64,000 nucleotides of DNA from NCBI RefSeq assembly GCF_903469665.1, contig NZ_CAGKLC010000002.1, forward strand, positions 62,001 to 126,000. The letters run 5' to 3'. Positions 1-64,000 of the stretch are shown here, piece by piece; the first letter of the stretch is position 1, and each line of letters opens with the position of its first letter. The notes under the pieces were generated by a model. That model was not told the origin of the DNA, did no database searches, and saw only the letters and a program-made list of their open reading frames with translations. The position numbers and the translations under genes are program-made. The stretch is from Flavobacterium sp. UGB4466. GTDB lineage: Bacteria > Bacteroidota > Bacteroidia > Flavobacteriales > Flavobacteriaceae.

Positions 1-1428
1 CATTCTTTTTGGAATAATTTTTTCTGTTCCAAAAGGCAATAAGATCCTTGGGAAATTTAGTTTCAAATCGAGACCATATTCAGAAACGTTGAAGAAATTG
101 TTGTTGGGGTTCGCCATATCTCTGGATGACCCTAAATTTAATCGCGTAGAAATTTCCAAAGTTTCGGCTCTGTTAAAAACGTTACGAATAGTTTCGGAAA
201 TACTTGCTCCAATACCAAAATCCTGAATGTTAGAATGTGTAACGTCAAAAGTAGCTCCAAAGCTGTATTTTTTTCTTGGAGTAAGATAGACATTAGCAAT
301 TAAGGACTGCGCAGTTGAGTCGCGTTTGTCGACTGTATACTGAATAGACGGATAATTGAAAATTTTCAGATTGTTCAGATATCTTGAGGAAAGAGTAGTT
401 CTGGTGTCTGAAAAAGTACTTCCCTTGGTGATGAAAACCGCATCGGTAATGGCTCGTGGTCTGTATTTTAGTTTTTTATAACTGTATAGATTAAAGTTGT
501 TGTAGGTGGTGCTGTCTGTGATTTTATTTTTTGCATTTGTTGCAGAATAATCAGTGTAGATGTTGACATCACTAATTTTGTACAGTTTAAAAGGCTCTGT
601 TCTGCTTGAATCTCTTCCCTGGATGTTATTGTTGTTTACAATCAAAGTTACATTGGCTTTGTCTTTTTTGCCAATAGTATCAATATCAAAAGTCACATAA
701 GTAGGCTGGAAATAATAGGCTCCGTGGTTTCTAAAGTAAGTGGTAAGACGATTTTTTTCTTCTTCAAAATCTACGGTTTTGTATTGTTTTCCTGATTTTA
801 AAACCGAAGGGTCAGGATTAACTTTGTATAACGAGTCTAACGCAGGAGTCATTATTTTCGTTTTGATAGTGTCTAAAGTATAAGCAGGTCCGGTTGTAAT
901 ATTGTAGTTTATCTTCGCTTTTTTTCTTCCAACACTGTCAATATTATAATCTGTTGCAACTTTAAAATAACCACTGTTGAAATAATAATATTTTAGACGA
1001 AGGAGTGTTTTCTTTGTTTTCGCAGTATCAATAATTACCGGAGCTTCACCGGTGCTTTTTAGAAATTCATGAATACCTTTGTACATAAAGGATTGTCCCA
1101 GACGATCTACTTGTTTCGCAGATAAAAGTTTTGACTGGCGTTCGTACAAACCCGGATTGTTTTTGAATTTAGCTTTATAGGTTGAGTCCGGATTTAAATT
1201 GGCAAGGTTGTATAAATTCAAACGAAGACGATATCCTAATAGGGTACCATTTGGTTTTTGGTACATTTGATTGAAGGCAGTTTCGTCGTTAGTTGACTTG
1301 CCATTTACAAGAATAGTATTTTTAACAAGAAGGTTTTTTCCATCAGGAACTCTTTTTACAGCATTACAAGCGCAAATAAATATTGCTATTAGGATAAATG
1401 CTATTATTTTTGTGGAATTCTTTTTCAA
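1..1428 (-). CDS. tamL: TamL-type BamA/TamA-family outer membrane lipoprotein (partial)
   Basis: The gene runs off the left edge; 476 codons, including the start, are visible. It belongs to the BamA/TamA family (Omp85), which inserts proteins into the outer membrane; in Bacteroidota the TamA counterpart is a lipoprotein called TamL. The N terminus is a signal peptide ending in a lipobox (FICAC, probable lipidated Cys21). POTRA-like repeats follow, and the visible C-terminal part begins the barrel (LNFPRILLPF). The start is TTG at 1428: an in-frame TAA lies just upstream, so no earlier start is possible. It diverges from the methyltransferase gene across a 37-nt gap. The family call is confident; the TamL subtype rests on the lipobox and the phylum. 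Confidence 0.85.
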   Translation of the reverse strand, partial: MKKNSTKIIAFILIAIFICACNAVKRVPDGKNLLVKNTILVNGKSTNDETAFNQMYQKPNGTLLGYRLRLNLYNLANLNPDSTYKAKFKNNPGLYERQSKLLSAKQVDRLGQSFMYKGIHEFLKSTGEAPVIIDTAKTKKTLLRLKYYYFNSGYFKVATDYNIDSVGRKKAKINYNITTGPAYTLDTIKTKIMTPALDSLYKVNPDPSVLKSGKQYKTVDFEEEKNRLTTYFRNHGAYYFQPTYVTFDIDTIGKKDKANVTLIVNNNNIQGRDSSRTEPFKLYKISDVNIYTDYSATNAKNKITDSTTYNNFNLYSYKKLKYRPRAITDAVFITKGSTFSDTRTTLSSRYLNNLKIFNYPSIQYTVDKRDSTAQSLIANVYLTPRKKYSFGATFDVTHSNIQDFGIGASISETIRNVFNRAETLEISTRLNLGSSRDMANPNNNFFNVSEYGLDLKLNFPRILLPFGTEKIIPKRM

Positions 1429-1465
1429 GTGTTCTTAAATATTTAATTCAAAAGTACATTATTTT

Positions 1466-2194
1466 ATGGTTAGTAAAAACCAAATAAAGCTTATCTCAGG
1501 GTTACATCAAAAAAAGCAACGTTTTGCAAATCAATTGTTTTTCGCCGAGGGAGTAAAAGTAATTCAAGAATTGTTGCAATCCAATTTTGAACTAGAGCAT
1601 TTATACACGACTCTAAATGATTTTGAAGAGGTTCATTCTTCAAAGCGAACTTTAATTTATGAGCAGGAACTTAAAAAAATAAGTGCTTTATCTACTCCTA
1701 ATTCCTGTTTGGCTGTTTTTAAAATTCCTGCCGAAAATAAAATAATCGATTCGGGCTTAATTTTGGCTTTAGACGATATTCGTGATCCCGGAAATTTAGG
1801 AACCATTTTGCGCCTTTGTGACTGGTTTGGGATCAAGCAAATTGTTTGCTCAAAAGAAACCGTCGATATTTACAATCCAAAGGTGGTGCAGGCAACCATG
1901 GGGTCTATTACCAGAGTAAATGTTAATTATGTTGATCTCGAAACGTTTATAGCTCAAACAAAATTAGCTGTATTTGGAACTTTTATGGATGGCGAAAACA
2001 TCTATAAAACCGATCTTCCTCAGGATGGAATCATTATCATGGGTAATGAAGCCAACGGGATTTCACCGGAAATTGAAAAAATGGTTACAAGCCGACTTAC
2101 CATTCCAAGATTTGGAGAGCTGCAAAAAACAGAAAGTTTAAATGTAGCTACCGCAACAGCAATTATTCTTAGTGAGTTTAAACGAAATAGTTAA
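1466..2194 (+). CDS. TrmH/SpoU-family RNA 2'-O-methyltransferase
   Basis: A SAM-dependent RNA ribose 2'-O-methyltransferase of the SPOUT class, 242 aa. Residues 1 to about 85 look like the SpoU substrate-binding domain. The catalytic knotted domain carries all three family motifs: DDIRDPGNLGTILR near residue 100, GNEANGIS near 193, and PRFGELQKTESLNVATA near 213. The length is normal for the RlmB/TrmH group. It is transcribed divergently from tamL and converges on porT with only 9 nt between stops. The exact rRNA or tRNA target nucleotide cannot be read from sequence. Confidence 0.93.
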   Translation: MVSKNQIKLISGLHQKKQRFANQLFFAEGVKVIQELLQSNFELEHLYTTLNDFEEVHSSKRTLIYEQELKKISALSTPNSCLAVFKIPAENKIIDSGLILALDDIRDPGNLGTILRLCDWFGIKQIVCSKETVDIYNPKVVQATMGSITRVNVNYVDLETFIAQTKLAVFGTFMDGENIYKTDLPQDGIIIMGNEANGISPEIEKMVTSRLTIPRFGELQKTESLNVATATAIILSEFKRNS

Positions 2195-2203
2195 GTATTT
2201 GTT

Positions 2204-2914
2204 TTAATGAAAAGTAAAATTTATTAAAATAGCTCTTGATTTCATAGAATCGATATTGTCAGTCCAAGGGCTAGGTCCGTTTGCCGGATTATCGCGAATT
2301 AACTCGTCTGAAATTCCAAACATTCCTCGAATAGAAGGAGAGAAGATGAAATACTCAGAGAAAATGTCTATTCCAAAACCTAGCTCATAAGCGGCAGTCC
2401 ATTGTTTTACTCTGAATTTCCCTTCGAAGTTGTCGTCTTTTGATTTAGCATTGCTGGATAGGTTAAGTGTCGAAGACATTCCGCCAACTAAATAAGGACG
2501 AATGTTTCCGGTACGCAATGCCGAGAATTTTAAGAGTAAAGGAAAGTGGATATACGTACTGTTTACTTCCCTAAGGTAGTCTTTTTGCAAAGGCAAATTT
2601 GGGTAATGCAAGTCACGTTTGGTATAGTACAATCCTGGTTCAAAACGAAGATTAATATATTCTTGTAATCTTAAATCTGCTACAACACCAACATTAAAAC
2701 CGGTAGTCTTTTTTGTTTGAACATCGGGACCGGGAGATTTGTAGTCAAACTTAAAGTCAAAACTATTAAACCCAAGGTAATAACCGAAATACAGGCGTTG
2801 TTTTTGCCAGTTTTCAAGATTAATGATAGGATCTTTGCTGAACATGCTTTTAGCAAATTGCGAATATCCTTGCGTCGATAAGACTAATAGAAGTAAGACT
2901 ACAATTTTTTTCAT
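2204..2914 (-). CDS. porT: PorT, type IX secretion system outer membrane protein
   Basis: PorT is an outer-membrane beta-barrel protein required for the Bacteroidota type IX secretion system. I start it at the ATG at 2914 (236 aa). A longer in-frame start at 2953 would place 13 residues before a good signal peptide (MKKIVVLLLLVLSTQGYSQ) and overlap menG. The chain alternates short beta-strands with aromatic and glycine residues typical of an 8-stranded OmpA/OmpW-like barrel, and ends in an aromatic-rich strand (ILINFTFH). It begins 1 nt after the menG stop codon, so the two genes are co-transcribed. The menG-porT neighbourhood is what I know from Flavobacterium. Confidence 0.88.
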   Translation of the reverse strand: MKKIVVLLLLVLSTQGYSQFAKSMFSKDPIINLENWQKQRLYFGYYLGFNSFDFKFDYKSPGPDVQTKKTTGFNVGVVADLRLQEYINLRFEPGLYYTKRDLHYPNLPLQKDYLREVNSTYIHFPLLLKFSALRTGNIRPYLVGGMSSTLNLSSNAKSKDDNFEGKFRVKQWTAAYELGFGIDIFSEYFIFSPSIRGMFGISDELIRDNPANGPSPWTDNIDSMKSRAILINFTFH

Positions 2915-2915
2915 A

Positions 2916-3647
2916 CTATTTTTTAGAGGCAGAATAAATGGTTGCAACACCAAAAGTTTGAGGCATTGCTACAACATCTATAAACCCAATTTTTCTTAAA
3001 ATATTGTTCAGAGCTTCTCCGTAAGGGAAAACTGCAGCAGATTCAGATAAATAACCATAAGCTGAATTGTCTTTAGAAAAGAGTTTTCCAATAATGGGAA
3101 GGATGTTTTTGCTGTAAAATTTATAGCCTTGTTTGTATGGTGTTTTGTCCGGAACCGAGGTTTCCAGAATTACAAAAACACCATTTGGTTTTAAAACCCT
3201 TAGAATTTCTGCAAATCCTTTTTCCAGGTTTTCAAAATTTCGAACACCAAATCCAACTGTTATGGCATCGAAATGATTGTCGTCAAAAGGAATTTTTTCA
3301 GAATCTCCCAAAACTAAATCTATAGTATTAGATAACCCTTTTGCCTGAACTTTTTTCTTTCCTACCTCAAGCATTCCGGCTGAAATATCTAAACCTATAA
3401 TTTTTTCAGCATTGGTCTGCGACATTAATATGGCAAGATCACCGGTTCCGGTTGCAATATCAAGAATGATTTTTGGTTTTGTATCCGAAACAATTTTGAG
3501 CACTTTTTTCCGCCACTTGGTGTCAATTCCAAATGAGATCACACGATTTAAATTATCATAGTTGCCGGAGATGTTGTCAAACATTTGGGCAACCTGCTCT
3601 TTTTTACCTAAAGAAGAGTCTTTATATGGAGTTATTTTTTCAGACAT
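2916..3647 (-). CDS. ubiE: Demethylmenaquinone methyltransferase (UbiE/MenG)
   Basis: Class I SAM-dependent C-methyltransferase for the last step of menaquinone synthesis, 243 aa, the usual family length. Motif I for SAM binding is [12 protein letters not shown] near residue 60. Other UbiE signatures are [15 protein letters not shown] near residue 33 and [13 protein letters not shown] near 132. The ubiquinone counterpart reaction is unlikely because Bacteroidota use menaquinone. The gene is first in a two-gene unit with porT, and the 570-nt gap upstream presumably holds its promoter. Confidence 0.95.
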
Positions 3648-4190
3648 TATTTTAATTTACGCAAATATAATACAATCTGTCTTAACTGTAATTGGGTTTT
3701 TTATTTTGTGTTTTAATTGTTTTAAAAGTAGGGGGGATTGATGTTGGATATCAAATTTTTTTAGCATCACCAAAAATGGTTATTTTGAAAAAATCACTAA
3801 AAGTGGGTATTGTGGAACCATGGATTTATATGCACTTTTGTCACAGTAATAATGATGAAGTTTAAAAGATTGATCGTTATAAATGGCTCAAAGTAACTGA
3901 GTATTATTTTTGCACTTGTGCTTAAGTTTGTCAGGAAAGTAGTTAAAGAGGTATTGTTTTTGGGGTCAATACTCTATTTTTTAAAAGTGTGAAATACGTT
4001 CTTAGGATTAAATTTGTTTTTGGAAATTTGCCTTTAATATCTTAGTGGTATTTGTTATTAAAGGCGTCCCTTGAGATTATATCTCAACAAACAGTGTTAT
4101 TTAATTATTTCAAATGTTATTTTTAATATTTGTTATTTTATCAAAGCTATTTCCTGAGTGAGTCCATTTAGAAGGTCAATTGTTTTTGAA
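3648..4190. other. Intergenic region without a recognisable gene
   Basis: About 540 nt between menG and the folA terminator. All six frames are broken by stops, and I see no tRNA-like fold. The only structure is a pair of imperfect 22-nt direct repeats at 3766 and 3793 and a run of AT-rich, promoter-like sequence (a TATTTTTG box around 3911). It may be decayed coding sequence or a regulatory region for menG. Confidence 0.5.
3766..3814. repeat. Two imperfect 22-nt direct repeats
   Basis: Copies at 3766-3787 and 3793-3814 agree at 18 of 22 positions and are 27 nt apart, start to start. Each contains ATCAC-N-AAAA-N-TGG, and the second includes the short palindrome CACTAAAAGTG. The arrangement resembles paired operator sites, but I cannot name a regulator. 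Confidence 0.45.
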
Positions 4191-4218
4191 AAACATCCTC
4201 CAAAAGAGGATGTTTTTT
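4191..4218 (-). terminator. Rho-independent terminator after folA
   Basis: Perfect 10-bp stem AAACATCCTC / GAGGATGTTT with a CAAAA loop, flanked by A and T tracts, so it can work in both directions. It abuts the folA stop codon. Confidence 0.8.
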
Positions 4219-4700
4219 TATTTTCGGATATAAGTTTCGTACGTATAATCATAGAGGTGCTTCTCGTCTTTAAAATTCTCTTCCGATTCAACAAGCTGCC
4301 ATTCATTTTCATTGATTTTAGGAAAGAAAGCATCTGCTTCAAAAGTATGATGTACTTTGGTAACTTCGATAATATCGGTATAAGGTAAACCAAGATTGTA
4401 GATTTCGCCCCCTCCAATAATATAAGAGTCTTCGTCTTTAGGGCATACGGCTATCGCTTTTTCGATAGAATCAACAACAATACAGCCTTCCGGATGGTAA
4501 TCATTTTGACGAGTTATTACAACATGTACTCTGTTGGGTAAAGGTTTTGGGAAACTTTCGAAAGTTTTTCTCCCCATAATAATATGATGGTTGGTAGTGA
4601 GCGATTTAAATCTTTTAAAATCATTCGGTAGATGCCAAACTAATTCATTGTTTTTTCCCAGTTCGTTATTTTCGGCAACAGCCGCTATCATTATAATCAT
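4218..4700 (-). CDS. folA: Dihydrofolate reductase
   Basis: Reduces dihydrofolate to tetrahydrofolate with NADPH. At 160 aa it has the usual bacterial length. Conserved motifs are IAAVAENNELGKNNELVWHL at the N terminus (Met20-loop region and substrate-binding Trp/Leu), MGRKTFESF near residue 42, and YIIGGGEIY near residue 93, the nucleotide-binding glycine loop. It follows the 2TM gene after 11 nt on the same strand. The cofactor is used by thyA 1 kb away, so folate metabolism is clustered here. Confidence 0.96.
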   Translation of the reverse strand: MIIMIAAVAENNELGKNNELVWHLPNDFKRFKSLTTNHHIIMGRKTFESFPKPLPNRVHVVITRQNDYHPEGCIVVDSIEKAIAVCPKDEDSYIIGGGEIYNLGLPYTDIIEVTKVHHTFEADAFFPKINENEWQLVESEENFKDEKHLYDYTYETYIRK

Positions 4701-4711
4701 GGTATTCTAAA

Positions 4712-5056
4712 CTAAATTTTATTTTCAGAATCTTCATTTACTTTCGATTCTAACTGACTAATTCTTTTCTGTTGTAAAGCAACAAGCCGGTCAATTTGTT
4801 CTCTTTCCCATTTTTTGTTCATGAACCGGTCTGTGATGTATACTTTTATAAAATGTAAAATGAAGATAAAAAGCCAGATTGTTATGGCCCAAATACACCA
4901 GTCTTGCCCGTTGGTGGCTCCAAGGCCAAAGAATCGATTGGCGATAAATAAAAATAAACTCCCTAGAATAAAAAGCACAAAATGAAAATAAAGAACCTTC
5001 TTTTGTCTGATTCTTCTTCTGGCATACTCGTATTGTTCGTGTACTTCCTTTTCCAT
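4712..5056 (-). CDS. 2TM domain membrane protein
   Basis: A 114-aa protein with two transmembrane helices, approximately residues 21-42 (VLYFHFVLFILGSLFLFIA) and 53-73 (WCIWAITIWLFIFILHFIK). They are flanked by an Arg/Lys-rich N-terminal segment (YARRRIRQKK) and a C-terminal amphipathic coiled region (REQIDRLVALQQKRISQLES). This is the layout of the 2TM family found across Flavobacteriia, sometimes fused to LytTR or histidine-kinase modules. The function is unknown. It is upstream of folA in the same operon. Confidence 0.8.
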   Translation of the reverse strand: MEKEVHEQYEYARRRIRQKKVLYFHFVLFILGSLFLFIANRFFGLGATNGQDWCIWAITIWLFIFILHFIKVYITDRFMNKKWEREQIDRLVALQQKRISQLESKVNEDSENKI

Positions 5057-5292
5057 AAGATATAAATGAGGTCATAAAGTTAAAATTTATTTTGTAATGA
5101 TCCATTTAGATTGGGGAATATTTCTATTAAAGTGATTTAACGCTTTGAAATCCAAAATTTTATATGGATTTATTTATCGATAGTAAAAAAAATAAGGAGT
5201 GTTTTTGATATAATCATAAAACGATTACAGAGGTGAGGTGAGTTCAGATGAATTTATGTAATTTAGTCTATGAATCTAAAAATTAAATAGTT

Positions 5293-5589
5293 ATGTCTTT
5301 AAAGAAACAGTTTGTAAAAACGAAACCCGTGTGTAAAGTCACCTTTACAATAGATGCAAAAGATGCAAATTCGGCGGCGGTTGTTGGGGATTTTAACAAT
5401 TGGAATCCCGAGGAAGGAGTTTTAAGTAAATTGAAAAATGGAACTTTTAAAGCTACTTACGATTTGGTGAAAGACGCGATTTACGAATTTAAATACGTAG
5501 TGGACGGAGTGTATGAAAACGATCCGGAGGCGGATTCGTATAAGTGGAATGATTATGCCGGAAGCGAAAACAGCGTGTTGGTAGTATAA
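5293..5589 (+). CDS. Small CBM48 / isoamylase early-set domain protein
   Basis: A 98-aa single-domain protein. Residues 12-98 form an isoamylase N-terminal (CBM48, glycogen-binding type) fold, shown by CKVTFTIDAKDANSAAVVGD, FNNWNPEEG and YEFKYVVDGVYENDPEAD. The AMPK-beta-like FNNW and FKYVVDG motifs are diagnostic. Such stand-alone domains are common in Flavobacterium and are presumed to bind glucans, but no catalytic domain is present. It stands alone and converges on thyA through a shared terminator. Confidence 0.85.
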   Translation: MSLKKQFVKTKPVCKVTFTIDAKDANSAAVVGDFNNWNPEEGVLSKLKNGTFKATYDLVKDAIYEFKYVVDGVYENDPEADSYKWNDYAGSENSVLVV

Positions 5590-5623
5590 AAAAATCCGCT
5601 TAAAATTTTAAGCGGATTTTTTT
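5588..5623. terminator. Bidirectional terminator between CBM48 gene and thyA
   Basis: Near-perfect palindrome with stem AATCCGCTTAAA / TTTAAGCGGATT, flanked by A and T tracts, lying between two convergent genes. Confidence 0.9.
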
Positions 5624-5628
5624 ATGTT

Positions 5629-6480
5629 TTATACAGCAACACTTCCTTTTATGCCGGCATGCGGTTCGTAATCTAAAAGTGTGAAGTCATTGTAATCAAA
5701 GTCGAAAATGTTTTTAATCTCCGGATTTAAAACCATCTTAGGTAACGGTTTCGGCTCACGTGTAAGTTGCAGTTCTAATTGCTCAAAATGATTGTTGTAA
5801 ATGTGGGCATCTCCAAATGTGTGAATGAATTCTCCGGGTTCCAAGTCGCAAACCTGTGCAATCATCAAGGTTAATAAAGCATAAGAGGCGATGTTAAACG
5901 GAACTCCCAAAAATATATCGGCACTTCGCTGGTACAGTTGGCAGGAAAGTTTTCCTTTTGTTTCTCCTTTTTCGGTGTCAGGACTTGTGACATAAAATTG
6001 AAAGAAAGCATGGCAAGGAGGTAAAGCTGCTTTGTTGTTGGCTACATTTTCTTCAAATGATTTTTTAGTATCCGGCAGGACCGAAGGATTCCATGCTGAA
6101 ACCAGCATTCTTCGGCTGTTTGGATTTGTTTTTAACTCAGTAATTAATTCAGAGATCTGATCAATTTCTTCGCTGTTCCAATTGCGCCATTGATGTCCGT
6201 AAACAGGGCCTAAATCGCCATTAGAGTCTGCCCAGGCATCCCAAATTTTTACACCGTTTTCCTGAAGGTACTTTACGTTGGTATCACCTTTTAAGAACCA
6301 AAGCAATTCATATATGATTGATTTTAGGTGTAGTTTTTTGGTGGTAACCATTGGGAAACCTTCACTTAAATCAAATCGCATTTGGTAGCCAAAAACACTT
6401 TTGGTTCCCGTTCCTGTTCTGTCTCCTTTTTGGCAACCGTTGTCTAAAACGTGTCGTACCAAATCTAAGTATTGCTTCAT
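5629..6480 (-). CDS. thyA: Thymidylate synthase
   Basis: Methylates dUMP to dTMP using methylene-tetrahydrofolate. At 283 aa it is slightly longer than the 264-aa E. coli enzyme because of an insertion near residues 135-165. Seen motifs include [13 protein letters not shown] (phosphate-binding Arg), the active-site cysteine in [32 protein letters not shown] and [12 protein letters not shown]. The gene is followed by a bidirectional terminator. Upstream, a 115-nt gap of GCTTTAGGC-like repeats separates it from the DUF151 gene. Confidence 0.97.
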
Positions 6481-6481
6481 G

Positions 6482-6595
6482 GTGCTTTAAGCTTTAGGCT
6501 TTAAGTTTAGGCTTTATCCTAAAAACTTATAGCTTGTTTTTTATGTTTCGGGCTTTAAAGCTTACGGCCTAATGCCTACGGCTTATAGCCTTAAA
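6482..6595. repeat. Short-period degenerate repeat in the thyA leader
   Basis: The gap consists almost wholly of variants of GCTTTAGGC and GCTTATAGCC / GGCCTAATGCC, in both orientations. No ORF or promoter box is evident. Similar gap fillers with other repeat words occur elsewhere in the window. Confidence 0.7.
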
Positions 6596-7219
6596 TTATC
6601 TTTTCGAAATTTCGTCTCGAATTTTAGCTGCTTTTTCGTAATCTTCCTGAGAAACAGCCTGGTCTAAAAGTTCGTTTAGTTCCTGTAAGCTATGTTTGGA
6701 ATAAATATCTCCGGATTGATTGCTTTCCTCTTCACGTCCAAAAGTTTCCGGATTCGAAAGTACATCGTCGATTTCCTGAGATCCCTGATCGGTTTCTGCC
6801 GTATTCGATTTTAAATAAATTCCCGCTTTGTCCAGAATGTTTTTGTAAGTAAAAATCGGAGCATTAAATCGCAAAGCCAATGCAATGGCGTCAGAAGTTC
6901 TGGCATCGATAATTTCTTCGATTTTGTCTCTTTCGCAGATTAAACTGGAATAAAAAACACCATCCACAAGTTTGTGAATAATTACTTGTTTTACGACTAT
7001 ATCAAATCTTTCAGCGAAGTTTCTGAACAAATCGTGCGTTAAGGGACGCGGAGGTTTAATTTCTTTTTCCAGAGCAATAGCAATCGATTGTGCTTCAAAA
7101 GCACCAATAACGATAGGCAATTTTCTTTCGCCATCAACTTCATTCAAAATTAAGGCATAAGCGCCATTTTGAGTTTGACTGTATGAAATTCCTTTTATAG
7201 ATAATTTTACTAGACTCAT
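6596..7219 (-). CDS. Bifunctional nuclease (DUF151) with C-terminal UVR motif
   Basis: A 207-aa protein. Residues 1-140 match the DUF151 / bifunctional nuclease family (KLSIKGISYSQTQNGAYALI, LPIVIGAFEAQSIAIALE, RPLTHDLF, DARTSDAIALALRF). Residues 170-207 form a UVR helical hairpin (LQELNELLDQAVSQEDYEKA), as in UvrB/UvrC. The two-domain form is usual for Bacteroidota. DUF151 has nuclease activity in plant homologues; the bacterial role is not settled. It stands 165 nt downstream of etfA, after that gene's terminator. Confidence 0.85.
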   Translation of the reverse strand: MSLVKLSIKGISYSQTQNGAYALILNEVDGERKLPIVIGAFEAQSIAIALEKEIKPPRPLTHDLFRNFAERFDIVVKQVIIHKLVDGVFYSSLICERDKIEEIIDARTSDAIALALRFNAPIFTYKNILDKAGIYLKSNTAETDQGSQEIDDVLSNPETFGREEESNQSGDIYSKHSLQELNELLDQAVSQEDYEKAAKIRDEISKR

Positions 7220-7316
7220 ATATATGGGTAAAAAAGGGCAATTATTGCCTCATTTTGATACTTTTTTTGATTGAAAAATAAAGGTGCAATTTTAATCAAA
7301 AAATATGGAACAAAAA

Positions 7317-7360
7317 AGCTACCTAAAACAAAGATACGATTATCTTGTTTTTAGGTAGCT
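7317..7360 (-). terminator. Terminator of the etf operon
   Basis: A long hairpin with arms AGCTACCTAAAACAA and TTGTTTTTAGGTAGCT, flanked by an A/T tract, located directly after the etfA stop codon. Confidence 0.85.
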
Positions 7361-7384
7361 ATATTTTTAAAGAGAATTTTTAAA

Positions 7385-8353
7385 TTAAGAATGTTGTGCT
7401 TTAAAAGCTTTTAATTTCTCAATTAATTGCGGTACAATTTCGAAAGCATCTCCAACTACTCCGTAATCAGCTACTTTAAAGAAAGGAGCTTCAGGATCGT
7501 TGTTGATTACCACTTTTACTTTTGATGAGTTGATACCTGCAATGTGCTGAATAGCACCAGAAATTCCTATTGCAATGTATAAATTAGTGGCAACCGGTTT
7601 TCCGGTTTGTCCAACGTGCTCGCTGTGAGGTCTCCATCCTAAGTCAGAAACCGGTTTAGAACAAGCTGTTGCGGCGCCTAATACAGAAGCAAGATCTTCA
7701 ACTAATCCCCAGTTTTCAGGGCCTTTTAGTCCACGTCCGCCTGAAACTACGACATCAGCATCGGCGATAGAAACTTTTCCGGTTACTTTTTCTACAGATT
7801 CTACTTTTACTCCAAAATCGTTGTCTCCAATTGTTGGGTTGAAATCTTCTTCGGTTGCAGATCCTGCACTTTCGAAAATTCCGTAAGAGTTTTTAGCAAG
7901 ACCAAGAACTTTTACCTCTGTAGTGATTTCAGTAATATTGAAAGCTTTGTTAGAGAAAGCATTTCTTTTTACCTGAAAAGGAGAAGTGCTAACCGGCAAT
8001 CCAACCACATTTGAAGCGAAACCAGCGTTTAAAGCTACAGCTACTAATGAAGAAAGGTAAATACTGTCTGTTGTAGAAGAAAGTAAAACTACTTTTGTAG
8101 CTTCTTTTTCAGCGGCTTGTTTGATCACATCGGCATAAGCCTTAGCGGTAAAACCGGCTAATTTATCGTTGTTTACTTTTAATACTTTATCAACTCCGTA
8201 TTTTGATAATTCGCTAACGTCACTAATGTTTACGGTTAAAGCGGTAACAGTTGTTCCTAAAGTTTCGGCTACTTTTTTAGCGTAAGAAGCTAGTTCAAAA
8301 GCTACTTTTTTAAATTTTCCTTCTGCAGATTCTGCATATATTAATATTGACAT
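7385..8353 (-). CDS. etfA: Electron transfer flavoprotein alpha subunit
   Basis: The FAD-binding subunit of the soluble ETF heterodimer, which passes electrons from acyl-CoA dehydrogenases to the quinone pool. It is 322 aa. The C-terminal FAD domain is clear: GGRGLKGPENWGLVEDLA, then RPHSEHVGQTGKPV and YIAIGISGAIQHIAGI (residues about 240-275), the ETF alpha signature. The N-terminal half is the Rossmann-like domain shared with EtfB. It lies downstream of etfB, separated by 145 nt of TTTAGATT-type repeats, and is followed by a strong terminator. Confidence 0.96.
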   Translation of the reverse strand: MSILIYAESAEGKFKKVAFELASYAKKVAETLGTTVTALTVNISDVSELSKYGVDKVLKVNNDKLAGFTAKAYADVIKQAAEKEATKVVLLSSTTDSIYLSSLVAVALNAGFASNVVGLPVSTSPFQVKRNAFSNKAFNITEITTEVKVLGLAKNSYGIFESAGSATEEDFNPTIGDNDFGVKVESVEKVTGKVSIADADVVVSGGRGLKGPENWGLVEDLASVLGAATACSKPVSDLGWRPHSEHVGQTGKPVATNLYIAIGISGAIQHIAGINSSKVKVVINNDPEAPFFKVADYGVVGDAFEIVPQLIEKLKAFKAQHS

Positions 8354-8498
8354 AATAATTTTAGATTTTAGATTTTAGATTTCAGATTTTTAGAATTGAA
8401 ATCTAAAATGATTATTGATTTTAGATTTTGAAGTGAATCAATTGTTGGTTTTAGATTTAGTATTGCAATCTAAAATCTAAAGTCTAAAGTCTACAATC
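8354..8498. repeat. TCTAAAATC / TTTAGATTT degenerate repeat between etfB and etfA
   Basis: The spacer inside the operon is built of many near-copies of TTTAGATT and its complement AATCTAAA, in clusters of both orientations that could fold into one long imperfect hairpin. No ORF or promoter is visible. Confidence 0.75.
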
Positions 8499-9245
8499 TT
8501 AGATCACCTTAGCCTCGTTGTGTAATAAATTGATTAATTCATCTAAATTATCAGGAGAAACTAATTTTACTGCTGATTTAGGAGCTGGTTTTTCAAATTT
8601 TACCGCTTTTGTGTTTACCGGAGCATCAACTGGTTCAAGAATAGTTAACGCTTTTGTTCTTGCTGTCATGATTCCTCTCATGTTTGGAATACGTAAGTCT
8701 TTTTCTTCAACAAGACCTTTTTGACCACCAATGATTAAAGGTAAAGTAGTGCTTACAGTTTCTTTTCCACCATCGATTTCACGAACTGCTTTTACATTAC
8801 TGCCTTCAACAGTGATCGAAGTACAAGAATTTAAAAAGTTAGAACCTAAAATTCCTGCAATCATTCCAGGAACCATTCCACCATTATAATCTAAAGATTC
8901 TTTTCCGGCAATTACTAAATCATAACCACCATTTTTAATTACTTCAGCCAATTGTTTTGCAACAAAAAAACCATCAGTTGGGTTGGCATTTACACGAATT
9001 GCTTCGTTTGCACCAATTGCCAAAGCTTTACGTAAAGTAGGCTCTGTATCAGGTCCTCCAACATTTACAACAGTTACTGTTGCACCTTGTTGCTCCTGAA
9101 ACCAGATTGCACGTGTAAGACCAAACTCGTCATTAGGATTAATTACATATTGAACGCCATTGGTATCGAATTCTGAGTCACCATTGGAGAAGTTAATTTT
9201 TGAAGTAGTATCAGGCACATGGCTGATGCAAACTAATATTTTCAT
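8499..9245 (-). CDS. etfB: Electron transfer flavoprotein beta subunit
   Basis: Partner of EtfA; binds AMP structurally. I start at the ATG at 9245 (248 aa, MKILVCISHVPDTTSKINF). The open frame extends 12 codons upstream, but EtfB proteins begin with this MKILVCI-type strand. The ETF beta signature region is LVIAGKESLDYNGGMVPGMI followed by EREIDGGKE-like residues (VREIDGGKETVSTTLPLIIG). The gene heads an etfB-etfA unit, with a 490-nt upstream gap shared with the divergent pdhB. Confidence 0.95.
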   Translation of the reverse strand: MKILVCISHVPDTTSKINFSNGDSEFDTNGVQYVINPNDEFGLTRAIWFQEQQGATVTVVNVGGPDTEPTLRKALAIGANEAIRVNANPTDGFFVAKQLAEVIKNGGYDLVIAGKESLDYNGGMVPGMIAGILGSNFLNSCTSITVEGSNVKAVREIDGGKETVSTTLPLIIGGQKGLVEEKDLRIPNMRGIMTARTKALTILEPVDAPVNTKAVKFEKPAPKSAVKLVSPDNLDELINLLHNEAKVI

Positions 9246-9737
9246 AAGTATATATTTTGATAAATTATAAAACGCTTCCACAAATTTAGAAATTAAAATC
9301 GAAATAATATACTATGCATGCATAATATTTTTTAAAAACTATTACGTTTTCGCAGATTATGGAATAAGGAAAGCCGTTCGTCGTTATTGAATAGTGATAA
9401 TGCATTGATGTTTCCTGATTCTTAGGGATTTTGTAAAACAGGGGTTGCTCGAACTGTTAAATTTGTTGTGGATTATACTATAATTTCGATTGTTACGTTA
9501 GTTAGTAGGAATTTTACTGAAGTGAAGTCTGACATTAGAGAGGGAAGTTGGGCTGAAAAAAAGTTTTTAAGTGAAAAAACGTTAATTACATCGATTTCGT
9601 AATTATCACAATAAATTTGAAAAAGTTAAAAGCGCAGGAGAGACGGAAGTTCGTGTGATTTTAAATTCAATTTATGCTTTTAAGTGATTTAAAATATTTA
9701 TTTTTGCTCTTCAGAAAATTCAACATACAATATAAAT
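9246..9737. other. Divergent intergenic region etfB / pdhB
   Basis: Very AT-rich region of 492 nt with no ORF of note. It contains the palindrome ATGCATGCAT near 9314 and must hold promoters for both divergent genes, but I could not assign convincing boxes. Confidence 0.4.
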
Positions 9738-10715
9738 ATGAGAACAATACAATTTAGAGAGGCCATTTGTGAAGCGATGAGCGAAGAAATGCGTCACGAT
9801 GAATCCATATATTTAATGGGCGAAGAAGTTGCAGAATACAACGGAGCTTACAAAGCTTCAAAAGGAATGCTTGCTGAGTTTGGTGAAAAAAGAGTAATCG
9901 ATACTCCAATTGCTGAGCTTGGTTTTACAGGAATTGCAGTAGGATCAGCAATGAATGGCTGTCGTCCTATTGTTGAGTATATGACTTTCAACTTTTGTTT
10001 AGTAGGTATTGATCAAATTATAAATAATGCTGCTAAAATGCGTCAAATGACAGGTGGACAATTTAATGTGCCTATCGTTTTTCGTGGACCAACTGCTTCT
10101 GCAGGTCAATTAGGAGCAACTCACTCTCAAGCTTTAGAAAACTGGTTTGCTAATACTCCGGGACTTAAAGTGGTTGTGCCTTCAACTCCTTATGATGCAA
10201 AAGGACTTTTAAAATCTGCTATTCGTGATAATGACCCAGTAATTTTTATGGAATCTGAGCAAATGTATGGCGACAAAGGTGAGGTGCCGGACGGAGAATA
10301 TACAATTCCATTAGGAGTTGCCGATATTAAACGTGAAGGAAAAGACGTTACAATTGTTTCTTTTGGTAAAATTATCAAAGAAGCTTTTATCGCTGCTGAT
10401 GAATTGGCTAAAGAAGGAATCTCTTGTGAGATTATCGATTTAAGAACAGTTCGTCCAATGGATAAAGAAACTATTCTTGCTTCTGTAAGAAAAACAAACC
10501 GTTTAGTAGTTTTAGAAGAGGCTTGGCCATTTGCAAGTATTTCATCTGAGATTACTTATATCGTTCAGGAACAAGCATTCGATTTTCTTGATGCGCCAAT
10601 TCAGCGTATTACGACTGCCGATGCACCTGCACCATATTCTCCTGTTTTACTAAAAGATTGGTTGCCAAATGCTGGTGATGTAGTAAAAGCAGTAAAGAAA
10701 GTAATGTACAAATAG
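9738..10715 (+). CDS. pdhB: Pyruvate dehydrogenase E1 component, beta subunit
   Basis: Forms the E1 heterotetramer with an alpha subunit encoded elsewhere and decarboxylates pyruvate using thiamine diphosphate. It is 325 aa, normal for E1 beta. Evidence includes the N terminus REAICEAMSEEMRHDESIYL, the ThDP-contact region IAELGFTGIAVGSAMNG, FRGPTASAGQLGATHSQ, and the C-terminal transketolase domain (CEIIDLRTVRPMDKETILAS). A branched-chain 2-oxoacid E1 beta is the main alternative, but GEEVAEYNGAYKASKGM near residue 28 is typical of PdhB. It is monocistronic, ending in a hairpin terminator. Confidence 0.93.
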   Translation: MRTIQFREAICEAMSEEMRHDESIYLMGEEVAEYNGAYKASKGMLAEFGEKRVIDTPIAELGFTGIAVGSAMNGCRPIVEYMTFNFCLVGIDQIINNAAKMRQMTGGQFNVPIVFRGPTASAGQLGATHSQALENWFANTPGLKVVVPSTPYDAKGLLKSAIRDNDPVIFMESEQMYGDKGEVPDGEYTIPLGVADIKREGKDVTIVSFGKIIKEAFIAADELAKEGISCEIIDLRTVRPMDKETILASVRKTNRLVVLEEAWPFASISSEITYIVQEQAFDFLDAPIQRITTADAPAPYSPVLLKDWLPNAGDVVKAVKKVMYK

Positions 10716-10734
10716 TAAATTAAACGATACTTAT

Positions 10735-10774
10735 AAAACTTCATCAGTCATGTTAATTGATGAAGTTTTTTTTT
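10735..10774 (+). terminator. pdhB terminator
   Basis: Stem AAAACTTCATCA / TGATGAAGTTTT followed by nine T's. It ends 9 nt before the next start codon. Confidence 0.85.
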
Positions 10775-10782
10775 GCAGGATT

Positions 10783-13284
10783 ATGAAAAGAATAATTTTA
10801 CTCAGCTTATTTTTTGTACTCGCACTAGTGGGTGGCGTTGCTGCACAAACTAAAGTGAGTGGAATTGTTTTAGACAAATCGAATCAGCCGATTCCGTTTG
10901 CCAATGTTGTTTTTAAAGGATCGAATACGGGAATTGTTTCGAATGAAGACGGACGTTTTTATCTCGAATCGCCTAATACTTACACGACCTTATTAGTAAG
11001 TTCGGCAGGATTTTCAGATCGGGAGGTTACGCTGGAAAAAGCCGTAAACTATGACTTTAAGATCGTTTTAAGCGAAGCTGAAGCACTGAATGAAGTCGTT
11101 ATTTTTACCGGAAAAACCTCTAAGAAAAACAATCCTGCGCTGGATATTCTGAGAAAAATCTGGGAACGTAAACGCAAGAACGGACTGTACCAATTCAGTC
11201 AGTATCAAATGCAGAAGTATGAAAAAGTCGAGTTTGATATGAACACGATTGATAGTGCTTTTATGAAGAATAAACTCTTCAAAGGAATGGAGTTTGTGTT
11301 CCAGCATGTTGATACATCAGAAGTTACCGGGAAAACGTATCTGCCAATTTTTATTAGTGAATCTCTTTATGATGTGTACGGAGATAATAAATTAAAGAAA
11401 ACAAAGGAGAATCTGACCGGAAATAAAACTTCAGGGTTTAATGGTAATCAGCAGATTTTGTCTTTTGTAAAAGATCTGTACTCCGATTATAATATTTACG
11501 ACAATCACCTTAAATTTTTCGATAAGAGCTTTACAAGTCCGCTTTCCAGAACCGGAATTGACGTCTACAATTATGTTTTAAAAGACAGTGCATATGTCGA
11601 TAAAAAATGGTGTTATAATATCGTTTTTTATCCAAGACGTAAAAATGAACTGACTTTTAAAGGGGATTTTTGGGTAAATGATACCACTTTTGCGATCAAA
11701 AAAATTAATATGGCCGTTACTAAAAGTGCCAATATTAACTGGGTAAAAGACATTTATATCGAACAGGAATTTGAGGTTGAGAATGATTCTGTATTTCTTC
11801 TGACCCGTGATTATATGATGTCTGATTTTGCTTTGAACAAAAAGGAAAAATCAAAAGGGGTTTACGGAAAGCGAACCACATTATATAAAGATCATAAATT
11901 CAATCTTCAGAAACCGGAAAGTTTTTATAAGCAGGAAGTTAATTTTATTGATAATTCTGTCTATACGAAATCGGATGAGTTTTGGAATGAAAACCGTTTT
12001 GAAAAACTCAATAAGGATGAGGCGGGTATTTATAAAATGCTCGACACGTTGCAAACTGTCAAAAGATTCAAGCAACTCTATAGCTTAGTTTCTATTCTGG
12101 GAAGTGGTTATGTTGAGTTTAAGAATTTCGATTTTGGACCTATCTTTTCAACATTCGGTTATAATGAAGTTGAAGGATTGCGATTGCGTGCAGGAGGAAG
12201 GACATATTTTGGACCGAACGACCCTTGGCGTATACAAGCCTATACAGCATATGGTTTTGACGATAATAAATTCAAATACGGAGTTTCCGGAAAATGGATG
12301 GTGGACAAGAAAAACCGTGTCATTATCTCTGGAGGAAACAGGCGCGATATCGAACAAATTGGTGCAAGTTTAACGACTACCAATGATATTTTAGGACGAA
12401 GTTTTGCTTCTTCCGCCTTATTTACCACAGGAAGTAATGGAAAATTGACGAACATAAATCTGAGCAATGTTTCCCTTGAAATGGAGCCTCTTAAGAATTT
12501 TGTTGTTCAGGCTGGAGTTTCCTATAGAACTTTAGAATCGGCTTCTCCTACTTTTAGTTTAGACTATTATACTACTTTGCCAACAGCGGCAAATCCGGCT
12601 GGTGTAATAGCCAATAAGGTAACACAGTCAGAAGCGAACATTCAGTTTGAGTTTATGCCTAATCGTAAAACTATCGGTTTTGGAGTAGAGCGAAATATTG
12701 TTGACAGTCCTTTTAGTCATTTCTTTATTAATTTTAGCTATGGTTTAAAAGGGGTTTTAAACAGTGATTTTGCTTATCAAAAAGTTCAATTGTTTTATAA
12801 GCAGCCTATTATCATTGGCCCGTTAGGAAGATCCAATATTATCATTGAAACAGGAAAAACCTTTGGTACAATTCCGCTGGGATTAATGAGTGTAATACCC
12901 GGAAACCAGACTTATTTTACTATCGAGAACACATTCAGTAACTTAAATTTCTACGAGTTTGTAACCGATCAGTATACTACTTTACAATGGAATCATGATT
13001 TTGGAGGAAGGCTGTTTGCAAGAATTCCATTCATGAGAAAATTAAACTGGAGAGAATTTGTAGGAGTGAGAGCGGTACATGGAACCATTTCGGATGCCAA
13101 TCGTGCCATTAATGCTTCGGGCTTACCTTATAATGCACCCGAAAATGTGTATTGGGAATACAATGCCGGAATTGGAAATATATTCAAAGTATTTCGTCTT
13201 GACTTCTCCTGGAGAGGGAATTACCTCAATATGCCGGATGCAAGCAAATTTGCGATAAAAGGTTCATTTGGTTTTTATTTTTAG
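10783..13284 (+). CDS. DUF5686 outer-membrane protein with carboxypeptidase-like regulatory domain
   Basis: An 833-aa protein starting at the ATG at 10783; the open frame begins earlier, but only this start gives a signal peptide (MKRIILLSLFFVLALVGGVA, cleaved near AAQ). Residues 23-105 form a CarboxypepD_reg-like beta sandwich (VSGIVLDKSNQPIPFANVVF), as at the N terminus of SusC-type receptors. The rest matches the DUF5686 family and is probably a membrane barrel, with many alternating aromatic strands and a final aromatic residue (SFGFYF). No TonB plug domain is seen. The function is unknown; the family is widespread in Bacteroidota. Confidence 0.82.
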   Translation: MKRIILLSLFFVLALVGGVAAQTKVSGIVLDKSNQPIPFANVVFKGSNTGIVSNEDGRFYLESPNTYTTLLVSSAGFSDREVTLEKAVNYDFKIVLSEAEALNEVVIFTGKTSKKNNPALDILRKIWERKRKNGLYQFSQYQMQKYEKVEFDMNTIDSAFMKNKLFKGMEFVFQHVDTSEVTGKTYLPIFISESLYDVYGDNKLKKTKENLTGNKTSGFNGNQQILSFVKDLYSDYNIYDNHLKFFDKSFTSPLSRTGIDVYNYVLKDSAYVDKKWCYNIVFYPRRKNELTFKGDFWVNDTTFAIKKINMAVTKSANINWVKDIYIEQEFEVENDSVFLLTRDYMMSDFALNKKEKSKGVYGKRTTLYKDHKFNLQKPESFYKQEVNFIDNSVYTKSDEFWNENRFEKLNKDEAGIYKMLDTLQTVKRFKQLYSLVSILGSGYVEFKNFDFGPIFSTFGYNEVEGLRLRAGGRTYFGPNDPWRIQAYTAYGFDDNKFKYGVSGKWMVDKKNRVIISGGNRRDIEQIGASLTTTNDILGRSFASSALFTTGSNGKLTNINLSNVSLEMEPLKNFVVQAGVSYRTLESASPTFSLDYYTTLPTAANPAGVIANKVTQSEANIQFEFMPNRKTIGFGVERNIVDSPFSHFFINFSYGLKGVLNSDFAYQKVQLFYKQPIIIGPLGRSNIIIETGKTFGTIPLGLMSVIPGNQTYFTIENTFSNLNFYEFVTDQYTTLQWNHDFGGRLFARIPFMRKLNWREFVGVRAVHGTISDANRAINASGLPYNAPENVYWEYNAGIGNIFKVFRLDFSWRGNYLNMPDASKFAIKGSFGFYF

Positions 13285-13318
13285 ATAAATTGTCAGATTT
13301 TTTCTTAATTTAGTTTCT

Positions 13319-14371
13319 ATGAGTATAACTATAGAAAGTAAGAATCTAAATTGGACAAATAATCTTAGAGTTTTAGCCACCATCAGCGTGATCGTAGTGC
13401 ATGTAGCCTGTGATATTCTCTATCAGTACGGTCATATATCCAATTTTACCTGGTGGACAGGTAATGTTTACGACGGTCTTGTCCGTTTTTGTGTACCGGT
13501 TTTTTTGATGCTTACCGGAGCATTAATGCTGAACAAAAAATACGAACTGAATGATTTTCTGAGAAAAAAGTTCTCGAGAATTATTTTACCTTTCTTATTC
13601 TGGAGTCTTTTTTATGTTCTGTTAACGGTCAGAAGCGAATTTTTGTTAGAATCTGAAAAAGCATTTGTCGATATTTTTAAGCGTGCCTTTACACTTATTA
13701 TCGGAGGGAGTTCCTTTCATTTATGGTATATTTATATGGTTATTGGGATTTATCTTTTTATCCCGATTCTCAGCAAGTGGATTCAGAATGCCAATGAAAA
13801 AGAGATATTGTATTTTCTGGCCATTTGGATTTTTGCTCTAATGATCAATCAGCCTATTTTTTCTAAGTTCAGAATCAATGTGGACCTGACCTATTTTACA
13901 GGTTTTTTAGGCTATCTGGTTTTGGGCTATTATTTGTCGGTCAAGTCATTTCAATACGATGCCCGAAGACTCAAACAGATTTCTGTACTCTTGCTTTCTT
14001 TTGGAGCCATTATCACCATTTTCGGGACTTATTTTCTGTCGATAGCAGAAGATTGTTTTAATGAATATTTCTATGGCTATCTGACTTTTAATGTGATGCT
14101 GGTCTCTATTGGATTGTTTATTTTCTTTAAAAATTCACAAATTACAAATCCGGTACTGGTACGGGTGATTGGTTTTATCAATAAATATAGTTACGGTATT
14201 TATCTGGTTCATATTTTGGTTTTGCGGTTTCTGGTGTCTTCAGGAATCGATTATGATTTTATAAATCCGGTTTTGGCTATTCCTATTACAACGTTATTGT
14301 GTTTGTTCCTTTCTTCTGTTATTATTTATGCGGTGAATAAACTTCCTTACGGGCAATACATTTCAGGGTAA
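13319..14371 (+). CDS. Acyltransferase family 3 membrane protein
   Basis: A 350-aa polytopic membrane protein of the acyltransferase 3 (OafA/NodX) family, with about ten hydrophobic segments. The N terminus has the family hallmarks: NLRVLATISVIVVHVACD, with catalytic-type Arg and His, then RFCVPVFLMLTGALML and RIILPFLFWSLFYVLL. The C-terminal INKYSYGIYLVHILVLRFL is also characteristic. Such enzymes O-acylate cell-surface sugars; the acceptor is unknown. It starts 34 nt after the DUF5686 gene and may share its transcript. Confidence 0.88.
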   Translation: MSITIESKNLNWTNNLRVLATISVIVVHVACDILYQYGHISNFTWWTGNVYDGLVRFCVPVFLMLTGALMLNKKYELNDFLRKKFSRIILPFLFWSLFYVLLTVRSEFLLESEKAFVDIFKRAFTLIIGGSSFHLWYIYMVIGIYLFIPILSKWIQNANEKEILYFLAIWIFALMINQPIFSKFRINVDLTYFTGFLGYLVLGYYLSVKSFQYDARRLKQISVLLLSFGAIITIFGTYFLSIAEDCFNEYFYGYLTFNVMLVSIGLFIFFKNSQITNPVLVRVIGFINKYSYGIYLVHILVLRFLVSSGIDYDFINPVLAIPITTLLCLFLSSVIIYAVNKLPYGQYISG

Positions 14372-14418
14372 TGATTCCCGTAATTTTGTTTAATTTTGAG
14401 TATTCTTAAAACAAAGTT

Positions 14419-15018
14419 ATGCAGGAAGCTATCGATTTTCTATCTGCCAGAAACCCTGTCTTTCTGGAAATTATCGACAAATACGGATTGCCACCAATTC
14501 CAAAACGCCCGCAAGGTTTTGAGACTCTGGTATTGCTTATTTTAGAGCAGCAGGTTTCGATAGATTCCGCAAAAGCTACGTTTTTAAAGATAAAGGCTTA
14601 TAGGGCCTGTAGCCCTGAAAATATGGTGGAGTTATCGGATGAAGAGTTTCGGAATTTAGGAGTGAGCCGTCAAAAGACGAAATACATTAAGATATTGGCA
14701 GAAGCCGTTTTGAGTAAAGAACTGGACATCGAAAGTCTGGCTACAAAATCGGCAAAAGAAGTTCGTGAAGAGCTTATTAAACTGAAAGGAATCGGAAACT
14801 GGACGATTGATATTTATCTGATGTTCTGTCTTCAGGAACCCGATTTGATTCCGTTGGGAGATATTGCAGTTGTCAACACCATTAAAGAATTATTGAATAT
14901 TCACGACAAAAAGGAAATGGAAATTCACGCGGAACAATGGAGTCCGTATCGGTCTTATGCCACCTATTTACTTTGGCATTATTATCTAAACAAAAGAAAT
15001 AGAAAGATTACGTATTAA
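14419..15018 (+). CDS. DNA-3-methyladenine glycosylase II-like (AlkA/HhH-GPD)
   Basis: Base-excision repair glycosylase, 199 aa. The HhH-GPD core is evident: EQQVSIDSAKATFLKIKA, the helix-hairpin-helix ELIKLKGIGNWTIDIYLMFC, then the catalytic aspartate in LIPLGDIAVVNTIKEL (the GD motif). It lacks the N-terminal domain of E. coli AlkA, giving the shorter form common in Bacteroidota. The 47-nt spacing suggests it follows the acyltransferase. Substrate range (3-methyladenine versus other alkylated bases) cannot be read. Confidence 0.88.
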   Translation: MQEAIDFLSARNPVFLEIIDKYGLPPIPKRPQGFETLVLLILEQQVSIDSAKATFLKIKAYRACSPENMVELSDEEFRNLGVSRQKTKYIKILAEAVLSKELDIESLATKSAKEVREELIKLKGIGNWTIDIYLMFCLQEPDLIPLGDIAVVNTIKELLNIHDKKEMEIHAEQWSPYRSYATYLLWHYYLNKRNRKITY

Positions 15019-15128
15019 CTCCCTGTTTTTTAAAAGAAAAGTGAGGAGATAAATGCAGTTTTTTATTGTAAAAAGGGATTCTTTAGTTACTTTTGCAGTC
15101 GAAATTATAGAAATAATAAAAAACAAAA

Positions 15129-15659
15129 ATGACCGCAGACAAACTAACAACTTTCGATGTGTTAATCGAAATACCAAGAGGAAGCAGAAATAAATACGAG
15201 TACGATTTTGAAATTAAAAGAATGCGTTTCGACAGAATGTTATTCTCTTCAATGATGTACCCGGCTGATTACGGATTTATTCCGGAAACTTTAGCTCTTG
15301 ATGGTGATCCTCTTGATGTATTGGTTTTAGTAAACGAACCAACTTTCCCTGGATGTGTTATGGAAGTAAAACCAATTGGTGTTTTCCATATGGCAGATGA
15401 TAAAGGACCAGACGAAAAAATTATTTGTGTACCAGTTTCTGACCCAATCTGGAATTCATTAAATGATCTTTCCGATATCAACGGACACTTAGTAAAAGAA
15501 ATCGAGCACTTCTTTCAGGTATACAAAGATCTTGAAAACAAAAAAGTGGATGTAGAAGGATGGGGAGACGTAAACGAAGCTTATGCTATTATTGCAGAGT
15601 GTACAAAACGTTTTGATGATATTGAAAACAAACCGGAAGGATTATTTAGCATTAAATAA
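15129..15659 (+). CDS. ppa: Inorganic pyrophosphatase (soluble, family I)
   Basis: Hydrolyses pyrophosphate in the cytoplasm. At 176 aa it is the standard bacterial size. Family I motifs: EIPRGSRNKYEYD, YPADYGFIPETLALDGDPLDVLVL (positions about 43-66, including the DGDPLDV metal-binding signature) and DDKGPDEKIICVP. It has its own terminator and is followed immediately by the membrane pyrophosphatase gene hppA, so the cell has two pyrophosphatases encoded side by side. Confidence 0.97.
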   Translation: MTADKLTTFDVLIEIPRGSRNKYEYDFEIKRMRFDRMLFSSMMYPADYGFIPETLALDGDPLDVLVLVNEPTFPGCVMEVKPIGVFHMADDKGPDEKIICVPVSDPIWNSLNDLSDINGHLVKEIEHFFQVYKDLENKKVDVEGWGDVNEAYAIIAECTKRFDDIENKPEGLFSIK

Positions 15660-15680
15660 TTTATAAGCCGCCCAATTATA

Positions 15681-15717
15681 AAAAAAGCAATACTACCGTC
15701 AGGAGTATTGCTTTTTT
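15681..15717 (+). terminator. ppa terminator
   Basis: Stem AAAAGCAATACT / AGTATTGCTTTT with a T tract, in the 120-nt gap before hppA. Confidence 0.85.
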
Positions 15718-15781
15718 GTTTAAATTCGTTTGAGTTAGTTTATTGACTTTTAACTATTAACCAAAAAACCATTACTAGATT

Positions 15782-18334
15782 ATGAATGCATTTATGATTT
15801 ATTTGCCAATCGTTATGGCAATTTTAGGATTACTTTTCATGGGAATAAAAAGGGCTTGGGTTTTAAAACAAGATGCGGGCGACGGAAAAATGAAAGAGAT
15901 TTCAGATCACATTTACGAGGGAGCCCTCGCCTTTTTAAAAGCAGAATATAAATTATTGACCATTTTTGTAATTATTGCCAGTATTGCATTGGCCGGAATT
16001 ACTTTTATTCCGGGAGTTAAAACGCATTTATTAATAGTAGTCGCTTTTATATTTGGAGCCTTATTTTCGGCTTATGCCGGTAATATCGGGATGAAAATAG
16101 CAACAAAAACAAATGTTAGAACCACGCAGGCTGCCCGTACGAGTTTACCGCAGGCTTTGAAAGTTTCGTTTGGCGGAGGAACCGTAATGGGACTTGGTGT
16201 TGCAGGTTTAGCCGTGTTAGGACTTACAGGTTTCTTTATTATCTTCTTTAATATATTATCAGGTGGCGTATGGAAAGATACCGAAACGATGACTATTGTT
16301 CTGGAAACACTGGCAGGTTTTTCACTTGGTGCCGAATCTATTGCTTTGTTTGCGAGAGTAGGTGGAGGAATTTACACCAAAGCTGCCGATGTGGGCGCTG
16401 ATTTAGTGGGTAAAGTAGAAGCCGGAATTCCGGAAGATGACCCTCGTAATCCGGCTACAATTGCCGATAACGTAGGAGATAACGTAGGAGATGTTGCCGG
16501 TATGGGAGCCGATTTGTTTGGTTCGTATGTAGCGACAGTTCTGGCGGCAATGGTTTTAGGGAACTATGTGATTAAAGATATGGGAGGCAATATCGCGGAT
16601 GCTTTTGGAGGAATCGGACCAATTTTGCTTCCAATGGCTATTGCCGGTTTCGGAATTTTATTCTCGATTATCGGAACTACACTGGTAAAAATAACAGATG
16701 ATAATGCCAAAGAAGCGCAGGTACAAAAAGCATTAAATATAGGAAACTGGGTTTCTATTGTTCTTACAGCAATTGCCTGTTTCTTTTTAGTACAGCACAT
16801 GTTACCGGAAGTAATGACGATGGAATTCTTCGGAGAAGGATCGCAGCAGATATCTTCTATGCGAGTTTTCTATGCCACTTTGGTCGGTTTAGTAGTGGGT
16901 GGAGCAATTTCATCCGTTACGGAGTATTACACGGGATTAGGGACAAAACCGGTTTTGGCCATTGTACAAAAATCATCAACAGGCGCGGGAACAAATGTAA
17001 TTGCAGGTTTGGCAACCGGAATGATTTCGACTTTTCCAACCGTTTTATTGTTTGCGGTAGCAATCTGGATTTCCTATGCGTTAGCAGGATTTTACGGGGT
17101 AGCTTTGGCGGCTTCAGCAATGATGGCTACTACAGCCATGCAATTGGCGATCGATGCTTTTGGCCCAATCTCCGACAATGCAGGAGGAATAGCTGAAATG
17201 AGTGAATTGCCTAAAGAAGTACGAACCAGAACCGATATTTTAGATTCAGTAGGAAATACAACCGCTGCAACCGGAAAAGGTTTTGCTATTGCCTCAGCAG
17301 CTTTAACGTCTTTGGCATTATTTGCAGCTTATGTAACTTTTACCGGAATTGACGGAATCAATATTTTTAAAGCACCGGTTTTAGCCATGTTGTTTGTGGG
17401 GGGAATGATTCCTGTTGTTTTCTCGGCATTGGCGATGAATTCTGTTGGAAAAGCGGCGATGGATATGGTGTATGAAGTACGTCGACAGTTTAAAGAGATT
17501 CCGGGGATTATGGAAGGAACTGGAAAACCTGAATACGGTAAATGCGTTGAAATCTCAACGAAAGCCGCTTTACGCGAAATGATGCTGCCTGGGATTTTAA
17601 CGATTGGTTTCCCAATTGCAATTGTATTATTAGGTAAACTGGTTTATGCAGACAACAATCAGTTAATTGCTGAGATGTTAGGAGGATATATGGCGGGAGT
17701 GACGGTTTCCGGAGTACTTTGGGCAGTTTTTCAAAATAATGCCGGTGGTGCCTGGGATAATGCGAAAAAATCATTTGAAGCCGGAGTTTTAATCAATGGC
17801 GAAATGACGTACAAAGGATCGGATGCGCACAAAGCAGCGGTAACGGGAGATACCGTTGGAGATCCATTTAAAGACACATCAGGTCCTTCTATGAATATCT
17901 TGATTAAACTGACTTGTTTGATCGGTTTGGTAATTGCACCTATTTTAGGAGAAGGACATTCGTCTTCGGGAATGATGGAAAAAGGTTCCTGCTGCAAAAA
18001 AATGGAAATCCACGTTGCAGGAGATTCTAAATGTGGAGATTTCTCGAAGATGACTAAAGAAGAATGTGCCCAAATGTGCAAAGAAAAAGGATGTTCTGCC
18101 GAAGAAACAGCAAAATGTCTGGCGCATTATGATGCTAATGGAAAATACGTTCATCAAAAAACAGATCGTTTTGATACTACCCAATACAGTAAAAAAAGAG
18201 TAGAAGTAAACCTGTCTACGGTTAATGGTGTTACAGTGGGAACTGTAACCAAAACCGAAAACGGTAAAACCACTACAGAAGTTTTTGAAGGAACAGAAGC
18301 CGAAGTAAAAGCCAAAATTGAAGCTGTGAAATAA
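15782..18334 (+). CDS. hppA: Membrane-bound ion-pumping pyrophosphatase with Cys-rich C-terminal extension
   Basis: Couples pyrophosphate hydrolysis to transport of H+ or Na+ across the inner membrane. It has 850 aa; residues 1 to about 722 are the canonical polytopic enzyme with the catalytic signature DVGADLVGKVEAGIPEDDPR, NVGDNVGDVAGMGADLFGSY and a second acidic loop (FGPISDNAGGIAEMS). The motif GNTTAATGKGFA has Ala at the position that is Lys in K+-independent enzymes, so it should be K+-dependent, and Na+ pumping is possible. Residues about 723-850 are an extra tail with seven cysteines (GSCCKK, SKCGD, EECAQMCKEKGC, AKC) and then a small beta-rich segment. Most bacterial HppA proteins lack such a tail. 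Confidence 0.94.
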   Translation: MNAFMIYLPIVMAILGLLFMGIKRAWVLKQDAGDGKMKEISDHIYEGALAFLKAEYKLLTIFVIIASIALAGITFIPGVKTHLLIVVAFIFGALFSAYAGNIGMKIATKTNVRTTQAARTSLPQALKVSFGGGTVMGLGVAGLAVLGLTGFFIIFFNILSGGVWKDTETMTIVLETLAGFSLGAESIALFARVGGGIYTKAADVGADLVGKVEAGIPEDDPRNPATIADNVGDNVGDVAGMGADLFGSYVATVLAAMVLGNYVIKDMGGNIADAFGGIGPILLPMAIAGFGILFSIIGTTLVKITDDNAKEAQVQKALNIGNWVSIVLTAIACFFLVQHMLPEVMTMEFFGEGSQQISSMRVFYATLVGLVVGGAISSVTEYYTGLGTKPVLAIVQKSSTGAGTNVIAGLATGMISTFPTVLLFAVAIWISYALAGFYGVALAASAMMATTAMQLAIDAFGPISDNAGGIAEMSELPKEVRTRTDILDSVGNTTAATGKGFAIASAALTSLALFAAYVTFTGIDGINIFKAPVLAMLFVGGMIPVVFSALAMNSVGKAAMDMVYEVRRQFKEIPGIMEGTGKPEYGKCVEISTKAALREMMLPGILTIGFPIAIVLLGKLVYADNNQLIAEMLGGYMAGVTVSGVLWAVFQNNAGGAWDNAKKSFEAGVLINGEMTYKGSDAHKAAVTGDTVGDPFKDTSGPSMNILIKLTCLIGLVIAPILGEGHSSSGMMEKGSCCKKMEIHVAGDSKCGDFSKMTKEECAQMCKEKGCSAEETAKCLAHYDANGKYVHQKTDRFDTTQYSKKRVEVNLSTVNGVTVGTVTKTENGKTTTEVFEGTEAEVKAKIEAVK

Positions 18335-18340
18335 GTATAT

Positions 18341-18375
18341 TTATCCTAATAGTTTTTTAAAACCTGTTAGGATAA
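18341..18375 (+). terminator. Inverted repeat after hppA
   Basis: Arms TTATCCTAA and TTAGGATAA, 9 bp, with an AT-rich loop. No clear T tract follows, so termination is likely but not certain. Confidence 0.5.
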
Positions 18376-18378
18376 ATT

Positions 18379-18429
18379 AGGTTTCGGAATCGGATAATGT
18401 ATTTCTTCGTATTTTTCGATGAGTATTTC
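18379..18429 (-). pseudogene. Fragment of a second higA antitoxin gene
   Basis: Fifty-one nucleotides match the internal part of the intact higA at 18777-18827 at 43 of 51 positions, on the same strand. Translated, the remnant reads EILIEKYEEIHYPIPKPN against TLIEKYEQINYPIPEPD in HigA. Nothing else of the gene remains; the fragment is flanked by the hppA inverted repeat and palindromic repeats. It looks like debris from a former tandem or replaced toxin-antitoxin copy. Confidence 0.8.
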
Positions 18430-18438
18430 CGAAAAAAA

Positions 18439-18521
18439 GAGCCATCGGCTCGACCTATTTTGTAGAACCGGATTTTAATCCGGTTTCGAAATAAACACAC
18501 AAAACAAAGAACCGTAGGTTC
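18439..18521. repeat. Double-hairpin palindromic repeat (one full copy and a half copy)
   Basis: Hairpin 1 GAGCC-atc-GGCTC (18439-18451), spacer containing ATTTTGTAG, hairpin 2 AACCGGATTttAATCCGGTT (18466-18485). A half copy GAACC-gta-GGTTC is at 18509-18521. Same architecture as the repeats at 49730, 55956 and 59780. Confidence 0.75.
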
Positions 18522-18539
18522 GAAACATATAAATCCATA

Positions 18540-18571
18540 AAAAAATGCCTCTAAATATTTAGAGGCATTTT
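18540..18571. terminator. Terminator palindrome, left copy flanking HigBA
   Basis: Palindrome TGCCTCTAAA-TA-TTTAGAGGCA within A/T tracts, touching the end of higA. An identical 32-nt sequence is at 19357-19388. Confidence 0.85.
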
Positions 18572-18572
18572 T

Positions 18573-18941
18573 TTATGGATTTAAAGCATATTCTTTAATT
18601 AAGGTTGAAGCCGGAATATGAAGTACTTCTGTTAAAATCCTGATTTGGTTTAAGGTTAGGGCTCTTTTTCGTTTAAAAATTTCGGATACTCTTGAGCGAC
18701 TGTTTAAAATAACCCCTAAATCGGCGTCTGTAATTCCATTTTGTTCCATCATAAATTTAATGGCTTCAATTGGGTCAGGTTCCGGAATGGGATAATTTAT
18801 TTGTTCGTATTTTTCTATGAGTGTAACCAAGATATCTAATTCATCACCTTCATCCGTATTGGGTTTCGCATCAAAAATAGCATTTACACGTTCTAAAGCA
18901 AGATCATAATCGTGTTCCGTTTTAATAGGTCGTATTTCCAT
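18573..18941 (-). CDS. higA: HigA-family antitoxin (XRE-type HTH)
   Basis: Antitoxin of a type II module, 122 aa. The C-terminal half is a helix-turn-helix: IKFMMEQNGITDADLGVIL followed by RSRVSEIFKRKRALTLNQI (residues about 64-104). The N-terminal part (EHDYDLALERVNAIFDAKPN, GDELDILVTLIEKYEQINYP) is the usual HigA dimer/toxin-binding extension of COG5499. It follows higB by 5 nt, the toxin-first order typical of higBA. It should bind the pair's promoter; palindromes with TTCCC/GGGAA cores lie there. Confidence 0.9.
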   Translation of the reverse strand: MEIRPIKTEHDYDLALERVNAIFDAKPNTDEGDELDILVTLIEKYEQINYPIPEPDPIEAIKFMMEQNGITDADLGVILNSRSRVSEIFKRKRALTLNQIRILTEVLHIPASTLIKEYALNP

Positions 18942-18946
18942 ATTAC

Positions 18947-19243
18947 TTATAAGTTTTTAATATCGTCAAGCTTGTCATAATCACGGTGGGTACCCACAAA
19001 TAGAATGTAGACAATTTGAGTTTCATAATTAATTTTTACAATTAAGCGATAATGATTTCCACAAATATTAAAAACGACTTTATTATGGCCAACAAAATCT
19101 GCAGAACCGAAGATTGCTTTTATAGTATTCGAATTATCAAAATTATTTTTATCAAAGATTTGATACCATGATAACAACTGTTGTTTTGCATTTGGGAAAC
19201 ATTCCCAAAAATTTTGCAAGGTTCTTTTGGCTATTATTCTCAT
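18947..19243 (-). CDS. higB: HigB-family mRNA interferase toxin
   Basis: A 98-aa RelE-superfamily toxin of the HigB type (MRIIAKRTLQNFWECFPNA start, then NICGNHYRLIVKINYETQ and VYILFVGTHRDYDKL). The C-terminal GTHxxYD motif is diagnostic. HigB toxins cleave mRNA on the ribosome. It is the first gene of the higBA pair, preceded by a -7 box TATCTTTG (19255-19262 on this strand) and a palindrome. The length is complete, so it looks functional. Confidence 0.92.
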   Translation of the reverse strand: MRIIAKRTLQNFWECFPNAKQQLLSWYQIFDKNNFDNSNTIKAIFGSADFVGHNKVVFNICGNHYRLIVKINYETQIVYILFVGTHRDYDKLDDIKNL

Positions 19244-19254
19244 AATGGATTAGA

Positions 19255-19287
19255 CAAAGATAAGTGTTTTTTCCCAATTCGGGAAAA
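19255..19287 (-). promoter_or_regulatory. higBA promoter and palindromic operator
   Basis: On the minus strand the -7 box is TATCTTTG at 19262-19255, with the palindrome TTTTCCC-gaatt-GGGAAAA just upstream at 19287-19269. This is the expected place for HigA autorepression. A second palindrome, TTTGGGAA-aca-TTCCCAAA, lies inside higB at 19191-19209. Confidence 0.6.
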
Positions 19288-19356
19288 GTTTTTAAAAAAC
19301 GAAACAAAAGTAGGTTATTGTTTACAAGTAAAAGGAGTATTAAAACTTTAAATAAC

Positions 19357-19388
19357 AAAAAATGCCTCTAAATATTTAGAGGCATTTT
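19357..19388. terminator. Terminator palindrome, right copy flanking HigBA
   Basis: Identical over 32 nt to 18540-18571. It lies between the HigBA promoter region and the dNK gene's 3' end, where it can terminate the kinase transcript. Confidence 0.8.
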
Positions 19389-19418
19389 CATTGGTGTAAA
19401 TTTGTGAAATTCGTGTTT

Positions 19419-20033
19419 CTAGAACAGTCCGTTTAATTCAGCATCAATTCTGTTAATGATGTTTCCTAAGTCTTCCGGATTATCTACGAAATTAATATTG
19501 TCAACATCAATAATCAATAATTTTCCTTTAGTGTATGTTTGTATCCACGCTTCATATCTTTCGTTCAGACGACTTAAATAGTCAATTGAAATAGAATTTT
19601 CGTAATCACGTCCGCGTTTGTGAATCTGTCCTACCAGATTTGGGATAGAGCTTCTCAGGTAAATTAACAAATCAGGAGCTTTTACTAATGACTCCATTAA
19701 TTCAAAAAGAGAAGTGTAATTTTCGAAGTCACGACTTGTCATCAATCCCATAGAATACAGGTTGGGAGCAAAAATATGGGCATCTTCATAAATGGTTCTG
19801 TCCTGAATAATTTTCTTTCCGCTTTCGCGAATTTGTAATATCTGGCGGAAACGACTGTTTAGAAAATAAATCTGAAGATTGAACGACCAACGCTCCATTT
19901 GATGGTAAAAATCATCTAAATACGGATTGTCAACTACATCTTCGTAATGAGGCTCCCATTTAAAATGTTTCGCCAACAATTTAGTTAAAGTAGTTTTTCC
20001 GGCTCCTATATTTCCTGCTATCGCTATGTGCAT
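19419..20033 (-). CDS. Deoxynucleoside kinase (dNK family)
   Basis: Phosphorylates deoxynucleosides in the salvage pathway. At 204 aa it has a P-loop at the very N terminus (IAIAGNIGAGKTTLTKLLA), the dNK family motif with the catalytic Glu in EPHYEDVVDNPYLDDFY, the DRT box in IIQDRTIYEDAHIFA, and the LID-type RGRDYENSISIDYL. It resembles the deoxyadenosine/deoxyguanosine kinases of Bacillus and Bacteroidota, but substrate preference cannot be decided. Its start overlaps the upstream gene's stop in a TAATG junction, implying translational coupling. Confidence 0.9.
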   Translation of the reverse strand: MHIAIAGNIGAGKTTLTKLLAKHFKWEPHYEDVVDNPYLDDFYHQMERWSFNLQIYFLNSRFRQILQIRESGKKIIQDRTIYEDAHIFAPNLYSMGLMTSRDFENYTSLFELMESLVKAPDLLIYLRSSIPNLVGQIHKRGRDYENSISIDYLSRLNERYEAWIQTYTKGKLLIIDVDNINFVDNPEDLGNIINRIDAELNGLF

Positions 20034-20851
20034 TACGGTGTTACGATTTTATAATTTGTGATTTCTTTAGCTGTAAAAATAGATAAAATTTGGTCTTTGT
20101 AATAGAATTTGTCGAAGGATTTTTCTAAAATCTCAATTTCAGAAAATGCATTGGATTCCGGACTTGTAATATCTTTAAAATACAACAAATTAGCCTTGCT
20201 GAAAAGATATTGATGATGGTTCATAATTTCGACAGCATCATATTCGGGGATTTTGCCCAAAGCCGTTATTTTTCCGAAAATGGTACACGAGAACCAATTG
20301 TTTTTTTTGTCAATCCAATAAAAAGTATTGAAATCGGTCAGGTAATATTTTATAGGTTCTGTTAATGGTGTAGAAACCGTTTTATATTCATTATTCAGAT
20401 AATCAAAAAGACCAATTTGCTGATTTAAAGAATTGTAAATCCACAATTGATTTTGCGCTGACATTCCAATTGCCGAAACGATAATTGGGGTGTTGCTAAA
20501 CGAAAAATTAATTTCAGTAATTTTATTCAGTTGATTGTCGAGTAAAACCACTGTATTGAAGTTTTCGTAAAACAAAACTATTTTAAGCGGATTCTGTAAG
20601 TCGACTTTCGTGATCGTTCCGAGAGAAACATTTTTATATTCGAAAACCTCTTTTTCTTTGATTTTGGAGAAGACATTATTTTTGATTTGATAATAGTATC
20701 CAAACGAATCATAGCCTAAAAACTGATCGATATTATTAGCAAAATGAGAGACTGGGACTGCCTTTATTTTTAGGTTTTGCGAAAAGACAGTTGAGAAAGA
20801 ACAGATCACAAAAAGAAAGGATAAAAGAAAAGGATGTGTTGCTCTGTTCAT
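20033..20851 (-). CDS. Secreted protein of unknown function, probable beta-propeller
   Basis: A 272-aa protein starting at the ATG at 20851, which directly begins a signal peptide (MNRATHPFLLSFLFVICSFS, cleavage near VFSQ). The mature chain is made of short repeated strands with hydrophobic-polar alternation (KIVLFYENFNTVVLLDNQLN, NQLWIYNSLNQQIGLFDYLN, NTFYWIDKKNNWFSCTIFGK) that look like blades of a WD40/NHL-like propeller. I recognise no catalytic motif. It is translationally coupled to the downstream deoxynucleoside kinase (TAATG), an odd pairing of a periplasmic with a cytoplasmic protein. Confidence 0.7.
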   Translation of the reverse strand: MNRATHPFLLSFLFVICSFSTVFSQNLKIKAVPVSHFANNIDQFLGYDSFGYYYQIKNNVFSKIKEKEVFEYKNVSLGTITKVDLQNPLKIVLFYENFNTVVLLDNQLNKITEINFSFSNTPIIVSAIGMSAQNQLWIYNSLNQQIGLFDYLNNEYKTVSTPLTEPIKYYLTDFNTFYWIDKKNNWFSCTIFGKITALGKIPEYDAVEIMNHHQYLFSKANLLYFKDITSPESNAFSEIEILEKSFDKFYYKDQILSIFTAKEITNYKIVTP

Positions 20852-21074
20852 GATGTTTACGTTTCTAAGAGCCAAATTACAAAAAACTACAGTAGAAATG
20901 GCGCAAAACGCTGTTATTTAGATTTTGCCGCTTTCGGAATTGTAATGGTCTGATAAATAATTGATTTTATCTATATCTTAAGGGAGTTGATCTATTTAAT
21001 TTTTTGCATTTTAAAATAAACAATACATTTGAGTATAAGTTTATTAGACCAAATTCACTTTTAAAGATAACACA

Positions 21075-21974
21075 ATGAAAAAAGCAATCTATTATATGTC
21101 GTTGATGCTTGTAATCACACAGATGCAGGCTCAGAAAGATTTTCAGGGAATGGCCGTTTACGAATCGAAAACACAGGCTCCAAAAATGGGAGAAATACGT
21201 GCGAATCGTGAAATTACACCCGAAATGCAAAAGAACATGGAAGAGCGAATGAAGAAAATGCTCGAAAAAACATTTGTTCTGAATTTTGATAAATCGGCTT
21301 CTATTTATAAGGAAGAAGAAAAATTGGAAACCCCAGGGCAACAAGGAGGTGGAATGAGGGTTATGGTGAATTCCTTTATGGGCGGTGGAGGAACTTTTTA
21401 TAAAGATGTCAAAGCCAAAACCTACACGGTAGATAAGGAATTTATGGGTAAAGAATTTCTGGTAATAGATTCCCTGCCGAAGTTAAACTGGAAAATGGAA
21501 TCTGAAACGAAACAAATTGGTGGATACACTTGTTATAAAGCCACAGCAGTAAAAGAAGCCAGCAAAACAGATTTTAGGAATCTCAGACCTAAAAACAAAG
21601 AGGAGAAAAAAGACGATAGCGGTAAGGCTTCCGGAGAAACGAAGACCAATTTTGCGGATAATTTCGAAATGCCCAAAGAGATTATTATAACTGCCTGGTA
21701 CTCGCCGGAGATTCCGGTAAATCAGGGACCTGAGAATTATTGGGGATTACCGGGTTTAATACTTGAAGTAAATGATGGAAGAACTACTATTCTATGTTCT
21801 AAAATTGTATTGAATGCCAAAGATAAAATTGAAATCAAACCTTCAAAAAAAGGGAAGGTGATTTCGCAGAAGGACTATGACGAAACGGTCATAAAAAAAA
21901 TGGAAGAGTTGAGAGAAATGAACCGCGGTCGTGAAGGCGGTCCGGGAGGTGGTCCGGTATTGATAAGACGTTAA
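21075..21974 (+). CDS. GLPGLI family protein
   Basis: A 299-aa secreted protein of the GLPGLI family, named for the motif seen here as WGLPGLILEVNDG near residue 228. The signal peptide is MKKAIYYMSLMLVITQMQAQ. The mature protein begins with the typical FQGMAVYESKTQ strand and has a conserved TCYKATA segment. The C terminus ends in a low-complexity GREGGPGGGP stretch. The function of the family is unknown, but it is habitually paired with a carboxypeptidase-like TonB-type receptor, which is the next gene, 30 nt downstream. Confidence 0.9.
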   Translation: MKKAIYYMSLMLVITQMQAQKDFQGMAVYESKTQAPKMGEIRANREITPEMQKNMEERMKKMLEKTFVLNFDKSASIYKEEEKLETPGQQGGGMRVMVNSFMGGGGTFYKDVKAKTYTVDKEFMGKEFLVIDSLPKLNWKMESETKQIGGYTCYKATAVKEASKTDFRNLRPKNKEEKKDDSGKASGETKTNFADNFEMPKEIIITAWYSPEIPVNQGPENYWGLPGLILEVNDGRTTILCSKIVLNAKDKIEIKPSKKGKVISQKDYDETVIKKMEELREMNRGREGGPGGGPVLIRR

Positions 21975-22004
21975 TTTATAGCACATCATTTTTAGCTTTT
22001 TCCA

Positions 22005-24692
22005 ATGAAAAATATATTTGTTTTCGTTATTTTTTTAATGACGTCTCTTTGTGTTGCCCAAACTGTACGTTTTGATGGTTTTATTCAGGACGAAAAAAAG
22101 AATCCATTGGAAATGGCCAATGTGATGGCGGTTAATACGGCTACAAAAGCTATGGATTCGTACGGAATTACCAATGACAAAGGAAAGTTTCAGCTGACAT
22201 TGAAGCCTAATACTTCTTATTCCATCAAGATAAGTTACCTCGGGATGAAATCAAAAGAAATTGCGATTTCAACCCAAACCGCGAATATCGCCCAGAATAT
22301 AGTGATGGACGATGCCGGAATTGAATTAGAGGGTGTTGAGATAGTGCGTGAAATGCCGGTGTCGATTAAAGGCGATACTATCGTTTACAATGCCGATTCT
22401 TTTAAATCCGGAACCGAAAAAAAGCTGGAAGATGTATTGAAAAAACTGCCGGGTGTTGAGGTAAATGCCGATGGAGAGATTGAAGTCGAAGGCAAAAAAG
22501 TCAGTAAATTAATGGTCGAAGGAAAAGACTTTTTTGATGGGGATACGAAACTCGGGGTTAAAAATATTCCGGCCGATGCCATTGATAAAATTCAGGTTCT
22601 GAGAAATTACAATGAAGTCAAAGCACTAAAAGGTCTGGAAAACGATCAGGACAATGTCGCGATGAATATCAAACTTAAGGAAGGTAAAAAGAACTTTTGG
22701 TTTGGCGATGTGACCGCCGGGATTGGCGTTGCAGAACTTGACAGCCGTTATATCATCAATCCGAAATTGTTTTACTACAGCCCGGAATACAGTATCAATC
22801 TCATTACCAATTTTAATAATATTGGGGAGTTGCCACTTACAGCACAGGATTATTTTAAATTCACAGGAGGATTTAAGAATATGATGAAAAAAGGAGGAAG
22901 CAATTTTAATGTTTCGTCTAATGATTTGGGAATTTCGATTTTGAGAAACAATCGCGCTAAAGAAATTGAAACGAAATTTGGGGCAACAAACTTTGCTTAT
23001 ACCGTTACAAAAAAATGGAACATCAGCGGTTTTGGGATATTATCTACTTCGAAAACTGATCTCGAAACCAAATCGAAAACAACTATTTTAGATTCCGGAA
23101 ACGAACAAAAAAGGGATGAATTAACGCATCAAAAAAATAATTTGGGACTTTTTAAACTCAGTTCGAGTTATAAACCCAACGAAAAATTCCAGTTTGATTA
23201 CGATATCTTAACCAAATTATCCAAACAAAATGAAGATACCAGTCTGCTGCGTGAATCAGTTGTGAGTAACATTTCGGCTTTGGAAACCATTTTGACCAAT
23301 AAAAGACAGGATCCAACTTCGGTAAATCAGGATTTGAGTCTCTATTACACTCAGAGCGATAAAAACATCTTCGCTTTTGAAATGCAGCATTTGTATCAGG
23401 ATGAAAATCCGTTTTACAATGCCAACTTACGTACGCAGCCCTTTGATCTGGCTGGTTATATTTCCGGACAAAACAGAAACGATTTGAACCAGGAGCGGTT
23501 CGTAAAAACCAATAAAATCGATGCTAAATTGGATTACTACTATATGGTGACACCCAAAAGTAACATCAATATTACGCTCGGAAATACATTTTCGTATCAG
23601 GATTTTAATTCTCATATTTTTCAGATTTTGGACAATGGAACTAAAAATGATCTGAATGATCCCACGAATAACAATCAGGTACAGTACAATTTTAATGATG
23701 CATTTCTGGGATTTCACTATAAAATACTTGCCGGTAAATTTACATTGACCCCTGGAGTCAGTGTGCATACTTACAACATGAAAAATACACAATCAGGAAC
23801 CGGCTATTCGCAAAACTTTATGAAAGTATTGCCTGATTTTTTTGCCTTGTATCAAATCAAAAAATCAGAAACGTTAACTTATAATTTCTCTTTATCTAAC
23901 GATTTTACCGATATCAATCAATTGGCTTCGGGCTACGTTTTGTCCGATTACAGCAGTTTGTTCAGAGGAAACCGTTATCTGGAGAATGCCACATCGCAAG
24001 TGCATTCACTACGTTATTTCAAATACAACATGTTCAATTTCGAGAATATTTTTGCCAATGCGACCTATACTAAAAAAGTAGATGCTATCAAAACAAAAGC
24101 AAATTTTGAAGGGATAAACCAGTCTTCATCGCCATATAATTCGAACCTGGCCGACGAAACTTTTACCGGAATGGGGAATTACGGACGTTCTTTCCTGAAA
24201 AACTATAAAGCTTCTGTTAACGCCAGTTTCAATTGGTCAAAATTCAATAACATTCAGAACAACGTACTGGCAACTACCGAAAGTTTTAGTCAAAGTTATA
24301 CCGTAAGAGCTTCAACAAACTATAAAAACTTTCCGAACATCGAATTTGGATATAATGCACTAATTAACAAATACAGTGGATCAACGTTTTATACGGATAA
24401 GCCTTTTGCCAGATTGGATTATTACTTCCTGAAAAGTTTCTCGTTTGTTTCGGAATATGAATTTTACCATTATTACAACGGCAACAAAACGGTGGATAAC
24501 GAATATGATTTTTTAAGTGCCAGTTTAATTTATCAAAAAAAGGACAGCAAATGGGAGTATAAAATTGCAGCTACTAACCTCTTAAATACAAAGTACCTTA
24601 ATGACGACAGCTTCTCACAGTTTTCTACAAGGGTTTCCCAATATACGGTACAAGCCCGTTACATCATCTTTTCGATGAAATATAATTTATAG
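22005..24692 (+). CDS. TonB-dependent-receptor-like outer membrane protein
   Basis: An 895-aa outer-membrane protein. Signal peptide MKNIFVFVIFLMTSLCVAQ, then a CarboxypepD_reg-like domain at residues 22-105 (FDGFIQDEKKNPLEMANVMA), a plug-like region (VYNADSFKSGTEKKLEDVLK, LPGVEVNADGEIEVEGKKVS) and a long C-terminal barrel of the OMP_b-brl_3 type ending in ARYIIFSMKYNL. No classic TonB box was identified. It forms a two-gene unit with the GLPGLI gene. The ligand is unknown; related pairs are often suspected in metal or peptide handling. Confidence 0.85.
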   Translation: MKNIFVFVIFLMTSLCVAQTVRFDGFIQDEKKNPLEMANVMAVNTATKAMDSYGITNDKGKFQLTLKPNTSYSIKISYLGMKSKEIAISTQTANIAQNIVMDDAGIELEGVEIVREMPVSIKGDTIVYNADSFKSGTEKKLEDVLKKLPGVEVNADGEIEVEGKKVSKLMVEGKDFFDGDTKLGVKNIPADAIDKIQVLRNYNEVKALKGLENDQDNVAMNIKLKEGKKNFWFGDVTAGIGVAELDSRYIINPKLFYYSPEYSINLITNFNNIGELPLTAQDYFKFTGGFKNMMKKGGSNFNVSSNDLGISILRNNRAKEIETKFGATNFAYTVTKKWNISGFGILSTSKTDLETKSKTTILDSGNEQKRDELTHQKNNLGLFKLSSSYKPNEKFQFDYDILTKLSKQNEDTSLLRESVVSNISALETILTNKRQDPTSVNQDLSLYYTQSDKNIFAFEMQHLYQDENPFYNANLRTQPFDLAGYISGQNRNDLNQERFVKTNKIDAKLDYYYMVTPKSNINITLGNTFSYQDFNSHIFQILDNGTKNDLNDPTNNNQVQYNFNDAFLGFHYKILAGKFTLTPGVSVHTYNMKNTQSGTGYSQNFMKVLPDFFALYQIKKSETLTYNFSLSNDFTDINQLASGYVLSDYSSLFRGNRYLENATSQVHSLRYFKYNMFNFENIFANATYTKKVDAIKTKANFEGINQSSSPYNSNLADETFTGMGNYGRSFLKNYKASVNASFNWSKFNNIQNNVLATTESFSQSYTVRASTNYKNFPNIEFGYNALINKYSGSTFYTDKPFARLDYYFLKSFSFVSEYEFYHYYNGNKTVDNEYDFLSASLIYQKKDSKWEYKIAATNLLNTKYLNDDSFSQFSTRVSQYTVQARYIIFSMKYNL

Positions 24693-24783
24693 TATTTTGA
24701 GTACAAAGTACGGACTTTCAGTACTCGATTTTAATTAGAATACGGTATCTTTACGCGCGATATTAACAACCAAAATTTTGAAC

Positions 24784-27009
24784 ATGCGCAATTTTACCTG
24801 GAGTTTTTTAATGTTTTTTTGTTTCGTTTTTACTTCTTTTTCTCAAACAAAAACGCTTGAAAAAGGAACTTATCTTTCTACCAATAAAGGTCAGAAGATC
24901 AAACTGAATTTATTAGAGAATAACAAATACGAATTGGTTTTTTATTCCGGCGATTATCAGATAAAGGGAGATTCGGTATCATTTACTTCAATTGACAAGC
25001 CGGAAAGTGGCTTTGATCTTGTTTTTAAAAATGATAAAAAGGCCAAAAAAGTTAAAATTAAATTTATTAATCCGTCTTATTATTCCTTTTTTATTGGTTC
25101 GCAAAACGGATCGAATGAGATTAAGTACCAACGATTATCAGATATTTGGAGCCAGGAAAATGTAGAAAGTGCCAATCCTGATGCTGAATTTGAAATTGAC
25201 CGTGCAGATTACCTGTATTTGGTTTTCGAAGATTATAAGGGAGAAAGTAAAGTTTCGAAATTTGCTTTGCCAAAAGAAGTCTCAGAGGTAACGATCAACT
25301 ACCAACCCGATCTTTTTGGGAATTTGAATATTTCCGGTTTCTTTAATAAAAATACAAATGAACTTATGGTTTCGGAGAAGTCCGGAAAGGATCCGTTAGT
25401 TTTTGTTAACCAAAAAAATGCCCAGCCTGAAAAAACGTCAAAAGTAGTTCCGCTGGAAATTAAGAGTATTGTAAATTGGACTTATCCGGGGAAAGATATT
25501 GCAGAGAGTGAAGAGTATGCCGTAGTAGTCGATTCTGCTGCTACAGCGGCTGATTCTGTATATGTTCCTGAAATTTATGATTTTAAATTCAAAATTCAAG
25601 ACAATCTTAAAAGTGCTCTCGCGGCAACTGCAGCTGATAAAACTAAATTCTTGGTTGTGGCAGTTGATACTAAAAATCCTTCTGCAAAAAAGGATTTTGA
25701 TACTTTTATTGAAAAACAGGAATCTCTTTTGGGCGTTCATATGGCTACTGCTTATAGCGCAGAAAATGATTCTTTTAATTTTTATCTGGCCAATGCCAAT
25801 GATAAAAAATGGCTGAAATCAGTTAAAATTACGGATGATAAAAGTTTGATTGTCTTAAATGAGAATGGGGACGTTTTAGCAAGTGCAAAATCCACATTGT
25901 TGGAAAAAGAAGCACTTTTTGATATCTACTCGGATTTTGCCAGACAACTAAAAATTGCAGATACTTATTATTCGCTCGGCAAAGTGGTAAAAAATAAAAA
26001 AGCAAGTGACGAAGATTTAATTGCAGCATTCCGAAAATCAGTTCTATCTTATGATTTTGGAAATTATTATACAATATACGACCAAACCAATCAAGAGGAC
26101 TTTAAATTTGCCAATACTAAGGTGGATCTAAAAGAAGTGACTCCGGTATGGAAAAAACTAATTGAGACACATCAAAAAGATACGAAACCAAATATGTATC
26201 TGGTGGAGACTATTTTGAAAGAAATCAAAAATCAGGGATTCTCTAAACAAGTTTCGAAAGAAGATAAAGTTTTAAATGATACTGATTTTCTTTCAATCGA
26301 TTATTTAATCAAACATTATGATGCTATTGATGCGGAGCGTTTAGTATACAATGAAAAAGAAGGAGAGAAACACAATATGGGAAGTCTAAATCAAGAAATT
26401 GCAGGAGCTTTACAGCAAAACAAGAATATCGTGTCAAATGAAGCTTCCGTTGCAGGTAACCAGGACAAAACAATCTCGGTCTACAAAAAACTAATTGCAG
26501 CCGGAAAAGGAAATTTTGAGACCTATCAGAATTATTTAGCTTATTTAGCTGAAACAGCTGACAACGATGGCTCTAATGGAGCTTATTTGAAAGAATTCAA
26601 TGCTTATTTTACTACAAATCTGGGAGATAAAGGAAATGTAATTGAAAGATTGGATCAGATGTTTGGGGCATTAGGGACTGATTCTGAATATGGTTTCAAT
26701 GGTTGGAACTGGTTTAAGGAATACCATTCTAATCTTTGTAATTCAGCGGCATGGACAGTAGTATCAAGACCTGGAAATACCGATTTTTTAAAATCAGCAA
26801 TAGGATGGTCTGAGTATAGCCTTGCCGTTACAAAGAACAATCCTTATTACTTGGATACCCTGGCGCAGTTGTATTATAAAGACGGACAAAAAAACAAAGC
26901 AATCGAGACACAAATTTTGGCTGCTAAATATCTGAACAGTGAAGTTGAAGAACAAACAGCAGTGGAGATCAGAGAGACACTAACAAAAATGCAAAACGGA
27001 ACCTATTAA
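24784..27009 (+). CDS. Secreted protein with thioredoxin-like and TPR regions, unknown function
   Basis: A 741-aa protein. An in-frame TTG lies 6 nt upstream, but ATG at 24784 begins the signal peptide (MRNFTWSFLMFFCFVFTSFS). Residues 25-110 are a beta-rich segment; a central part around residues 285-370 (TKFLVVAVDTKNPSAKKDFD) resembles a thioredoxin-like fold without a CxxC; residues 640-735 look like TPR helices (AIGWSEYSLAVTKNNPYYLD, LAQLYYKDGQKNKAIETQIL). The modular order recalls Bacteroidota thioredoxin-family lipoproteins, but there is no lipobox. The gene ends at a strong convergent terminator. Confidence 0.65.
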   Translation: MRNFTWSFLMFFCFVFTSFSQTKTLEKGTYLSTNKGQKIKLNLLENNKYELVFYSGDYQIKGDSVSFTSIDKPESGFDLVFKNDKKAKKVKIKFINPSYYSFFIGSQNGSNEIKYQRLSDIWSQENVESANPDAEFEIDRADYLYLVFEDYKGESKVSKFALPKEVSEVTINYQPDLFGNLNISGFFNKNTNELMVSEKSGKDPLVFVNQKNAQPEKTSKVVPLEIKSIVNWTYPGKDIAESEEYAVVVDSAATAADSVYVPEIYDFKFKIQDNLKSALAATAADKTKFLVVAVDTKNPSAKKDFDTFIEKQESLLGVHMATAYSAENDSFNFYLANANDKKWLKSVKITDDKSLIVLNENGDVLASAKSTLLEKEALFDIYSDFARQLKIADTYYSLGKVVKNKKASDEDLIAAFRKSVLSYDFGNYYTIYDQTNQEDFKFANTKVDLKEVTPVWKKLIETHQKDTKPNMYLVETILKEIKNQGFSKQVSKEDKVLNDTDFLSIDYLIKHYDAIDAERLVYNEKEGEKHNMGSLNQEIAGALQQNKNIVSNEASVAGNQDKTISVYKKLIAAGKGNFETYQNYLAYLAETADNDGSNGAYLKEFNAYFTTNLGDKGNVIERLDQMFGALGTDSEYGFNGWNWFKEYHSNLCNSAAWTVVSRPGNTDFLKSAIGWSEYSLAVTKNNPYYLDTLAQLYYKDGQKNKAIETQILAAKYLNSEVEEQTAVEIRETLTKMQNGTY

Positions 27010-27030
27010 AATAGAAGTGTTTCGTAAAGT

Positions 27031-27073
27031 AATACCCCGACAGTTTTCAGGAACTGTCGGGGGTATTTTTTTA
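27031..27073. terminator. Bidirectional terminator between convergent genes
   Basis: Stem AATACCCCGACAGTT / AACTGTCGGGGGTATT with a TTCAGG loop and T tract; shared by the secreted-protein gene and the DUF4153 gene. Confidence 0.92.
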
Positions 27074-28837
27074 GTTTTTTATTTGTACAAGCACGTTTAT
27101 CATATAACGATTTACGGTTTTCTTATTGTCTTTAATTTTGCCACTGGCGCTGAGGTACGTAATCAGAATTTTATATTTTGAAGTTTGCACCTCCTGAGTT
27201 ACTTTTTTATCATAATCGTGATCTCGTCTAAAATCAGGACTTGTATTAATAAAATCAGTAATTTTTAATGGAATGCTTTCCTTGTTAATCTCTAAATTTA
27301 ATCCGTAATCTTCTACCGTAGAGGTAAGAGAATAGCTTTTATTCTCAATTTTTACACAATCATGACATTCATAAGGGTTGTCACTGGAAAGGTCAACTGA
27401 AAAGTCATATCCGTGAATGTTCAGCACCTTGTTTTGTTGGTAATAAAAGTAAAACGAATCATTGATTTGTTCTTCTCTGGCATATTCTGACTGATATTCA
27501 TAACCTAAAGCTTCCATGATTTCATAATCGCTTGGATCTTTCTCTTTTTTAAGGAGGGTTTCCAGCTTGGTTTTGGCATACGGAACCATAATTTCAACCC
27601 CATAATTGCGCTCTAAAAATGAAACAATACTGCTTAAATCCTGTTGTTGTTCGAAACTCAGTTTTTTAGCGGTTTTATTTTGTACATAACTTTCAAAACG
27701 GGCCAGCTGACTGTATTTCGAAATCGAATTGGCGCTTTGTGGTCCGGCTATAGAAAACAAGCCTGCGAGACATAAACTTATTGGAATGAACTTTATTTTA
27801 GGATGCTTTTGAATGAGAAAATATCCCACAACAAGGGATAACCATACCGACATTAACAGTACATAATAGCGTTCATGTGTAAAACCATACAGATTGATTC
27901 GGTACAAAATAGCCCAAAAAAGCAATACTAATAACGGAATTAATAAAAAATAAAACCAGCGGTTAAAAGTTCGCATCCAGAGATTAGCCGTTTCAGTTGC
28001 AATGGGATGAACCAATAAAAAAGAAAGGATTCCGAAAATAGCAAACACCAAAACGAGATAGGAAACCCAGCCGACAGGCAGTGAAAGTGTCAGCAGAATT
28101 TTTGCTTCATAACAAATTAAAATCACCAGATACAGACTAATCAGGGGCAACAACACAAATTGAGTGAAGTTTTTAAGTCCTTTCGGGTAATTTAAAACCA
28201 GGGGAGCCGTGCTGTTATTCGTTTCCGGAACACCGCTTAAAAAGAACGTGGTATTAAAAACCCCGGCAATCACAAAAAAGACATGCATGTAAATGCGATC
28301 GTAAAAGTCAATATTAAAAAGCTTGTCAATCGCTAAAATTGCCAATGCCAAACCCGAATAAAGCACTATACTGTACAAACCTGCCGTTAAAATTCTTAGG
28401 AAAAGCTGTTTGTTGAATTCCCAAAACTCATCCTGATTGTAAGCTCTTGGCAGGAAACCGGCAAATGAAACCAATAAATGAAATACAATATTCAGAACCA
28501 TAAACTGCTGTATTTCGACATCTGTAGTATACTTGTGAAAAGTATTGACAAAGAGAAAAACAAGACTTCCTAAGCCAATACTAAGGGCAAAACGCAGGAA
28601 GTTATTTTTTTTAGCAGCTAGAAAAAACAAACTGACAGAGAGAAATAAAACGAGACTCAAAGAGCAGCTCATTAAAGCTTTTTCATAGAATTCTTTGTTG
28701 GGACTGTTATAATTTCCTTCGCTAAGAATTATGGCAAAGACAGTTCCTAAAATGGCGGTTAAAATTTCTAAAGGAAATCGAAGAATTGTTTTTAGCGTTG
28801 CGTTCAGAACGTTTTGTAACGATGGGAGTTTACTCAT
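27071..28837 (-). CDS. DUF4153 polytopic membrane protein
   Basis: A 588-aa inner-membrane protein with about ten to twelve hydrophobic helices in residues 1-385 (for example TAILGTVFAIIL, LVLFLSVSLFFLAA, WFYFLLIPLLVLLFWAI) and a soluble C-terminal domain, residues about 395-588, that is beta-rich and charged. This is the layout of the Bacteroidota DUF4153 family, whose function is unknown. It is monocistronic and converges on the preceding gene. Confidence 0.82.
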   Translation of the reverse strand: MSKLPSLQNVLNATLKTILRFPLEILTAILGTVFAIILSEGNYNSPNKEFYEKALMSCSLSLVLFLSVSLFFLAAKKNNFLRFALSIGLGSLVFLFVNTFHKYTTDVEIQQFMVLNIVFHLLVSFAGFLPRAYNQDEFWEFNKQLFLRILTAGLYSIVLYSGLALAILAIDKLFNIDFYDRIYMHVFFVIAGVFNTTFFLSGVPETNNSTAPLVLNYPKGLKNFTQFVLLPLISLYLVILICYEAKILLTLSLPVGWVSYLVLVFAIFGILSFLLVHPIATETANLWMRTFNRWFYFLLIPLLVLLFWAILYRINLYGFTHERYYVLLMSVWLSLVVGYFLIQKHPKIKFIPISLCLAGLFSIAGPQSANSISKYSQLARFESYVQNKTAKKLSFEQQQDLSSIVSFLERNYGVEIMVPYAKTKLETLLKKEKDPSDYEIMEALGYEYQSEYAREEQINDSFYFYYQQNKVLNIHGYDFSVDLSSDNPYECHDCVKIENKSYSLTSTVEDYGLNLEINKESIPLKITDFINTSPDFRRDHDYDKKVTQEVQTSKYKILITYLSASGKIKDNKKTVNRYMINVLVQIKN

Positions 28838-29125
28838 TTTTTTTATCAGTTATACCAATTGAAGGATTATTGATGCTATCATTTTCTGGTATAATGCCGA
28901 TATAGTATGAAAATAGTCTGATTTTGATTAGACTATATGGAATACATAATCGGTATTATTTTGTACTAAGGAAGGTAAATTGTAAGAGATAAACAAATAA
29001 AAATCGCAATGCTAAAAAAAGAATACTGCCATTTTGCTGATTTTGCATTTCGATAATGTTTAAGAGCCTGAGCCGCTTTTTATTCTCTTTAAATCACTAA
29101 GTTTGGAATACTAAATTTAAAACGT

Positions 29126-30592
29126 ATGAAAAATAAAATGATCCTCGTTTTGATTGCTTACGGAGGAGTAGTTTTTTCGCAGGCAGTTAAGAAACCTTTA
29201 GTTTCAGCAATTACAGATAAAGATTTAAAAACCGATATGTACCAGATGGCCGGAGATCATTTTAACGGTCGTGAAGCTGGAACTTTAGATGAATTAAAAG
29301 TATCGATGTGGCTCGCCAATAAAGCCAAAGAGGCCGGAATGGCACCGGCAGGTGATGACGGAACTTATTTTCAGTTTTTTGATTTGTACAGGCATCAGGT
29401 GACACCCAATACAAAGTTTAAAATTGGACAAAAAGAATATAAACTGTGGAAAGATGTTCTCGTAGCAGAAACGACGAACATTAAAGTAGACGCACCATTG
29501 GTTTATTTGGGTGCAGCCACTAAAGAAGCAATTGAAAAAGCCGATATCAAAGGAAAAGCAGTTGTATTACTAGCTTCCAAAGAAGGCATTGCTGACGATA
29601 TTTCGCTTTTCGACAGACGTTACCCGGGTTTGGTTCGAAACAAATATTATGATCTTGTGGTAAAAAAGGGCGCAACGGCTCTGATTATGGTTGCCGATGA
29701 GTTAGCAGAGCAAAGCTGGTCTCAGGTGGAACCGCAAATGACAAGAGGAATTTATGGAATTGAAGGTTTTCGAGATAAAATTGGTGCTACAATGCCCGTT
29801 TTTTGGGTGCACAGCGATCAATTGGAATATCTAAAAAACACCAAAGATCTTTTATCAACTGAAGTAATTTCAGAAACGTATAAATATCCTTCGGTGAATG
29901 TTGTAGGTAAAATTGAAGGAACAGATCCTAAACTGAAAAACGAATATGTTCTTTTTAGCGGACATCAGGATCACGATGGGGTAAGACAAAAATACGGACA
30001 GGACTCTATTTACAACGGAGCCGATGATAATGCCAGTACCTGTGTGGCCATGTTAGCGATTGCAAGAGCGTATAAAAAGCAGCCTGGTAAAAGAACTTCT
30101 TTATTTGTTTTTCATGGTTCAGAAGAAAGAGGATTATTAGGTTCAAGATGGTATGCTTCGCACACTACAGTTCCTGAAAAAGATATTGTTGCTGTATTAA
30201 ACGGAGATATGATTGGAAGAAATAATGTCAATCAGGCGGCTCTTTTAGGTTCCAGTTCTCCTCATGAAAATTCATCTGATCTGGTTGCAATTGCCAAAAA
30301 AGCAAACGATGAAGGCCCTAAATTTGATCTGGATAAACTTTGGGACAGACCGGAACATCCGGAGTATTTTTATTTCCGTTCCGACCATTTGCCTTATGCA
30401 AGAAGAGGAATCCCATCTGTTTTTTATACCAGTGTTTTACACAGTCAATATCATACACCAATGGACGAGTCTGAAAACATTGATTTTGTAAAATTGCGCA
30501 AAATGACCGAGTGGATGTACCGTACAGGCTGGATTTTATCAAATGATGCAGGTCGTCCGAAAACATTGCCTAATGTGAAATTGGAGCGTTAG
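29126..30592 (+). CDS. M28-family zinc peptidase, secreted
   Basis: A 488-aa exported aminopeptidase-like enzyme. Signal peptide ILVLIAYGGVVFSQA. Residues about 100-230 form a PA-like inserted domain. The M28 catalytic core has all metal ligands: His in SGHQDHDG, bridging Asp in NGADDNASTC, the Glu pair in FHGSEERGLLG, Asp in NGDMIGRNN, and His in YHTPMDESE. It could act as an aminopeptidase or glutamate carboxypeptidase. There is no T9SS C-terminal domain, so export is probably only to the periplasm. Confidence 0.9.
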   Translation: MKNKMILVLIAYGGVVFSQAVKKPLVSAITDKDLKTDMYQMAGDHFNGREAGTLDELKVSMWLANKAKEAGMAPAGDDGTYFQFFDLYRHQVTPNTKFKIGQKEYKLWKDVLVAETTNIKVDAPLVYLGAATKEAIEKADIKGKAVVLLASKEGIADDISLFDRRYPGLVRNKYYDLVVKKGATALIMVADELAEQSWSQVEPQMTRGIYGIEGFRDKIGATMPVFWVHSDQLEYLKNTKDLLSTEVISETYKYPSVNVVGKIEGTDPKLKNEYVLFSGHQDHDGVRQKYGQDSIYNGADDNASTCVAMLAIARAYKKQPGKRTSLFVFHGSEERGLLGSRWYASHTTVPEKDIVAVLNGDMIGRNNVNQAALLGSSSPHENSSDLVAIAKKANDEGPKFDLDKLWDRPEHPEYFYFRSDHLPYARRGIPSVFYTSVLHSQYHTPMDESENIDFVKLRKMTEWMYRTGWILSNDAGRPKTLPNVKLER

Positions 30593-30618
30593 GAAATAGT
30601 GGTTTGTGTTGAGTTTTA

Positions 30619-30849
30619 GACGCGGATTCGCTATCGCGAAAACGCGGATAAAAACGGATTTTTATACTTTTTTACTGGGAAGTAATTTAAAAACATGCGA
30701 TACAATTTATATCATAGTCCAATTCAAAAATAGGCATAACAAAAAAGGCTTTCTTAAATTTTAGAAAGCCTTTTTTTTGTCAACTAATTCGATAGTTTTC
30801 AAAAATAAAATCCGTTTTTATCTGCGTTTTTACGAAGTAAATCCGCGTC
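30619..30849. repeat. Long inverted repeat with arms of about 46 nt
   Basis: Left arm 30619-30665 and right arm 30804-30849 are near-complementary: both contain GACGCGGATT, then AAAACGC, then GATAAAAACGGATTTT in the same order when one arm is inverted. A terminator sits in the middle. No transposase is nearby. Confidence 0.75.
30741..30779. terminator. Terminator, M28 side
   Basis: Stem AAAAAAGGCTTTCT / AGAAAGCCTTTTTT with a short AT loop; symmetrical, so active either way. Confidence 0.85.
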
Positions 30850-30910
30850 ATCCGTGTTGAAATAAAATCTGGATTTCGCCGAATAATGCAGGCCATCAGG
30901 GAGTAACATA

Positions 30911-30947
30911 AAAAAACCGATTTCTAAAAATAGAAACCGGTTTTTTT
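30911..30947. terminator. Terminator, metK side
   Basis: Stem AAAAAACCGATTTCTA / TAGAAACCGGTTTTTT (one mismatch) with A and T tracts on either side; it probably ends the metK transcript. Confidence 0.85.
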
Positions 30948-31049
30948 ATGTTTAAGAATAAATAGTTATTGTCTAACAATCTAAAAAAATCCAAGCTAGT
31001 CTAATAATCTATTTAGTCTGATAATCTATTTAGTCTGATAATCTAAGAT

Positions 31050-32300
31050 CTATAATCCGAAAGCCGCTTTTACCTGGTCAACAAAATCAAGTTTTTCCCA
31101 GGTAAACAATTCCACAGTAACTGTTTTTTCGTTTCCACCCGGAGCAGAGAAAGTTTTAGTTACAGTTTCCGGTTTACGTCCCATGTGTCCGTAAGCGGCA
31201 GTTTCACTGTAAATAGGGTTTCTCAATTTCAAACGCTGCTCGATAAAGTAAGGACGCATATCAAAGATAGCTTCTACTTTCTTAGCGATTTCACCGTTGG
31301 TTAAGTTTACTTTAGAAGTTCCGTAAGTATCAATAAAAATACCCATTGGTTCAGCAACTCCAATTGCATAAGAAACTTGTACTAAAATCTCGTCAGCAAC
31401 ACCTGCTGCTACTAAGTTTTTAGCGATATGACGTGTTGCATAAGCTGCACTTCTGTCTACTTTACTTGGATCTTTTCCAGAGAATGCACCACCACCGTGA
31501 GCACCTTTTCCACCGTAAGTATCCACAATAATTTTTCTTCCTGTTAAACCAGTATCTCCGTGAGGTCCTCCAATAACGAATTTCCCTGTTGGATTGATAT
31601 GGTAGTTGATTTTATCATTGAATAAATGCGCGTGAGCTGGATTTTTAGCAATGATTCTTGGAATCAAAATTTCGATAATATCTTTTTTGATTTTAGCCAG
31701 CATTGTAGCTTCTTCGTCAAAATCATCGTGTTGAGTTGAGATTACGATCGCATCAATACGAGTTGGTTTATTATCGTCACTGTACTCTAAAGTTACCTGT
31801 GATTTTGCATCAGGACGTAAATAAGTGATTTCCTTATTTTCACGTCTTAAGATAGCTAACTCCTGTAATAATTTATGAGACAAATCAAGTGCCAATGGCA
31901 TGAAGTTTTCGGTTTCGTTTGTAGCGTAACCAAACATCATTCCCTGGTCTCCAGCACCTTGCTCTTCCGGCTTAGCCCTGTCAACACCTTGATTAATATC
32001 TGCTGATTGCTCATGAATTGCTGAAAGAATCCCGCAAGAATTTGCCTCAAACATATATTCGCTTTTAGTATATCCAATTTTACGGATTACTTCGCGGGCA
32101 ATTTGCTGCACATCAAGATAAGTATTCGATTTTACTTCACCAGCTAAAATTACCTGACCTGTAGTAACCAGAGTTTCACAAGCTACTTTTGAGTCAGCAT
32201 CAAATGCCAAAAAGTTATCAATTAATGCATCCGAAATTTGATCTGCAACTTTGTCTGGATGCCCTTCACTAACAGATTCTGACGTAAATAAATAAGCCAT
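31050..32300 (-). CDS. metK: S-adenosylmethionine synthase
   Basis: Makes SAM from methionine and ATP. At 416 aa it is slightly longer than the E. coli enzyme. Motifs: [20 protein letters not shown] at the N terminus, [16 protein letters not shown] near residue 117, and [20 protein letters not shown] near 267, the phosphate-binding P-loop-like signature. The 5' leader (32353-32491) holds a SAM-II-like riboswitch overlapping a terminator, so synthesis is probably shut off by its own product. It diverges from the TonB-dependent receptor gene. Confidence 0.97.
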
Positions 32301-32352
32301 AATAATTTATATAATTTATTAAATTAAAATTAAGCGAGAAAAAATAATTGCT

Positions 32353-32384
32353 AAAAAGGGCTAAAGGAGAATTTCTGCTTTAGC
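32353..32384 (-). terminator. Attenuator hairpin in the metK leader
   Basis: On the minus strand GCTAAAG-C-AGAA-a-TTCT-C-CTTTAGC folds into a 7 + 4 bp stem with one C/C mismatch, then CCCTTTTT. The 5' arm GCTAAAG is also the 3' strand of the SAM-II-like pseudoknot, so the two structures compete or overlap. Confidence 0.7.
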
Positions 32385-32472
32385 ATTTTTTACTACCGAA
32401 AGTAATGTTTCAGTACCCATAACGAACCGTTTCATTATGAAGAGGTTGCAATCAGTTCAAATTTTTCCTCTT
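32375..32472 (-). promoter_or_regulatory. SAM-II-like riboswitch upstream of metK, with two inserted hairpins
   Basis: Read on the minus strand: P1 is AAGAGG (32472-32467) pairing with CCTCTT (32445-32440). The loop between them contains AATTTGAACTGATTGCAA, which lines up with the conserved L1/P2 segment of SAM-II. The 3' part GTAAAAAATGCTAAAGCAG (32393-32375) matches the SAM-II AUAAAUG..GCUAAA strand; CTG/CAG and GCA/TGC give the P2 pseudoknot. Between P1 and the 3' strand are two hairpins: CATAATGAA-ACGG-TTCGTTATG (32439-32418) and TACTGAAA-CATTAC-TTTCGGTA (32415-32394). Position, gene and terminator overlap all support SAM control. The class call is by my own alignment. Confidence 0.72.
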
Positions 32473-32483
32473 GTATTCGCGTG

Positions 32484-32513
32484 CAAAGGTATAAAACCAT
32501 TTTGATTTGCAAA
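32484..32513 (-). promoter_or_regulatory. metK promoter
   Basis: Minus-strand -33 TTTG (32513-32510), an 18-nt spacer, and -7 TACCTTTG (32491-32484), matching the Bacteroidota TTTG/TAnnTTTG consensus. The start would fall immediately upstream of the riboswitch. Confidence 0.7.
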
Positions 32514-32563
32514 TTAAACTTTTCATTTTTTTGATTTTAGAAGCAGAAATTTAACATATCATA

Positions 32564-32583
32564 CTATTTTGATAGGGTAATAG
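32564..32583. promoter_or_regulatory. Possible operator shared with the cys operon
   Basis: CTATTTTGATAGGGTAATAG, an imperfect palindrome (CTATT...AATAG). Its 13-nt core GATAGGGTAATAG recurs exactly at 47988-48000 in front of the sulfur-assimilation operon. It lies between the divergent metK and TonB-receptor promoters. Confidence 0.5.
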
Positions 32584-32601
32584 AAATTATTTTGGTTTTT
32601 G

Positions 32602-32633
32602 TTTGGCTGATTGGAAAATAGTTCGCAAATTTG
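32602..32633 (+). promoter_or_regulatory. Promoter of the TonB-receptor leader
   Basis: -33 TTTG (32602-32605), 20-nt spacer, -7-like CAAATTTG (32626-32633). The sequence TTCGCAAATTTG is repeated exactly at the promoter of the metX-region leader (39121-39132). Confidence 0.55.
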
Positions 32634-32655
32634 CCCCATCAAAATAAAACAAAAG

Positions 32656-32721
32656 ATGAAATTAACGATTTGCAATATGTCATGTATGATGCCGGAGCCT
32701 TCCGCAGAGACACTGTTGTAG
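32656..32721 (+). CDS. Met/Cys-rich leader peptide (21 aa) of the TonB-receptor gene
   Basis: ATG to TAG encodes 21 residues with a run of Met and Cys (ICNMSCMMPEP). It lies about 25 nt downstream of a promoter and 25 nt upstream of an intrinsic terminator. GCAGAG at 32704-32709, inside the last codons, is complementary to CTCTGC (32750-32755) in the terminator's 5' arm. This fits ribosome-mediated attenuation responding to charged tRNA-Met or tRNA-Cys. It is too short for normal gene finders. A longer overlapping frame (32631-32828) has no such features. Confidence 0.65.
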   Translation: MKLTICNMSCMMPEPSAETLL

Positions 32722-32746
32722 TTTTTTTTAAGAAATATACATATAG

Positions 32747-32774
32747 AACCTCTGCCGCTCGCAGGGGTTTTTTT
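32747..32774 (+). terminator. Leader terminator upstream of the TonB receptor
   Basis: Stem AACCTCTGC / GCAGGGGTT (one G/T pair), loop CGCTC, then eight T's; positioned between leader peptide and receptor gene. Confidence 0.85.
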
Positions 32775-32843
32775 GTACCAAAAAGAAACCGGATTGTAAA
32801 TCATTTTTTAAGTCAGAAAACAATATAAAACCAGAAAAAAGTA

Positions 32844-35690
32844 ATGAAAAAGAATGTAGTAGTAGCTTTAAGTCTTTTGACCTTTTCAGGCATTTATGCG
32901 CAGGAGAATAAAAAAGAACAGGACAGTTTAAAAAATAATGAATTGACCGAAGTGACCATTGTAGGGTCGCGCAGTAAAAACAGAGTAAAAACAGATGTAC
33001 CGGTTCCGGTTGACGTTTTTAATATTTCAGAAATAACAAAAGGAGCGCCGCAAACCAGCGTAACTCAAATTTTAAATTATGTGGCACCTTCTTTTACCAG
33101 TAATGCAACTTCTACGGCAGATGCGACAGATCACGTTGATCCGGCACAGTTAAGAGGTTTAGGGCCGGATCAGGTTTTGATTTTGGTAAACGGAAAACGA
33201 AGACATACAAGTTCATTAGTCAACATTAATGGATCGCCGGGAAGAGGATCGGTAGGAACAGATTTAAATGCTATACCTTCATTTGCCATTGAAAGAATCG
33301 AGGTTTTACGCGACGGTGCAGCCGCTCAGTACGGCTCAGATGCGATTGCGGGAGTTATTAATATCGTATTGAAAAAGAATGCCAACTATCTTTCAGGAGA
33401 CATACAGTATGGTACTAACTTATCTTCGGGATCGAATAATTTTAAAGGAGGAGCCGACGGGCAGAATCTGCAAGTTGATTTAAATTACGGGACCTCTTTG
33501 GGTAAAGCAGGTAGTTTTTTAAATGTTACCGGTAGTGCTGTGACCAGACAGGCAACAAGCCGCGCGGGAATTAGAAGCAACGCAATTTTTAATGCCTACA
33601 ATGCTGTCGAGAACAGAGCAGCTCAGAACGGTGTGAACATTAATTCATTTTTCAGTAATATTAATAATACCTCAAATTCAGCGCAAATTTTGAATTCGCT
33701 GAAACAGTATGCACCACAAGTGGGTTACTTTACACCGGCACAGCAAAGTGCTATCGCTTCGGCAGGTACTATTGCGCAAATGCAGACTGCTTTGAATTTT
33801 GATGTAACCAACAATGAGTTGGCGTACAGAGGTCAGGAAAGAAGCGACTATAATATGAGTGTGGGCCAGTCTGAATTAGCATCTGGACAATTATATTACA
33901 ATACAAAGTATCCGTTAACAGAAACAACATCTCTATATTCATTTGGAGGTCTCTCGTATAGAAATGGTAGATCGTATGCTTTTAACAGGCTTCCAAACGG
34001 TTCAGGAACTTTTACACAGGTATACCAAAATGGATTTTTACCGGAAATAGAATCTTCAATCTTAGATGCTTCTGCAGCAGTTGGAGCTACAACAGAATTA
34101 TTCGGTTTTGACACCGATATTAGTACAAACCTCGGGACAAACTCTTTTAAATATGATGTGAACAATACTATTAATGCTACTTTGGGAACCAATTCGGCTT
34201 CAAGTTTTTATGCCGGTAAAGTTTCGTTCTTGCAAAGTACAACCAACTTGGATTTAAGTAAGAAGTACGATGTTTTAAACGGCCTGAACGTTGCCTTTGG
34301 TGGAGAATTCAGATATGAAAAGTACCAGATTCAACAGGGAGAAGAAGCTTCTTACGGATTGTATGATACCAACGGAAATTTGGTTCCTGGAATTTTACCA
34401 AGCAATTCACCTTTAATCGTAACCGACTTTTTCGGGAATAAACGTGGAGCCGGAGCACAAGGATTCTCAGGGTTTCAGCCTTCAGATGCTAAAGTTAAGG
34501 ACAGAAAAAGTGGCGCAGCTTATGTAGATTTAGAATTAAATGCAACAGAAAACTGGCTTCTAAACGGAGCAGCGCGTTACGAGAACTATTCTGATTTTGG
34601 AAGTACCGTTACCTTTAAACTGGCATCTCTTTTGAAATTAACAGGCAATATCAACTGGAGGATTTCAGGACAAACAGGTTTTAGAGCTCCTTCCTTACAG
34701 CAAAAATATTTTGAAAGCAGTTCCACTCAGTTCATAAACGGTTCGCCATATCAGGTTGGATATTTTACAAATGATTCACAGGCTGCCAAAAGTATTGGGG
34801 TTGAAAATTTAAAACCAGAGAAATCAAAAAGTATCAGTACCGGATTTACATTCAAGATTCCTGAAGCCAATATTACTATTGCAACAGATGCTTATTTTAC
34901 CAGAATCGACGACAGAGTGGTATTAACCGGGCAGTATGCAAGACCAACAGATGCACAGATCAATGCAGCAACGTCGCCGCAACAAAAAGATGCTTTAACC
35001 TTATTTCAACAGGCCTTTGATTTAAAAGGTGTGGAAAGAGCTTCGTTCTGGACCAACGGAATCAACTCGGAGACCAAAGGTATTGATGTTGTAATTTCGC
35101 ATAAATACAATGTTATCCCCGATTTCACCATCAGAAATGATTTTGCATTGAGTTATAATACTACCAAAAGAGTGGGAGAATTAAATGTTCCTCAATCCAT
35201 TATCAATGCAGGTGGAGAGCCTTTTAAATATTCATTCTTTCCGGAGTCAAGCCGAATTTATTTAGAAGAAGCCATTCCAAAATTGAAAGCCAATTTGATG
35301 ACTACGTTTAGTATCAAAAAACTGGACATTTATTTGAGAAACAGTTATTTCGGAGCAGTGACAGACCCGGGAGCGACTGATGTAAATTTAGACGGATCAT
35401 CTTCTGTTTACGAACATCCTGAATACAGCGCAAAATTGGTTACCGATTTGTCTTTCGGATATCAGATTAACGAGAAATTCAGATTCACCGTTGGGTTTAA
35501 TAATATAGGAGATGTTTATCCGGACCGAAATAATCCGGCAACACCTGCCTTTACCAATACAACGCCAACCTTGTCGCCTGCACCAAGTACAGATTTAAGC
35601 AACGCCAATCAGTTTGCTTATTCCAGAGCAGTATCACAATTTGGATTAAACGGAAGATTTGGTTTCGCCAGATTGAGTTTTAAGTTCTAA
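32844..35690 (+). CDS. TonB-dependent receptor
   Basis: A 948-aa outer-membrane active transporter. Signal peptide [19 protein letters not shown], a TonB-box-like [11 protein letters not shown] at about residues 33-43, a plug domain ([54 protein letters not shown]; the last is the plug signature) and a 22-strand barrel ending in [10 protein letters not shown]. No CarboxypepD_reg domain and no SusD partner are present, so it is a classic small-ligand receptor. The Met/Cys leader and the surrounding sulfur genes suggest it takes up a sulfur compound or a cofactor such as cobalamin; that is inference. Confidence 0.9.
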
Positions 35691-35703
35691 GACCATAATA
35701 TTG

Positions 35704-35778
35704 GCCACAGATTATAAGGATTAAACGGATTTACGTTGATCTGATAATCATATTAATCCCTTAATCTGTGGCTGTTTT
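35704..35778 (+). terminator. Terminator-like inverted repeat after the TonB receptor
   Basis: Arms GCCACAGATTA..AAGGATTAA and TTAATCCCTTAATCTGTGGC, about 19 pairs with one slipped base, followed by TGTTTTTT. Confidence 0.75.
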
Positions 35779-35842
35779 TTCTAGCGTAAAGCCTGCATTT
35801 ACAAGGAGTAATAAAAATTTTACATTAAATATTGATATTTAA

Positions 35843-35874
35843 TTTGGTAGTTAGGAAAATACTTATTACATTTA
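35843..35874 (+). promoter_or_regulatory. Promoter of the metY leader
   Basis: -33 TTTG (35843-35846), exactly 20 nt, then -7 TACATTTA (35867-35874; consensus TAnnTTTG with a final A). The leader peptide starts about 45 nt downstream. Confidence 0.6.
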
Positions 35875-35925
35875 CTCTATAGAATTAGTCGAATTAAAAA
35901 AGCATTAATTTTAAATCAAATAAAA

Positions 35926-36006
35926 ATGAAAACAATAGCAAATAGTATGATGATGTGTTGTGAGATGATGCAAATGTGCATCCCAAATTGCTGTTACCAA
36001 AAGTGA
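35926..36006 (+). CDS. Met/Cys-rich leader peptide (26 aa) of the metY operon
   Basis: ATG to TGA encodes 26 residues, of which 7 are Met and 5 Cys, including the run SMMMCCEMMQMC and then NCC. The octamer ACCAAAAG (35996-36003), immediately before the stop, is perfectly complementary to CTTTTGGT (36043-36050) in the 5' arm of the following terminator. A ribosome stalled on the Met/Cys run would leave ACCAAAAG free to block the terminator; a ribosome reaching the stop would cover it. This is the textbook attenuator layout, for genes that make homocysteine and methionine. Confidence 0.82.
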   Translation: MKTIANSMMMCCEMMQMCIPNCCYQK

Positions 36007-36037
36007 AAGAGTAAATCTTTGTTATAGTTAGAACTAT

Positions 36038-36073
36038 AAGCCCTTTTGGTCGCCATCCGAAAGGGCTTTTTTA
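36038..36073 (+). terminator. Attenuator terminator upstream of metY
   Basis: Stem AAGCCCTTT / AAAGGGCTT with a TGGTCGCCATCCG loop, then T's. The CCCTTTTGGT...ATCC..AAAGGG core is shared with the terminator at 39415-39451. Confidence 0.88.
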
Positions 36074-36096
36074 ATTCCAAAACTAAAACAAGTATC

Positions 36097-36285
36097 ATGA
36101 AAACACTACATATTATAGTAAGAGAGATTTTATACCGATTGAAAACCGATTATAAACGATTTACAGCTGCAGTTAAAAATAGAAAAGTGAATACCGCTAA
36201 AATAAAAGGAGAGCTTTATTCGAGTGAATCAAATTCTCTGCTTTTCCAAATGTACCTGCACGAAGAAGAAGATCTTTTTATTTGA
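36097..36285 (+). CDS. Small conserved protein, unknown function (SLLFxMY family), copy 1
   Basis: A 62-aa protein starting at the ATG at 36097, 24 nt past the attenuator terminator. The first 30 residues are basic and may form an amphipathic helix (VREILYRLKTDYKRFTAAVK). The C-terminal end, NSLLFQMYLHEEEDLFI, matches the end of the 66-aa protein at 39531-39731 (DSLLFLMYSKENETLFI). It lies between leader and metY and is probably co-transcribed. I do not recognise the family. Both copies sit behind the same kind of attenuator in methionine loci, which argues that the protein is real and tied to sulfur metabolism. Confidence 0.7.
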   Translation: MKTLHIIVREILYRLKTDYKRFTAAVKNRKVNTAKIKGELYSSESNSLLFQMYLHEEEDLFI

Positions 36286-36355
36286 GATATAAAAACGACT
36301 GTAATAATTAAAGAATAAACCAAAAGCTATAAACAATACCTAAAACTAAGAAATC

Positions 36356-37660
36356 ATGAGCACACAAAAATTTGCCACAAATGCGCTACACGCGGGACAC
36401 GATGTTACTAAAAATGCAGGAACCAGAGCAGTTCCAATTTACCAGACATCATCGTATGTTTTTAACAATTCAGATCATGCAGCTAATTTATTTGGTCTTG
36501 CTGAAGCCGGATTCATTTACACCCGATTAAACAACCCTACAAATGATGTTTTGGAACAACGCCTTGCGGCGCTTGAAGGTGGAATTGGGGCAGTAGTTAC
36601 AGCCTCAGGAGCCTCTGCAATTTCCACATCTTTATTGACTTTGCTAAAAGCAGGAGATCATATAGTGGCTTCTAATAGTTTGTACGGAGGAACGTATAAT
36701 TTATTGAGCGTAACTTTACCGCGTTTAGGGATCACAACTACCTTTGTAGATCCTTCAAAACCCGAAAATTTCACTAAAGCTGCCAAAGAAAACACACGGG
36801 CATTTTTTGTTGAATCTTTAGGAAACCCAAAATTAGATGTACTCGATCTGAAAGCGATTGCAGTGGAGGCTAAAAAATTTAAGGTTCCTTTTATTGTAGA
36901 CAATACAGTAGCTACTCCTTATTTATTAAATCCGATTGCTTACGGAGCAGATATTGTCATTCACTCCCTTACCAAATATATTTCAGGAAACGGAACCTCA
37001 TTAGGAGGGGCCATTATCGACGCCGGAACTTTTGACTGGGCGAATGGTAAATTTCCTGAGTTCACAGAGCCTTCACCGGGATATCATGGTTTAGTGTATC
37101 ACGAAGCTTTAGGAAATGCCGCTTTCATTGCTAAAGCCAGAATCGAAGGATTACGTGATTTTGGAGCAGCTTTGAGTCCGTTTAATGCTTTCCAGATCAT
37201 TCAGGGATTAGAAACCCTGCCAATTCGAATTCAAAAACACAGCGAAAATGCTTTGGCTTTGGCTTCCTGGTTAGAAAAACAGGAAGAAGTAGCCTGGGTG
37301 AACTATCCGGGCTTAAAAAACAATAAGTATTATGACTTGTCACAGCAGTACTTGCCAAAAGGGCAAAGTGGTGTTGTTACCTTTGGATTAAAAGGAGGTT
37401 TTGAAGCAGCCAAAAAAGTGGTAGATGAAACCCAGCTCTTCTCGCTTCTGGCCAACATTGGTGATACCAAGTCATTAATCATTCATCCTGCAAGTACAAC
37501 GCATCAGCAATTGTCTGATGCCGAACAATTAGAAACGGGAGTTTCAAAAGATCTGGTTCGACTTTCCGTTGGATTGGAAGATATAGAAGATTTAATTGCT
37601 GACTTGCAAACAGTTTTTGCAAGCGTGACCGAGTCACAATACAGCATTAATAAAAACTAG
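36356..37660 (+). CDS. metY: O-acetylhomoserine sulfhydrylase (MetY-type)
   Basis: PLP enzyme of the Cys/Met metabolism family; joins O-acetylhomoserine with sulfide to give homocysteine. Its 434 aa are the length of MetY rather than the about 390 aa of MetB/MetZ. Evidence: ALHAGHDVTKNAGTRAVPIY at the N terminus, YTRLNNPTNDVLEQRLAALE, SGASAISTSLLTLLKAGDHI, and the PLP lysine in DIVIHSLTKYISGNGTSLGG (near residue 209). It follows small protein 1 by 70 nt and the Met/Cys leader, and ends in a terminator before the homoserine-dehydrogenase-like gene. Confidence 0.93.
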   Translation: MSTQKFATNALHAGHDVTKNAGTRAVPIYQTSSYVFNNSDHAANLFGLAEAGFIYTRLNNPTNDVLEQRLAALEGGIGAVVTASGASAISTSLLTLLKAGDHIVASNSLYGGTYNLLSVTLPRLGITTTFVDPSKPENFTKAAKENTRAFFVESLGNPKLDVLDLKAIAVEAKKFKVPFIVDNTVATPYLLNPIAYGADIVIHSLTKYISGNGTSLGGAIIDAGTFDWANGKFPEFTEPSPGYHGLVYHEALGNAAFIAKARIEGLRDFGAALSPFNAFQIIQGLETLPIRIQKHSENALALASWLEKQEEVAWVNYPGLKNNKYYDLSQQYLPKGQSGVVTFGLKGGFEAAKKVVDETQLFSLLANIGDTKSLIIHPASTTHQQLSDAEQLETGVSKDLVRLSVGLEDIEDLIADLQTVFASVTESQYSINKN

Positions 37661-37688
37661 GTTTTTTTGTTTTTTGTTTGAAAAATTG

Positions 37689-37725
37689 CCTTTAGCAGCG
37701 TGAGTTCTGCTAGAGGTGATTTTTT
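37689..37725 (+). terminator. metY terminator
   Basis: Stem CCTTTAGCAG / CTGCTAGAGG (one T/G pair) and a T tract. Confidence 0.8.
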
Positions 37726-37749
37726 ATAAAAAGCAAATCAGTATAAAAG

Positions 37750-37822
37750 TTTTAAACCTTATAGGTGTTGAGGTTTAATGTAGAGTGCTACAGTGTACTT
37801 AAAATAGTTATAAGGTTTAAAA
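37750..37822 (+). promoter_or_regulatory. Long hairpin in the leader of the homoserine-dehydrogenase-like gene
   Basis: Perfect 14-bp inverted repeat TTTTAAACCTTATA (37750-37763) / TATAAGGTTTAAAA (37809-37822), enclosing GTAG-agtg-CTAC. It ends 16 nt before the start codon and could control translation. No known riboswitch core is visible. Confidence 0.5.
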
Positions 37823-37838
37823 ATTAAAAAGTAAAATT

Positions 37839-38927
37839 ATGTCAAAGCTTAAAATAAATATCATCCTTTTTGGAATTGGAAATATAGGGAGTACTTTGAT
37901 CAATCAAATTATTGAAAGTCAGGAGTTTTTTCTCAAAAGTAAGAATATCGATTTTCACTTTCCAATTATCACCAATTCAACTGTAGCTTTTTTCGAGAAA
38001 GAAGGCGTAGGATATGCTTGGGAAACCAATTTTCTGGAATTGGCCGTTCCTTTTAAGGTTCAGGATATTATTGAATTTGCCAAAGAAAATGAATTTGAAA
38101 ATTTAATCGCTGTAGATGCCACTGCGAGCGATGAATTAATACATCACTACAATACATTGATCGAAAACGGGTTTAATATTGTAGCGGTAAATAAAAAAGC
38201 CAATACATTGCCGATTGATTTATACAAAGAGATCAGGTCAAACCTTAAAAAGTACGACAAAGAGTTTTTGTATGAAACCTCAGTAGATACCGGATTCCCG
38301 GTTTTACAAACTTTGAGAGACTTGTATTATTCAGGCGAAAAAATCACAAAGATTCGTGGTGTTTTTTCAGATAATCTGAGTTATGTTTTTAATCGCTTTG
38401 CTGCCGAAGAAGCCACCTTCTCTTCTTTATTAAAAGATGCGAGTTTACTCGGTTTAATGCGTTCCACCTTTAAAGAAGATTTATCCGGAAATGATACAGC
38501 CAGAAAATTACTGATTCTCACGAGAGAAATTGGAAAAGATTTTGAGCTGTCAGATATAAAAATTAATTCCCTTATTAATGAAGAGCATCTGGAGCAAAAC
38601 GGCATTCTGAATAAAGAAGCAATTGATCGATCGTTTAAGATTGCTAAAATTAGTCAGGCAGATGATCATGTACTGCGATACGTGGGAGAATTTGATGTTG
38701 TAAAAAACACATTAGAAGTCAAACTGGTTTCAGAACCTATTACTTCAGCAATAGGTCAGCTGAAAGGATCAGATACTATTTTCGAAATTTATACACAATC
38801 GTATGCAGCTGTTCCAATTGTGATTCAAAGTGCTTCGGCCTGTAAGCAAGCCATTTCAAGGGGGGTAATTACAGATATTTTGAAAGTAGCTGAAAAGATC
38901 AAAAATAAAGAGGCAGTCTGGTTGTAA
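37839..38927 (+). CDS. Homoserine dehydrogenase-like protein lacking the substrate-binding Glu
   Basis: A 362-aa paralogue of the C-terminal half of the aspartokinase/homoserine dehydrogenase at 41091. It has an NAD(P)-binding Rossmann start (IILFGIGNIGSTLINQI), NKKANT with the Lys equivalent to yeast Lys117, and EDLSGNDTARKLLIL with the counterparts of Asp219 and Lys223. However, the EPDPR block of true homoserine dehydrogenases (EPDPREDLCGND in the neighbour) is RSTFKEDLSGND here, so the Glu equivalent to Glu208, which binds homoserine, is Arg. GTLSY has also become DNLSY. The reading frame is intact, so this is a diverged enzyme or a pseudoenzyme rather than a decayed gene. It may sense a related amino acid or act on another substrate. 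Confidence 0.82.
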   Translation: MSKLKINIILFGIGNIGSTLINQIIESQEFFLKSKNIDFHFPIITNSTVAFFEKEGVGYAWETNFLELAVPFKVQDIIEFAKENEFENLIAVDATASDELIHHYNTLIENGFNIVAVNKKANTLPIDLYKEIRSNLKKYDKEFLYETSVDTGFPVLQTLRDLYYSGEKITKIRGVFSDNLSYVFNRFAAEEATFSSLLKDASLLGLMRSTFKEDLSGNDTARKLLILTREIGKDFELSDIKINSLINEEHLEQNGILNKEAIDRSFKIAKISQADDHVLRYVGEFDVVKNTLEVKLVSEPITSAIGQLKGSDTIFEIYTQSYAAVPIVIQSASACKQAISRGVITDILKVAEKIKNKEAVWL

Positions 38928-39279
38928 GTGGTGTCGAAATACTAGTAAGTTGTTCTTTGATATAATGAAACAGGAAAGTTTTTTAAGTTATTTTTTGTAA
39001 GATTTATCTTTTAAATATTGATATGTTAATTTTGTAAGATGTTTTTTAACCTAAAAAGGTCGCTTTTTAACGTTTTTTGGGATTAATTTATTGAGTCTCA
39101 CTTGCATAATTGATAAAATATTCGCAAATTTGTAAGACTTCAAAACTAAAGAAGAAATAATTTAGTATTCTGAATGAAAGTTACATCGATTGAGGCAAAA
39201 GTTTTGTACTCTGTTGATTTAAAGAAGAGTAAAATAGAAATATTTCTAAAGTTTAAAGAAGTTTATTAAAATAGAAAAA
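38928..39279. other. Intergenic region before the metX-side leader
   Basis: About 350 nt, AT-rich, without an ORF. It contains a TTG-N20-CAAATTTG promoter (39102-39132). The leader ORF starts about 140 nt after that promoter, so either the untranslated leader is long or a nearer promoter was missed. Confidence 0.5.
39102..39132 (+). promoter_or_regulatory. Promoter of the metX-side leader
   Basis: TTG (39102-39104), 20 nt, CAAATTTG (39125-39132). TTCGCAAATTTG is identical to the TonB-receptor leader promoter at 32622-32633. Confidence 0.5.
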
Positions 39280-39381
39280 ATGCAAGAATTTTTTAAAATA
39301 GTAATTAAGTCCCAGATGAATAAGTCCCTACAGATGAACAAGATGTTTAACGTCGCACGTATTTGTGTATGCGTCTGTTGA
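39280..39381 (+). CDS. Met/Cys leader peptide (33 aa) ending in ICVCVC
   Basis: ATG to TGA encodes 33 residues with Met at 13, 19 and 22 and a C-terminal ICVCVC; an internal ATG (39343) would give MFNVARICVCVC alone. TGATACTAAAAG (39379-39390), which includes the stop codon, is complementary to CTTTTGGTATTA (39419-39430) at the terminator's 5' arm: 12 pairs with two G/T wobbles. Stalling on the Cys codons would free this antiterminator. The layout repeats that of the metY leader, with conserved terminator sequence but a different peptide. Confidence 0.78.
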   Translation: MQEFFKIVIKSQMNKSLQMNKMFNVARICVCVC

Positions 39382-39414
39382 TACTAAAAGTATATATGAG
39401 TTGTAAAAAACTTG

Positions 39415-39451
39415 AACCCTTTTGGTATTACAAATCCAAAAGGGTTTTTTT
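39415..39451 (+). terminator. Attenuator terminator before small protein 2
   Basis: Perfect stem AACCCTTTTGG / CCAAAAGGGTT with a 10-nt loop and seven T's from the start of the tract. Confidence 0.92.
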
Positions 39452-39530
39452 ATTCCATTTGGTTACGATAACAAAGAAATAAACATAAAATAAAGATAAT
39501 AACACGCAAACTAACATAAACTTAAATGTC

Positions 39531-39731
39531 ATGAGCACAATAAACTACCTAACAAAGACTTTTTCAACATTGAAAAACATTAGAGCTAAAAGAAACAATG
39601 CACCGCCAACAAATGAATTGACCGATTCAAGATTCGGGGTGACTGAAACAAATAAAAAAGCGGAGAAAAAAAATCCGGATTCATTATTGTTTTTGATGTA
39701 TTCAAAAGAAAATGAAACGCTTTTTATTTAA
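39531..39731 (+). CDS. Small conserved protein, unknown function (SLLFxMY family), copy 2
   Basis: A 66-aa protein starting at ATG 39531, 80 nt past the attenuator terminator. The first half is basic and helical (INYLTKTFSTLKNIRAKRNN), the middle is polar and probably disordered, and the C terminus DSLLFLMYSKENETLFI matches small protein 1 at S-LLF-MY, one E and the terminal LFI. Outside this tail the two proteins have little in common, so the tail is likely the functional part. There is no membrane segment. It precedes the SAM-I riboswitch and metX, but a separate promoter for metX lies between. No function can be assigned. Confidence 0.68.
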   Translation: MSTINYLTKTFSTLKNIRAKRNNAPPTNELTDSRFGVTETNKKAEKKNPDSLLFLMYSKENETLFI

Positions 39732-39860
39732 ATCTAAAAGCATCATAAAATAGAGGGAAACCTGCTTAATTTTACTGGGCAAATTGTTCGGTAATTTTTT
39801 GCGTACACTAGTTTTTGTTTGAATTATGTTTAAGAAATTGAGGAATCAGTTTCGATAAAA

Positions 39861-39892
39861 TTTGTTTGTTTGAGAAATTAGTAGTTAATTTG
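39861..39892 (+). promoter_or_regulatory. metX promoter
   Basis: TTTG (39861-39864), 20 nt, then TTAATTTG (39885-39892), 30 nt before the SAM-I riboswitch. TTTG is tandemly repeated three times here, so the exact -33 is uncertain. Confidence 0.6.
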
Positions 39893-39921
39893 CACCTTTA
39901 AGTTCAAAAACGTATTGAAAT

Positions 39922-40026
39922 GTTATAAAGAAAGGACGAGGGATTAGACCCGATGAATCCTTAGCAACCCTTCGTTAAATCGAAGAAGGTGCTGCATTCT
40001 ACCACCCCTAAACGTGGAAAGATAAC
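39922..40026 (+). promoter_or_regulatory. SAM-I (S-box) riboswitch upstream of metX
   Basis: P1 is GTTAT (39922-39926) / ATAAC (40022-40026). The conserved S-box core is clear: GAGGGATTAGACCCGATGAA, then CCTTAGCAACC, a P3-like hairpin CTTCG..CGAAG, AAGGTGCTGCATTCTACC, and the closing GTGGAAAGATAAC. S-boxes bind SAM and turn off methionine genes. The expression platform in the 73 nt before metX is not obvious; pairing of CTTTCTTT (near 40055) with AAAGAAAG (39927-39934) is one option for an alternative fold. Confidence 0.95.
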
Positions 40027-40099
40027 AACAAGAAATTTTCTGGTTTCACTCTAGACTTTCTTTCTAATATTTCCACATACAAATCAAAATTAAAAAGAT

Positions 40100-41089
40100 T
40101 TGAAATTGGAAAATATACCAAGTCCCATTATAATTCAGGAATTCATCACCGAAAGTGGTGTGTCCTACTCATCATTACCCTTAAGTTTTACACTTTCCGG
40201 TTTACCATTGTATAGTGCGCCTATTGTTCTCGTTAATCATGCTTTGACAGGAAATGCAGAGGTCACCGGAGCAAACGGCTGGTGGAATGACCTTATTGGG
40301 GAAGAGAAAACAATCGATACCCATAAATTTACCGTACTGGCTTTTAATGTACCAGGAAACGGGAATGATTCTTTTATTATCGAAAATTATCAGGATTTCA
40401 CTACCAGAGATATTGCCCGTATTTTTATAAAAGGTTTAGAACTTCTAAATATTAGCCAACTACATACTATTATTGGTGGTTCTGTTGGAGGAGGCATCGC
40501 CTGGGAAATCCTTGCATTAGAACCTAACATTACTCAAAACCTGATTCCCATTGCAACGGATTGGAAGTCGACCGACTGGATGATCGCCAATTGCTATTTA
40601 CAAGAGCAAATTTTGAACAATTCTTCAAAACCTATCGAAGATGCCAGAATTCATGCTATGTTGTGTTACAGGTCTCCGGAATCATTTAAAGAGAAATTTC
40701 AACGTACCATCAATACCAACCGTCCTGTTTTTAACATTGAAAGCTGGTTGGCCCATCATGGTGAAAAACTACAGAAAAGATATCAATTGGCTTCGTATAA
40801 ATTGATGAACCAATTGCTTAAAACCATAGACATCACCAGAAACAGAGAGGATTTCGAGACTTTGTTATCCAAAACAGACGCTGCGATTCATATTATCGGA
40901 ATCAATTCGGATTTGTTTTTTATACCCAAAGAAAATCGGGAGACTTTTCAGGAATTAAAAAAGTTCAAAGACAATGTTTCTTATAGCGAAATAGATTCGG
41001 TTCACGGACATGACGCTTTTTTAATCGAGTACAAACAATTAGATCATTTACTTGCCGATATTTTTAAGGCAGAAACAATAGAAAAATAA
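40100..41089 (+). CDS. metX: Homoserine O-acetyltransferase-like (MetX family)
   Basis: Alpha/beta-hydrolase-fold acyltransferase that activates homoserine with an acetyl (or succinyl) group, 329 aa, a little short for MetX. Catalytic triad candidates: Ser in IIGGSVGGGIAWEI (near residue 131), Asp in GINSDLFFIP (near 273) and His in SVHGHDAFLIEY (near 305). Also LVNHALTGNAEVTGANGWWN near residue 50, the oxyanion region. There is no ATG; TTG at 40100 or 40106 must start it. It directly follows a SAM-I riboswitch and overlaps transcriptionally with thrA (1-nt gap). The acyl donor cannot be decided. Confidence 0.88.
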   Translation: MKLENIPSPIIIQEFITESGVSYSSLPLSFTLSGLPLYSAPIVLVNHALTGNAEVTGANGWWNDLIGEEKTIDTHKFTVLAFNVPGNGNDSFIIENYQDFTTRDIARIFIKGLELLNISQLHTIIGGSVGGGIAWEILALEPNITQNLIPIATDWKSTDWMIANCYLQEQILNNSSKPIEDARIHAMLCYRSPESFKEKFQRTINTNRPVFNIESWLAHHGEKLQKRYQLASYKLMNQLLKTIDITRNREDFETLLSKTDAAIHIIGINSDLFFIPKENRETFQELKKFKDNVSYSEIDSVHGHDAFLIEYKQLDHLLADIFKAETIEK

Positions 41090-41090
41090 A

Positions 41091-43505
41091 ATGAAAATAT
41101 TAAAATTTGGCGGTAAATCGTTATCAAACGGAGAAGGACTTAATAAAGTAGTTTCAATTATTACGGATAAAGTACAGCAGAATGAAAAAATAGCTGTTGT
41201 GGTTTCGGCCCGCGGAAATGCAACAGACGAGTTAGAATACATTTTAAAAATTGCTGCGAAAAACGGTAATTATAAACCCTTATTTGAGAATTTTAAAGCG
41301 TATCAGGTTTCAGATTATCCTCAGGTCGATTTATCGGAAGAATTTAATGTGCTCGAGAAACTTTTTGAAGGAGTAAGCCTGATTGGTGATTACAGCAATA
41401 AAATTAAAGATCAGATTTTATCAAAAGGAGAATTACTTTCGGCTAAATTGCTGACGGCCATTTTAATCGAAAAAGGTGTTCCTGCAAATTTTGTAGATTC
41501 AAGAGAATTGTTGAAAACCGATTCTAAATTTGGTGACGCACAGCCTTTGGAGCAGCTCTCTAAGAAAAATGTGATCAATTATTTTAAAGAACACAACGGA
41601 TCAACGGTTAACATCGTGACCGGTTTTATTGGGTCTAACAATAATAACGATACCACTACTTTAGGTAGAAATGGCAGTAACTATACCGCGTCGCTAATTG
41701 CAAATTACCTGAATGCTGAAGAATTGCAGAATTTTACGCATGTTGACGGAATTTACACAGCAAACCCTGATTTGGTTGCCGATGCGAAAAAAATTGAATT
41801 TCTATCGTTTAATGAAGCCAATGAACTAGCCAATTTTGGCGCTACCATTTTGCATGCGAAAACAATCATTCCGTTACTGGAAAAAAATATCCCGCTTCGT
41901 ATTTTAAATACCTTTAATCACGAAAATCGTGGGACTTTAATTACCTCTGATTCAGCCAAAGAAGGAATTAAAACGCTTTCTGTTTTAGAGAATGTGTCGC
42001 TGGTGAATCTGGAAGGCCGCGGATTATTGGGGAAATCGGGTGTAGATGCCCGAATTTTTAAAGTAATGGGCGATCATAATATCAGTGTGAGTATTATCTC
42101 GCAGGGTTCTTCAGAGCGAGGCATTGGTCTTGTGGTGGCGACCGATAAGGCTACATTGGCAATGGTTGAATTAGAAAAAGAGTTCGAAAATGACTTCTAT
42201 TCTAAAGATGTAAATCAAATTACGGTAACCGATAATGTTTCGGTAATTTCGATTATCGGTCAGGATTTGAGTACTTTTCATAAACCATACACAGCATTAA
42301 TCAAAAATAAAATTGTTCCGATTTTGTTCAATAACACCGTTACGGGTAAAAACGTGAGTCTGGTTGTTAAAAAATCAGAGCTTCATAAAGCCTTAAACGT
42401 AATTCACGGAGAGATTTTTGGAGTTTCCAAAAAAATCAATATTGCTATTATTGGTCACGGACTAGTGGGAGGAACTTTAATCAATCAGATTTTAGAATCG
42501 ACTGACGCTATCGAAAAACGAAAAGACGTGAGACTGAATGTTTTTGCAATTGCGAATTCCAAAAAAGTACTTTTAGATAAAAACGGAGTAAGTTCGAACT
42601 GGAAAACAGACATTGAAAAGGAAGGACTTGCCTATACCATTCAAGATATTATTGCTTATGCGAATCAACATCATTTAGAAAACCTGATTGCGATTGATAA
42701 TACAGCCAGTGCAAAATTTGTTGAGAATTATATTCCGTTGGTGGAGAGTAGTTTCGATCTGATCTCTTCTAACAAAGTAGCGAATACACTCAGTTATGGT
42801 TTTTATAAAGAATTGAGAAAATCTTTAGCCGAAAATCAGAAGAATTATTTGTACGAAACCAATGTTGGTGCCGGATTGCCATTAATTGATACGATAAAAT
42901 TATTACACCTTTCAGGAGAAAACATCACAAAAATAAAAGGAGTGTTCTCCGGAACACTAAGTTATTTATTCAATAATTTTTCGGCAAAAGATGCTCCGTT
43001 TAGTGAGATTTTGCAGGAAGCGATTGATAATGGATACACAGAACCGGATCCGCGTGAAGATTTATGCGGAAATGATGTGGGAAGAAAATTATTGATTCTG
43101 GCAAGAGAATTAGACTTGCAGAATGAATTTGAAGAAATCTCGATTCAGAATTTAATTCCGGAACATTTGCGTGAAGGAAACGTTGGTGATTTCTTAACGA
43201 AATTAAAAGAGTTTGATCCAATTTATGAAAAAATAAAAGCCGATCAAAAGCCAAACCACGTATTGAGATACATTGGTGAATTGTCGGGAGATTTGCAAAA
43301 CGACAAAGGAATTTTGGAAGTAAAGCTAGTTTCAGTGCCTTCTGATACCGCTTTGGGCGGATTAAAAGGATCTGATTCTTTCTTTGAAATTTATACAGAG
43401 TCTTACGGAGACCGTCCAATCGTAATCCAGGGAGCAGGTGCAGGCTCTGCGGTAACAGCGAGAGGAGTATTTGGTGATATTTTGAGATTGTCAGATAAAG
43501 GGTAA
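41091..43505 (+). CDS. thrA: Bifunctional aspartokinase / homoserine dehydrogenase
   Basis: An 804-aa fusion. Residues 1 to about 285 are aspartokinase, about 300-445 ACT domains (SVLENVSLVNLEGRGLLGK, SIISQGSSERGIGLVV), and about 452-804 homoserine dehydrogenase with all active-site residues (IAIIGHGLVGGTLINQIL, SSNKVANT, GVFSGTLSYLFN, EPDPREDLCGND, GRKLLILAREL). The kinase start reads KFGGKS instead of the family KFGGTS, and GRNGSNYTA has Asn where GSDY is usual, so kinase activity may be changed. It begins 1 nt after metX, under the same SAM-I riboswitch, so it is probably the methionine-dedicated isozyme. Standing next to a dead-looking paralogue, it may have arisen by duplication. Confidence 0.92.
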   Translation: MKILKFGGKSLSNGEGLNKVVSIITDKVQQNEKIAVVVSARGNATDELEYILKIAAKNGNYKPLFENFKAYQVSDYPQVDLSEEFNVLEKLFEGVSLIGDYSNKIKDQILSKGELLSAKLLTAILIEKGVPANFVDSRELLKTDSKFGDAQPLEQLSKKNVINYFKEHNGSTVNIVTGFIGSNNNNDTTTLGRNGSNYTASLIANYLNAEELQNFTHVDGIYTANPDLVADAKKIEFLSFNEANELANFGATILHAKTIIPLLEKNIPLRILNTFNHENRGTLITSDSAKEGIKTLSVLENVSLVNLEGRGLLGKSGVDARIFKVMGDHNISVSIISQGSSERGIGLVVATDKATLAMVELEKEFENDFYSKDVNQITVTDNVSVISIIGQDLSTFHKPYTALIKNKIVPILFNNTVTGKNVSLVVKKSELHKALNVIHGEIFGVSKKINIAIIGHGLVGGTLINQILESTDAIEKRKDVRLNVFAIANSKKVLLDKNGVSSNWKTDIEKEGLAYTIQDIIAYANQHHLENLIAIDNTASAKFVENYIPLVESSFDLISSNKVANTLSYGFYKELRKSLAENQKNYLYETNVGAGLPLIDTIKLLHLSGENITKIKGVFSGTLSYLFNNFSAKDAPFSEILQEAIDNGYTEPDPREDLCGNDVGRKLLILARELDLQNEFEEISIQNLIPEHLREGNVGDFLTKLKEFDPIYEKIKADQKPNHVLRYIGELSGDLQNDKGILEVKLVSVPSDTALGGLKGSDSFFEIYTESYGDRPIVIQGAGAGSAVTARGVFGDILRLSDKG

Positions 43506-43723
43506 AGAATTTGAGATTGTAGATTTGAGATTGCAGATTTATAGGTCCAGTTTGTCATTTCGACCGAAGGGAGAAATTACACCAGGAACTCCGCAACGAA
43601 ACATTCTAATCTTTGTCGACAATCTAATGTGATTTACTTCGTCTGTTCGCTATCGCTCGAGTCTTCTTAAGTCGAAATGACAAGATTATAAAGAATAAAA
43701 AATAAAAAAAAAATAACAACACA
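43506..43723. other. Gap between thrA and the OsmC gene, filled by repeats
   Basis: First TTGAGATTGTAGATT-type short repeats (43510-43541), then a 133-nt palindromic element (43552-43684), then an A-rich leader. No terminator other than the palindrome is visible. Confidence 0.6.
43552..43684. repeat. MITE-like palindromic repeat, copy 1
   Basis: Terminal inverted repeat TGTCATTTCGAC / GTCGAAATGACA, 12 bp perfect. Inner words GGGAGAAATTACAC, CTCCGCAACGAAACATTC, and TTCGCTATCGCTCGAGTC recur in the copy at 63713, where the centre is inverted. Confidence 0.8.
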
Positions 43724-44152
43724 ATGAAAGTAACTTTGAACAGAGTAAATGACGCGTTTCATTTTAAACTTAAAAACGAACGTGGTCATATAGTGGATGT
43801 TGACAGCAGAGCCGAATTTGGCGGAAGTGATTTAGGTCCAAGCCCAATGGAATTAGTATTGATGGGGGTTGCGGGATGCAGTGCTATTGATATGATTTCG
43901 ATCCTAAAAAAACAACGTCAGGAAATCACTTCCTTTAACGCTGAGGTAGAAGGAGAGCGTGTACAAGTTGGTGAAGCAAAGCCTTTTAAAGAAATCAATG
44001 TGGTTTTTTATTTAGAGGGAGATATTAACCCTGAAAAAGCACAACGCGCAGCCCAGCTTTCTTTTGAGAAATATTGCTCCGTTTCTAAAACAATTGAGCC
44101 TACAGCTACCATAAAATATAAAGTTGTATTGAACGACGAAGAATTAAAGTAA
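43724..44152 (+). CDS. OsmC family protein
   Basis: A 142-aa OsmC/Ohr-fold protein. The family motifs are GGSDLGPSPMELVLMGVAGC (the first conserved Cys, near residue 44) and CSVSKTIEPTATIKY with the second Cys near residue 126. The two-Cys peroxidase arrangement suggests reduction of organic hydroperoxides, or a YhfA-like role. Similar OsmC genes sit in methionine and sulfur clusters of other Flavobacteriia, to my knowledge, perhaps handling reactive sulfur. It lies between thrA and metZ on the same strand. Confidence 0.88.
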   Translation: MKVTLNRVNDAFHFKLKNERGHIVDVDSRAEFGGSDLGPSPMELVLMGVAGCSAIDMISILKKQRQEITSFNAEVEGERVQVGEAKPFKEINVVFYLEGDINPEKAQRAAQLSFEKYCSVSKTIEPTATIKYKVVLNDEELK

Positions 44153-44442
44153 TTGGATAATTAGTCAATTTGATAATTTGATAATTTTTGGACCATTTTT
44201 ATATAATCAAAATTCACATTGAACTTATGGCGAAACGCTGTGTTTTGCTTTGTGAATCTTTGTGAAATTTTATAAAAGAAAGCGAATTTGTGCTAATCAG
44301 TGTAATTCGTGTTTTAGCCAATTTGAGAATTAGATAACTTTCAAAATGAAGATTAATTAATAACGTTATACCGTTTAAATTTTAAGTTTTTGTTTTAAAT
44401 AATGCTGAAAACTTGAAACTTGAAACAAGAAAAACAAAAAAA
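44153..44442. other. Intergenic gap between OsmC and metZ genes
   Basis: 290 nt without an ORF. It consists of low-complexity repeated words such as TTTGATAATTTGATAATTTT, TTTGTGAATCTTTGTGAA, and CTTGAAACTTGAAAC near the metZ start. No terminator or promoter is obvious. Confidence 0.6.
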
Positions 44443-45615
44443 ATGAACACAGAAGAATTTGGTTTTGAAACACAGGCCATTAGAACACAATTAGAAAGAA
44501 GTCAGTATTTAGAGCATTCGGTGCCATTATACTTATCATCAAGTTTTGTATTTGAAGATGCAGAAGACATGCGAGCTTCTTTTACAGAAGAAAAAGAAAG
44601 AAACATTTACAGCCGTTTCAGCAATCCGAATACCACAGAGTTTGTGGACAAAATTTGTAAAATGGAAGGTGCAGAGGCGGGCTATGCTTTTGCCACCGGA
44701 ATGGCAGCGGTATATTCTACTTTTGCGGCCTTATTGAATTCAGGTGATCATATTGTGTCTGCGAGCAGTGTTTTTGGTTCTACACATGCTTTGTTTATGA
44801 CGTATTTTCCAAAATGGAACATCGAAACCTCTTATTTTGATATAACGAAGCCGGAAACAATCGAAAGCTTCATTAAACCGAATACAAAAATTTTATACGC
44901 TGAGTCGCCTACAAATCCGGGTGTTGATGTGATTGATTTACAATTATTGGGGGACCTTGCTAAAAAGCACAACCTGATTTTAATTATCGATAACTGTTTT
45001 GCTACGCCTTACCTTCAACAGCCTATAAAGTTTGGAGCGCATTTGGTAGTGCATTCGGCAACCAAATTGATTGATGGTCAGGGAAGAGTTTTAGGAGGAG
45101 TTACGGTTGGAAGCGAAGATTTAATCAGGCAGATTTACTTGTTCTCCAGAAATACGGGACCGGCTTTGTCTCCGTTTAATGCGTGGGTTTTGTCAAAAAG
45201 TTTAGAGACATTGGCCGTTCGCGTTGAAAAACACTGTGAAAATGCTTTAAAAGTAGCAGAGTTTTTAGAGGCGCATCCAAATGTGAATAGTATAAAATAT
45301 CCGTTTCTGAAATCGCATCCACAATATGAAATTGCCAAAAAGCAAATGAAATTGGGAGGAAATATTATCGCTTTTGAAATTAAAGGCGGAATTGAAGCAG
45401 GAAGAAAATTTTTAGATAAAATAAAACTGTGTTCCCTATCGGCAAATATTGGCGATACGAGATCGATCGTAACGCATCCTGCTTCAACAACACACAGCAA
45501 GCTGTCTGAAGAAGATCAATTGGCAGTCGGAATTACACAAGGTCTTGTGCGTGTTTCTGTAGGTTTAGAAACGGTTGAAGATGTAATTGCCGATTTGAAG
45601 CAGGCGCTTAGTTAA
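44443..45615 (+). CDS. metZ: O-succinylhomoserine (trans-sulfuration) sulfhydrylase, MetZ-like
   Basis: A second PLP Cys/Met-metabolism enzyme, 390 aa from ATG 44443 (the open frame extends 10 codons into the A-rich leader). Evidence: FGFETQAIRTQLERSQYLEH, NIYSRFSNPNTTEFVDKICK, YAFATGMAAVYSTFAALLNS, and the PLP lysine in LVVHSATKLIDGQGRVLGG (near residue 207). The SGDHIVSASSVFGSTHALF region and length resemble MetZ (O-succinylhomoserine sulfhydrylase); cystathionine gamma-synthase or a lyase are alternatives. It makes homocysteine, in parallel with metY at 36356. Why two sulfhydrylases exist is unclear. Confidence 0.85.
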   Translation: MNTEEFGFETQAIRTQLERSQYLEHSVPLYLSSSFVFEDAEDMRASFTEEKERNIYSRFSNPNTTEFVDKICKMEGAEAGYAFATGMAAVYSTFAALLNSGDHIVSASSVFGSTHALFMTYFPKWNIETSYFDITKPETIESFIKPNTKILYAESPTNPGVDVIDLQLLGDLAKKHNLILIIDNCFATPYLQQPIKFGAHLVVHSATKLIDGQGRVLGGVTVGSEDLIRQIYLFSRNTGPALSPFNAWVLSKSLETLAVRVEKHCENALKVAEFLEAHPNVNSIKYPFLKSHPQYEIAKKQMKLGGNIIAFEIKGGIEAGRKFLDKIKLCSLSANIGDTRSIVTHPASTTHSKLSEEDQLAVGITQGLVRVSVGLETVEDVIADLKQALS

Positions 45616-45682
45616 ATTTTAGATTGCAGATTTTAGATATTAGATTTTTGAAAACGGATATCTAAAATCGTATCTTTTATAT

Positions 45683-46210
45683 ATGGCTAAACAAAGACTA
45701 ATCATTTTATCAGATTTATTTGGAGGCAAAGATCCCGAGTGGTTAAAAATCTATGTCGATTTATTAAAATCTGAATTTGAAATTCAGTATTACGATGTGC
45801 TTGAACTAGCTGGTATTAATGCTGATAACCTTGTGGAAAGCGATGTTCATAATCAGCTTCTTAGTGGGGGAATAGATAGGGCAATTGAAGCTTTATTGAA
45901 ATTAGAAAATGGTAAAGTAGCGGTTTTAGGATTTAGCATTGGAGGAACAATCGCCTGGAAAGCTTCTTTACAAGGATTGAAGATTGTTTGTCTATTTGCT
46001 GTTTCTTCAACAAGATTGAGATACGAAACTGAAGCCCCAAATTGTAGTATAAAATTATATTTTGGAGAAGAAGATTCAAACAGACCGGATTCACAATGGT
46101 TTTTTGAATTGAATGTGGTCCATAAAATGATTAAAAAAGAGAATCATCAGCTATACAGAACGGAAAATAATGCGTTCTTGGTTTGCAATGATATTTTGAA
46201 ATTTTATTAA
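45683..46210 (+). CDS. Small alpha/beta-hydrolase-like protein
   Basis: A 175-aa protein with an alpha/beta-hydrolase core: RLIILSDLFGGKDPEWLKIY at the N terminus, a nucleophile elbow in VAVLGFSIGGTIAWKA (Ser near residue 93) and a late acidic strand (IKLYFGEEDSN). A C-terminal His for the triad is not evident beyond HKMIKKENHQL. It may be a dienelactone-hydrolase-like relative, but no function can be given. It follows metZ by 67 nt, is followed by a strong terminator, and probably closes the metZ transcript. Confidence 0.7.
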   Translation: MAKQRLIILSDLFGGKDPEWLKIYVDLLKSEFEIQYYDVLELAGINADNLVESDVHNQLLSGGIDRAIEALLKLENGKVAVLGFSIGGTIAWKASLQGLKIVCLFAVSSTRLRYETEAPNCSIKLYFGEEDSNRPDSQWFFELNVVHKMIKKENHQLYRTENNAFLVCNDILKFY

Positions 46211-46214
46211 GATG

Positions 46215-46258
46215 ATGGCCCTTAACTGGAAAAAAAAACAGTTAAAGGCCATTTTTTA
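46215..46258 (+). terminator. Terminator closing the metZ unit
   Basis: Stem ATGGCCCTTAACTG / CAGTTAAAGGCCAT (one bulge) with an A-rich loop and six T's. Confidence 0.88.
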
Positions 46259-46333
46259 TTGGGTTTTATTTAAACTATACTAATTTAGTAGAATTTAAAT
46301 TTTCGTTCTATTACTATTCTCATTTAAAAAGTT

Positions 46334-46341
46334 TATTTTTG
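46334..46341 (+). promoter_or_regulatory. -7 box of the Rrf2 gene
   Basis: TATTTTTG (46334-46341) matches TAnnTTTG, about 75 nt before the GTG start. No good -33 element is visible at the expected spacing. Confidence 0.5.
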
Positions 46342-46417
46342 TGGCAGAAAAACAAGACGATTGTTGTTTTAGGTTAGAAGTCTAAAATAGGCAATCAGCA
46401 ATTAAAATAGATAAAAC

Positions 46418-46828
46418 GTGCTTTCAAAGAAAACAAAATACGGAATCAAAGCTTTAACCTACCTGGCCAGACGTGAAAACAATGAGCCAGTACAAATTGC
46501 TGAAATTGCGAAAAGTGAACATATTTCGATTAAGTTTTTGGAAAGTATTTTGCTGTTGCTTAGGAACTCAGGATTTCTTGGGGCTAAAAAAGGAAAAGGC
46601 GGAGGTTATTATCTGATAAAGGATCCTAAAGATATCAGTATGGCTAAAGTCTATCGTATTCTGGAAGGGCCAATTGCGTTGTTGCCTTGTGCCAGTCATA
46701 ATTTTTATGAAAGATGTGACGACTGCGATGATGAATCTACCTGCGCTGCACGCCGATTAATGACCGAAGTGAGAGATAATACACTTAAGATACTGGAGAG
46801 TAACTCGTTAGCAGATATTGCATTTTAA
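46418..46828 (+). CDS. Rrf2-family transcriptional regulator
   Basis: A 136-aa DNA-binding protein. The N terminus is the Rrf2 winged helix: SKKTKYGIKALTYLARRENN, PVQIAEIAKSEHISIKFLES, GFLGAKKGKGGGYYL. The effector region has four cysteines (LPCASHNFYERCDDCDDESTC), more than in the classical three-Cys IscR cluster, so an Fe-S cluster or thiol sensing is plausible. The start is GTG at 46418. Rrf2 members include the cysteine regulator CymR. Placed beside the sulfur permease and cys operon, it is the best candidate for their regulator. The nearby palindromes at 32564 and 47978 may be its operators; this is inference. Confidence 0.9.
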   Translation: MLSKKTKYGIKALTYLARRENNEPVQIAEIAKSEHISIKFLESILLLLRNSGFLGAKKGKGGGYYLIKDPKDISMAKVYRILEGPIALLPCASHNFYERCDDCDDESTCAARRLMTEVRDNTLKILESNSLADIAF

Positions 46829-46855
46829 TAAGATCTCTATTTTGCGATTTCCTAT

Positions 46856-46896
46856 AAAAAAGACCATTTCAATATTTTAATGAAATGGTCTTTTCT
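46856..46896. terminator. Bidirectional terminator between Rrf2 and TauE genes
   Basis: Stem AAAAGACCATTTCA / TGAAATGGTCTTTT, flanked by A and T tracts, between convergent genes. Confidence 0.88.
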
Positions 46897-46934
46897 TTTT
46901 AGATTCAGATTGTATTTTAAAGAATATAATACGT

Positions 46935-47717
46935 TTAGAAAATTAATTTATATCCTGCCATAAAAAGCATTACAGCAATCGCATTTCTAAGGAATTGATC
47001 CGGAACTTTTCCACTCAGCATACTTCCCATATAAATTCCCGGAAGCGAGCCCATCAATAATTGTCCTAGTAAGACAAGATCTAAATTTCCCATTGAAGCG
47101 TGTCCGATTCCGGCAACTAGTGTCAAGGGAACGGCATGCGCAATTTCAGTCCCGACTAAACGAGGGGTTGGCAGTAAGGGATAAAGAAAAAATAAAGTGA
47201 CAGTTCCTAAAGCTCCCGCACCAATTGAAGTTAGAGTTACAGTAGCGCCTAATAGAACACCTATAGCAATAGTTAGTGTGTTTTGAGTAGTACTTTCGCT
47301 GTGAAATTTATCTCCGGCATGTTTTTGAGAGAATTCTAAAAGTTTCTTTTTAAAGATAATAGCAACTGAAGTAAATAACAATGCCCAGCCTAAACTGTAT
47401 TTGATAACATGATTTATAGTTTCAATGTCGGTTTTGATACTGTTCAGAATCCATAAAGTAATCAAAGCGGCAGGAACACTTCCGAGAGTCAGCCAGCCCG
47501 TGATTTTCCAGTTGATGTTGCCTTTTTTGTTGTGAACGAAGACTCCTCCGGCTTTAGTAAAAGCAGCATAAAGTAAATCGGTACCAACCGCTGTTGTTGG
47601 TGGTATACCAAACCACAACAAAATTGGAGTCATCAAAGAACCGCCTCCAACACCTGTTAACCCCACTATAAAACCTACTGCTAAACCTGCAATTATAAGA
47701 CCTATTTGGAAATCCAT
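46935..47717 (-). CDS. TauE/SafE-family membrane permease
   Basis: A 260-aa inner-membrane protein with about eight helices and the internal two-fold repeat of the TauE/SafE (sulfite exporter / permease) family: GLIIAGLAVGFIVGLTGVGG near the start, followed by SLMTPILLWFGIPPTTAVGT, and again GATVTLTSIGAGALGTVTLF in the second half. Members move sulfite, sulfoacetate, sulfate or thiosulfate. It is transcribed away from the cys operon. With the second TauE (48028), it suggests uptake of an inorganic sulfur anion or export of toxic sulfite; the direction of transport cannot be read. Confidence 0.85.
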   Translation of the reverse strand: MDFQIGLIIAGLAVGFIVGLTGVGGGSLMTPILLWFGIPPTTAVGTDLLYAAFTKAGGVFVHNKKGNINWKITGWLTLGSVPAALITLWILNSIKTDIETINHVIKYSLGWALLFTSVAIIFKKKLLEFSQKHAGDKFHSESTTQNTLTIAIGVLLGATVTLTSIGAGALGTVTLFFLYPLLPTPRLVGTEIAHAVPLTLVAGIGHASMGNLDLVLLGQLLMGSLPGIYMGSMLSGKVPDQFLRNAIAVMLFMAGYKLIF

Positions 47718-47938
47718 GGATAAATATTTGTCGTAAAAATAACAACATTTTTATAATTATCCTATGGATGTGGTAGACTTTAAAAGTGATATTTTAAAAA
47801 TGAAGAAATTTTCGCTCTTATAGTTCTGTAATACAGTTCCGTATGTTTTTTTTAGCCGTTTGACGATTGATGGAAATTGATATAGATTCCTTTTCGTAAC
47901 TATTAAAATATGGAGGATGTAAAAAAATCAAATATTGT

Positions 47939-47968
47939 TTTGATATTTAGAAATAAGTAGTAATTTTG
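47939..47968 (+). promoter_or_regulatory. Promoter of the sulfur-assimilation operon
   Basis: -33 TTTG (47939-47942), 18-nt spacer, -7 TAATTTTG (47961-47968), a good match to the Bacteroidota consensus. Confidence 0.7.
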
Positions 47969-47977
47969 CCATTCAAT

Positions 47978-48000
47978 CTACTAACCCGATAGGGTAATAG
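47978..48000 (+). promoter_or_regulatory. Probable repressor operator of the cys operon
   Basis: Palindrome with arms CTACTAACCC and AGGGTAATAG, placed at about +3 to +25 relative to the predicted start, where a repressor would block transcription. The 13-nt right half GATAGGGTAATAG is repeated exactly at 32571-32583. Confidence 0.6.
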
Positions 48001-48027
48001 GTTTTAAAGCTAAAACAAGTCAAAGGA

Positions 48028-48930
48028 ATGGAAAAGGAACTTAAAATAAATACCGCAGCAATTAAGGCTGATGTCACAATTAAAGAAAGATTGTGGGTTT
48101 TGGTACCGGCAGTTTTACTGATAGGTTTGTTGACGACTTTGATCTACAATCACCATTCGGAATTTTCATGGAATGCATTTGTTGACGGTTTTAATCAGGA
48201 ATTTTTAGTATTTTTTGCCATTGGAGTTTTTGCACAGTTGGTGGATGGGACTTTAGGAATGGGATATGGAGCAACTTCTACATCATTTTTATTAGCATAC
48301 GGAGTTCCGCCGGTTATTAGCAGTACAGCGGTTCACGTTTCTGAAATGTTTACCACGGGAGCATCGGCACTTTCTCACCACCGATTTGGAAATATCAATA
48401 AAAAATTGGTCAAACATTTATTAATTCCAGGGGTTTTAGGTTCAATAATGGGAGCTTATTTACTATCGGATGTTATTAACGGAGATATTATAAAGCCTTT
48501 TATTGCAGTTTATATGATTGTTTTGGCTATTATAATTATTCGAAAAGCTTTAGTTAAAAAGATCATCAAAAAGAAAACTAAAAAATTAGGATTTCTGGCC
48601 ATCTTTGGAGGTTTTATGGATTCTGTTGGAGGCGGAGGCTGGGGGCCGATTGTGACTTCAACATTATTAGGAAGAGGCAGAAACCCGAGATACACTATAG
48701 GTTCTGTAAATGCAGCTGAATTTGCAATTTCATTCGCAAGCGGTATAACCTTTATGCTTTTTGGTGGAATCCACGGTTGGCAGGTTATTATAGGTTTGAT
48801 TTTAGGAGGTGTAATTGCAGCGCCATTGGGAGCTTATCTTTTAAATAAAATCAAAAGAAAACCAATGATGATTGCAGTTGGAGTTTTAATTATACTATTG
48901 AGTTTAAAAACATTATCTAAATTATTGTAA
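48028..48930 (+). CDS. TauE/SafE-family permease, first gene of the sulfur operon
   Basis: A 300-aa polytopic protein with a longer cytoplasmic N terminus than its neighbour at 46935. The two family repeats are FAIGVFAQLVDGTLGMGYGA with VPPVISSTAVHVSEMFTTGA, and LAIFGGFMDSVGGGGWGPIV with YTIGSVNAAEFAISFASGIT. About eight membrane helices. It is followed after 27 nt by cysH, and its promoter is the only clear one for cysH to fpr, so it likely supplies sulfate (or thiosulfate) to the pathway. No cysA/cysP-type ABC transporter is present in the window. Confidence 0.87.
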   Translation: MEKELKINTAAIKADVTIKERLWVLVPAVLLIGLLTTLIYNHHSEFSWNAFVDGFNQEFLVFFAIGVFAQLVDGTLGMGYGATSTSFLLAYGVPPVISSTAVHVSEMFTTGASALSHHRFGNINKKLVKHLLIPGVLGSIMGAYLLSDVINGDIIKPFIAVYMIVLAIIIIRKALVKKIIKKKTKKLGFLAIFGGFMDSVGGGGWGPIVTSTLLGRGRNPRYTIGSVNAAEFAISFASGITFMLFGGIHGWQVIIGLILGGVIAAPLGAYLLNKIKRKPMMIAVGVLIILLSLKTLSKLL

Positions 48931-48957
48931 CATTTTTTAGAAGGAAAGAAAGAGAAT

Positions 48958-49668
48958 ATGAGTGCGACGATTATACAATCATTATTAGATAAAACGAAAG
49001 ATTTTTCACTTGACGAAACATTGGCTTTCTTAGCAAATGAATATCCGGGAAAAGTAATTTTTTCGACATCTTTTGGACAGGAAGATCAGGTTATTACTGA
49101 TTTCATAGCCAAAAGCAATCAGGATATAGCCATTTTTACACTAGATACCGGAAGATTATTTCAGGAAACCTATGATGTTTTTCATAAAACATTAAAAAAA
49201 TACAAAAAGCCAATTGAGGTTTATTTCCCGGAAGCAGCAGCCATAGAGAGTTTACTTCAGTCAAAGGGGCCGAATAGTTTTTATGATTCGGTTGAGAACA
49301 GAAAAGAATGCTGTTTTATTCGAAAAGTAGTTCCGTTACGAAAAGCTTTAGCAGGAAATTCGGTTTGGATTACAGGTTTAAGAGCAGAGCAATCCGAGAA
49401 TAGAAACGATTTACAATTGTTTGAATACGACGGGGGTTTTGAAATTATAAAGTTCAATCCCTTGCTGAAATGGACATTAGAAGAGGTTGAAACTTATTTG
49501 TCCGAAAACAATGTTCCTCAAAATGCTTTGCACAAACAAGGTTTTGTAAGCATCGGATGCGCACCCTGTACGAGAGCAATTTTTCCGGGTGAAGATATCA
49601 GAGCCGGAAGATGGTGGTGGGAATCCAGTCATAAAGAATGTGGATTGCATAGCGCTAAAAAAGAGTAA
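48958..49668 (+). CDS. cysH: Adenylylsulfate (APS) reductase, CysH family
   Basis: Reduces adenylylsulfate to sulfite, 236 aa. PP-loop motif FSTSFGQEDQVI near residue 36; two cysteine pairs for a [4Fe-4S] cluster, KECCFIRKVVPL (near residue 118) and IGCAPCTRAI (near 201); catalytic Cys in KECGLHSAKK at the C terminus. The cluster Cys pairs mark it as APS rather than PAPS reductase, consistent with the absence of an APS kinase (cysC) here. It follows the TauE gene by 27 nt. The 346-nt gap to cysD contains palindromic repeats. Confidence 0.95.
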   Translation: MSATIIQSLLDKTKDFSLDETLAFLANEYPGKVIFSTSFGQEDQVITDFIAKSNQDIAIFTLDTGRLFQETYDVFHKTLKKYKKPIEVYFPEAAAIESLLQSKGPNSFYDSVENRKECCFIRKVVPLRKALAGNSVWITGLRAEQSENRNDLQLFEYDGGFEIIKFNPLLKWTLEEVETYLSENNVPQNALHKQGFVSIGCAPCTRAIFPGEDIRAGRWWWESSHKECGLHSAKKE

Positions 49669-50014
49669 GTAGAAGAAAGAAGCTAGAGGCAAGAGAATAG
49701 ATTAAAGAATAAAGAATATAGATTTTTGAGTTCCGAAGGAACGACTCATATTGTAGCGTCGGGTTTCAACCCGATGAAGACGAAGGAACGTCCCAGTATT
49801 ATAGCGTCGGGTTTCAACCCGATGAAGAGGAAGGAACGACCCATATTGTAGCGTCGGATTTTAATCCGATGGGAATGGAAGAAGAAGATTTAGAATATAT
49901 CGTCGGAGTTTAACCCGATGGAGAGTAAAGAAAGTAAAGAATAATAGTAGAAAGTTTTAGGAAACTCACGATAAACAACAACCTGAAACTTTAAACTTGA
50001 AACAAAAAAACAAA
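49669..50014. other. Repeat-filled gap between cysH and cysD
   Basis: 346 nt without an ORF inside an otherwise compact operon. The first 250 nt hold four tandem double-hairpin repeats (49730-49918); the rest is AAAGAATAAAGAATA-like and CTTGAAAC-like low-complexity sequence. Confidence 0.75.
49730..49918. repeat. Four tandem copies of a double-hairpin repeat
   Basis: Copy 1: GTTCC-gaa-GGAAC (49730), spacer CATATTGTAGCG, hairpin TCGGGTTtcAACCCGA (49759-49774). Copy 2: GACG..CGTC (49779) and TCGGGTTtcAACCCGA (49807). Copy 3: second hairpin TCGGATTttAATCCGA (49854), a paired change. Copy 4 (49903) is degenerate. The spacing is about 48 nt. Confidence 0.8.
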
Positions 50015-50914
50015 ATGAGTTCAGTATTAAAAACAAACGCTTTAGAGAGCGAAGCAATATATATTTTCAGAGAAGTAATTTCACAGTTTGATAAACCGGT
50101 TTTACTTTTTTCTGGAGGAAAAGATTCGATAACCTTAGTGCGTTTGGCACAAAAAGCATTCTTCCCTGCCAAAATCCCGTTTCCTCTTTTGCATGTAGAT
50201 ACCGGACATAATTTTCCGGAAACTATTGCTTTCAGAGACAAATTGGTAGAAGAGTTAGGGTTAGAATTAATCGTACGTAATGTTCAGGATGCTATCGACG
50301 AAGGAAAAGTGGTAGAAGAAACCGGTAAATATTCCAGTAGAAACAGTTTACAGACGACCACACTTTTAGATGCAATTGAAGAATTTAAGTTTGATGCCTG
50401 TATCGGAGGAGCGCGTCGTGATGAAGAGAAGGCAAGAGCGAAAGAGCGTATTTTTTCAGTTCGTGACGATTTCGGTCAATGGGATGAAAAAAATCAGCGT
50501 CCGGAATTATTTGACATTTTGAACGGAAAAATAGAGAATGGTCAAAACGTTCGTGTTTTCCCAATTTCAAATTGGACAGAATTAGATGTATGGAGTTATA
50601 TCGAGAAAGAACATATCGAAATTCCATCTATTTATTTCTCACATAAAAGAAAAGTTTTTTTGAGAGACGGTTTGATCTGGTCACATTCTCCTTTTGTGTA
50701 CCAGGAAGAAGACGAACAAATCGAAGAAAGAATTGTTCGTTTTAGAACCGTTGGAGATATGAGCTGTACAGCAGCTGTTGAATCTTATGCAGCAACTATC
50801 GAAGAAGTAGTAGGAGAAATCAGAAGCTCTACGATTTCTGAAAGAGGAGCCAGAATTGACGACAAACGTTCTGAGGCCGCAATGGAAAAGAGAAAACAAC
50901 AAGGGTATTTTTAA
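50015..50914 (+). CDS. cysD: Sulfate adenylyltransferase subunit 2
   Basis: Catalytic subunit of ATP sulfurylase, making APS from sulfate and ATP with CysN. 299 aa from ATG 50015 (an in-frame TTG upstream is inside the A-rich leader). PP-loop SGGKDSITLVRLAQKAF near residue 33; LLHVDTGHNFPETIAFRDKL near 55; GGARRDEEKARAKERIFSVR near 128; SWTELDVW-type region seen as SNWTELDVWSYIEKE. The C terminus SEAAMEKRKQQGYF is typical. cysN follows after 137 nt of CTTGAAACCTGAAAC-like repeats. Confidence 0.97.
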   Translation: MSSVLKTNALESEAIYIFREVISQFDKPVLLFSGGKDSITLVRLAQKAFFPAKIPFPLLHVDTGHNFPETIAFRDKLVEELGLELIVRNVQDAIDEGKVVEETGKYSSRNSLQTTTLLDAIEEFKFDACIGGARRDEEKARAKERIFSVRDDFGQWDEKNQRPELFDILNGKIENGQNVRVFPISNWTELDVWSYIEKEHIEIPSIYFSHKRKVFLRDGLIWSHSPFVYQEEDEQIEERIVRFRTVGDMSCTAAVESYAATIEEVVGEIRSSTISERGARIDDKRSEAAMEKRKQQGYF

Positions 50915-51051
50915 TTGATAATTGACAATTGATAATTAAAAAGTAGAATCAAGAAAACAAAAAAAAAACATACAGCTTGAAACTTTAGTTCAAAGGAAAT
51001 CAACTTGAAACCTGAAACTAAATTTTTAAACCTGAAACAAAATAACATAGA
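50915..51051. repeat. Low-complexity repeats between cysD and cysN
   Basis: Built from TTGATAATTGACAATTGATAATT and then repeated ACTTGAAACCTGAAAC words up to the cysN start. No promoter, terminator or ORF is evident. Confidence 0.7.
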
Positions 51052-52296
51052 ATGGACGTTTTAAAAATAGCAACAGCAGGAAGTGTAGATGACGGGAAAA
51101 GTACTTTGATCGGAAGATTACTGTACGATACCAAATCATTGACGACAGATAAAATCGAAGCGATCGAGAAAAGCAGCAAGCAAAAAGGATACGATTATCT
51201 TGATTTTTCACTGGCAACTGACGGATTAGTGGCGGAGAGAGAACAAGGAATCACAATTGATGTGGCACATATTTATTTCTCGACTGCAAAGAAAAGTTAC
51301 ATTATTGCCGATACTCCGGGTCACGTAGAATATACCAGAAATATGGTAACGGGAGCTTCAACTTCTCAGGTTTCCATTATCTTAATTGATGCGAGAAAAG
51401 GCGTAATCGAACAAACGTACCGTCACTTTTTTATCAATAATTTATTGAGAGTAAAAGAGGTGATTGTGGCGATCAATAAAATGGATTTAGTGGATTATTC
51501 AGAAGACGTTTTCAATAAAATCAAAGCCGATTTCCAAGCTCTAAATGCCAAAAGTACTTTCAAGGAGCAAAACGTAAGTTACATTCCGTTAAGTGCCATC
51601 AACGGAGGAAATGTTGTGGACAAATCAGAAAACATGAAGTGGTACGATGGACAAACGGTGTTGGAGCATTTAGAAGGATTACATTCTCATGATGTTTACG
51701 AGCCAGGGAAAGCACGTTTTCCGGTTCAAACCGTTATTCGTCCAAAGACTGAAGAATACCACGACTTTAGAGGTTATGCCGGTAAATTATACGGAAACTC
51801 AATAAAAGTAGGAGATGCTGTAACAGTACTTCCTTCATTGACAGAATCAAAAGTTTCAAAAATTCACTTTTTCGACAAACAATTTGATGAAGCCGTTGCA
51901 GGTTCTTCGATCACCATCGAATTAGAAAATGATATCAATGTGACAAGAGGTGATATGATTGTAAAATCATCAGAGCTTCCAAAAATTGAAAAAGAAATAC
52001 ACACAACAGTATGCTGGATGGACAGTAAAAAACTGGTTCCGGGTACAAAATATATCGTTCAGCACAATACCAATTCGGTTTTAGCAAAAGTAGAAAGTAT
52101 TAAAAATACAATTGCAACAGATTATTCAGGAACAACACCGGCATCACAGTTAGCAATTAACGAGATAGGAGAAGTAAGCATTAAATTAAGCAAGCCTTTA
52201 TATTTTGATGCCTATAATGACAATAAATCAAACGGTGCATTCATCTTAATTGATACCGCAACGAATACAACAGCAGGAGTAGGATTCATCAGATAG
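51052..52296 (+). CDS. cysN: Sulfate adenylyltransferase subunit 1 (GTPase)
   Basis: GTP-hydrolysing regulatory subunit of ATP sulfurylase, 414 aa. G1 GSVDDGKSTLIGRLLYD, switch region EREQGITIDVAHIYF, G3 ADTPGHVEYTRNM and G4 AINKMDLVDY are present, followed by two EF-Tu-like beta domains. There is no C-terminal APS kinase (CysC) domain, which agrees with an APS reductase-type CysH. It is in line with cysD upstream and sir downstream. Confidence 0.97.
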   Translation: MDVLKIATAGSVDDGKSTLIGRLLYDTKSLTTDKIEAIEKSSKQKGYDYLDFSLATDGLVAEREQGITIDVAHIYFSTAKKSYIIADTPGHVEYTRNMVTGASTSQVSIILIDARKGVIEQTYRHFFINNLLRVKEVIVAINKMDLVDYSEDVFNKIKADFQALNAKSTFKEQNVSYIPLSAINGGNVVDKSENMKWYDGQTVLEHLEGLHSHDVYEPGKARFPVQTVIRPKTEEYHDFRGYAGKLYGNSIKVGDAVTVLPSLTESKVSKIHFFDKQFDEAVAGSSITIELENDINVTRGDMIVKSSELPKIEKEIHTTVCWMDSKKLVPGTKYIVQHNTNSVLAKVESIKNTIATDYSGTTPASQLAINEIGEVSIKLSKPLYFDAYNDNKSNGAFILIDTATNTTAGVGFIR

Positions 52297-52381
52297 TTGA
52301 GAGTTTGTGGTTTTTAGTTGATAGTTCTGCTGTCAACAACCTAACTATAAACAACCAACAATAAACTACAAACTAAGAGAA
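52297..52381. repeat. Low-complexity repeats between cysN and sir
   Basis: Words such as AACAACCTAACTATAAACAAC and CAACAATAAACTACAAAC fill the 85-nt gap. Preceded by GTTTGTGGTTTTTAGTTGATAG, which is partly complementary to the later words, so a hairpin is possible. Confidence 0.6.
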
Positions 52382-54472
52382 ATGGAAAGTTTTAGAACAG
52401 AAATAGAAAATCCGGTAGTTCAGAAAGAGATTATCGATTTAGAAAAAAAGATTCATTTGTTCCGTGGAGGAAAAATTGATGATGAGCGTTTTCGTAGTCT
52501 TCGTTTAGCACGTGGAATCTATGGACAACGTCAGGAAGGTGTTCAAATGATTCGTATTAAATTGCCTTATGGTAAAGTAACCAGCGAACAATTGATCCGT
52601 ATTACAAAAGTTTCTGATGAATATTCTACAGGGCGTCTCCACATTACAACACGTCAGGACATTCAGATTCACTATGTAAGTCTGGACAGAACTCCGGAAC
52701 TTTGGGCAAATCTGGCCAAAGACGATGTTACTTTGCGTGAAGCTTGTGGTAACACTGTTCGAAATATTACAGGAAGCGAATTGGCAGGTGTGGATGTAAA
52801 CGAACCGTTTGACGTTTCGCCTTATGCACATGCTCTATTTCAATATCTTTTAAGAAACCCTATCTGTCAGGAAATGGGACGTAAATTTAAAATTTCGTTC
52901 TCGTCCTCTGATGAAGATACCGCTTTGAGTTATTTACATGATTTAGGATTTATTCCAAAAATTGTAAATGGTGAGCGTGGTTTCAAAATCATGTTTGGTG
53001 GAGGTTTAGGTTCTCAGCCTGCTCATGCCGAATTACTTTCCGAATTCGTTCCGGCAAATCAGATCATTCCAACAGCAGAAGGAATCGTTCGTATTTTTGA
53101 TCGATACGGTGAACGTGCTAAAAGAATGAAAGCCCGTATGAAATTCCTGATCAAAGAAATGGGAAGAGATGTTTTCCTTGATCTGGTTGAAAAAGAGAAA
53201 AAAGCAATCGCTTTTGAAACGTACGAAATTGACACCACAGCTTTTGACGGATCAATTCCGGAACCGTTATTAGAAGTGCCACAAGTTGCCATTGAAGATC
53301 AGGCAGCATACGAAGCCTGGAAAAAATCAAATGTAATTGCTCAAAAGCAGGAAGGTTATTATGCTATTGGAATCAAAGTTTTATTAGGAGATTTTTACAC
53401 CGATAAAGCCCGATTATTAGCCGATTTAATTAAAAATTACGCCGCAAATGAACTTCGTTTTTCATTGCGTCAGAATATTGTAATACGTCATGTGAAAGAA
53501 GCGAATTTACCTTTCTTCTATCAGGAATTGGCTAAGCTGAACTTTGTTCATTTAGGATATAATTCAACGGCAGATATTACAGCATGTCCGGGTACAGATA
53601 CTTGCAATTTGGGGATTGCAAGTAGTACCGGAATTGCAGAAGAATTAGAAAAAGTATTAAGTGCTGAATATCCTCAATATTTAAACAATCGTGAAATTGA
53701 AATCAAAATCAGTGGTTGTATGAATGCTTGTGGGCAGCATAATATGTCGGCAATTGGTTTCCAGGGAATGTCAATCAATTCCGGAAAATTGGTAGCTCCG
53801 GCTTTACAGGTTTTGTTAGGCGGAGGAAGATTAGGAAACGGAGCCGGTCGTTTTGCCGATAAAGTAATTAAAGTACCTAGTCGTAGAGGTCCGGATGCGT
53901 TGCGTACGATCTTAAATGATTTTGATACCAATGGAAGCGGACAAAAGTTTCTGGATTATTATGATACAAAAGGCGAGAAATATTTCTATGAAATCTTAAA
54001 ACCTTACGCTGATGTAACCAATTTAACAGAAGCTGATTTCGTAGATTGGGGTAATGCAGACAATTATGTAAAAGCAGTTGGAGTTGGAGAATGTGCCGGA
54101 GTGGTAATTGATTTGGTGGCGACCTTATTGTTAGAAGCCAAAGACAAATTAACATTCGCACAGGAATCTTTCGACGAAAATAAATGGTCAGATGCTATTT
54201 ACCATGCTTACGCCGGATTTGTAAACGGTGCAAAAGCTTTATTGCTTTCTGAAAACGAAAAAACAAACAATCATGCAGGAATCGTTGATTTGTTTGATAC
54301 CGTTTTCATTGCAACCGGTAAAATTGAACTGGCAACATCATTCAGAGAATTAGTGTATCAAATCAATGCAATACAACCTTCAGAAGCATTTGCAAAACAA
54401 TACATTCAGGAAGGAATTGCATTTTTTGATACGATAGAAAAATATAGAGCTCAACAATTAGAAAATGCTTAA
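52382..54472 (+). CDS. Siroheme sulfite reductase with C-terminal HEPN-like domain
   Basis: Reduces sulfite to sulfide with six electrons, 696 aa. Residues 1 to about 545 hold the two Nir/Sir half-repeats (LRLARGIYGQRQEGVQMIRI, STGRLHITTRQDIQIHYV) and the siroheme/[4Fe-4S] ligands: TACPGTDTCNLGIASSTGIA (C-x5-C) and SGCMNACGQH (C-x3-C). Residues about 560-696 are an added helical domain (FAQESFDENKWSDAIYHAYA, NGAKALLLSENEKTNNHAGI) like HEPN/nucleotidyl-associated four-helix proteins. The fusion is seen in Flavobacteriia as far as I know, but its purpose is unclear. Electrons probably come from ferredoxin through the reductase gene fpr at 56139. It overlaps cobA by 8 nt. Confidence 0.9.
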   Translation: MESFRTEIENPVVQKEIIDLEKKIHLFRGGKIDDERFRSLRLARGIYGQRQEGVQMIRIKLPYGKVTSEQLIRITKVSDEYSTGRLHITTRQDIQIHYVSLDRTPELWANLAKDDVTLREACGNTVRNITGSELAGVDVNEPFDVSPYAHALFQYLLRNPICQEMGRKFKISFSSSDEDTALSYLHDLGFIPKIVNGERGFKIMFGGGLGSQPAHAELLSEFVPANQIIPTAEGIVRIFDRYGERAKRMKARMKFLIKEMGRDVFLDLVEKEKKAIAFETYEIDTTAFDGSIPEPLLEVPQVAIEDQAAYEAWKKSNVIAQKQEGYYAIGIKVLLGDFYTDKARLLADLIKNYAANELRFSLRQNIVIRHVKEANLPFFYQELAKLNFVHLGYNSTADITACPGTDTCNLGIASSTGIAEELEKVLSAEYPQYLNNREIEIKISGCMNACGQHNMSAIGFQGMSINSGKLVAPALQVLLGGGRLGNGAGRFADKVIKVPSRRGPDALRTILNDFDTNGSGQKFLDYYDTKGEKYFYEILKPYADVTNLTEADFVDWGNADNYVKAVGVGECAGVVIDLVATLLLEAKDKLTFAQESFDENKWSDAIYHAYAGFVNGAKALLLSENEKTNNHAGIVDLFDTVFIATGKIELATSFRELVYQINAIQPSEAFAKQYIQEGIAFFDTIEKYRAQQLENA

Positions 54473-55238
54473 TATCAAACCAAAAGTAACTTTAGTTGGT
54501 GCGGGTCCCGGTGATCCGGATTTGCTTACGCTGAAAGCGGTAAAAGCACTTGCTGGAGCGAATGTGGTTTTGTATGATGCATTGGCCAATGAAGAGATAT
54601 TAGCCCACGCTCCTAAAAATGCGATTCGGATTTTTGTTGGAAAAAAAATAGGCAATCATGCTTACACGCAGGATCAGATCAATCAATTGATTGTGGATAA
54701 TGCTTTGACCTACGGAAATGTAGTCCGTTTAAAAGGTGGTGATCCGTTTATTTTTGGACGTGGAAGTGAAGAAATTGAATTCATCGAAAGTTTTGGAATC
54801 GAGACGTTCGTGGTTCCCGGAATATCTTCGGTAGTGGCAGTTCCGGCAAGCCAAGGCATATCAATCACCAAAAGAGGGGTTTCCGAAAGTTTTTGGGCCA
54901 TAACAGGTACAACTTCTGACAGGAAATTATCTTCAGACGTTGCTTTAGCTGCACAGTCCTCTGCAACAGTCGTAATTTTGATGGGGATGCACAAGCTGCC
55001 TCAGATTATTGATTTGTTTCAAAAAGAAAACAAAGGAAATTTGCCCGTTGCGATCATTCAAAATGGAACAATGCCCGATGAAAAAGTGGGTGTAGGAACG
55101 GTAAATTCGATTCTGGAAATTGTAGAAGAGAAGAAACTGAGTTCGCCGGCAATTATTGTACTTGGAGAAGTTGTTCGCGAAAGCAATAAACTAAAAGGAT
55201 TTTTCGAAGAATTTCTGTCCAAAGAAATGATGAGATAA
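54465..55238 (+). CDS. cobA: Uroporphyrinogen-III C-methyltransferase
   Basis: SAM-dependent enzyme that makes precorrin-2, the siroheme precursor needed by sulfite reductase, 257 aa. Motifs: VTLVGAGPGDPDLLTLKAVK at residue 8, VVRLKGGDPFIFGRGSEEIE near residue 85, and VVPGISSVVAVPASQGISIT near 117, followed by TVVILMGMHKL. Its start overlaps the sulfite reductase stop by 8 nt, so the two are translationally coupled: the enzyme and its cofactor are made together. The siroheme branch continues with the gene at 55369. Confidence 0.96.
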   Translation: MLNIKPKVTLVGAGPGDPDLLTLKAVKALAGANVVLYDALANEEILAHAPKNAIRIFVGKKIGNHAYTQDQINQLIVDNALTYGNVVRLKGGDPFIFGRGSEEIEFIESFGIETFVVPGISSVVAVPASQGISITKRGVSESFWAITGTTSDRKLSSDVALAAQSSATVVILMGMHKLPQIIDLFQKENKGNLPVAIIQNGTMPDEKVGVGTVNSILEIVEEKKLSSPAIIVLGEVVRESNKLKGFFEEFLSKEMMR

Positions 55239-55368
55239 AGTGCCGTAAAAATGATTCCTCACATAATCTTGATTTTCAGTCGGTAAAATGTCTTGGGTAT
55301 AAAATTGGGTTTTTAGCCTGATGAAAGCAAAAAATCATCTAATTTTGATTGGATGAAATTGAATTAAA

Positions 55369-55950
55369 ATGGAACAAAACGAATTATATCCTGTATTCCT
55401 GAAGCTTCATAATCTAAATGTTCTGATTGTTGGCGGAGGAAATGTAGGATTGGAAAAGCTCTCTTTTTTATTAAAGTCGAGTCCCAATGCAAATGTTGAG
55501 GTGGTAGCGCCAAATTTTCATTTAGAAATAAAGGTTTTGGCTGAGAAACATCCTTCGATTACATTGACAAAATCGAAGTTCAAAAAGAAAATGCTCAAAA
55601 AACGCCACATGGTAATTGCCTGTACCGATGATTTAAAAGTCAATAAAAGGGTATACGAATTATCCCGAAAGCGTTATTTGATTTGCAATATTGCAGATAC
55701 ACCGGATTTATGTGATTATTATTTAGGTGGAATCGTAACCAAAGGCAATGTGAAAATTGCCATTTCGACCAACGGAAAATCGCCAACAACAGCCAAAAGA
55801 CTTCGGGAGTTTTTTGAAGAGGTAATTCCAGAGGATATCAATAAAATGGTCGAAAACCTTAATGAATATCGAAAGACATTAAAAGGTAATTTTGAAGAGA
55901 AAGTGAAAAGAATGAACGAGATCACAGCTTCATTGAAAAATAAGGAATAG
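55369..55950 (+). CDS. Precorrin-2 dehydrogenase / sirohydrochlorin ferrochelatase-like (CysG N-terminal, Met8)
   Basis: A 193-aa protein of the Met8/CysG N-terminal type: Rossmann motif LNVLIVGGGNVGLEKLSFLL near residue 13, DTPDLCDYYLGGIVTKGNVK near 107 and STNGKSPTTAKRLREFFEE near 132. It oxidises precorrin-2 to sirohydrochlorin with NAD+ and may also insert iron. With cobA and sir it completes siroheme-dependent sulfite reduction. It follows cobA by 130 nt without a visible terminator. Confidence 0.93.
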   Translation: MEQNELYPVFLKLHNLNVLIVGGGNVGLEKLSFLLKSSPNANVEVVAPNFHLEIKVLAEKHPSITLTKSKFKKKMLKKRHMVIACTDDLKVNKRVYELSRKRYLICNIADTPDLCDYYLGGIVTKGNVKIAISTNGKSPTTAKRLREFFEEVIPEDINKMVENLNEYRKTLKGNFEEKVKRMNEITASLKNKE

Positions 55951-55955
55951 TAATA

Positions 55956-55998
55956 GTTCCGAAAGAACGGTTCGTATGGTAACGTCGGGTTTTAACCC
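55956..55998. repeat. Double-hairpin palindromic repeat
   Basis: Hairpin GTTC-cgaaa-GAAC (55956-55968), spacer CGTATGGTAACGTC, hairpin GGGTTttAACCC (55987-55998), in the gap before the ferredoxin reductase gene. Confidence 0.75.
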
Positions 55999-56138
55999 AA
56001 TGGATAAACGAAATAACCGCTTCAATAAAAAATAAAGAGTAAAAAATTCCGCAAGGAAATCAATGACAAAAATCATTGAAATTAGAATAAATTATTCGTT
56101 CCTTTGCATTATTAAGAATGATTATAAACAACAACATA

Positions 56139-57191
56139 ATGATTAAAACAGATATACTTATAATTGGAGCAGGCCCAACAGGATTATTTGCCGTTTTCGA
56201 GGCAGGATTATTAAAATTAAAATGTCATATTTTAGATGCTTTACCACAGGCGGGAGGACAACTTTCAGAATTGTATCCAAAAAAACCTATTTATGATATT
56301 CCTGGATTCCCTGAAGTATTGGCAGGAGATTTAATCGACGGACTGATGGAGCAAATCAAACAATTTGAGCCTGGTTTTACGTTAGGAGAGCGTGCAGAAA
56401 CGATTGAGAAACAAGAAGACGGAAGTTTTATTGTAACTTCAAATAAGGGAACTAAATTTCACGCACCGGTTATTGCTATTGCAGGAGGTTTGGGAAGTTT
56501 TGAGCCACGTAAACCACTTATTGAAGATATCGAGTTTTACGAGGATAAAGGAGTAAAATATTTCATCAAAAATCCGGAGAAATTCAGAGACAAAAAAGTT
56601 GTAATCGCCGGAGGAGGAGATTCAGCCTTGGACTGGAGTATCTTTTTAGCGAATGTAGCTTCAGAAGTTACTTTAATTCACCGTAGAAATGAATTTAGAG
56701 GAGCTTTAGATTCTGTAGAAAAAGTACAGGAATTGAAGACAGCCGGAAAAATTAAATTAATCACGCCGGCAGAAGTGATCGGAATCAATGGTGCTGAGCA
56801 CGTTGAATCATTAGATATCGAAGAAAACGGAGCACACCGTAAAATCGAAACAGACTATTTTATTCCGCTTTTCGGATTAACACCTAAATTAGGACCAATC
56901 GGAGACTGGGGATTAGAAATCGAGAAAAATGCCATTAAAGTAAATAATGCATTAGATTACCAAACTAATATTCCGGGAATCTTCGCTATTGGAGACGTAA
57001 ATACTTACCCAGGAAAATTAAAACTGATTCTTTGTGGATTCCATGAAGCTACTTTAATGTGTCAGGCCGCTTATCAAATCATCAATCCGGGTAAAAAATA
57101 CGTTTTAAAATACACTACAGTTTCAGGTGTAGATGGTTTCGACGGAACTCGTAAAGAAGCTCCAAAAGCAGTTGTTAAGGCGATAGTTTAA
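56139..57191 (+). CDS. Ferredoxin-NADP+ reductase, thioredoxin-reductase-like (YumC type)
   Basis: FAD/NAD(P)H oxidoreductase, 350 aa. I start at ATG 56139 because MIKTDILIIGAGPTGLFAVF begins the FAD-binding Rossmann fold; an in-frame ATG exists 21 nt upstream. NADPH motif VVIAGGGDSALDWSIFLAN near residue 155; C-terminal FAD motif IFAIGDVNTYPGKLKLI near 287. There is no CxxC redox pair, which distinguishes it from thioredoxin reductase and points to a YumC-type ferredoxin reductase. As the last gene of the sulfur operon it likely feeds electrons through ferredoxin to sulfite reductase. Confidence 0.9.
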   Translation: MIKTDILIIGAGPTGLFAVFEAGLLKLKCHILDALPQAGGQLSELYPKKPIYDIPGFPEVLAGDLIDGLMEQIKQFEPGFTLGERAETIEKQEDGSFIVTSNKGTKFHAPVIAIAGGLGSFEPRKPLIEDIEFYEDKGVKYFIKNPEKFRDKKVVIAGGGDSALDWSIFLANVASEVTLIHRRNEFRGALDSVEKVQELKTAGKIKLITPAEVIGINGAEHVESLDIEENGAHRKIETDYFIPLFGLTPKLGPIGDWGLEIEKNAIKVNNALDYQTNIPGIFAIGDVNTYPGKLKLILCGFHEATLMCQAAYQIINPGKKYVLKYTTVSGVDGFDGTRKEAPKAVVKAIV

Positions 57192-57243
57192 TTCTAAGGG
57201 GCTGAGGTACTGAGGTGCTAAGGTTCTAAGATTTTATATAGAG

Positions 57244-57273
57244 AAAGCTCGAACTTTTAGTTTGGGCTTTTTT
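57244..57273 (+). terminator. Terminator of the sulfur operon
   Basis: Stem AAAGCTCGAAC / GTTTGGGCTTT (two G/T-type pairs) with a short loop and seven T's, between fpr and the toxin-antitoxin pair. Confidence 0.7.
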
Positions 57274-57279
57274 TATTTG

Positions 57280-57287
57280 TATCTTTG
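57280..57287 (+). promoter_or_regulatory. -7 box of the RelE/ParE module
   Basis: TATCTTTG, a perfect TAnnTTTG match 22 nt before the antitoxin ATG; the same box precedes the higBA pair. Confidence 0.6.
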
Positions 57288-57308
57288 TAATTATAAATTT
57301 TGAGTATC

Positions 57309-57536
57309 ATGGATTTAGAGGCTAGAAAATATCAATTTATTCAGAAATTGTTTAAGGTGGAAGATGAGAGTGTTTTAGAGAAACTAGAATTGGTTTTGAA
57401 AGCAAATCAAGATGATTGGTTTGATGAATTATCAGAATTGGAGAAAAATGAAATTCAAATTGGATTAGACCAAGCCGAGAAAGGTGAATTTATAAGCCAT
57501 GAAGATGTCATGAAAAGGTTTTCGAAATGGCATTAA
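57309..57536 (+). CDS. Antitoxin of a RelE/ParE-type module
   Basis: A 75-aa acidic, helical protein starting at ATG 57309 (an in-frame TTG lies 9 nt earlier). It has the pattern of short addiction-module antitoxins: KYQFIQKLFKVEDESVLEKL, then DDWFDELSELEKNEIQIGLD and a C-terminal toxin-binding tail, EDVMKRFSKWH. No DNA-binding motif is obvious. It overlaps the toxin gene by 10 nt, so translation is coupled. It sits between the cys operon and metH and is the second TA pair in the window. Confidence 0.8.
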   Translation: MDLEARKYQFIQKLFKVEDESVLEKLELVLKANQDDWFDELSELEKNEIQIGLDQAEKGEFISHEDVMKRFSKWH

Positions 57537-57820
57537 AATTTATTTGGACTTCCCAAGCTGTAAAAGGCTTTAATAAAGTTGTCGATTATCTTGAAGCGAA
57601 ATGGACGGCAAAAGAAATCTCAAATTTAGAAAATAAAATTCAGCAAGTACTAAATCAAATCAGTCTGAATCCGGAACAATTTCCAAAATCTGAAAAATAC
57701 AGTTCACTACATAAAGCAATTGTAGACAAAAATAATTATTTAGTTTACCGCGTAAATAAGGAAGCTAATACTGTTGAAATTATCAATTTTAGAGGAACAA
57801 AGCAGAAGCGCAATTACTAA
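57527..57820 (+). CDS. RelE/ParE-family toxin
   Basis: A 97-aa toxin: FIWTSQAVKGFNKVVDYLEA at the N terminus, KWTAKEISNLENKIQQVLNQ helices, and the conserved beta-strand YRVNKEANTVEIINFRGTKQ near the end, where RelE/ParE toxins carry catalytic or gyrase-binding residues. The LSLNPEQFP-like segment (ISLNPEQFPKS) is also typical. ParE (gyrase inhibitor) versus RelE (mRNA interferase) cannot be decided. It overlaps the antitoxin gene by 10 nt. Confidence 0.85.
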   Translation: MALKFIWTSQAVKGFNKVVDYLEAKWTAKEISNLENKIQQVLNQISLNPEQFPKSEKYSSLHKAIVDKNNYLVYRVNKEANTVEIINFRGTKQKRNY

Positions 57821-57912
57821 GCAAACTTAAACTTAGAAACTCAGTATCTTAGAGCCTTAGTTTCTAAGTACCTTAAAAAGAACCTTAGCATCTCAGAAAC
57901 TTTAAAAAACAC

Positions 57913-57943
57913 TTGCAATTGTTGAGACTATGTCTTTACTTTG
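57913..57943 (+). promoter_or_regulatory. metH promoter
   Basis: TTG (57913-57915), 20 nt, TTACTTTG (57936-57943); about 24 nt upstream of the SAM-I element. Confidence 0.55.
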
Positions 57944-57966
57944 CACTGTTCTTAAAATTATTGAAA

Positions 57967-58077
57967 GTTATCACGAAAGGCGGAGGGAAAGACCCAATGA
58001 AACCTTAGCAACCCTTTATCATAAAGAAGGTGCTACATTCTACTTAATACAACATCTTTGTATTCAAGATAGATAAC
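57967..58077 (+). promoter_or_regulatory. SAM-I (S-box) riboswitch upstream of metH
   Basis: P1 GTTATC (57967-57972) / GATAAC (58072-58077). Conserved S-box core: GGAGGGAAAGACCCAATGAA, CCTTAGCAACCC, hairpin CTTTATcATAAAG, AAGGTGCTACATTCTAC, then a variable P4 with ACATCTTTGTATT. The most similar element in the window is the metX S-box. The platform is not clear; a hairpin TTAACGCA-tttttttg-TGCTTAA (about 58161-58183) may act. Confidence 0.94.
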
Positions 58078-58321
58078 ACAAATACATTACACGTATTTCT
58101 CAAACTTTTCCTGACAATCTTACAATATTATTTTACTGAATTCAGTATCATGAGCGAATCATTAACGCATTTTTTTGTGCTTAATCTTTCCTGCTTTTTG
58201 TTGCGAACTTTTTAGATCTGACAGCTTTATTTAAACTGTTGGATTTAAAGTGAAAATAGAATTAATAAAAAAACTTAGCATCGTAGAACCTCAGTGTCTT
58301 AGTGGCTAAAAGAATAAAGAT

Positions 58322-59326
58322 ATGTCAATAACAATTCAGGAAGCAATAAAAAAAAATATCCTAATCCTTGACGGAGCAATGGGAACGATGTTGCAGCGCT
58401 ATAATTTCTCGGAAGAAGATTTTAGAGGAGAGCGTTTCAAAGATTTTCCGCATCCGTTAAAAGGAAACAACGATTTACTATCCATAACACAACCACAAGC
58501 AATCCGCGATGTCCATGCCGCTTATTTTGAAGCTGGTGCAGACATCGTAGAAACCAATACTTTTTCAGGAACTACGATCGGTATGGCCGACTATTTCCTG
58601 GAAGATTTGGTTTATGAACTGAACTACGAATCGGCGAAAATTGCCCGTGAAGTAGCGGATGAATTCACTGCTAAAAATCCGGACAAACCACGTTTCGTAG
58701 CGGGTTCTATCGGACCAACAAACCGTACGGCAAGTATGTCACCGGACGTAAACGACCCGGGGTACAGAGCTGTAACGTTTGATGATTTGCGAATTGCCTA
58801 CAAACAACAGGCAGAAGCCTTAATGGACGGTGGATGTGATTTACTTTTGGTAGAAACCATCTTTGATACGCTAAATGCCAAAGCGGCACTTTTTGCCATC
58901 GAAGAAGTAAAAGAAGAACGCAATCTGGATATTCCAGTCATGGTTTCAGGAACCATCACCGATGCTTCGGGAAGAACACTTTCAGGACAGACGGTTGAAG
59001 CATTCCTGATTTCAGTATCACATATTCCGTTATTGAGTGTAGGGTTCAATTGTGCTTTAGGGGCCGATTTGCTAAAACCATACTTGAAAACCTTATCACA
59101 GCATACACAGTTTAATGTTTCGGCTCATCCAAATGCAGGTCTGCCAAACGCTTTCGGGCAATATGATGAAACTCCGGAACAGACACAAGCCTTAATCAAA
59201 GAATACTTAGACGATAACTTAATCAATATTATTGGAGGCTGTTGCGGAACTACTCCAGATCATATTCGATTAATTGCTGAGGTGGCGAAGGACTATAAAC
59301 CGAGAGTAGCGCCGGTTTTGGGATAA
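58322..59326 (+). CDS. metH: Homocysteine S-methyltransferase domain (N-terminal module of methionine synthase)
   Basis: A 334-aa protein corresponding to the first domain of cobalamin-dependent Met[21 protein letters not shown] at the N terminus and the zinc-binding cysteines: Cys in [12 protein letters not shown] (near residue 242) and the pair in [13 protein letters not shown] (near 307-308). The stop is clean and the next gene begins 1 nt later, so the split is real rather than a frameshift. It works with the pterin/B12 part encoded at 59904. Preceded by a SAM-I riboswitch. Confidence 0.93.
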
Positions 59327-59327
59327 G

Positions 59328-59777
59328 ATGGTTGAAAAAACAACATTGGCGGATCTAAGCGAATGGGGAAAAATAATTGTTCCCTTGACGATAATTGGGG
59401 TATTATTCTTTTCTATAAGAAACTCCAATATTGAGAATGAGAAATTTAAAAAGCGGCTTACAGAAGAAACGATCGGATTATCGACCAGAATAGAATACCA
59501 CAATAAAACACGTGGTTTGAAATACTATTTTTATGTGAACAAAAAGATTATATCAGAATGTTCATTAAGAAGTGAAGACTATGATAAAGATTTATCGGGC
59601 AAGTTTTATAAGATAAAATATAATCCGAATAATCCGGAAGAGAATGAGCTTATTCTGGATGGAGAATTGTTACCGGATTCACTTTCGCTTGTTAAAGCGG
59701 GCTTTGTAAAAACTAAATATTATATATATGATGCAGGTGTAACCTGCAAATACATAGAAAAATCAAAATGGAAATAA
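59328..59777 (+). CDS. Small membrane-anchored protein of unknown function between the metH halves
   Basis: A 149-aa protein starting 1 nt after the first metH gene. One hydrophobic helix at about residues 14-29 (IIVPLTIIGVLFFSI) anchors a soluble beta-rich C-terminal domain (TRGLKYYFYVNKKIISECSL, GKFYKIKYNPNNPEENELIL). The GKFYKIKYNPNNPE pattern recurs in small Bacteroidota membrane proteins of unknown role, but I cannot name a family. It is an odd insert, as nothing suggests a link to methionine synthesis beyond position. Confidence 0.65.
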   Translation: MVEKTTLADLSEWGKIIVPLTIIGVLFFSIRNSNIENEKFKKRLTEETIGLSTRIEYHNKTRGLKYYFYVNKKIISECSLRSEDYDKDLSGKFYKIKYNPNNPEENELILDGELLPDSLSLVKAGFVKTKYYIYDAGVTCKYIEKSKWK

Positions 59778-59779
59778 AT

Positions 59780-59841
59780 GTTCCGTTAGGAACAACATAT
59801 CGGTAACGAATATACCTACAAGTTTTTAAAAACCTTATAGG
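59780..59841. repeat. Double-hairpin palindromic repeat
   Basis: Hairpin GTTCC-gtta-GGAAC (59780-59793), spacer CATATCGGTAACG, then an imperfect stem CCTACAAG...CCTTATAGG (59815-59841), in the gap before the second metH gene. Confidence 0.7.
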
Positions 59842-59903
59842 AGACCAATAAGAATAGAAAACTCAGAACCTAAGAATCTTAGGAACTTAGTACCTTAAGA
59901 AAA

Positions 59904-62579
59904 ATGACAGAAAATAGAAGAGACCTTGTATTATCAGGATTAGAACCGTTAATTATTACACCAACCAGTGTTTTTGTGAACATTGGTGAGCGTACGAATG
60001 TGACGGGTTCAAGAAAATTCCTGCGTTTAATCAAGGAAGAGAAATATGATGAGGCACTTGATATCGCAAGGCAGCAAGTAGAGGGAGGAGCACAGATCAT
60101 CGATATTAATATGGATGAGGGAATGCTTGACGGAGTTCAGGCAATGACTAAATTTTTGAATTTAATTGCATCAGAACCGGACATTTCGAGAGTGCCTATT
60201 ATGATCGACAGTTCGAAATGGGAAATCATTGAAGCGGGTCTTAAAGTAGTACAGGGGAAAAGTGTTGTAAACTCGATTTCATTAAAAGAAGGAGAAGAAG
60301 CCTTTATCCATCATGCTAAATTAATCAAGCGTTACGGTGCTGCAGCCATAATCATGGCTTTTGATGAAGTAGGTCAGGCTGATAATTATGACCGAAGAGT
60401 TGAAATTTGTCAGCGTTCGTATGATATCTTAGTGAACAAAGTTGATTTTCCTCCACAGGATATCATTTTTGATTTGAATATTTTTCCGGTTGCGACCGGA
60501 ATGGAAGAACACCGTTTGAATGCTCTGGATTTCTTCAGAGGAACAAAATGGGTTCGCGATAATTTGCCTCATGCGCATATTAGTGGGGGAGTAAGTAATG
60601 TTTCGTTTTCTTTCAGAGGAAACGATACCGTTCGTGAGGCGATGCACTCGGTATTTTTGTACCATGCGATCAAGAACGGAATGACGATGGGAATCGTGAA
60701 TCCGGAAATGCTTTCGATTTACGACGATATTCCAAAAGATTTACTGGAACACGTTGAAGACGTAATTCTGGACAGACGTGACGATGCAACCGAACGACTT
60801 TTAGATTTTGCCGAGAACGTAAAAGGAGAAGTAAAATCAGATGAAAAAGCAATTCAGGAATGGCGTTTGGGAACCGTTCAGGAGCGTATTACGCACTCAT
60901 TGGTTAAAGGAGTGGATGCTTTTATTGAAGAAGATGTAGAAGAAGCACGTTTGGCTGCTACAAAACCAATTGAGGTAATCGAAATCAATTTGATGACCGG
61001 AATGAATGTCGTGGGAGATTTGTTCGGAAGCGGAAAAATGTTCCTGCCACAGGTAGTAAAATCGGCGCGTGTAATGAAAAAAGCCGTAGCCTATTTATTG
61101 CCTTATATCGAAGCGAGTAAACAAGCGGGAGACAAGCAAGGAAACGGAAAAATCCTGATGGCTACTGTAAAAGGAGATGTTCACGATATTGGTAAAAACA
61201 TTGTTTCGGTAGTTTTAGCCTGTAACAATTACGAGATTGTAGATCTTGGAGTTATGGTGCCTCCGGAGAAAATTATTGCCGCTGCGATAGAACACAATGT
61301 AGATATCATTGGTCTAAGCGGATTGATTACACCTTCGCTTGACGAAATGGTGTATTTGGCCAAAGAATTAGACAAACAAGGAATTAAAATTCCGATTATG
61401 ATTGGTGGAGCAACCACTTCAAGGGCGCATACAGCTGTGAAAATTGCACCACAATACAGAGAAACGGTTATTCACGTAAACGATGCTTCGAGAGCGGTTA
61501 CTGTTGCCGGAAATCTGTTAGATCATAACCGTAAAATATATGCAAGCGATATTCGTGCAGAGTACGATTCTTTTAGAGAAACATTTTTGAATCGTTCGAG
61601 AGATAAGAATTTCTTAAGCATTGAAGATGCGCGTAAAAACAAATTACAATTGGATTGGGAAAATTTCAATCCGGTGAAGCCAAATATCATTGGGGAACAA
61701 ATTGTTGAAGTAGAGCTGGATGTTTTGGTTCCGTATATTGACTGGACACCGTTTTTCAGAACCTGGGAATTGTTTGGTAAATATCCGGCAATATTAACCG
61801 ATGAGGTTGTAGGGAAAGAAGCGACTTCTGTTTTTGAAGATGCACAGGCGATGCTGAAAGTAATTTTAGCAGAGAAAAAACTATCTGCAAAAGGGATCTA
61901 CGGAATATTTCCGGCCAATCAGATCAACGATGATGATATCGAATTGACAGATGAAAACGGAAAACCGTTACAGACCTTTTTGACTTTACGCCAGCAATCG
62001 CAAAAAACAAAAGGTGCGCCAAATATTGCATTAGCCGATTTTATCGCTCCGAAAGAAAGCGGGAAAGTGGATTATATGGGAGCATTCTGTGTAACAACCG
62101 GTTTTGGTGTTGATGAATGGGCAGCTGAATTTGAAAAAGATCTGGACGATTACAATTCGATTATGGTCAAAGCATTAGCGGATCGTTTTGCCGAGGCTTT
62201 CGCTGAATATCTTCATGAAAAAATACGTAAAGAAATCTGGGGGTATTCATCAGAGGAGAGTTTAACTAACGAAGAAATGATTTCTGAAGAGTACAAAGGA
62301 ATCCGTCCTGCTCCGGGTTATCCGGCATGTCCTGACCATTTGGAGAAACCAACAATCTGGAAACTTTTAAATGTAGAAAAAGAAATAGGTGTAACACTAA
62401 CCGAAAGCATGGCGATGTGGCCGGCTTCATCCGTTTCAGGATACTATTTTGGAAATCCGGAAAGTAAATATTTCGGACTGGGGAAAATAAAAGAGGATCA
62501 GGTAGTCGACTATGCCAAACGACGCAGTGTTTCAACCGACTATGCCATGAAATGGTTGAACCCTAATATAGCAGATTAA
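59904..62579 (+). CDS. metH: Cobalamin-dependent methionine synthase, folate/B12/SAM-activation modules
   Basis: An 891-aa protein equal to MetH without its first domain. Residues 1-310: methyltetrahydrofolate (pterin) domain ([40 protein letters not shown]). About 320-570: cap and B12 domains, with cobalamin His in [20 protein letters not shown] (near residue 426) and [20 protein letters not shown]. About 575-891: SAM-binding reactivation domain with [12 protein letters not shown]. Methylcobalamin must act on the separate homocysteine domain at 58322, so the two chains should form a complex. It is followed by metF, which makes its methyl donor. Confidence 0.95.
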
Positions 62580-62739
62580 AATAGAGTCATAAAGTCAAAA
62601 GTCTTAAAGTCTCCAAGAAAGTGACTTTCGACTTTGGACATTAAGACTTTAGACTAAAAGAATATTTGATTTATGTTTTTTGATTCAGATTTTTTACACC
62701 ATTTTCCAAAACTCATAACTCATAACTCATAATTAAAAA
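62580..62739. repeat. Short-period repeats between metH and metF
   Basis: Words AGTCAAAAGTCTTAAAGTCT / AGACTTTAGACT in opposite orientations, then CATAACTCATAACTCATAA directly before the metF start codon. The opposed words could pair into a long hairpin. Confidence 0.75.
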
Positions 62740-63696
62740 ATGAAAGTAACAGAACATATAGAAAACGCGAAGGGAAATACATTATTCTCGTTTGAACTTA
62801 TTCCGCCTCAAAAAGGGAAGAGCATTCAGGAATTGTATGATAATATTGATCCGTTGATGGAATTTAAACCGCCATTTATTGATGTCACCACTTCGCGTGA
62901 AGAATATATCTATATTGATAAAGGAAACGGACTGTTAGATAAAAAGCTAACGCGTATGCGTCCGGGAACGCTTGGAATTTGTGCTTCTATAAAACACAAA
63001 TACAATGTTGATACGGTGCCACATTTGCTTTGCGGAGGATTTACGCAGGAAGAAACCGAATACATGCTGGTAGATTGTCAGTATTTAGGAATCAATAATG
63101 TAATGGCACTTCGCGGTGACGCTATGAAAGACGAACAATCTTTTGTGCCAAAAGCCGGTGGGAATAGTTACGCTATTGATTTGGTGCGTCAGATCAATAA
63201 TTTAAACAGCGGAAAATACCTTCATGAATTAATGGATGCTGATAATAAAGCCGATTTTTGTATAGGTGTTGCGGGGTATCCTGAAAAACACCTCGAATCT
63301 CCTTCTTTGCAATCTGATCTAAAAAGACTGAAAGAAAAAGTAGATGCAGGAGCGGATTATGTCGTGACCCAAATGTTTTTTGATAATGCTAAATATTTTG
63401 CCTTTGTAGAAAAAGCAAGAGAAATTGGCATCACAATTCCGATTATTCCCGGAATCAAGCCCATTGCGGTTCAAAGACATTTACAGATTTTACCTCAGAT
63501 TTTTAGAATCGATTTGCCGGAGGATTTAATTGATGCTGTAGATAAATGTAAAAACAATGCCGAAATCAAGCAGGTCGGAATCGAGTGGGCCGTTCAGCAA
63601 TCATTAGAATTAAAGGCTGCGGGAGTTCCTGTTTTGCATTATTACTCAATGGGGAAATCAGAGAATATCCGCCAGATTGCAAGGCAGATTTTTTAA
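62740..63696 (+). CDS. metF: Methylenetetrahydrofolate reductase
   Basis: Flavoprotein that reduces methylene- to methyl-tetrahydrofolate, the substrate of MetH, 318 aa. Motifs: FSFELIPPQKGKSIQELYDN at the N terminus (catalytic Glu), NVMALRGDAMKDEQSF near residue 120, VAGYPEKHLESPSLQSDL near 184, KVDAGADYVVTQMFFDNAKY near 206 and IIPGIKPIAVQRHL near 232. It lies downstream of metH on the same strand, so methyl donor and acceptor enzymes are encoded together. Confidence 0.97.
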   Translation: MKVTEHIENAKGNTLFSFELIPPQKGKSIQELYDNIDPLMEFKPPFIDVTTSREEYIYIDKGNGLLDKKLTRMRPGTLGICASIKHKYNVDTVPHLLCGGFTQEETEYMLVDCQYLGINNVMALRGDAMKDEQSFVPKAGGNSYAIDLVRQINNLNSGKYLHELMDADNKADFCIGVAGYPEKHLESPSLQSDLKRLKEKVDAGADYVVTQMFFDNAKYFAFVEKAREIGITIPIIPGIKPIAVQRHLQILPQIFRIDLPEDLIDAVDKCKNNAEIKQVGIEWAVQQSLELKAAGVPVLHYYSMGKSENIRQIARQIF

Positions 63697-63712
63697 GACT
63701 TTAAGCATATGG

Positions 63713-63847
63713 TTTGTCCTTTCGACCCAAGGGAGAAATCACACTCGCTAATCGACAAAGATTGGTACTTTGTTTTGCGGAGCTAATAGTGCGATTTGCT
63801 CCCCCTATTCGCTATTGCTCGAGTCTCCTTTCGCTCGAAAGGACAAA
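63713..63847. repeat. MITE-like palindromic repeat, copy 2
   Basis: Terminal arms TGTCCTTTCGA / TCGAAAGGACA (11 bp perfect), with the paired substitution A/T to C/G relative to copy 1 (43552). The centre, ATCGACAAAGATTGG..TTTTGCGGAG, is inverted relative to copy 1. Confidence 0.8.
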
Positions 63848-63896
63848 ATTTTACCGATAATTACTTTTTAGGATTAATTTTGAATTTATTTTAAAG

Positions 63897-64000
63897 ATGA
63901 TGAAAAAAGAAGAATTACAGGCAATAGCCGCTCAGCTAAAGCATCCTACAGGAGAAAAAGGAATAGAAATGGCGAATATGATGCATGAAACCAACATCAA
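63897..64000 (+). CDS. Probable class I SAM-dependent methyltransferase (partial)
   Basis: Only the first 34 codons are inside the window (MMKKEELQAIAAQLKHPTGE..MANMMHETNI). The HPTGEKGIEMANMMHETNI segment resembles the start of a Bacteroidota class I methyltransferase family, but no SAM-binding motif lies inside the window, so the call rests on resemblance alone. It is preceded by the copy-2 palindromic repeat and begins its own unit or follows metF. Confidence 0.45.
   Translation, partial: MMKKEELQAIAAQLKHPTGEKGIEMANMMHETNI

Follow-up and report, generated by a model that had tools for sequence, protein, structure and literature searches.

What controls metY in a Flavobacterium sulfur amino-acid cluster in which known riboswitches stand close by? 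The window analyzed here, a stretch of 64,000 nucleotides from a 5.34-Mb genome (G000), holds such a cluster with three known switches, one SAM-II and two SAM-I. Its nearest named metY relative found was that of Flavobacterium tructae, 99% identical. Within the cluster, hom, the aspartokinase-homoserine dehydrogenase gene (thrA) and cysH have Pfam support, metX, metK and others were named by eye from sequence and context, and metH is our label for a homocysteine S-methyltransferase gene with PF02574. For the region directly upstream of metY, the original prediction proposed attenuation of the trp/his type, with a Met/Cys-rich leader peptide before a homocysteine-forming enzyme. The enzyme is indeed O-acetylhomoserine sulfhydrylase, and we presume metY to be the gene under control. 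The comparisons below support the proposed logic: both the leader ORF and the antiterminator pairing are conserved in relatives, with covariation. Sequence and comparative evidence (the ORF and terminator, helices that exclude each other, covariation, frame conservation, gene context and alternation with SAM-I) makes it very probable that the element is a ribosome-mediated transcription attenuator with a Met/Cys-keyed leader. The prediction understated its extent, as this attenuator is one of two related types that are often paired and stand before several genes.

The predicted parts of the leader were largely present as described (Table 1). The 26-codon ORF is the sole ATG ORF of 15–45 codons with at least 40% Met plus Cys on either strand of the window, and 100 order-1 shuffles of the window yielded none. 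Its covariance score was 153.3 bits with the type B model, R2, of whose building set the sequence is a member. An intrinsic terminator follows, and the 1.3-kb region has three terminator-like sites versus 0.9 (sd 1.0) in shuffles. The complementarity predicted between the leader's end and the terminator's 5' arm was also found: ACCAAAAG complements CTTTTGGT (36043–36050), which is common to terminator and antiterminator. The predicted promoter fared less well. A block resembling the Bacteroidetes −33 TTTG/−7 TAnnTTTG pattern is present, and L039 has a similar one, but the call is weak because the −7 box has one mismatch, and only 2/21 lone type B leaders have a strict TAnnTTTG box in the preceding 90 nt. 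We also considered the terminator of the upstream gene and rejected it. That gene, encoding the TonB receptor, stops at 35690 and, judged by eye, is followed by a long inverted repeat of its own with a T-tract (~35705–35781); the leader's terminator stands ~250 nt beyond that repeat, behind the leader.

Table 1. Coordinates of the attenuators, riboswitches and neighboring genes in the window
Feature	Position	Strand	Remarks
SAM-II riboswitch	32370-32476	-	before metK
Type A leader ORF, MKLTICNMSCMMPEPSAETLL and stop	32656..32721	+	R1 match 86.9 bits, E 2.1e-13 in window
Type A terminator	32745..32777	+	5' arm CTCTGC pairs with leader GCAGAG, 32704-32709
TonB-dependent receptor gene	32844..35690	+	3' of type A attenuator; PF00593, PF07715
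Promoter-like block, TTTGGTAG (35843) ... TACATTTAC (35867)	35843..35875	+	sequence; weak call
Type B leader ORF, MKTIANSMMMCCEMMQMCIPNCCYQK and stop	35926..36006	+	26 codons: 7 Met (start included), 5 Cys
Antiterminator 5' strand, ACCAAAAG	35996..36003	+	codons 24-26 of leader
Intrinsic terminator (36038-36068) and U-tract	36038..36072	+	12 pairs, 6 GC
Small ORF, 62 aa	36097..36285	+	between metY's attenuator and metY
metY, O-acetylhomoserine sulfhydrylase	36356..37660	+	TIGR01326, 647.4 bits, cut-off 495.1
Second type B leader ORF, MQEFFKIVIKSQMNKSLQMNKMFNVARICVCVC and stop	39280..39381	+	R2 match 49.5 bits; copies in named relatives
Second type B copy, antiterminator strand ATACTAAAAG (39381-39390) and terminator	39381..39454	+	
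Paralogous small ORF, 66 aa	39531..39731	+	behind second type B copy
SAM-I riboswitch	39920-40028		before metX-like gene
SAM-I riboswitch	57965-58079		before metH

We then searched for metY in 199 genomes of the family (Flavobacteriaceae) and 121 of the genus, and took upstream DNA from 138 metY genes. The window's genus supplied 70 of them, from 68 genomes of which two carry two copies, and other genera the remaining 68, picked from the better-scoring ones with some skipped. One more genus metY (G256) lies outside the sample. With units of fewer than three internal Met/Cys codons excluded, 74 loci yielded 112 leader–terminator units (type A, 53; type B, 59); these are row counts, not independent events. 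Type was assigned by order where two units were present and otherwise by terminator motif. In all, 38 loci carry A then B, 15 A only and 21, the window's metY among them, B only. Type B, the proximal and originally reported one, has the antiterminator strand CCAAAAG. The distal type A has GCAGAGG, with its complement CCTCTGC in the terminator; one such leader reads MNLIICNMCCMMWKFPQRTFIA. The type A motif was located in 41/53 units, and 12/53 A and 2/59 B units had no scanned motif. Other complementary pairs occur among these twelve: TGTGGG:CCCACA (L064, L067, L080), GCGGG:CCCGC (L082, L083) and TGAGGG:CCCTCA (L093).

Taken singly, the antiterminator duplex is modest: across the 112 units, the median share of leader-side letter shuffles that equaled it was 7% for A and 6% for B, and single matches were only moderately unusual, with ≤5% of shuffles reaching them in 24/53 A and 29/59 B units. 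The complementarity is therefore significant because it is conserved, not because it is rare by itself, and given this weak control we relied on covariation. Alignment A1 comprised 36 of the 53 type A units, leaving out near-duplicates and a subtype with a CCTCCC-like terminator; alignment A2 comprised 49 of the 59 type B units. Cells of the terminator helix were paired in 98.0% (A) and 99.8% (B), and those of the antiterminator in 89.7% and 93.4%, with changes on both sides in 8 of the 12 type B terminator pairs. All four helices beat all 500 shuffles, uncorrected for relatedness, in cells paired, double-change cells and covariation score. Two further measures were unremarkable for the antiterminators: 82 (A) and 87 (B) of 500 shuffles were as high in pairs with double change, and 49 and 59 in further pair types. 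When the partners were slid by 1–3 columns, cells paired and covariation score always dropped, although not every other measure did. The clearest single covariation result is pair 107:181 of the type B antiterminator. All 48 sequences with letters there pair (GU 27, AU 8, UA 8, GC 5), and because column 181 lies in the terminator loop, only the antiterminator explains this.

Type A leaders have a candidate third helix, a possible 1:2 hairpin, in which TGCAATA (codons C-N-M) can pair with TATTGCA just 3' of the antiterminator strand, enclosing GGAA..TTCC. Its cells were paired in 74.3% (69.2% in the other inner register), and 9/12 pairs showed double changes. The TATTG element persists where the leader stops before it (L048, L073, L095). 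Such a helix would hide the antiterminator strand when the leader is free of ribosomes.

Several features suggest that the leaders are read as codons. Gaps in the type B leader columns were multiples of three in 160/161 row-gaps, compared with 32/247 behind the leader; for type A, the figures were 88/106 and 64/137, and 14 of the 18 leader exceptions were 4-nt gaps. Met made up 15.3% (A) and 20.7% (B) of leader residues versus 1.2% in seven window proteins, and Cys 9.1% and 16.0% (terminal Cys included) versus 0.3%, the two being the most enriched among the ten commonest leader residues. In 36/41 motif-located type A units, 14–15 nt separate the start of the last Met codon from the antiterminator strand, approximately the distance that a ribosome would cover when that codon occupies its A site; in type B, this distance is 23 nt in 35/57 units. 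Each leader has on average 1.9 (A) or 2.7 (B) Cys codons lying 12 nt or more upstream of the antiterminator.

These observations bear on two rival explanations. Short peptides rich in Met and Cys can bind metals, and the ORF might encode a functional peptide of this kind, or a peptide precursor, with an ordinary terminator downstream by chance. However, the end of the peptide follows the RNA: the type A motif is read as S-A-E or P-Q-R, in frame 0 in 22/41 and frame 2 in 18/41 units, and the type B strand falls 3' of the stop codon in 8/57. In type A, it is the RNA that is conserved, not the peptide, and we regard a functional peptide as extremely improbable. The second rival is an uncharacterized riboswitch or protein-binding leader, whose RNA would bind a sulfur metabolite or a protein and whose Met/Cys ORF would be incidental. 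This would suit a leader that occupies the place of SAM-I in relatives, as well as the extra type A helix with its partial covariation. The triplet gaps of type B and the spacing of the last type A Met codon argue against it, as does the codon richness kept while the peptide drifts; in L099–L101, L103 and L104, the peptide has drifted to runs of Met, and Cys is missing ahead of the antiterminator. In addition, Rfam gave no match at gathering score at the metY leader (best E 0.43 in a permissive search), and no family reached its threshold at any of the window's three modules. SAM-I and SAM-II, both present elsewhere in the window, gave no match in 35690–36360 up to E 1. We consider this second rival very unlikely. 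A T-box leader was also tried and rejected, with no Rfam T-box match in either the gathering-score or the permissive search.

For the preferred reading, a ribosome-mediated attenuator, we infer translation, stalling, the tRNA read, the order of events and the response to Met and Cys. A ribosome would start the Met/Cys-rich ORF on the nascent leader RNA. If charged Met-tRNA (or Cys-tRNA) were scarce, it would stall on codons 8–18 with its front edge short of ACCAAAAG; the freed strand would pair with CTTTTGGT once this was made, the terminator would come too late, and metY would be transcribed. If Met and Cys were plentiful, a ribosome at the leader's end would cover ACCAAAAG, allowing the terminator to form and transcription to stop. 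In folding the RNA, we assumed that the ribosome extends 12 nt beyond the first base of the codon in its A site. In transcripts ending before the 3' arm, the antiterminator was the minimum-energy fold for stalls at codons 8, 14, 17 and 18, enclosing two small hairpins, and was absent when the ribosome stood on codon 22 or 23 or on the stop codon. The window's type A folds alike (codons 8 and 12 versus stop). Once the 3' arm was included, the terminator appeared in every fold tested; for the codon-17 stall, the energy was −23.8 with the full terminator, compared with −14.5 when the transcript ended ahead of the 3' arm and the antiterminator formed. As the terminator, once complete, is the more stable of the two, control would have to be kinetic, set during transcription.

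The sensing codons are likely those at positions 8–18. The last two Cys codons, 22–23, adjoin the antiterminator strand, and a ribosome stalled there would sit on that strand and favor termination. They are probably kept for the RNA, because the pairing in some relatives runs through them into the terminator loop (GTTGCCAAAAG:CTTTTGGTAGC). This RNA-driven look of the terminal Cys codons is one point in favor of a true leader-peptide attenuator that senses a general slowing of translation, or Met only, rather than Met and Cys charging; another is that the type B leaders of L099–L101, L103 and L104 contain no more than a single Cys, placed close to their end. The strong enrichment of Cys over background and the internal Cys codons argue the other way, and we judge such restricted sensing unlikely.

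Comparison across the 138 metY upstream regions revealed an alternation between sensors. Leaders were found in 74 and SAM-I, called by an HMM built from Rfam matches, within 400 nt of metY in 60; none had both and four had neither, one of which (L011) offered only 383 nt of upstream sequence. All 60 SAM-I loci lie outside the window's genus. Leaders were present in 68/70 upstream regions within the genus and 6/68 outside, the latter a lower bound, as type A also occurs before metY in L265, L268 and L272–L275. Thus, the attenuator occupies the position taken by SAM-I in the majority of the other Flavobacteriaceae examined. In a tree of 39 MetY proteins, the deep forks were weak and the leader bearers were not united. 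The leader-bearing L021 falls inside a clade (support 97/96) in which the seven remaining members all carry SAM-I, a placement pointing to more than one sensor exchange, or to transfer.

The type A model, R1, was used to look further afield. It matched 21/199 family genomes at E ≤ 1e-4 and 8/295 genomes of the class at E ≤ 1e-5; six of the eight belong to the window's genus, and the other two are L284 and L285. L285 has a leader, a terminator and a complement before metY. L284, from another family of the class, shows a very Met-rich short ORF, MIKMTMMMTMMMFILMMIDFKKLY, then a GC-rich hairpin with a T-tract and no complement, either a chance repeat or another attenuator. Among 20 held-out matches outside A1 (the window's type A aside), the complement was seen by eye at the expected place in 15, which is not an independent count as R1 favors the motif. 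In three, the pair had changed jointly with the terminator: GCAAGGGC:GCCCTTGC (L268), GCGAAGGC:GCCTTTGC (L272) and GCAGCG:CGCTGC (L271). Five matches, L284 among them, lacked the complement: L270 has a leader, L283 has a leader with another terminator subtype, and the L279 match is, by eye, the end of a longer reading frame. The fifth, L278, is an R1-matched terminator without a leader ORF, upstream of an msrA-like gene (methionine sulfoxide reductase, by eye). In the shuffle control of held-out loci (11/13 loci with a scan-usable terminator), ≤1% was reached only in L268, L272 and L281.

Named species carry both types. Of 20 named loci chosen from 80, 19 reached at least 50 bits with R1 and all 20 with R2, and the region upstream of F. 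psychrophilum metY scored 87.7 bits (A) and 120.8 bits (B). Two contigs filed under Lentimicrobium and Bifidobacterium breve MAGs (L252, L258) have a Flavobacterium-like metY with A and B leaders and are probably mis-binned.

The window itself holds three modules: type A at 32656–32777, type B at 35926–36075 and a second type B at 39280–39454. Riboswitches and leader attenuators thus stand side by side in its cluster. The window's type A sequence lay outside the building set of R1. The presence of the 32656–32777 attenuator before the TonB receptor gene suggests that this receptor imports a sulfur compound; the order of type A module and receptor gene recurs in L173, L174 and L178. In the second type B copy, the R2 match spans 39319–39454, the leader begins at 39280, and the ATACTAAAAG strand starts at the last base of the leader's stop. 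The 62-aa and 66-aa ORFs are paralogs, each directly 3' of a type B attenuator, with a shared C-terminus like SLLFxMYxxExExLFI. Neither had a match in the Pfam and NCBIfam libraries (E ≤ 0.001 and E ≤ 0.01, respectively, for the 62-aa ORF). With tblastn, relatives were found in 73/80 named loci, at two places in 39. Possibly, they encode a small regulatory protein.

R1 and R2 were also run, with stricter filters, on 41 genus genomes. At E ≤ 0.001, R1 matched in 30 and R2 in 38, the latter including many weak, partial matches. Gene contexts were taken from 14 genus stretches, with weak R2 matches (~30–40 bits), often partial and starting past the leader part of the model, left uncounted. Modules stood before a TonB receptor gene and metY (L173, L174, L178), metX-like genes (L165–L167, and in L171 behind a small ORF), cysH (PF01507; L167, L169), an OsmC family gene (L166) and a Cys/Met PLP enzyme gene (L167). 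They also preceded a short homoserine-dehydrogenase-like ORF near metH (L168, L170), which had no Pfam match in L170. In L172 (4810–5108), L175 (926–1063) and L176 (1121–1258), an A or A+B module is followed, after ~550–580 nt, by the ATPase gene of an oligopeptide-type ABC transporter.

At the 38 A–B loci, 5–169 nt separate the A terminator from the B start codon, and this closeness alone suggests that A and B share one transcript. No B leader standing behind A (0/38) had a TAnnTTTG box within 90 nt, and the strict box preceded 18/53 A leaders. A looser test, TTTG 10–40 nt upstream, gave 9/38 B leaders behind A, 49/53 A leaders and 0/21 lone B leaders. Because the lone B leaders fail too, the box test gives no evidence that A and B lie on one RNA. 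On a shared transcript, RNA polymerase would have to pass both attenuators. A broader scheme is conceivable, though we lean slightly against it: the Flavobacterium sulfur regulon would be run by serial paired attenuators, repeatedly swapped with SAM-I, so that sensing shifted from SAM to the charging of Met and Cys tRNAs. If so, tandem A and B would act in an AND-like manner with a steeper response, and the modules would have spread as units between metY, metX, cysH, TonB receptor and transporter genes.

These results give Bacteroidota a covariation-supported candidate, without an Rfam family, for leader-peptide control of methionine and cysteine genes. Initiation in bacteria of this kind is largely independent of Shine–Dalgarno sequences (PMC6847099), and the candidate bears on whether transcription and translation are coupled sufficiently for attenuation in such initiators. 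The genus concerned includes the model F. johnsoniae, the paired attenuators offer a compact, measurable logic, and metY under a SAM riboswitch or under Met/Cys codons in related lineages presents a testable exchange of sensors.

Leader-peptide, or ribosome-mediated, attenuation is classical, with E. coli trpL and hisL as examples. The Flavobacterium leaders share with these the codons for pathway products in the leader ORF, the intrinsic terminator and the mutually exclusive antiterminator, and type A also has a candidate helix that would hide the antiterminator strand. They differ in their Met/Cys codons, in an antiterminator strand inside the leader's coding end or just past its stop, in having two types, and in occurring in Bacteroidota. 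Among the open-licence PMC papers listed by our literature searches, we saw no account of such Met/Cys leaders upstream of metY in any member of the Bacteroidota. Attenuation by Met/Cys leaders is nevertheless not wholly without precedent. Streptomyces lividans metL, before metNIQ, likewise encodes a leader peptide with Met and Cys ahead of a methionine gene, but the study detected no typical Rho-independent terminator at that site (PMC8079986), whereas the Flavobacterium leaders have a covarying terminator and antiterminator and precede several genes. Cys-rich leader peptides or uORFs have been proposed in the Actinobacteria Mycobacterium, P. acnes and B. longum, with runs of Cys codons before cysteine genes as here (PMC1262725, PMC4633059); unlike those of Flavobacterium, they involve Cys only, and no conserved terminator hairpins were found in the Mycobacterium regions (PMC1262725). 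Within the same genus, a 2021 transcriptome study of F. psychrophilum reported strong indications of attenuation by leader peptides upstream of amino-acid operons; pheA and hisG are among the genes named in this connection, whereas met and cys genes are not (PMC9723704). In Salmonella mgtCBR, too, a single leader combines two short ORFs with two attenuators; there, mgtM responds to ATP and mgtP to proline (PMC3641672), whereas in Flavobacterium both leaders carry Met/Cys codons. The SAM-I riboswitch (S-box, RF00162) serves the same gene, metY, in related genera, but senses SAM directly and is absent before all 74 leader-bearing metY genes. A comparable exchange of sensors has been outlined for hisS, which is preceded by a T-box or a His leader peptide depending on lineage (PMC2965389). 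In both cases, one and the same gene is preceded by a leader peptide in certain lineages and by a different RNA sensor elsewhere; the gene and the phyla differ, and in our case the exchange is between SAM-I and a Met/Cys leader.
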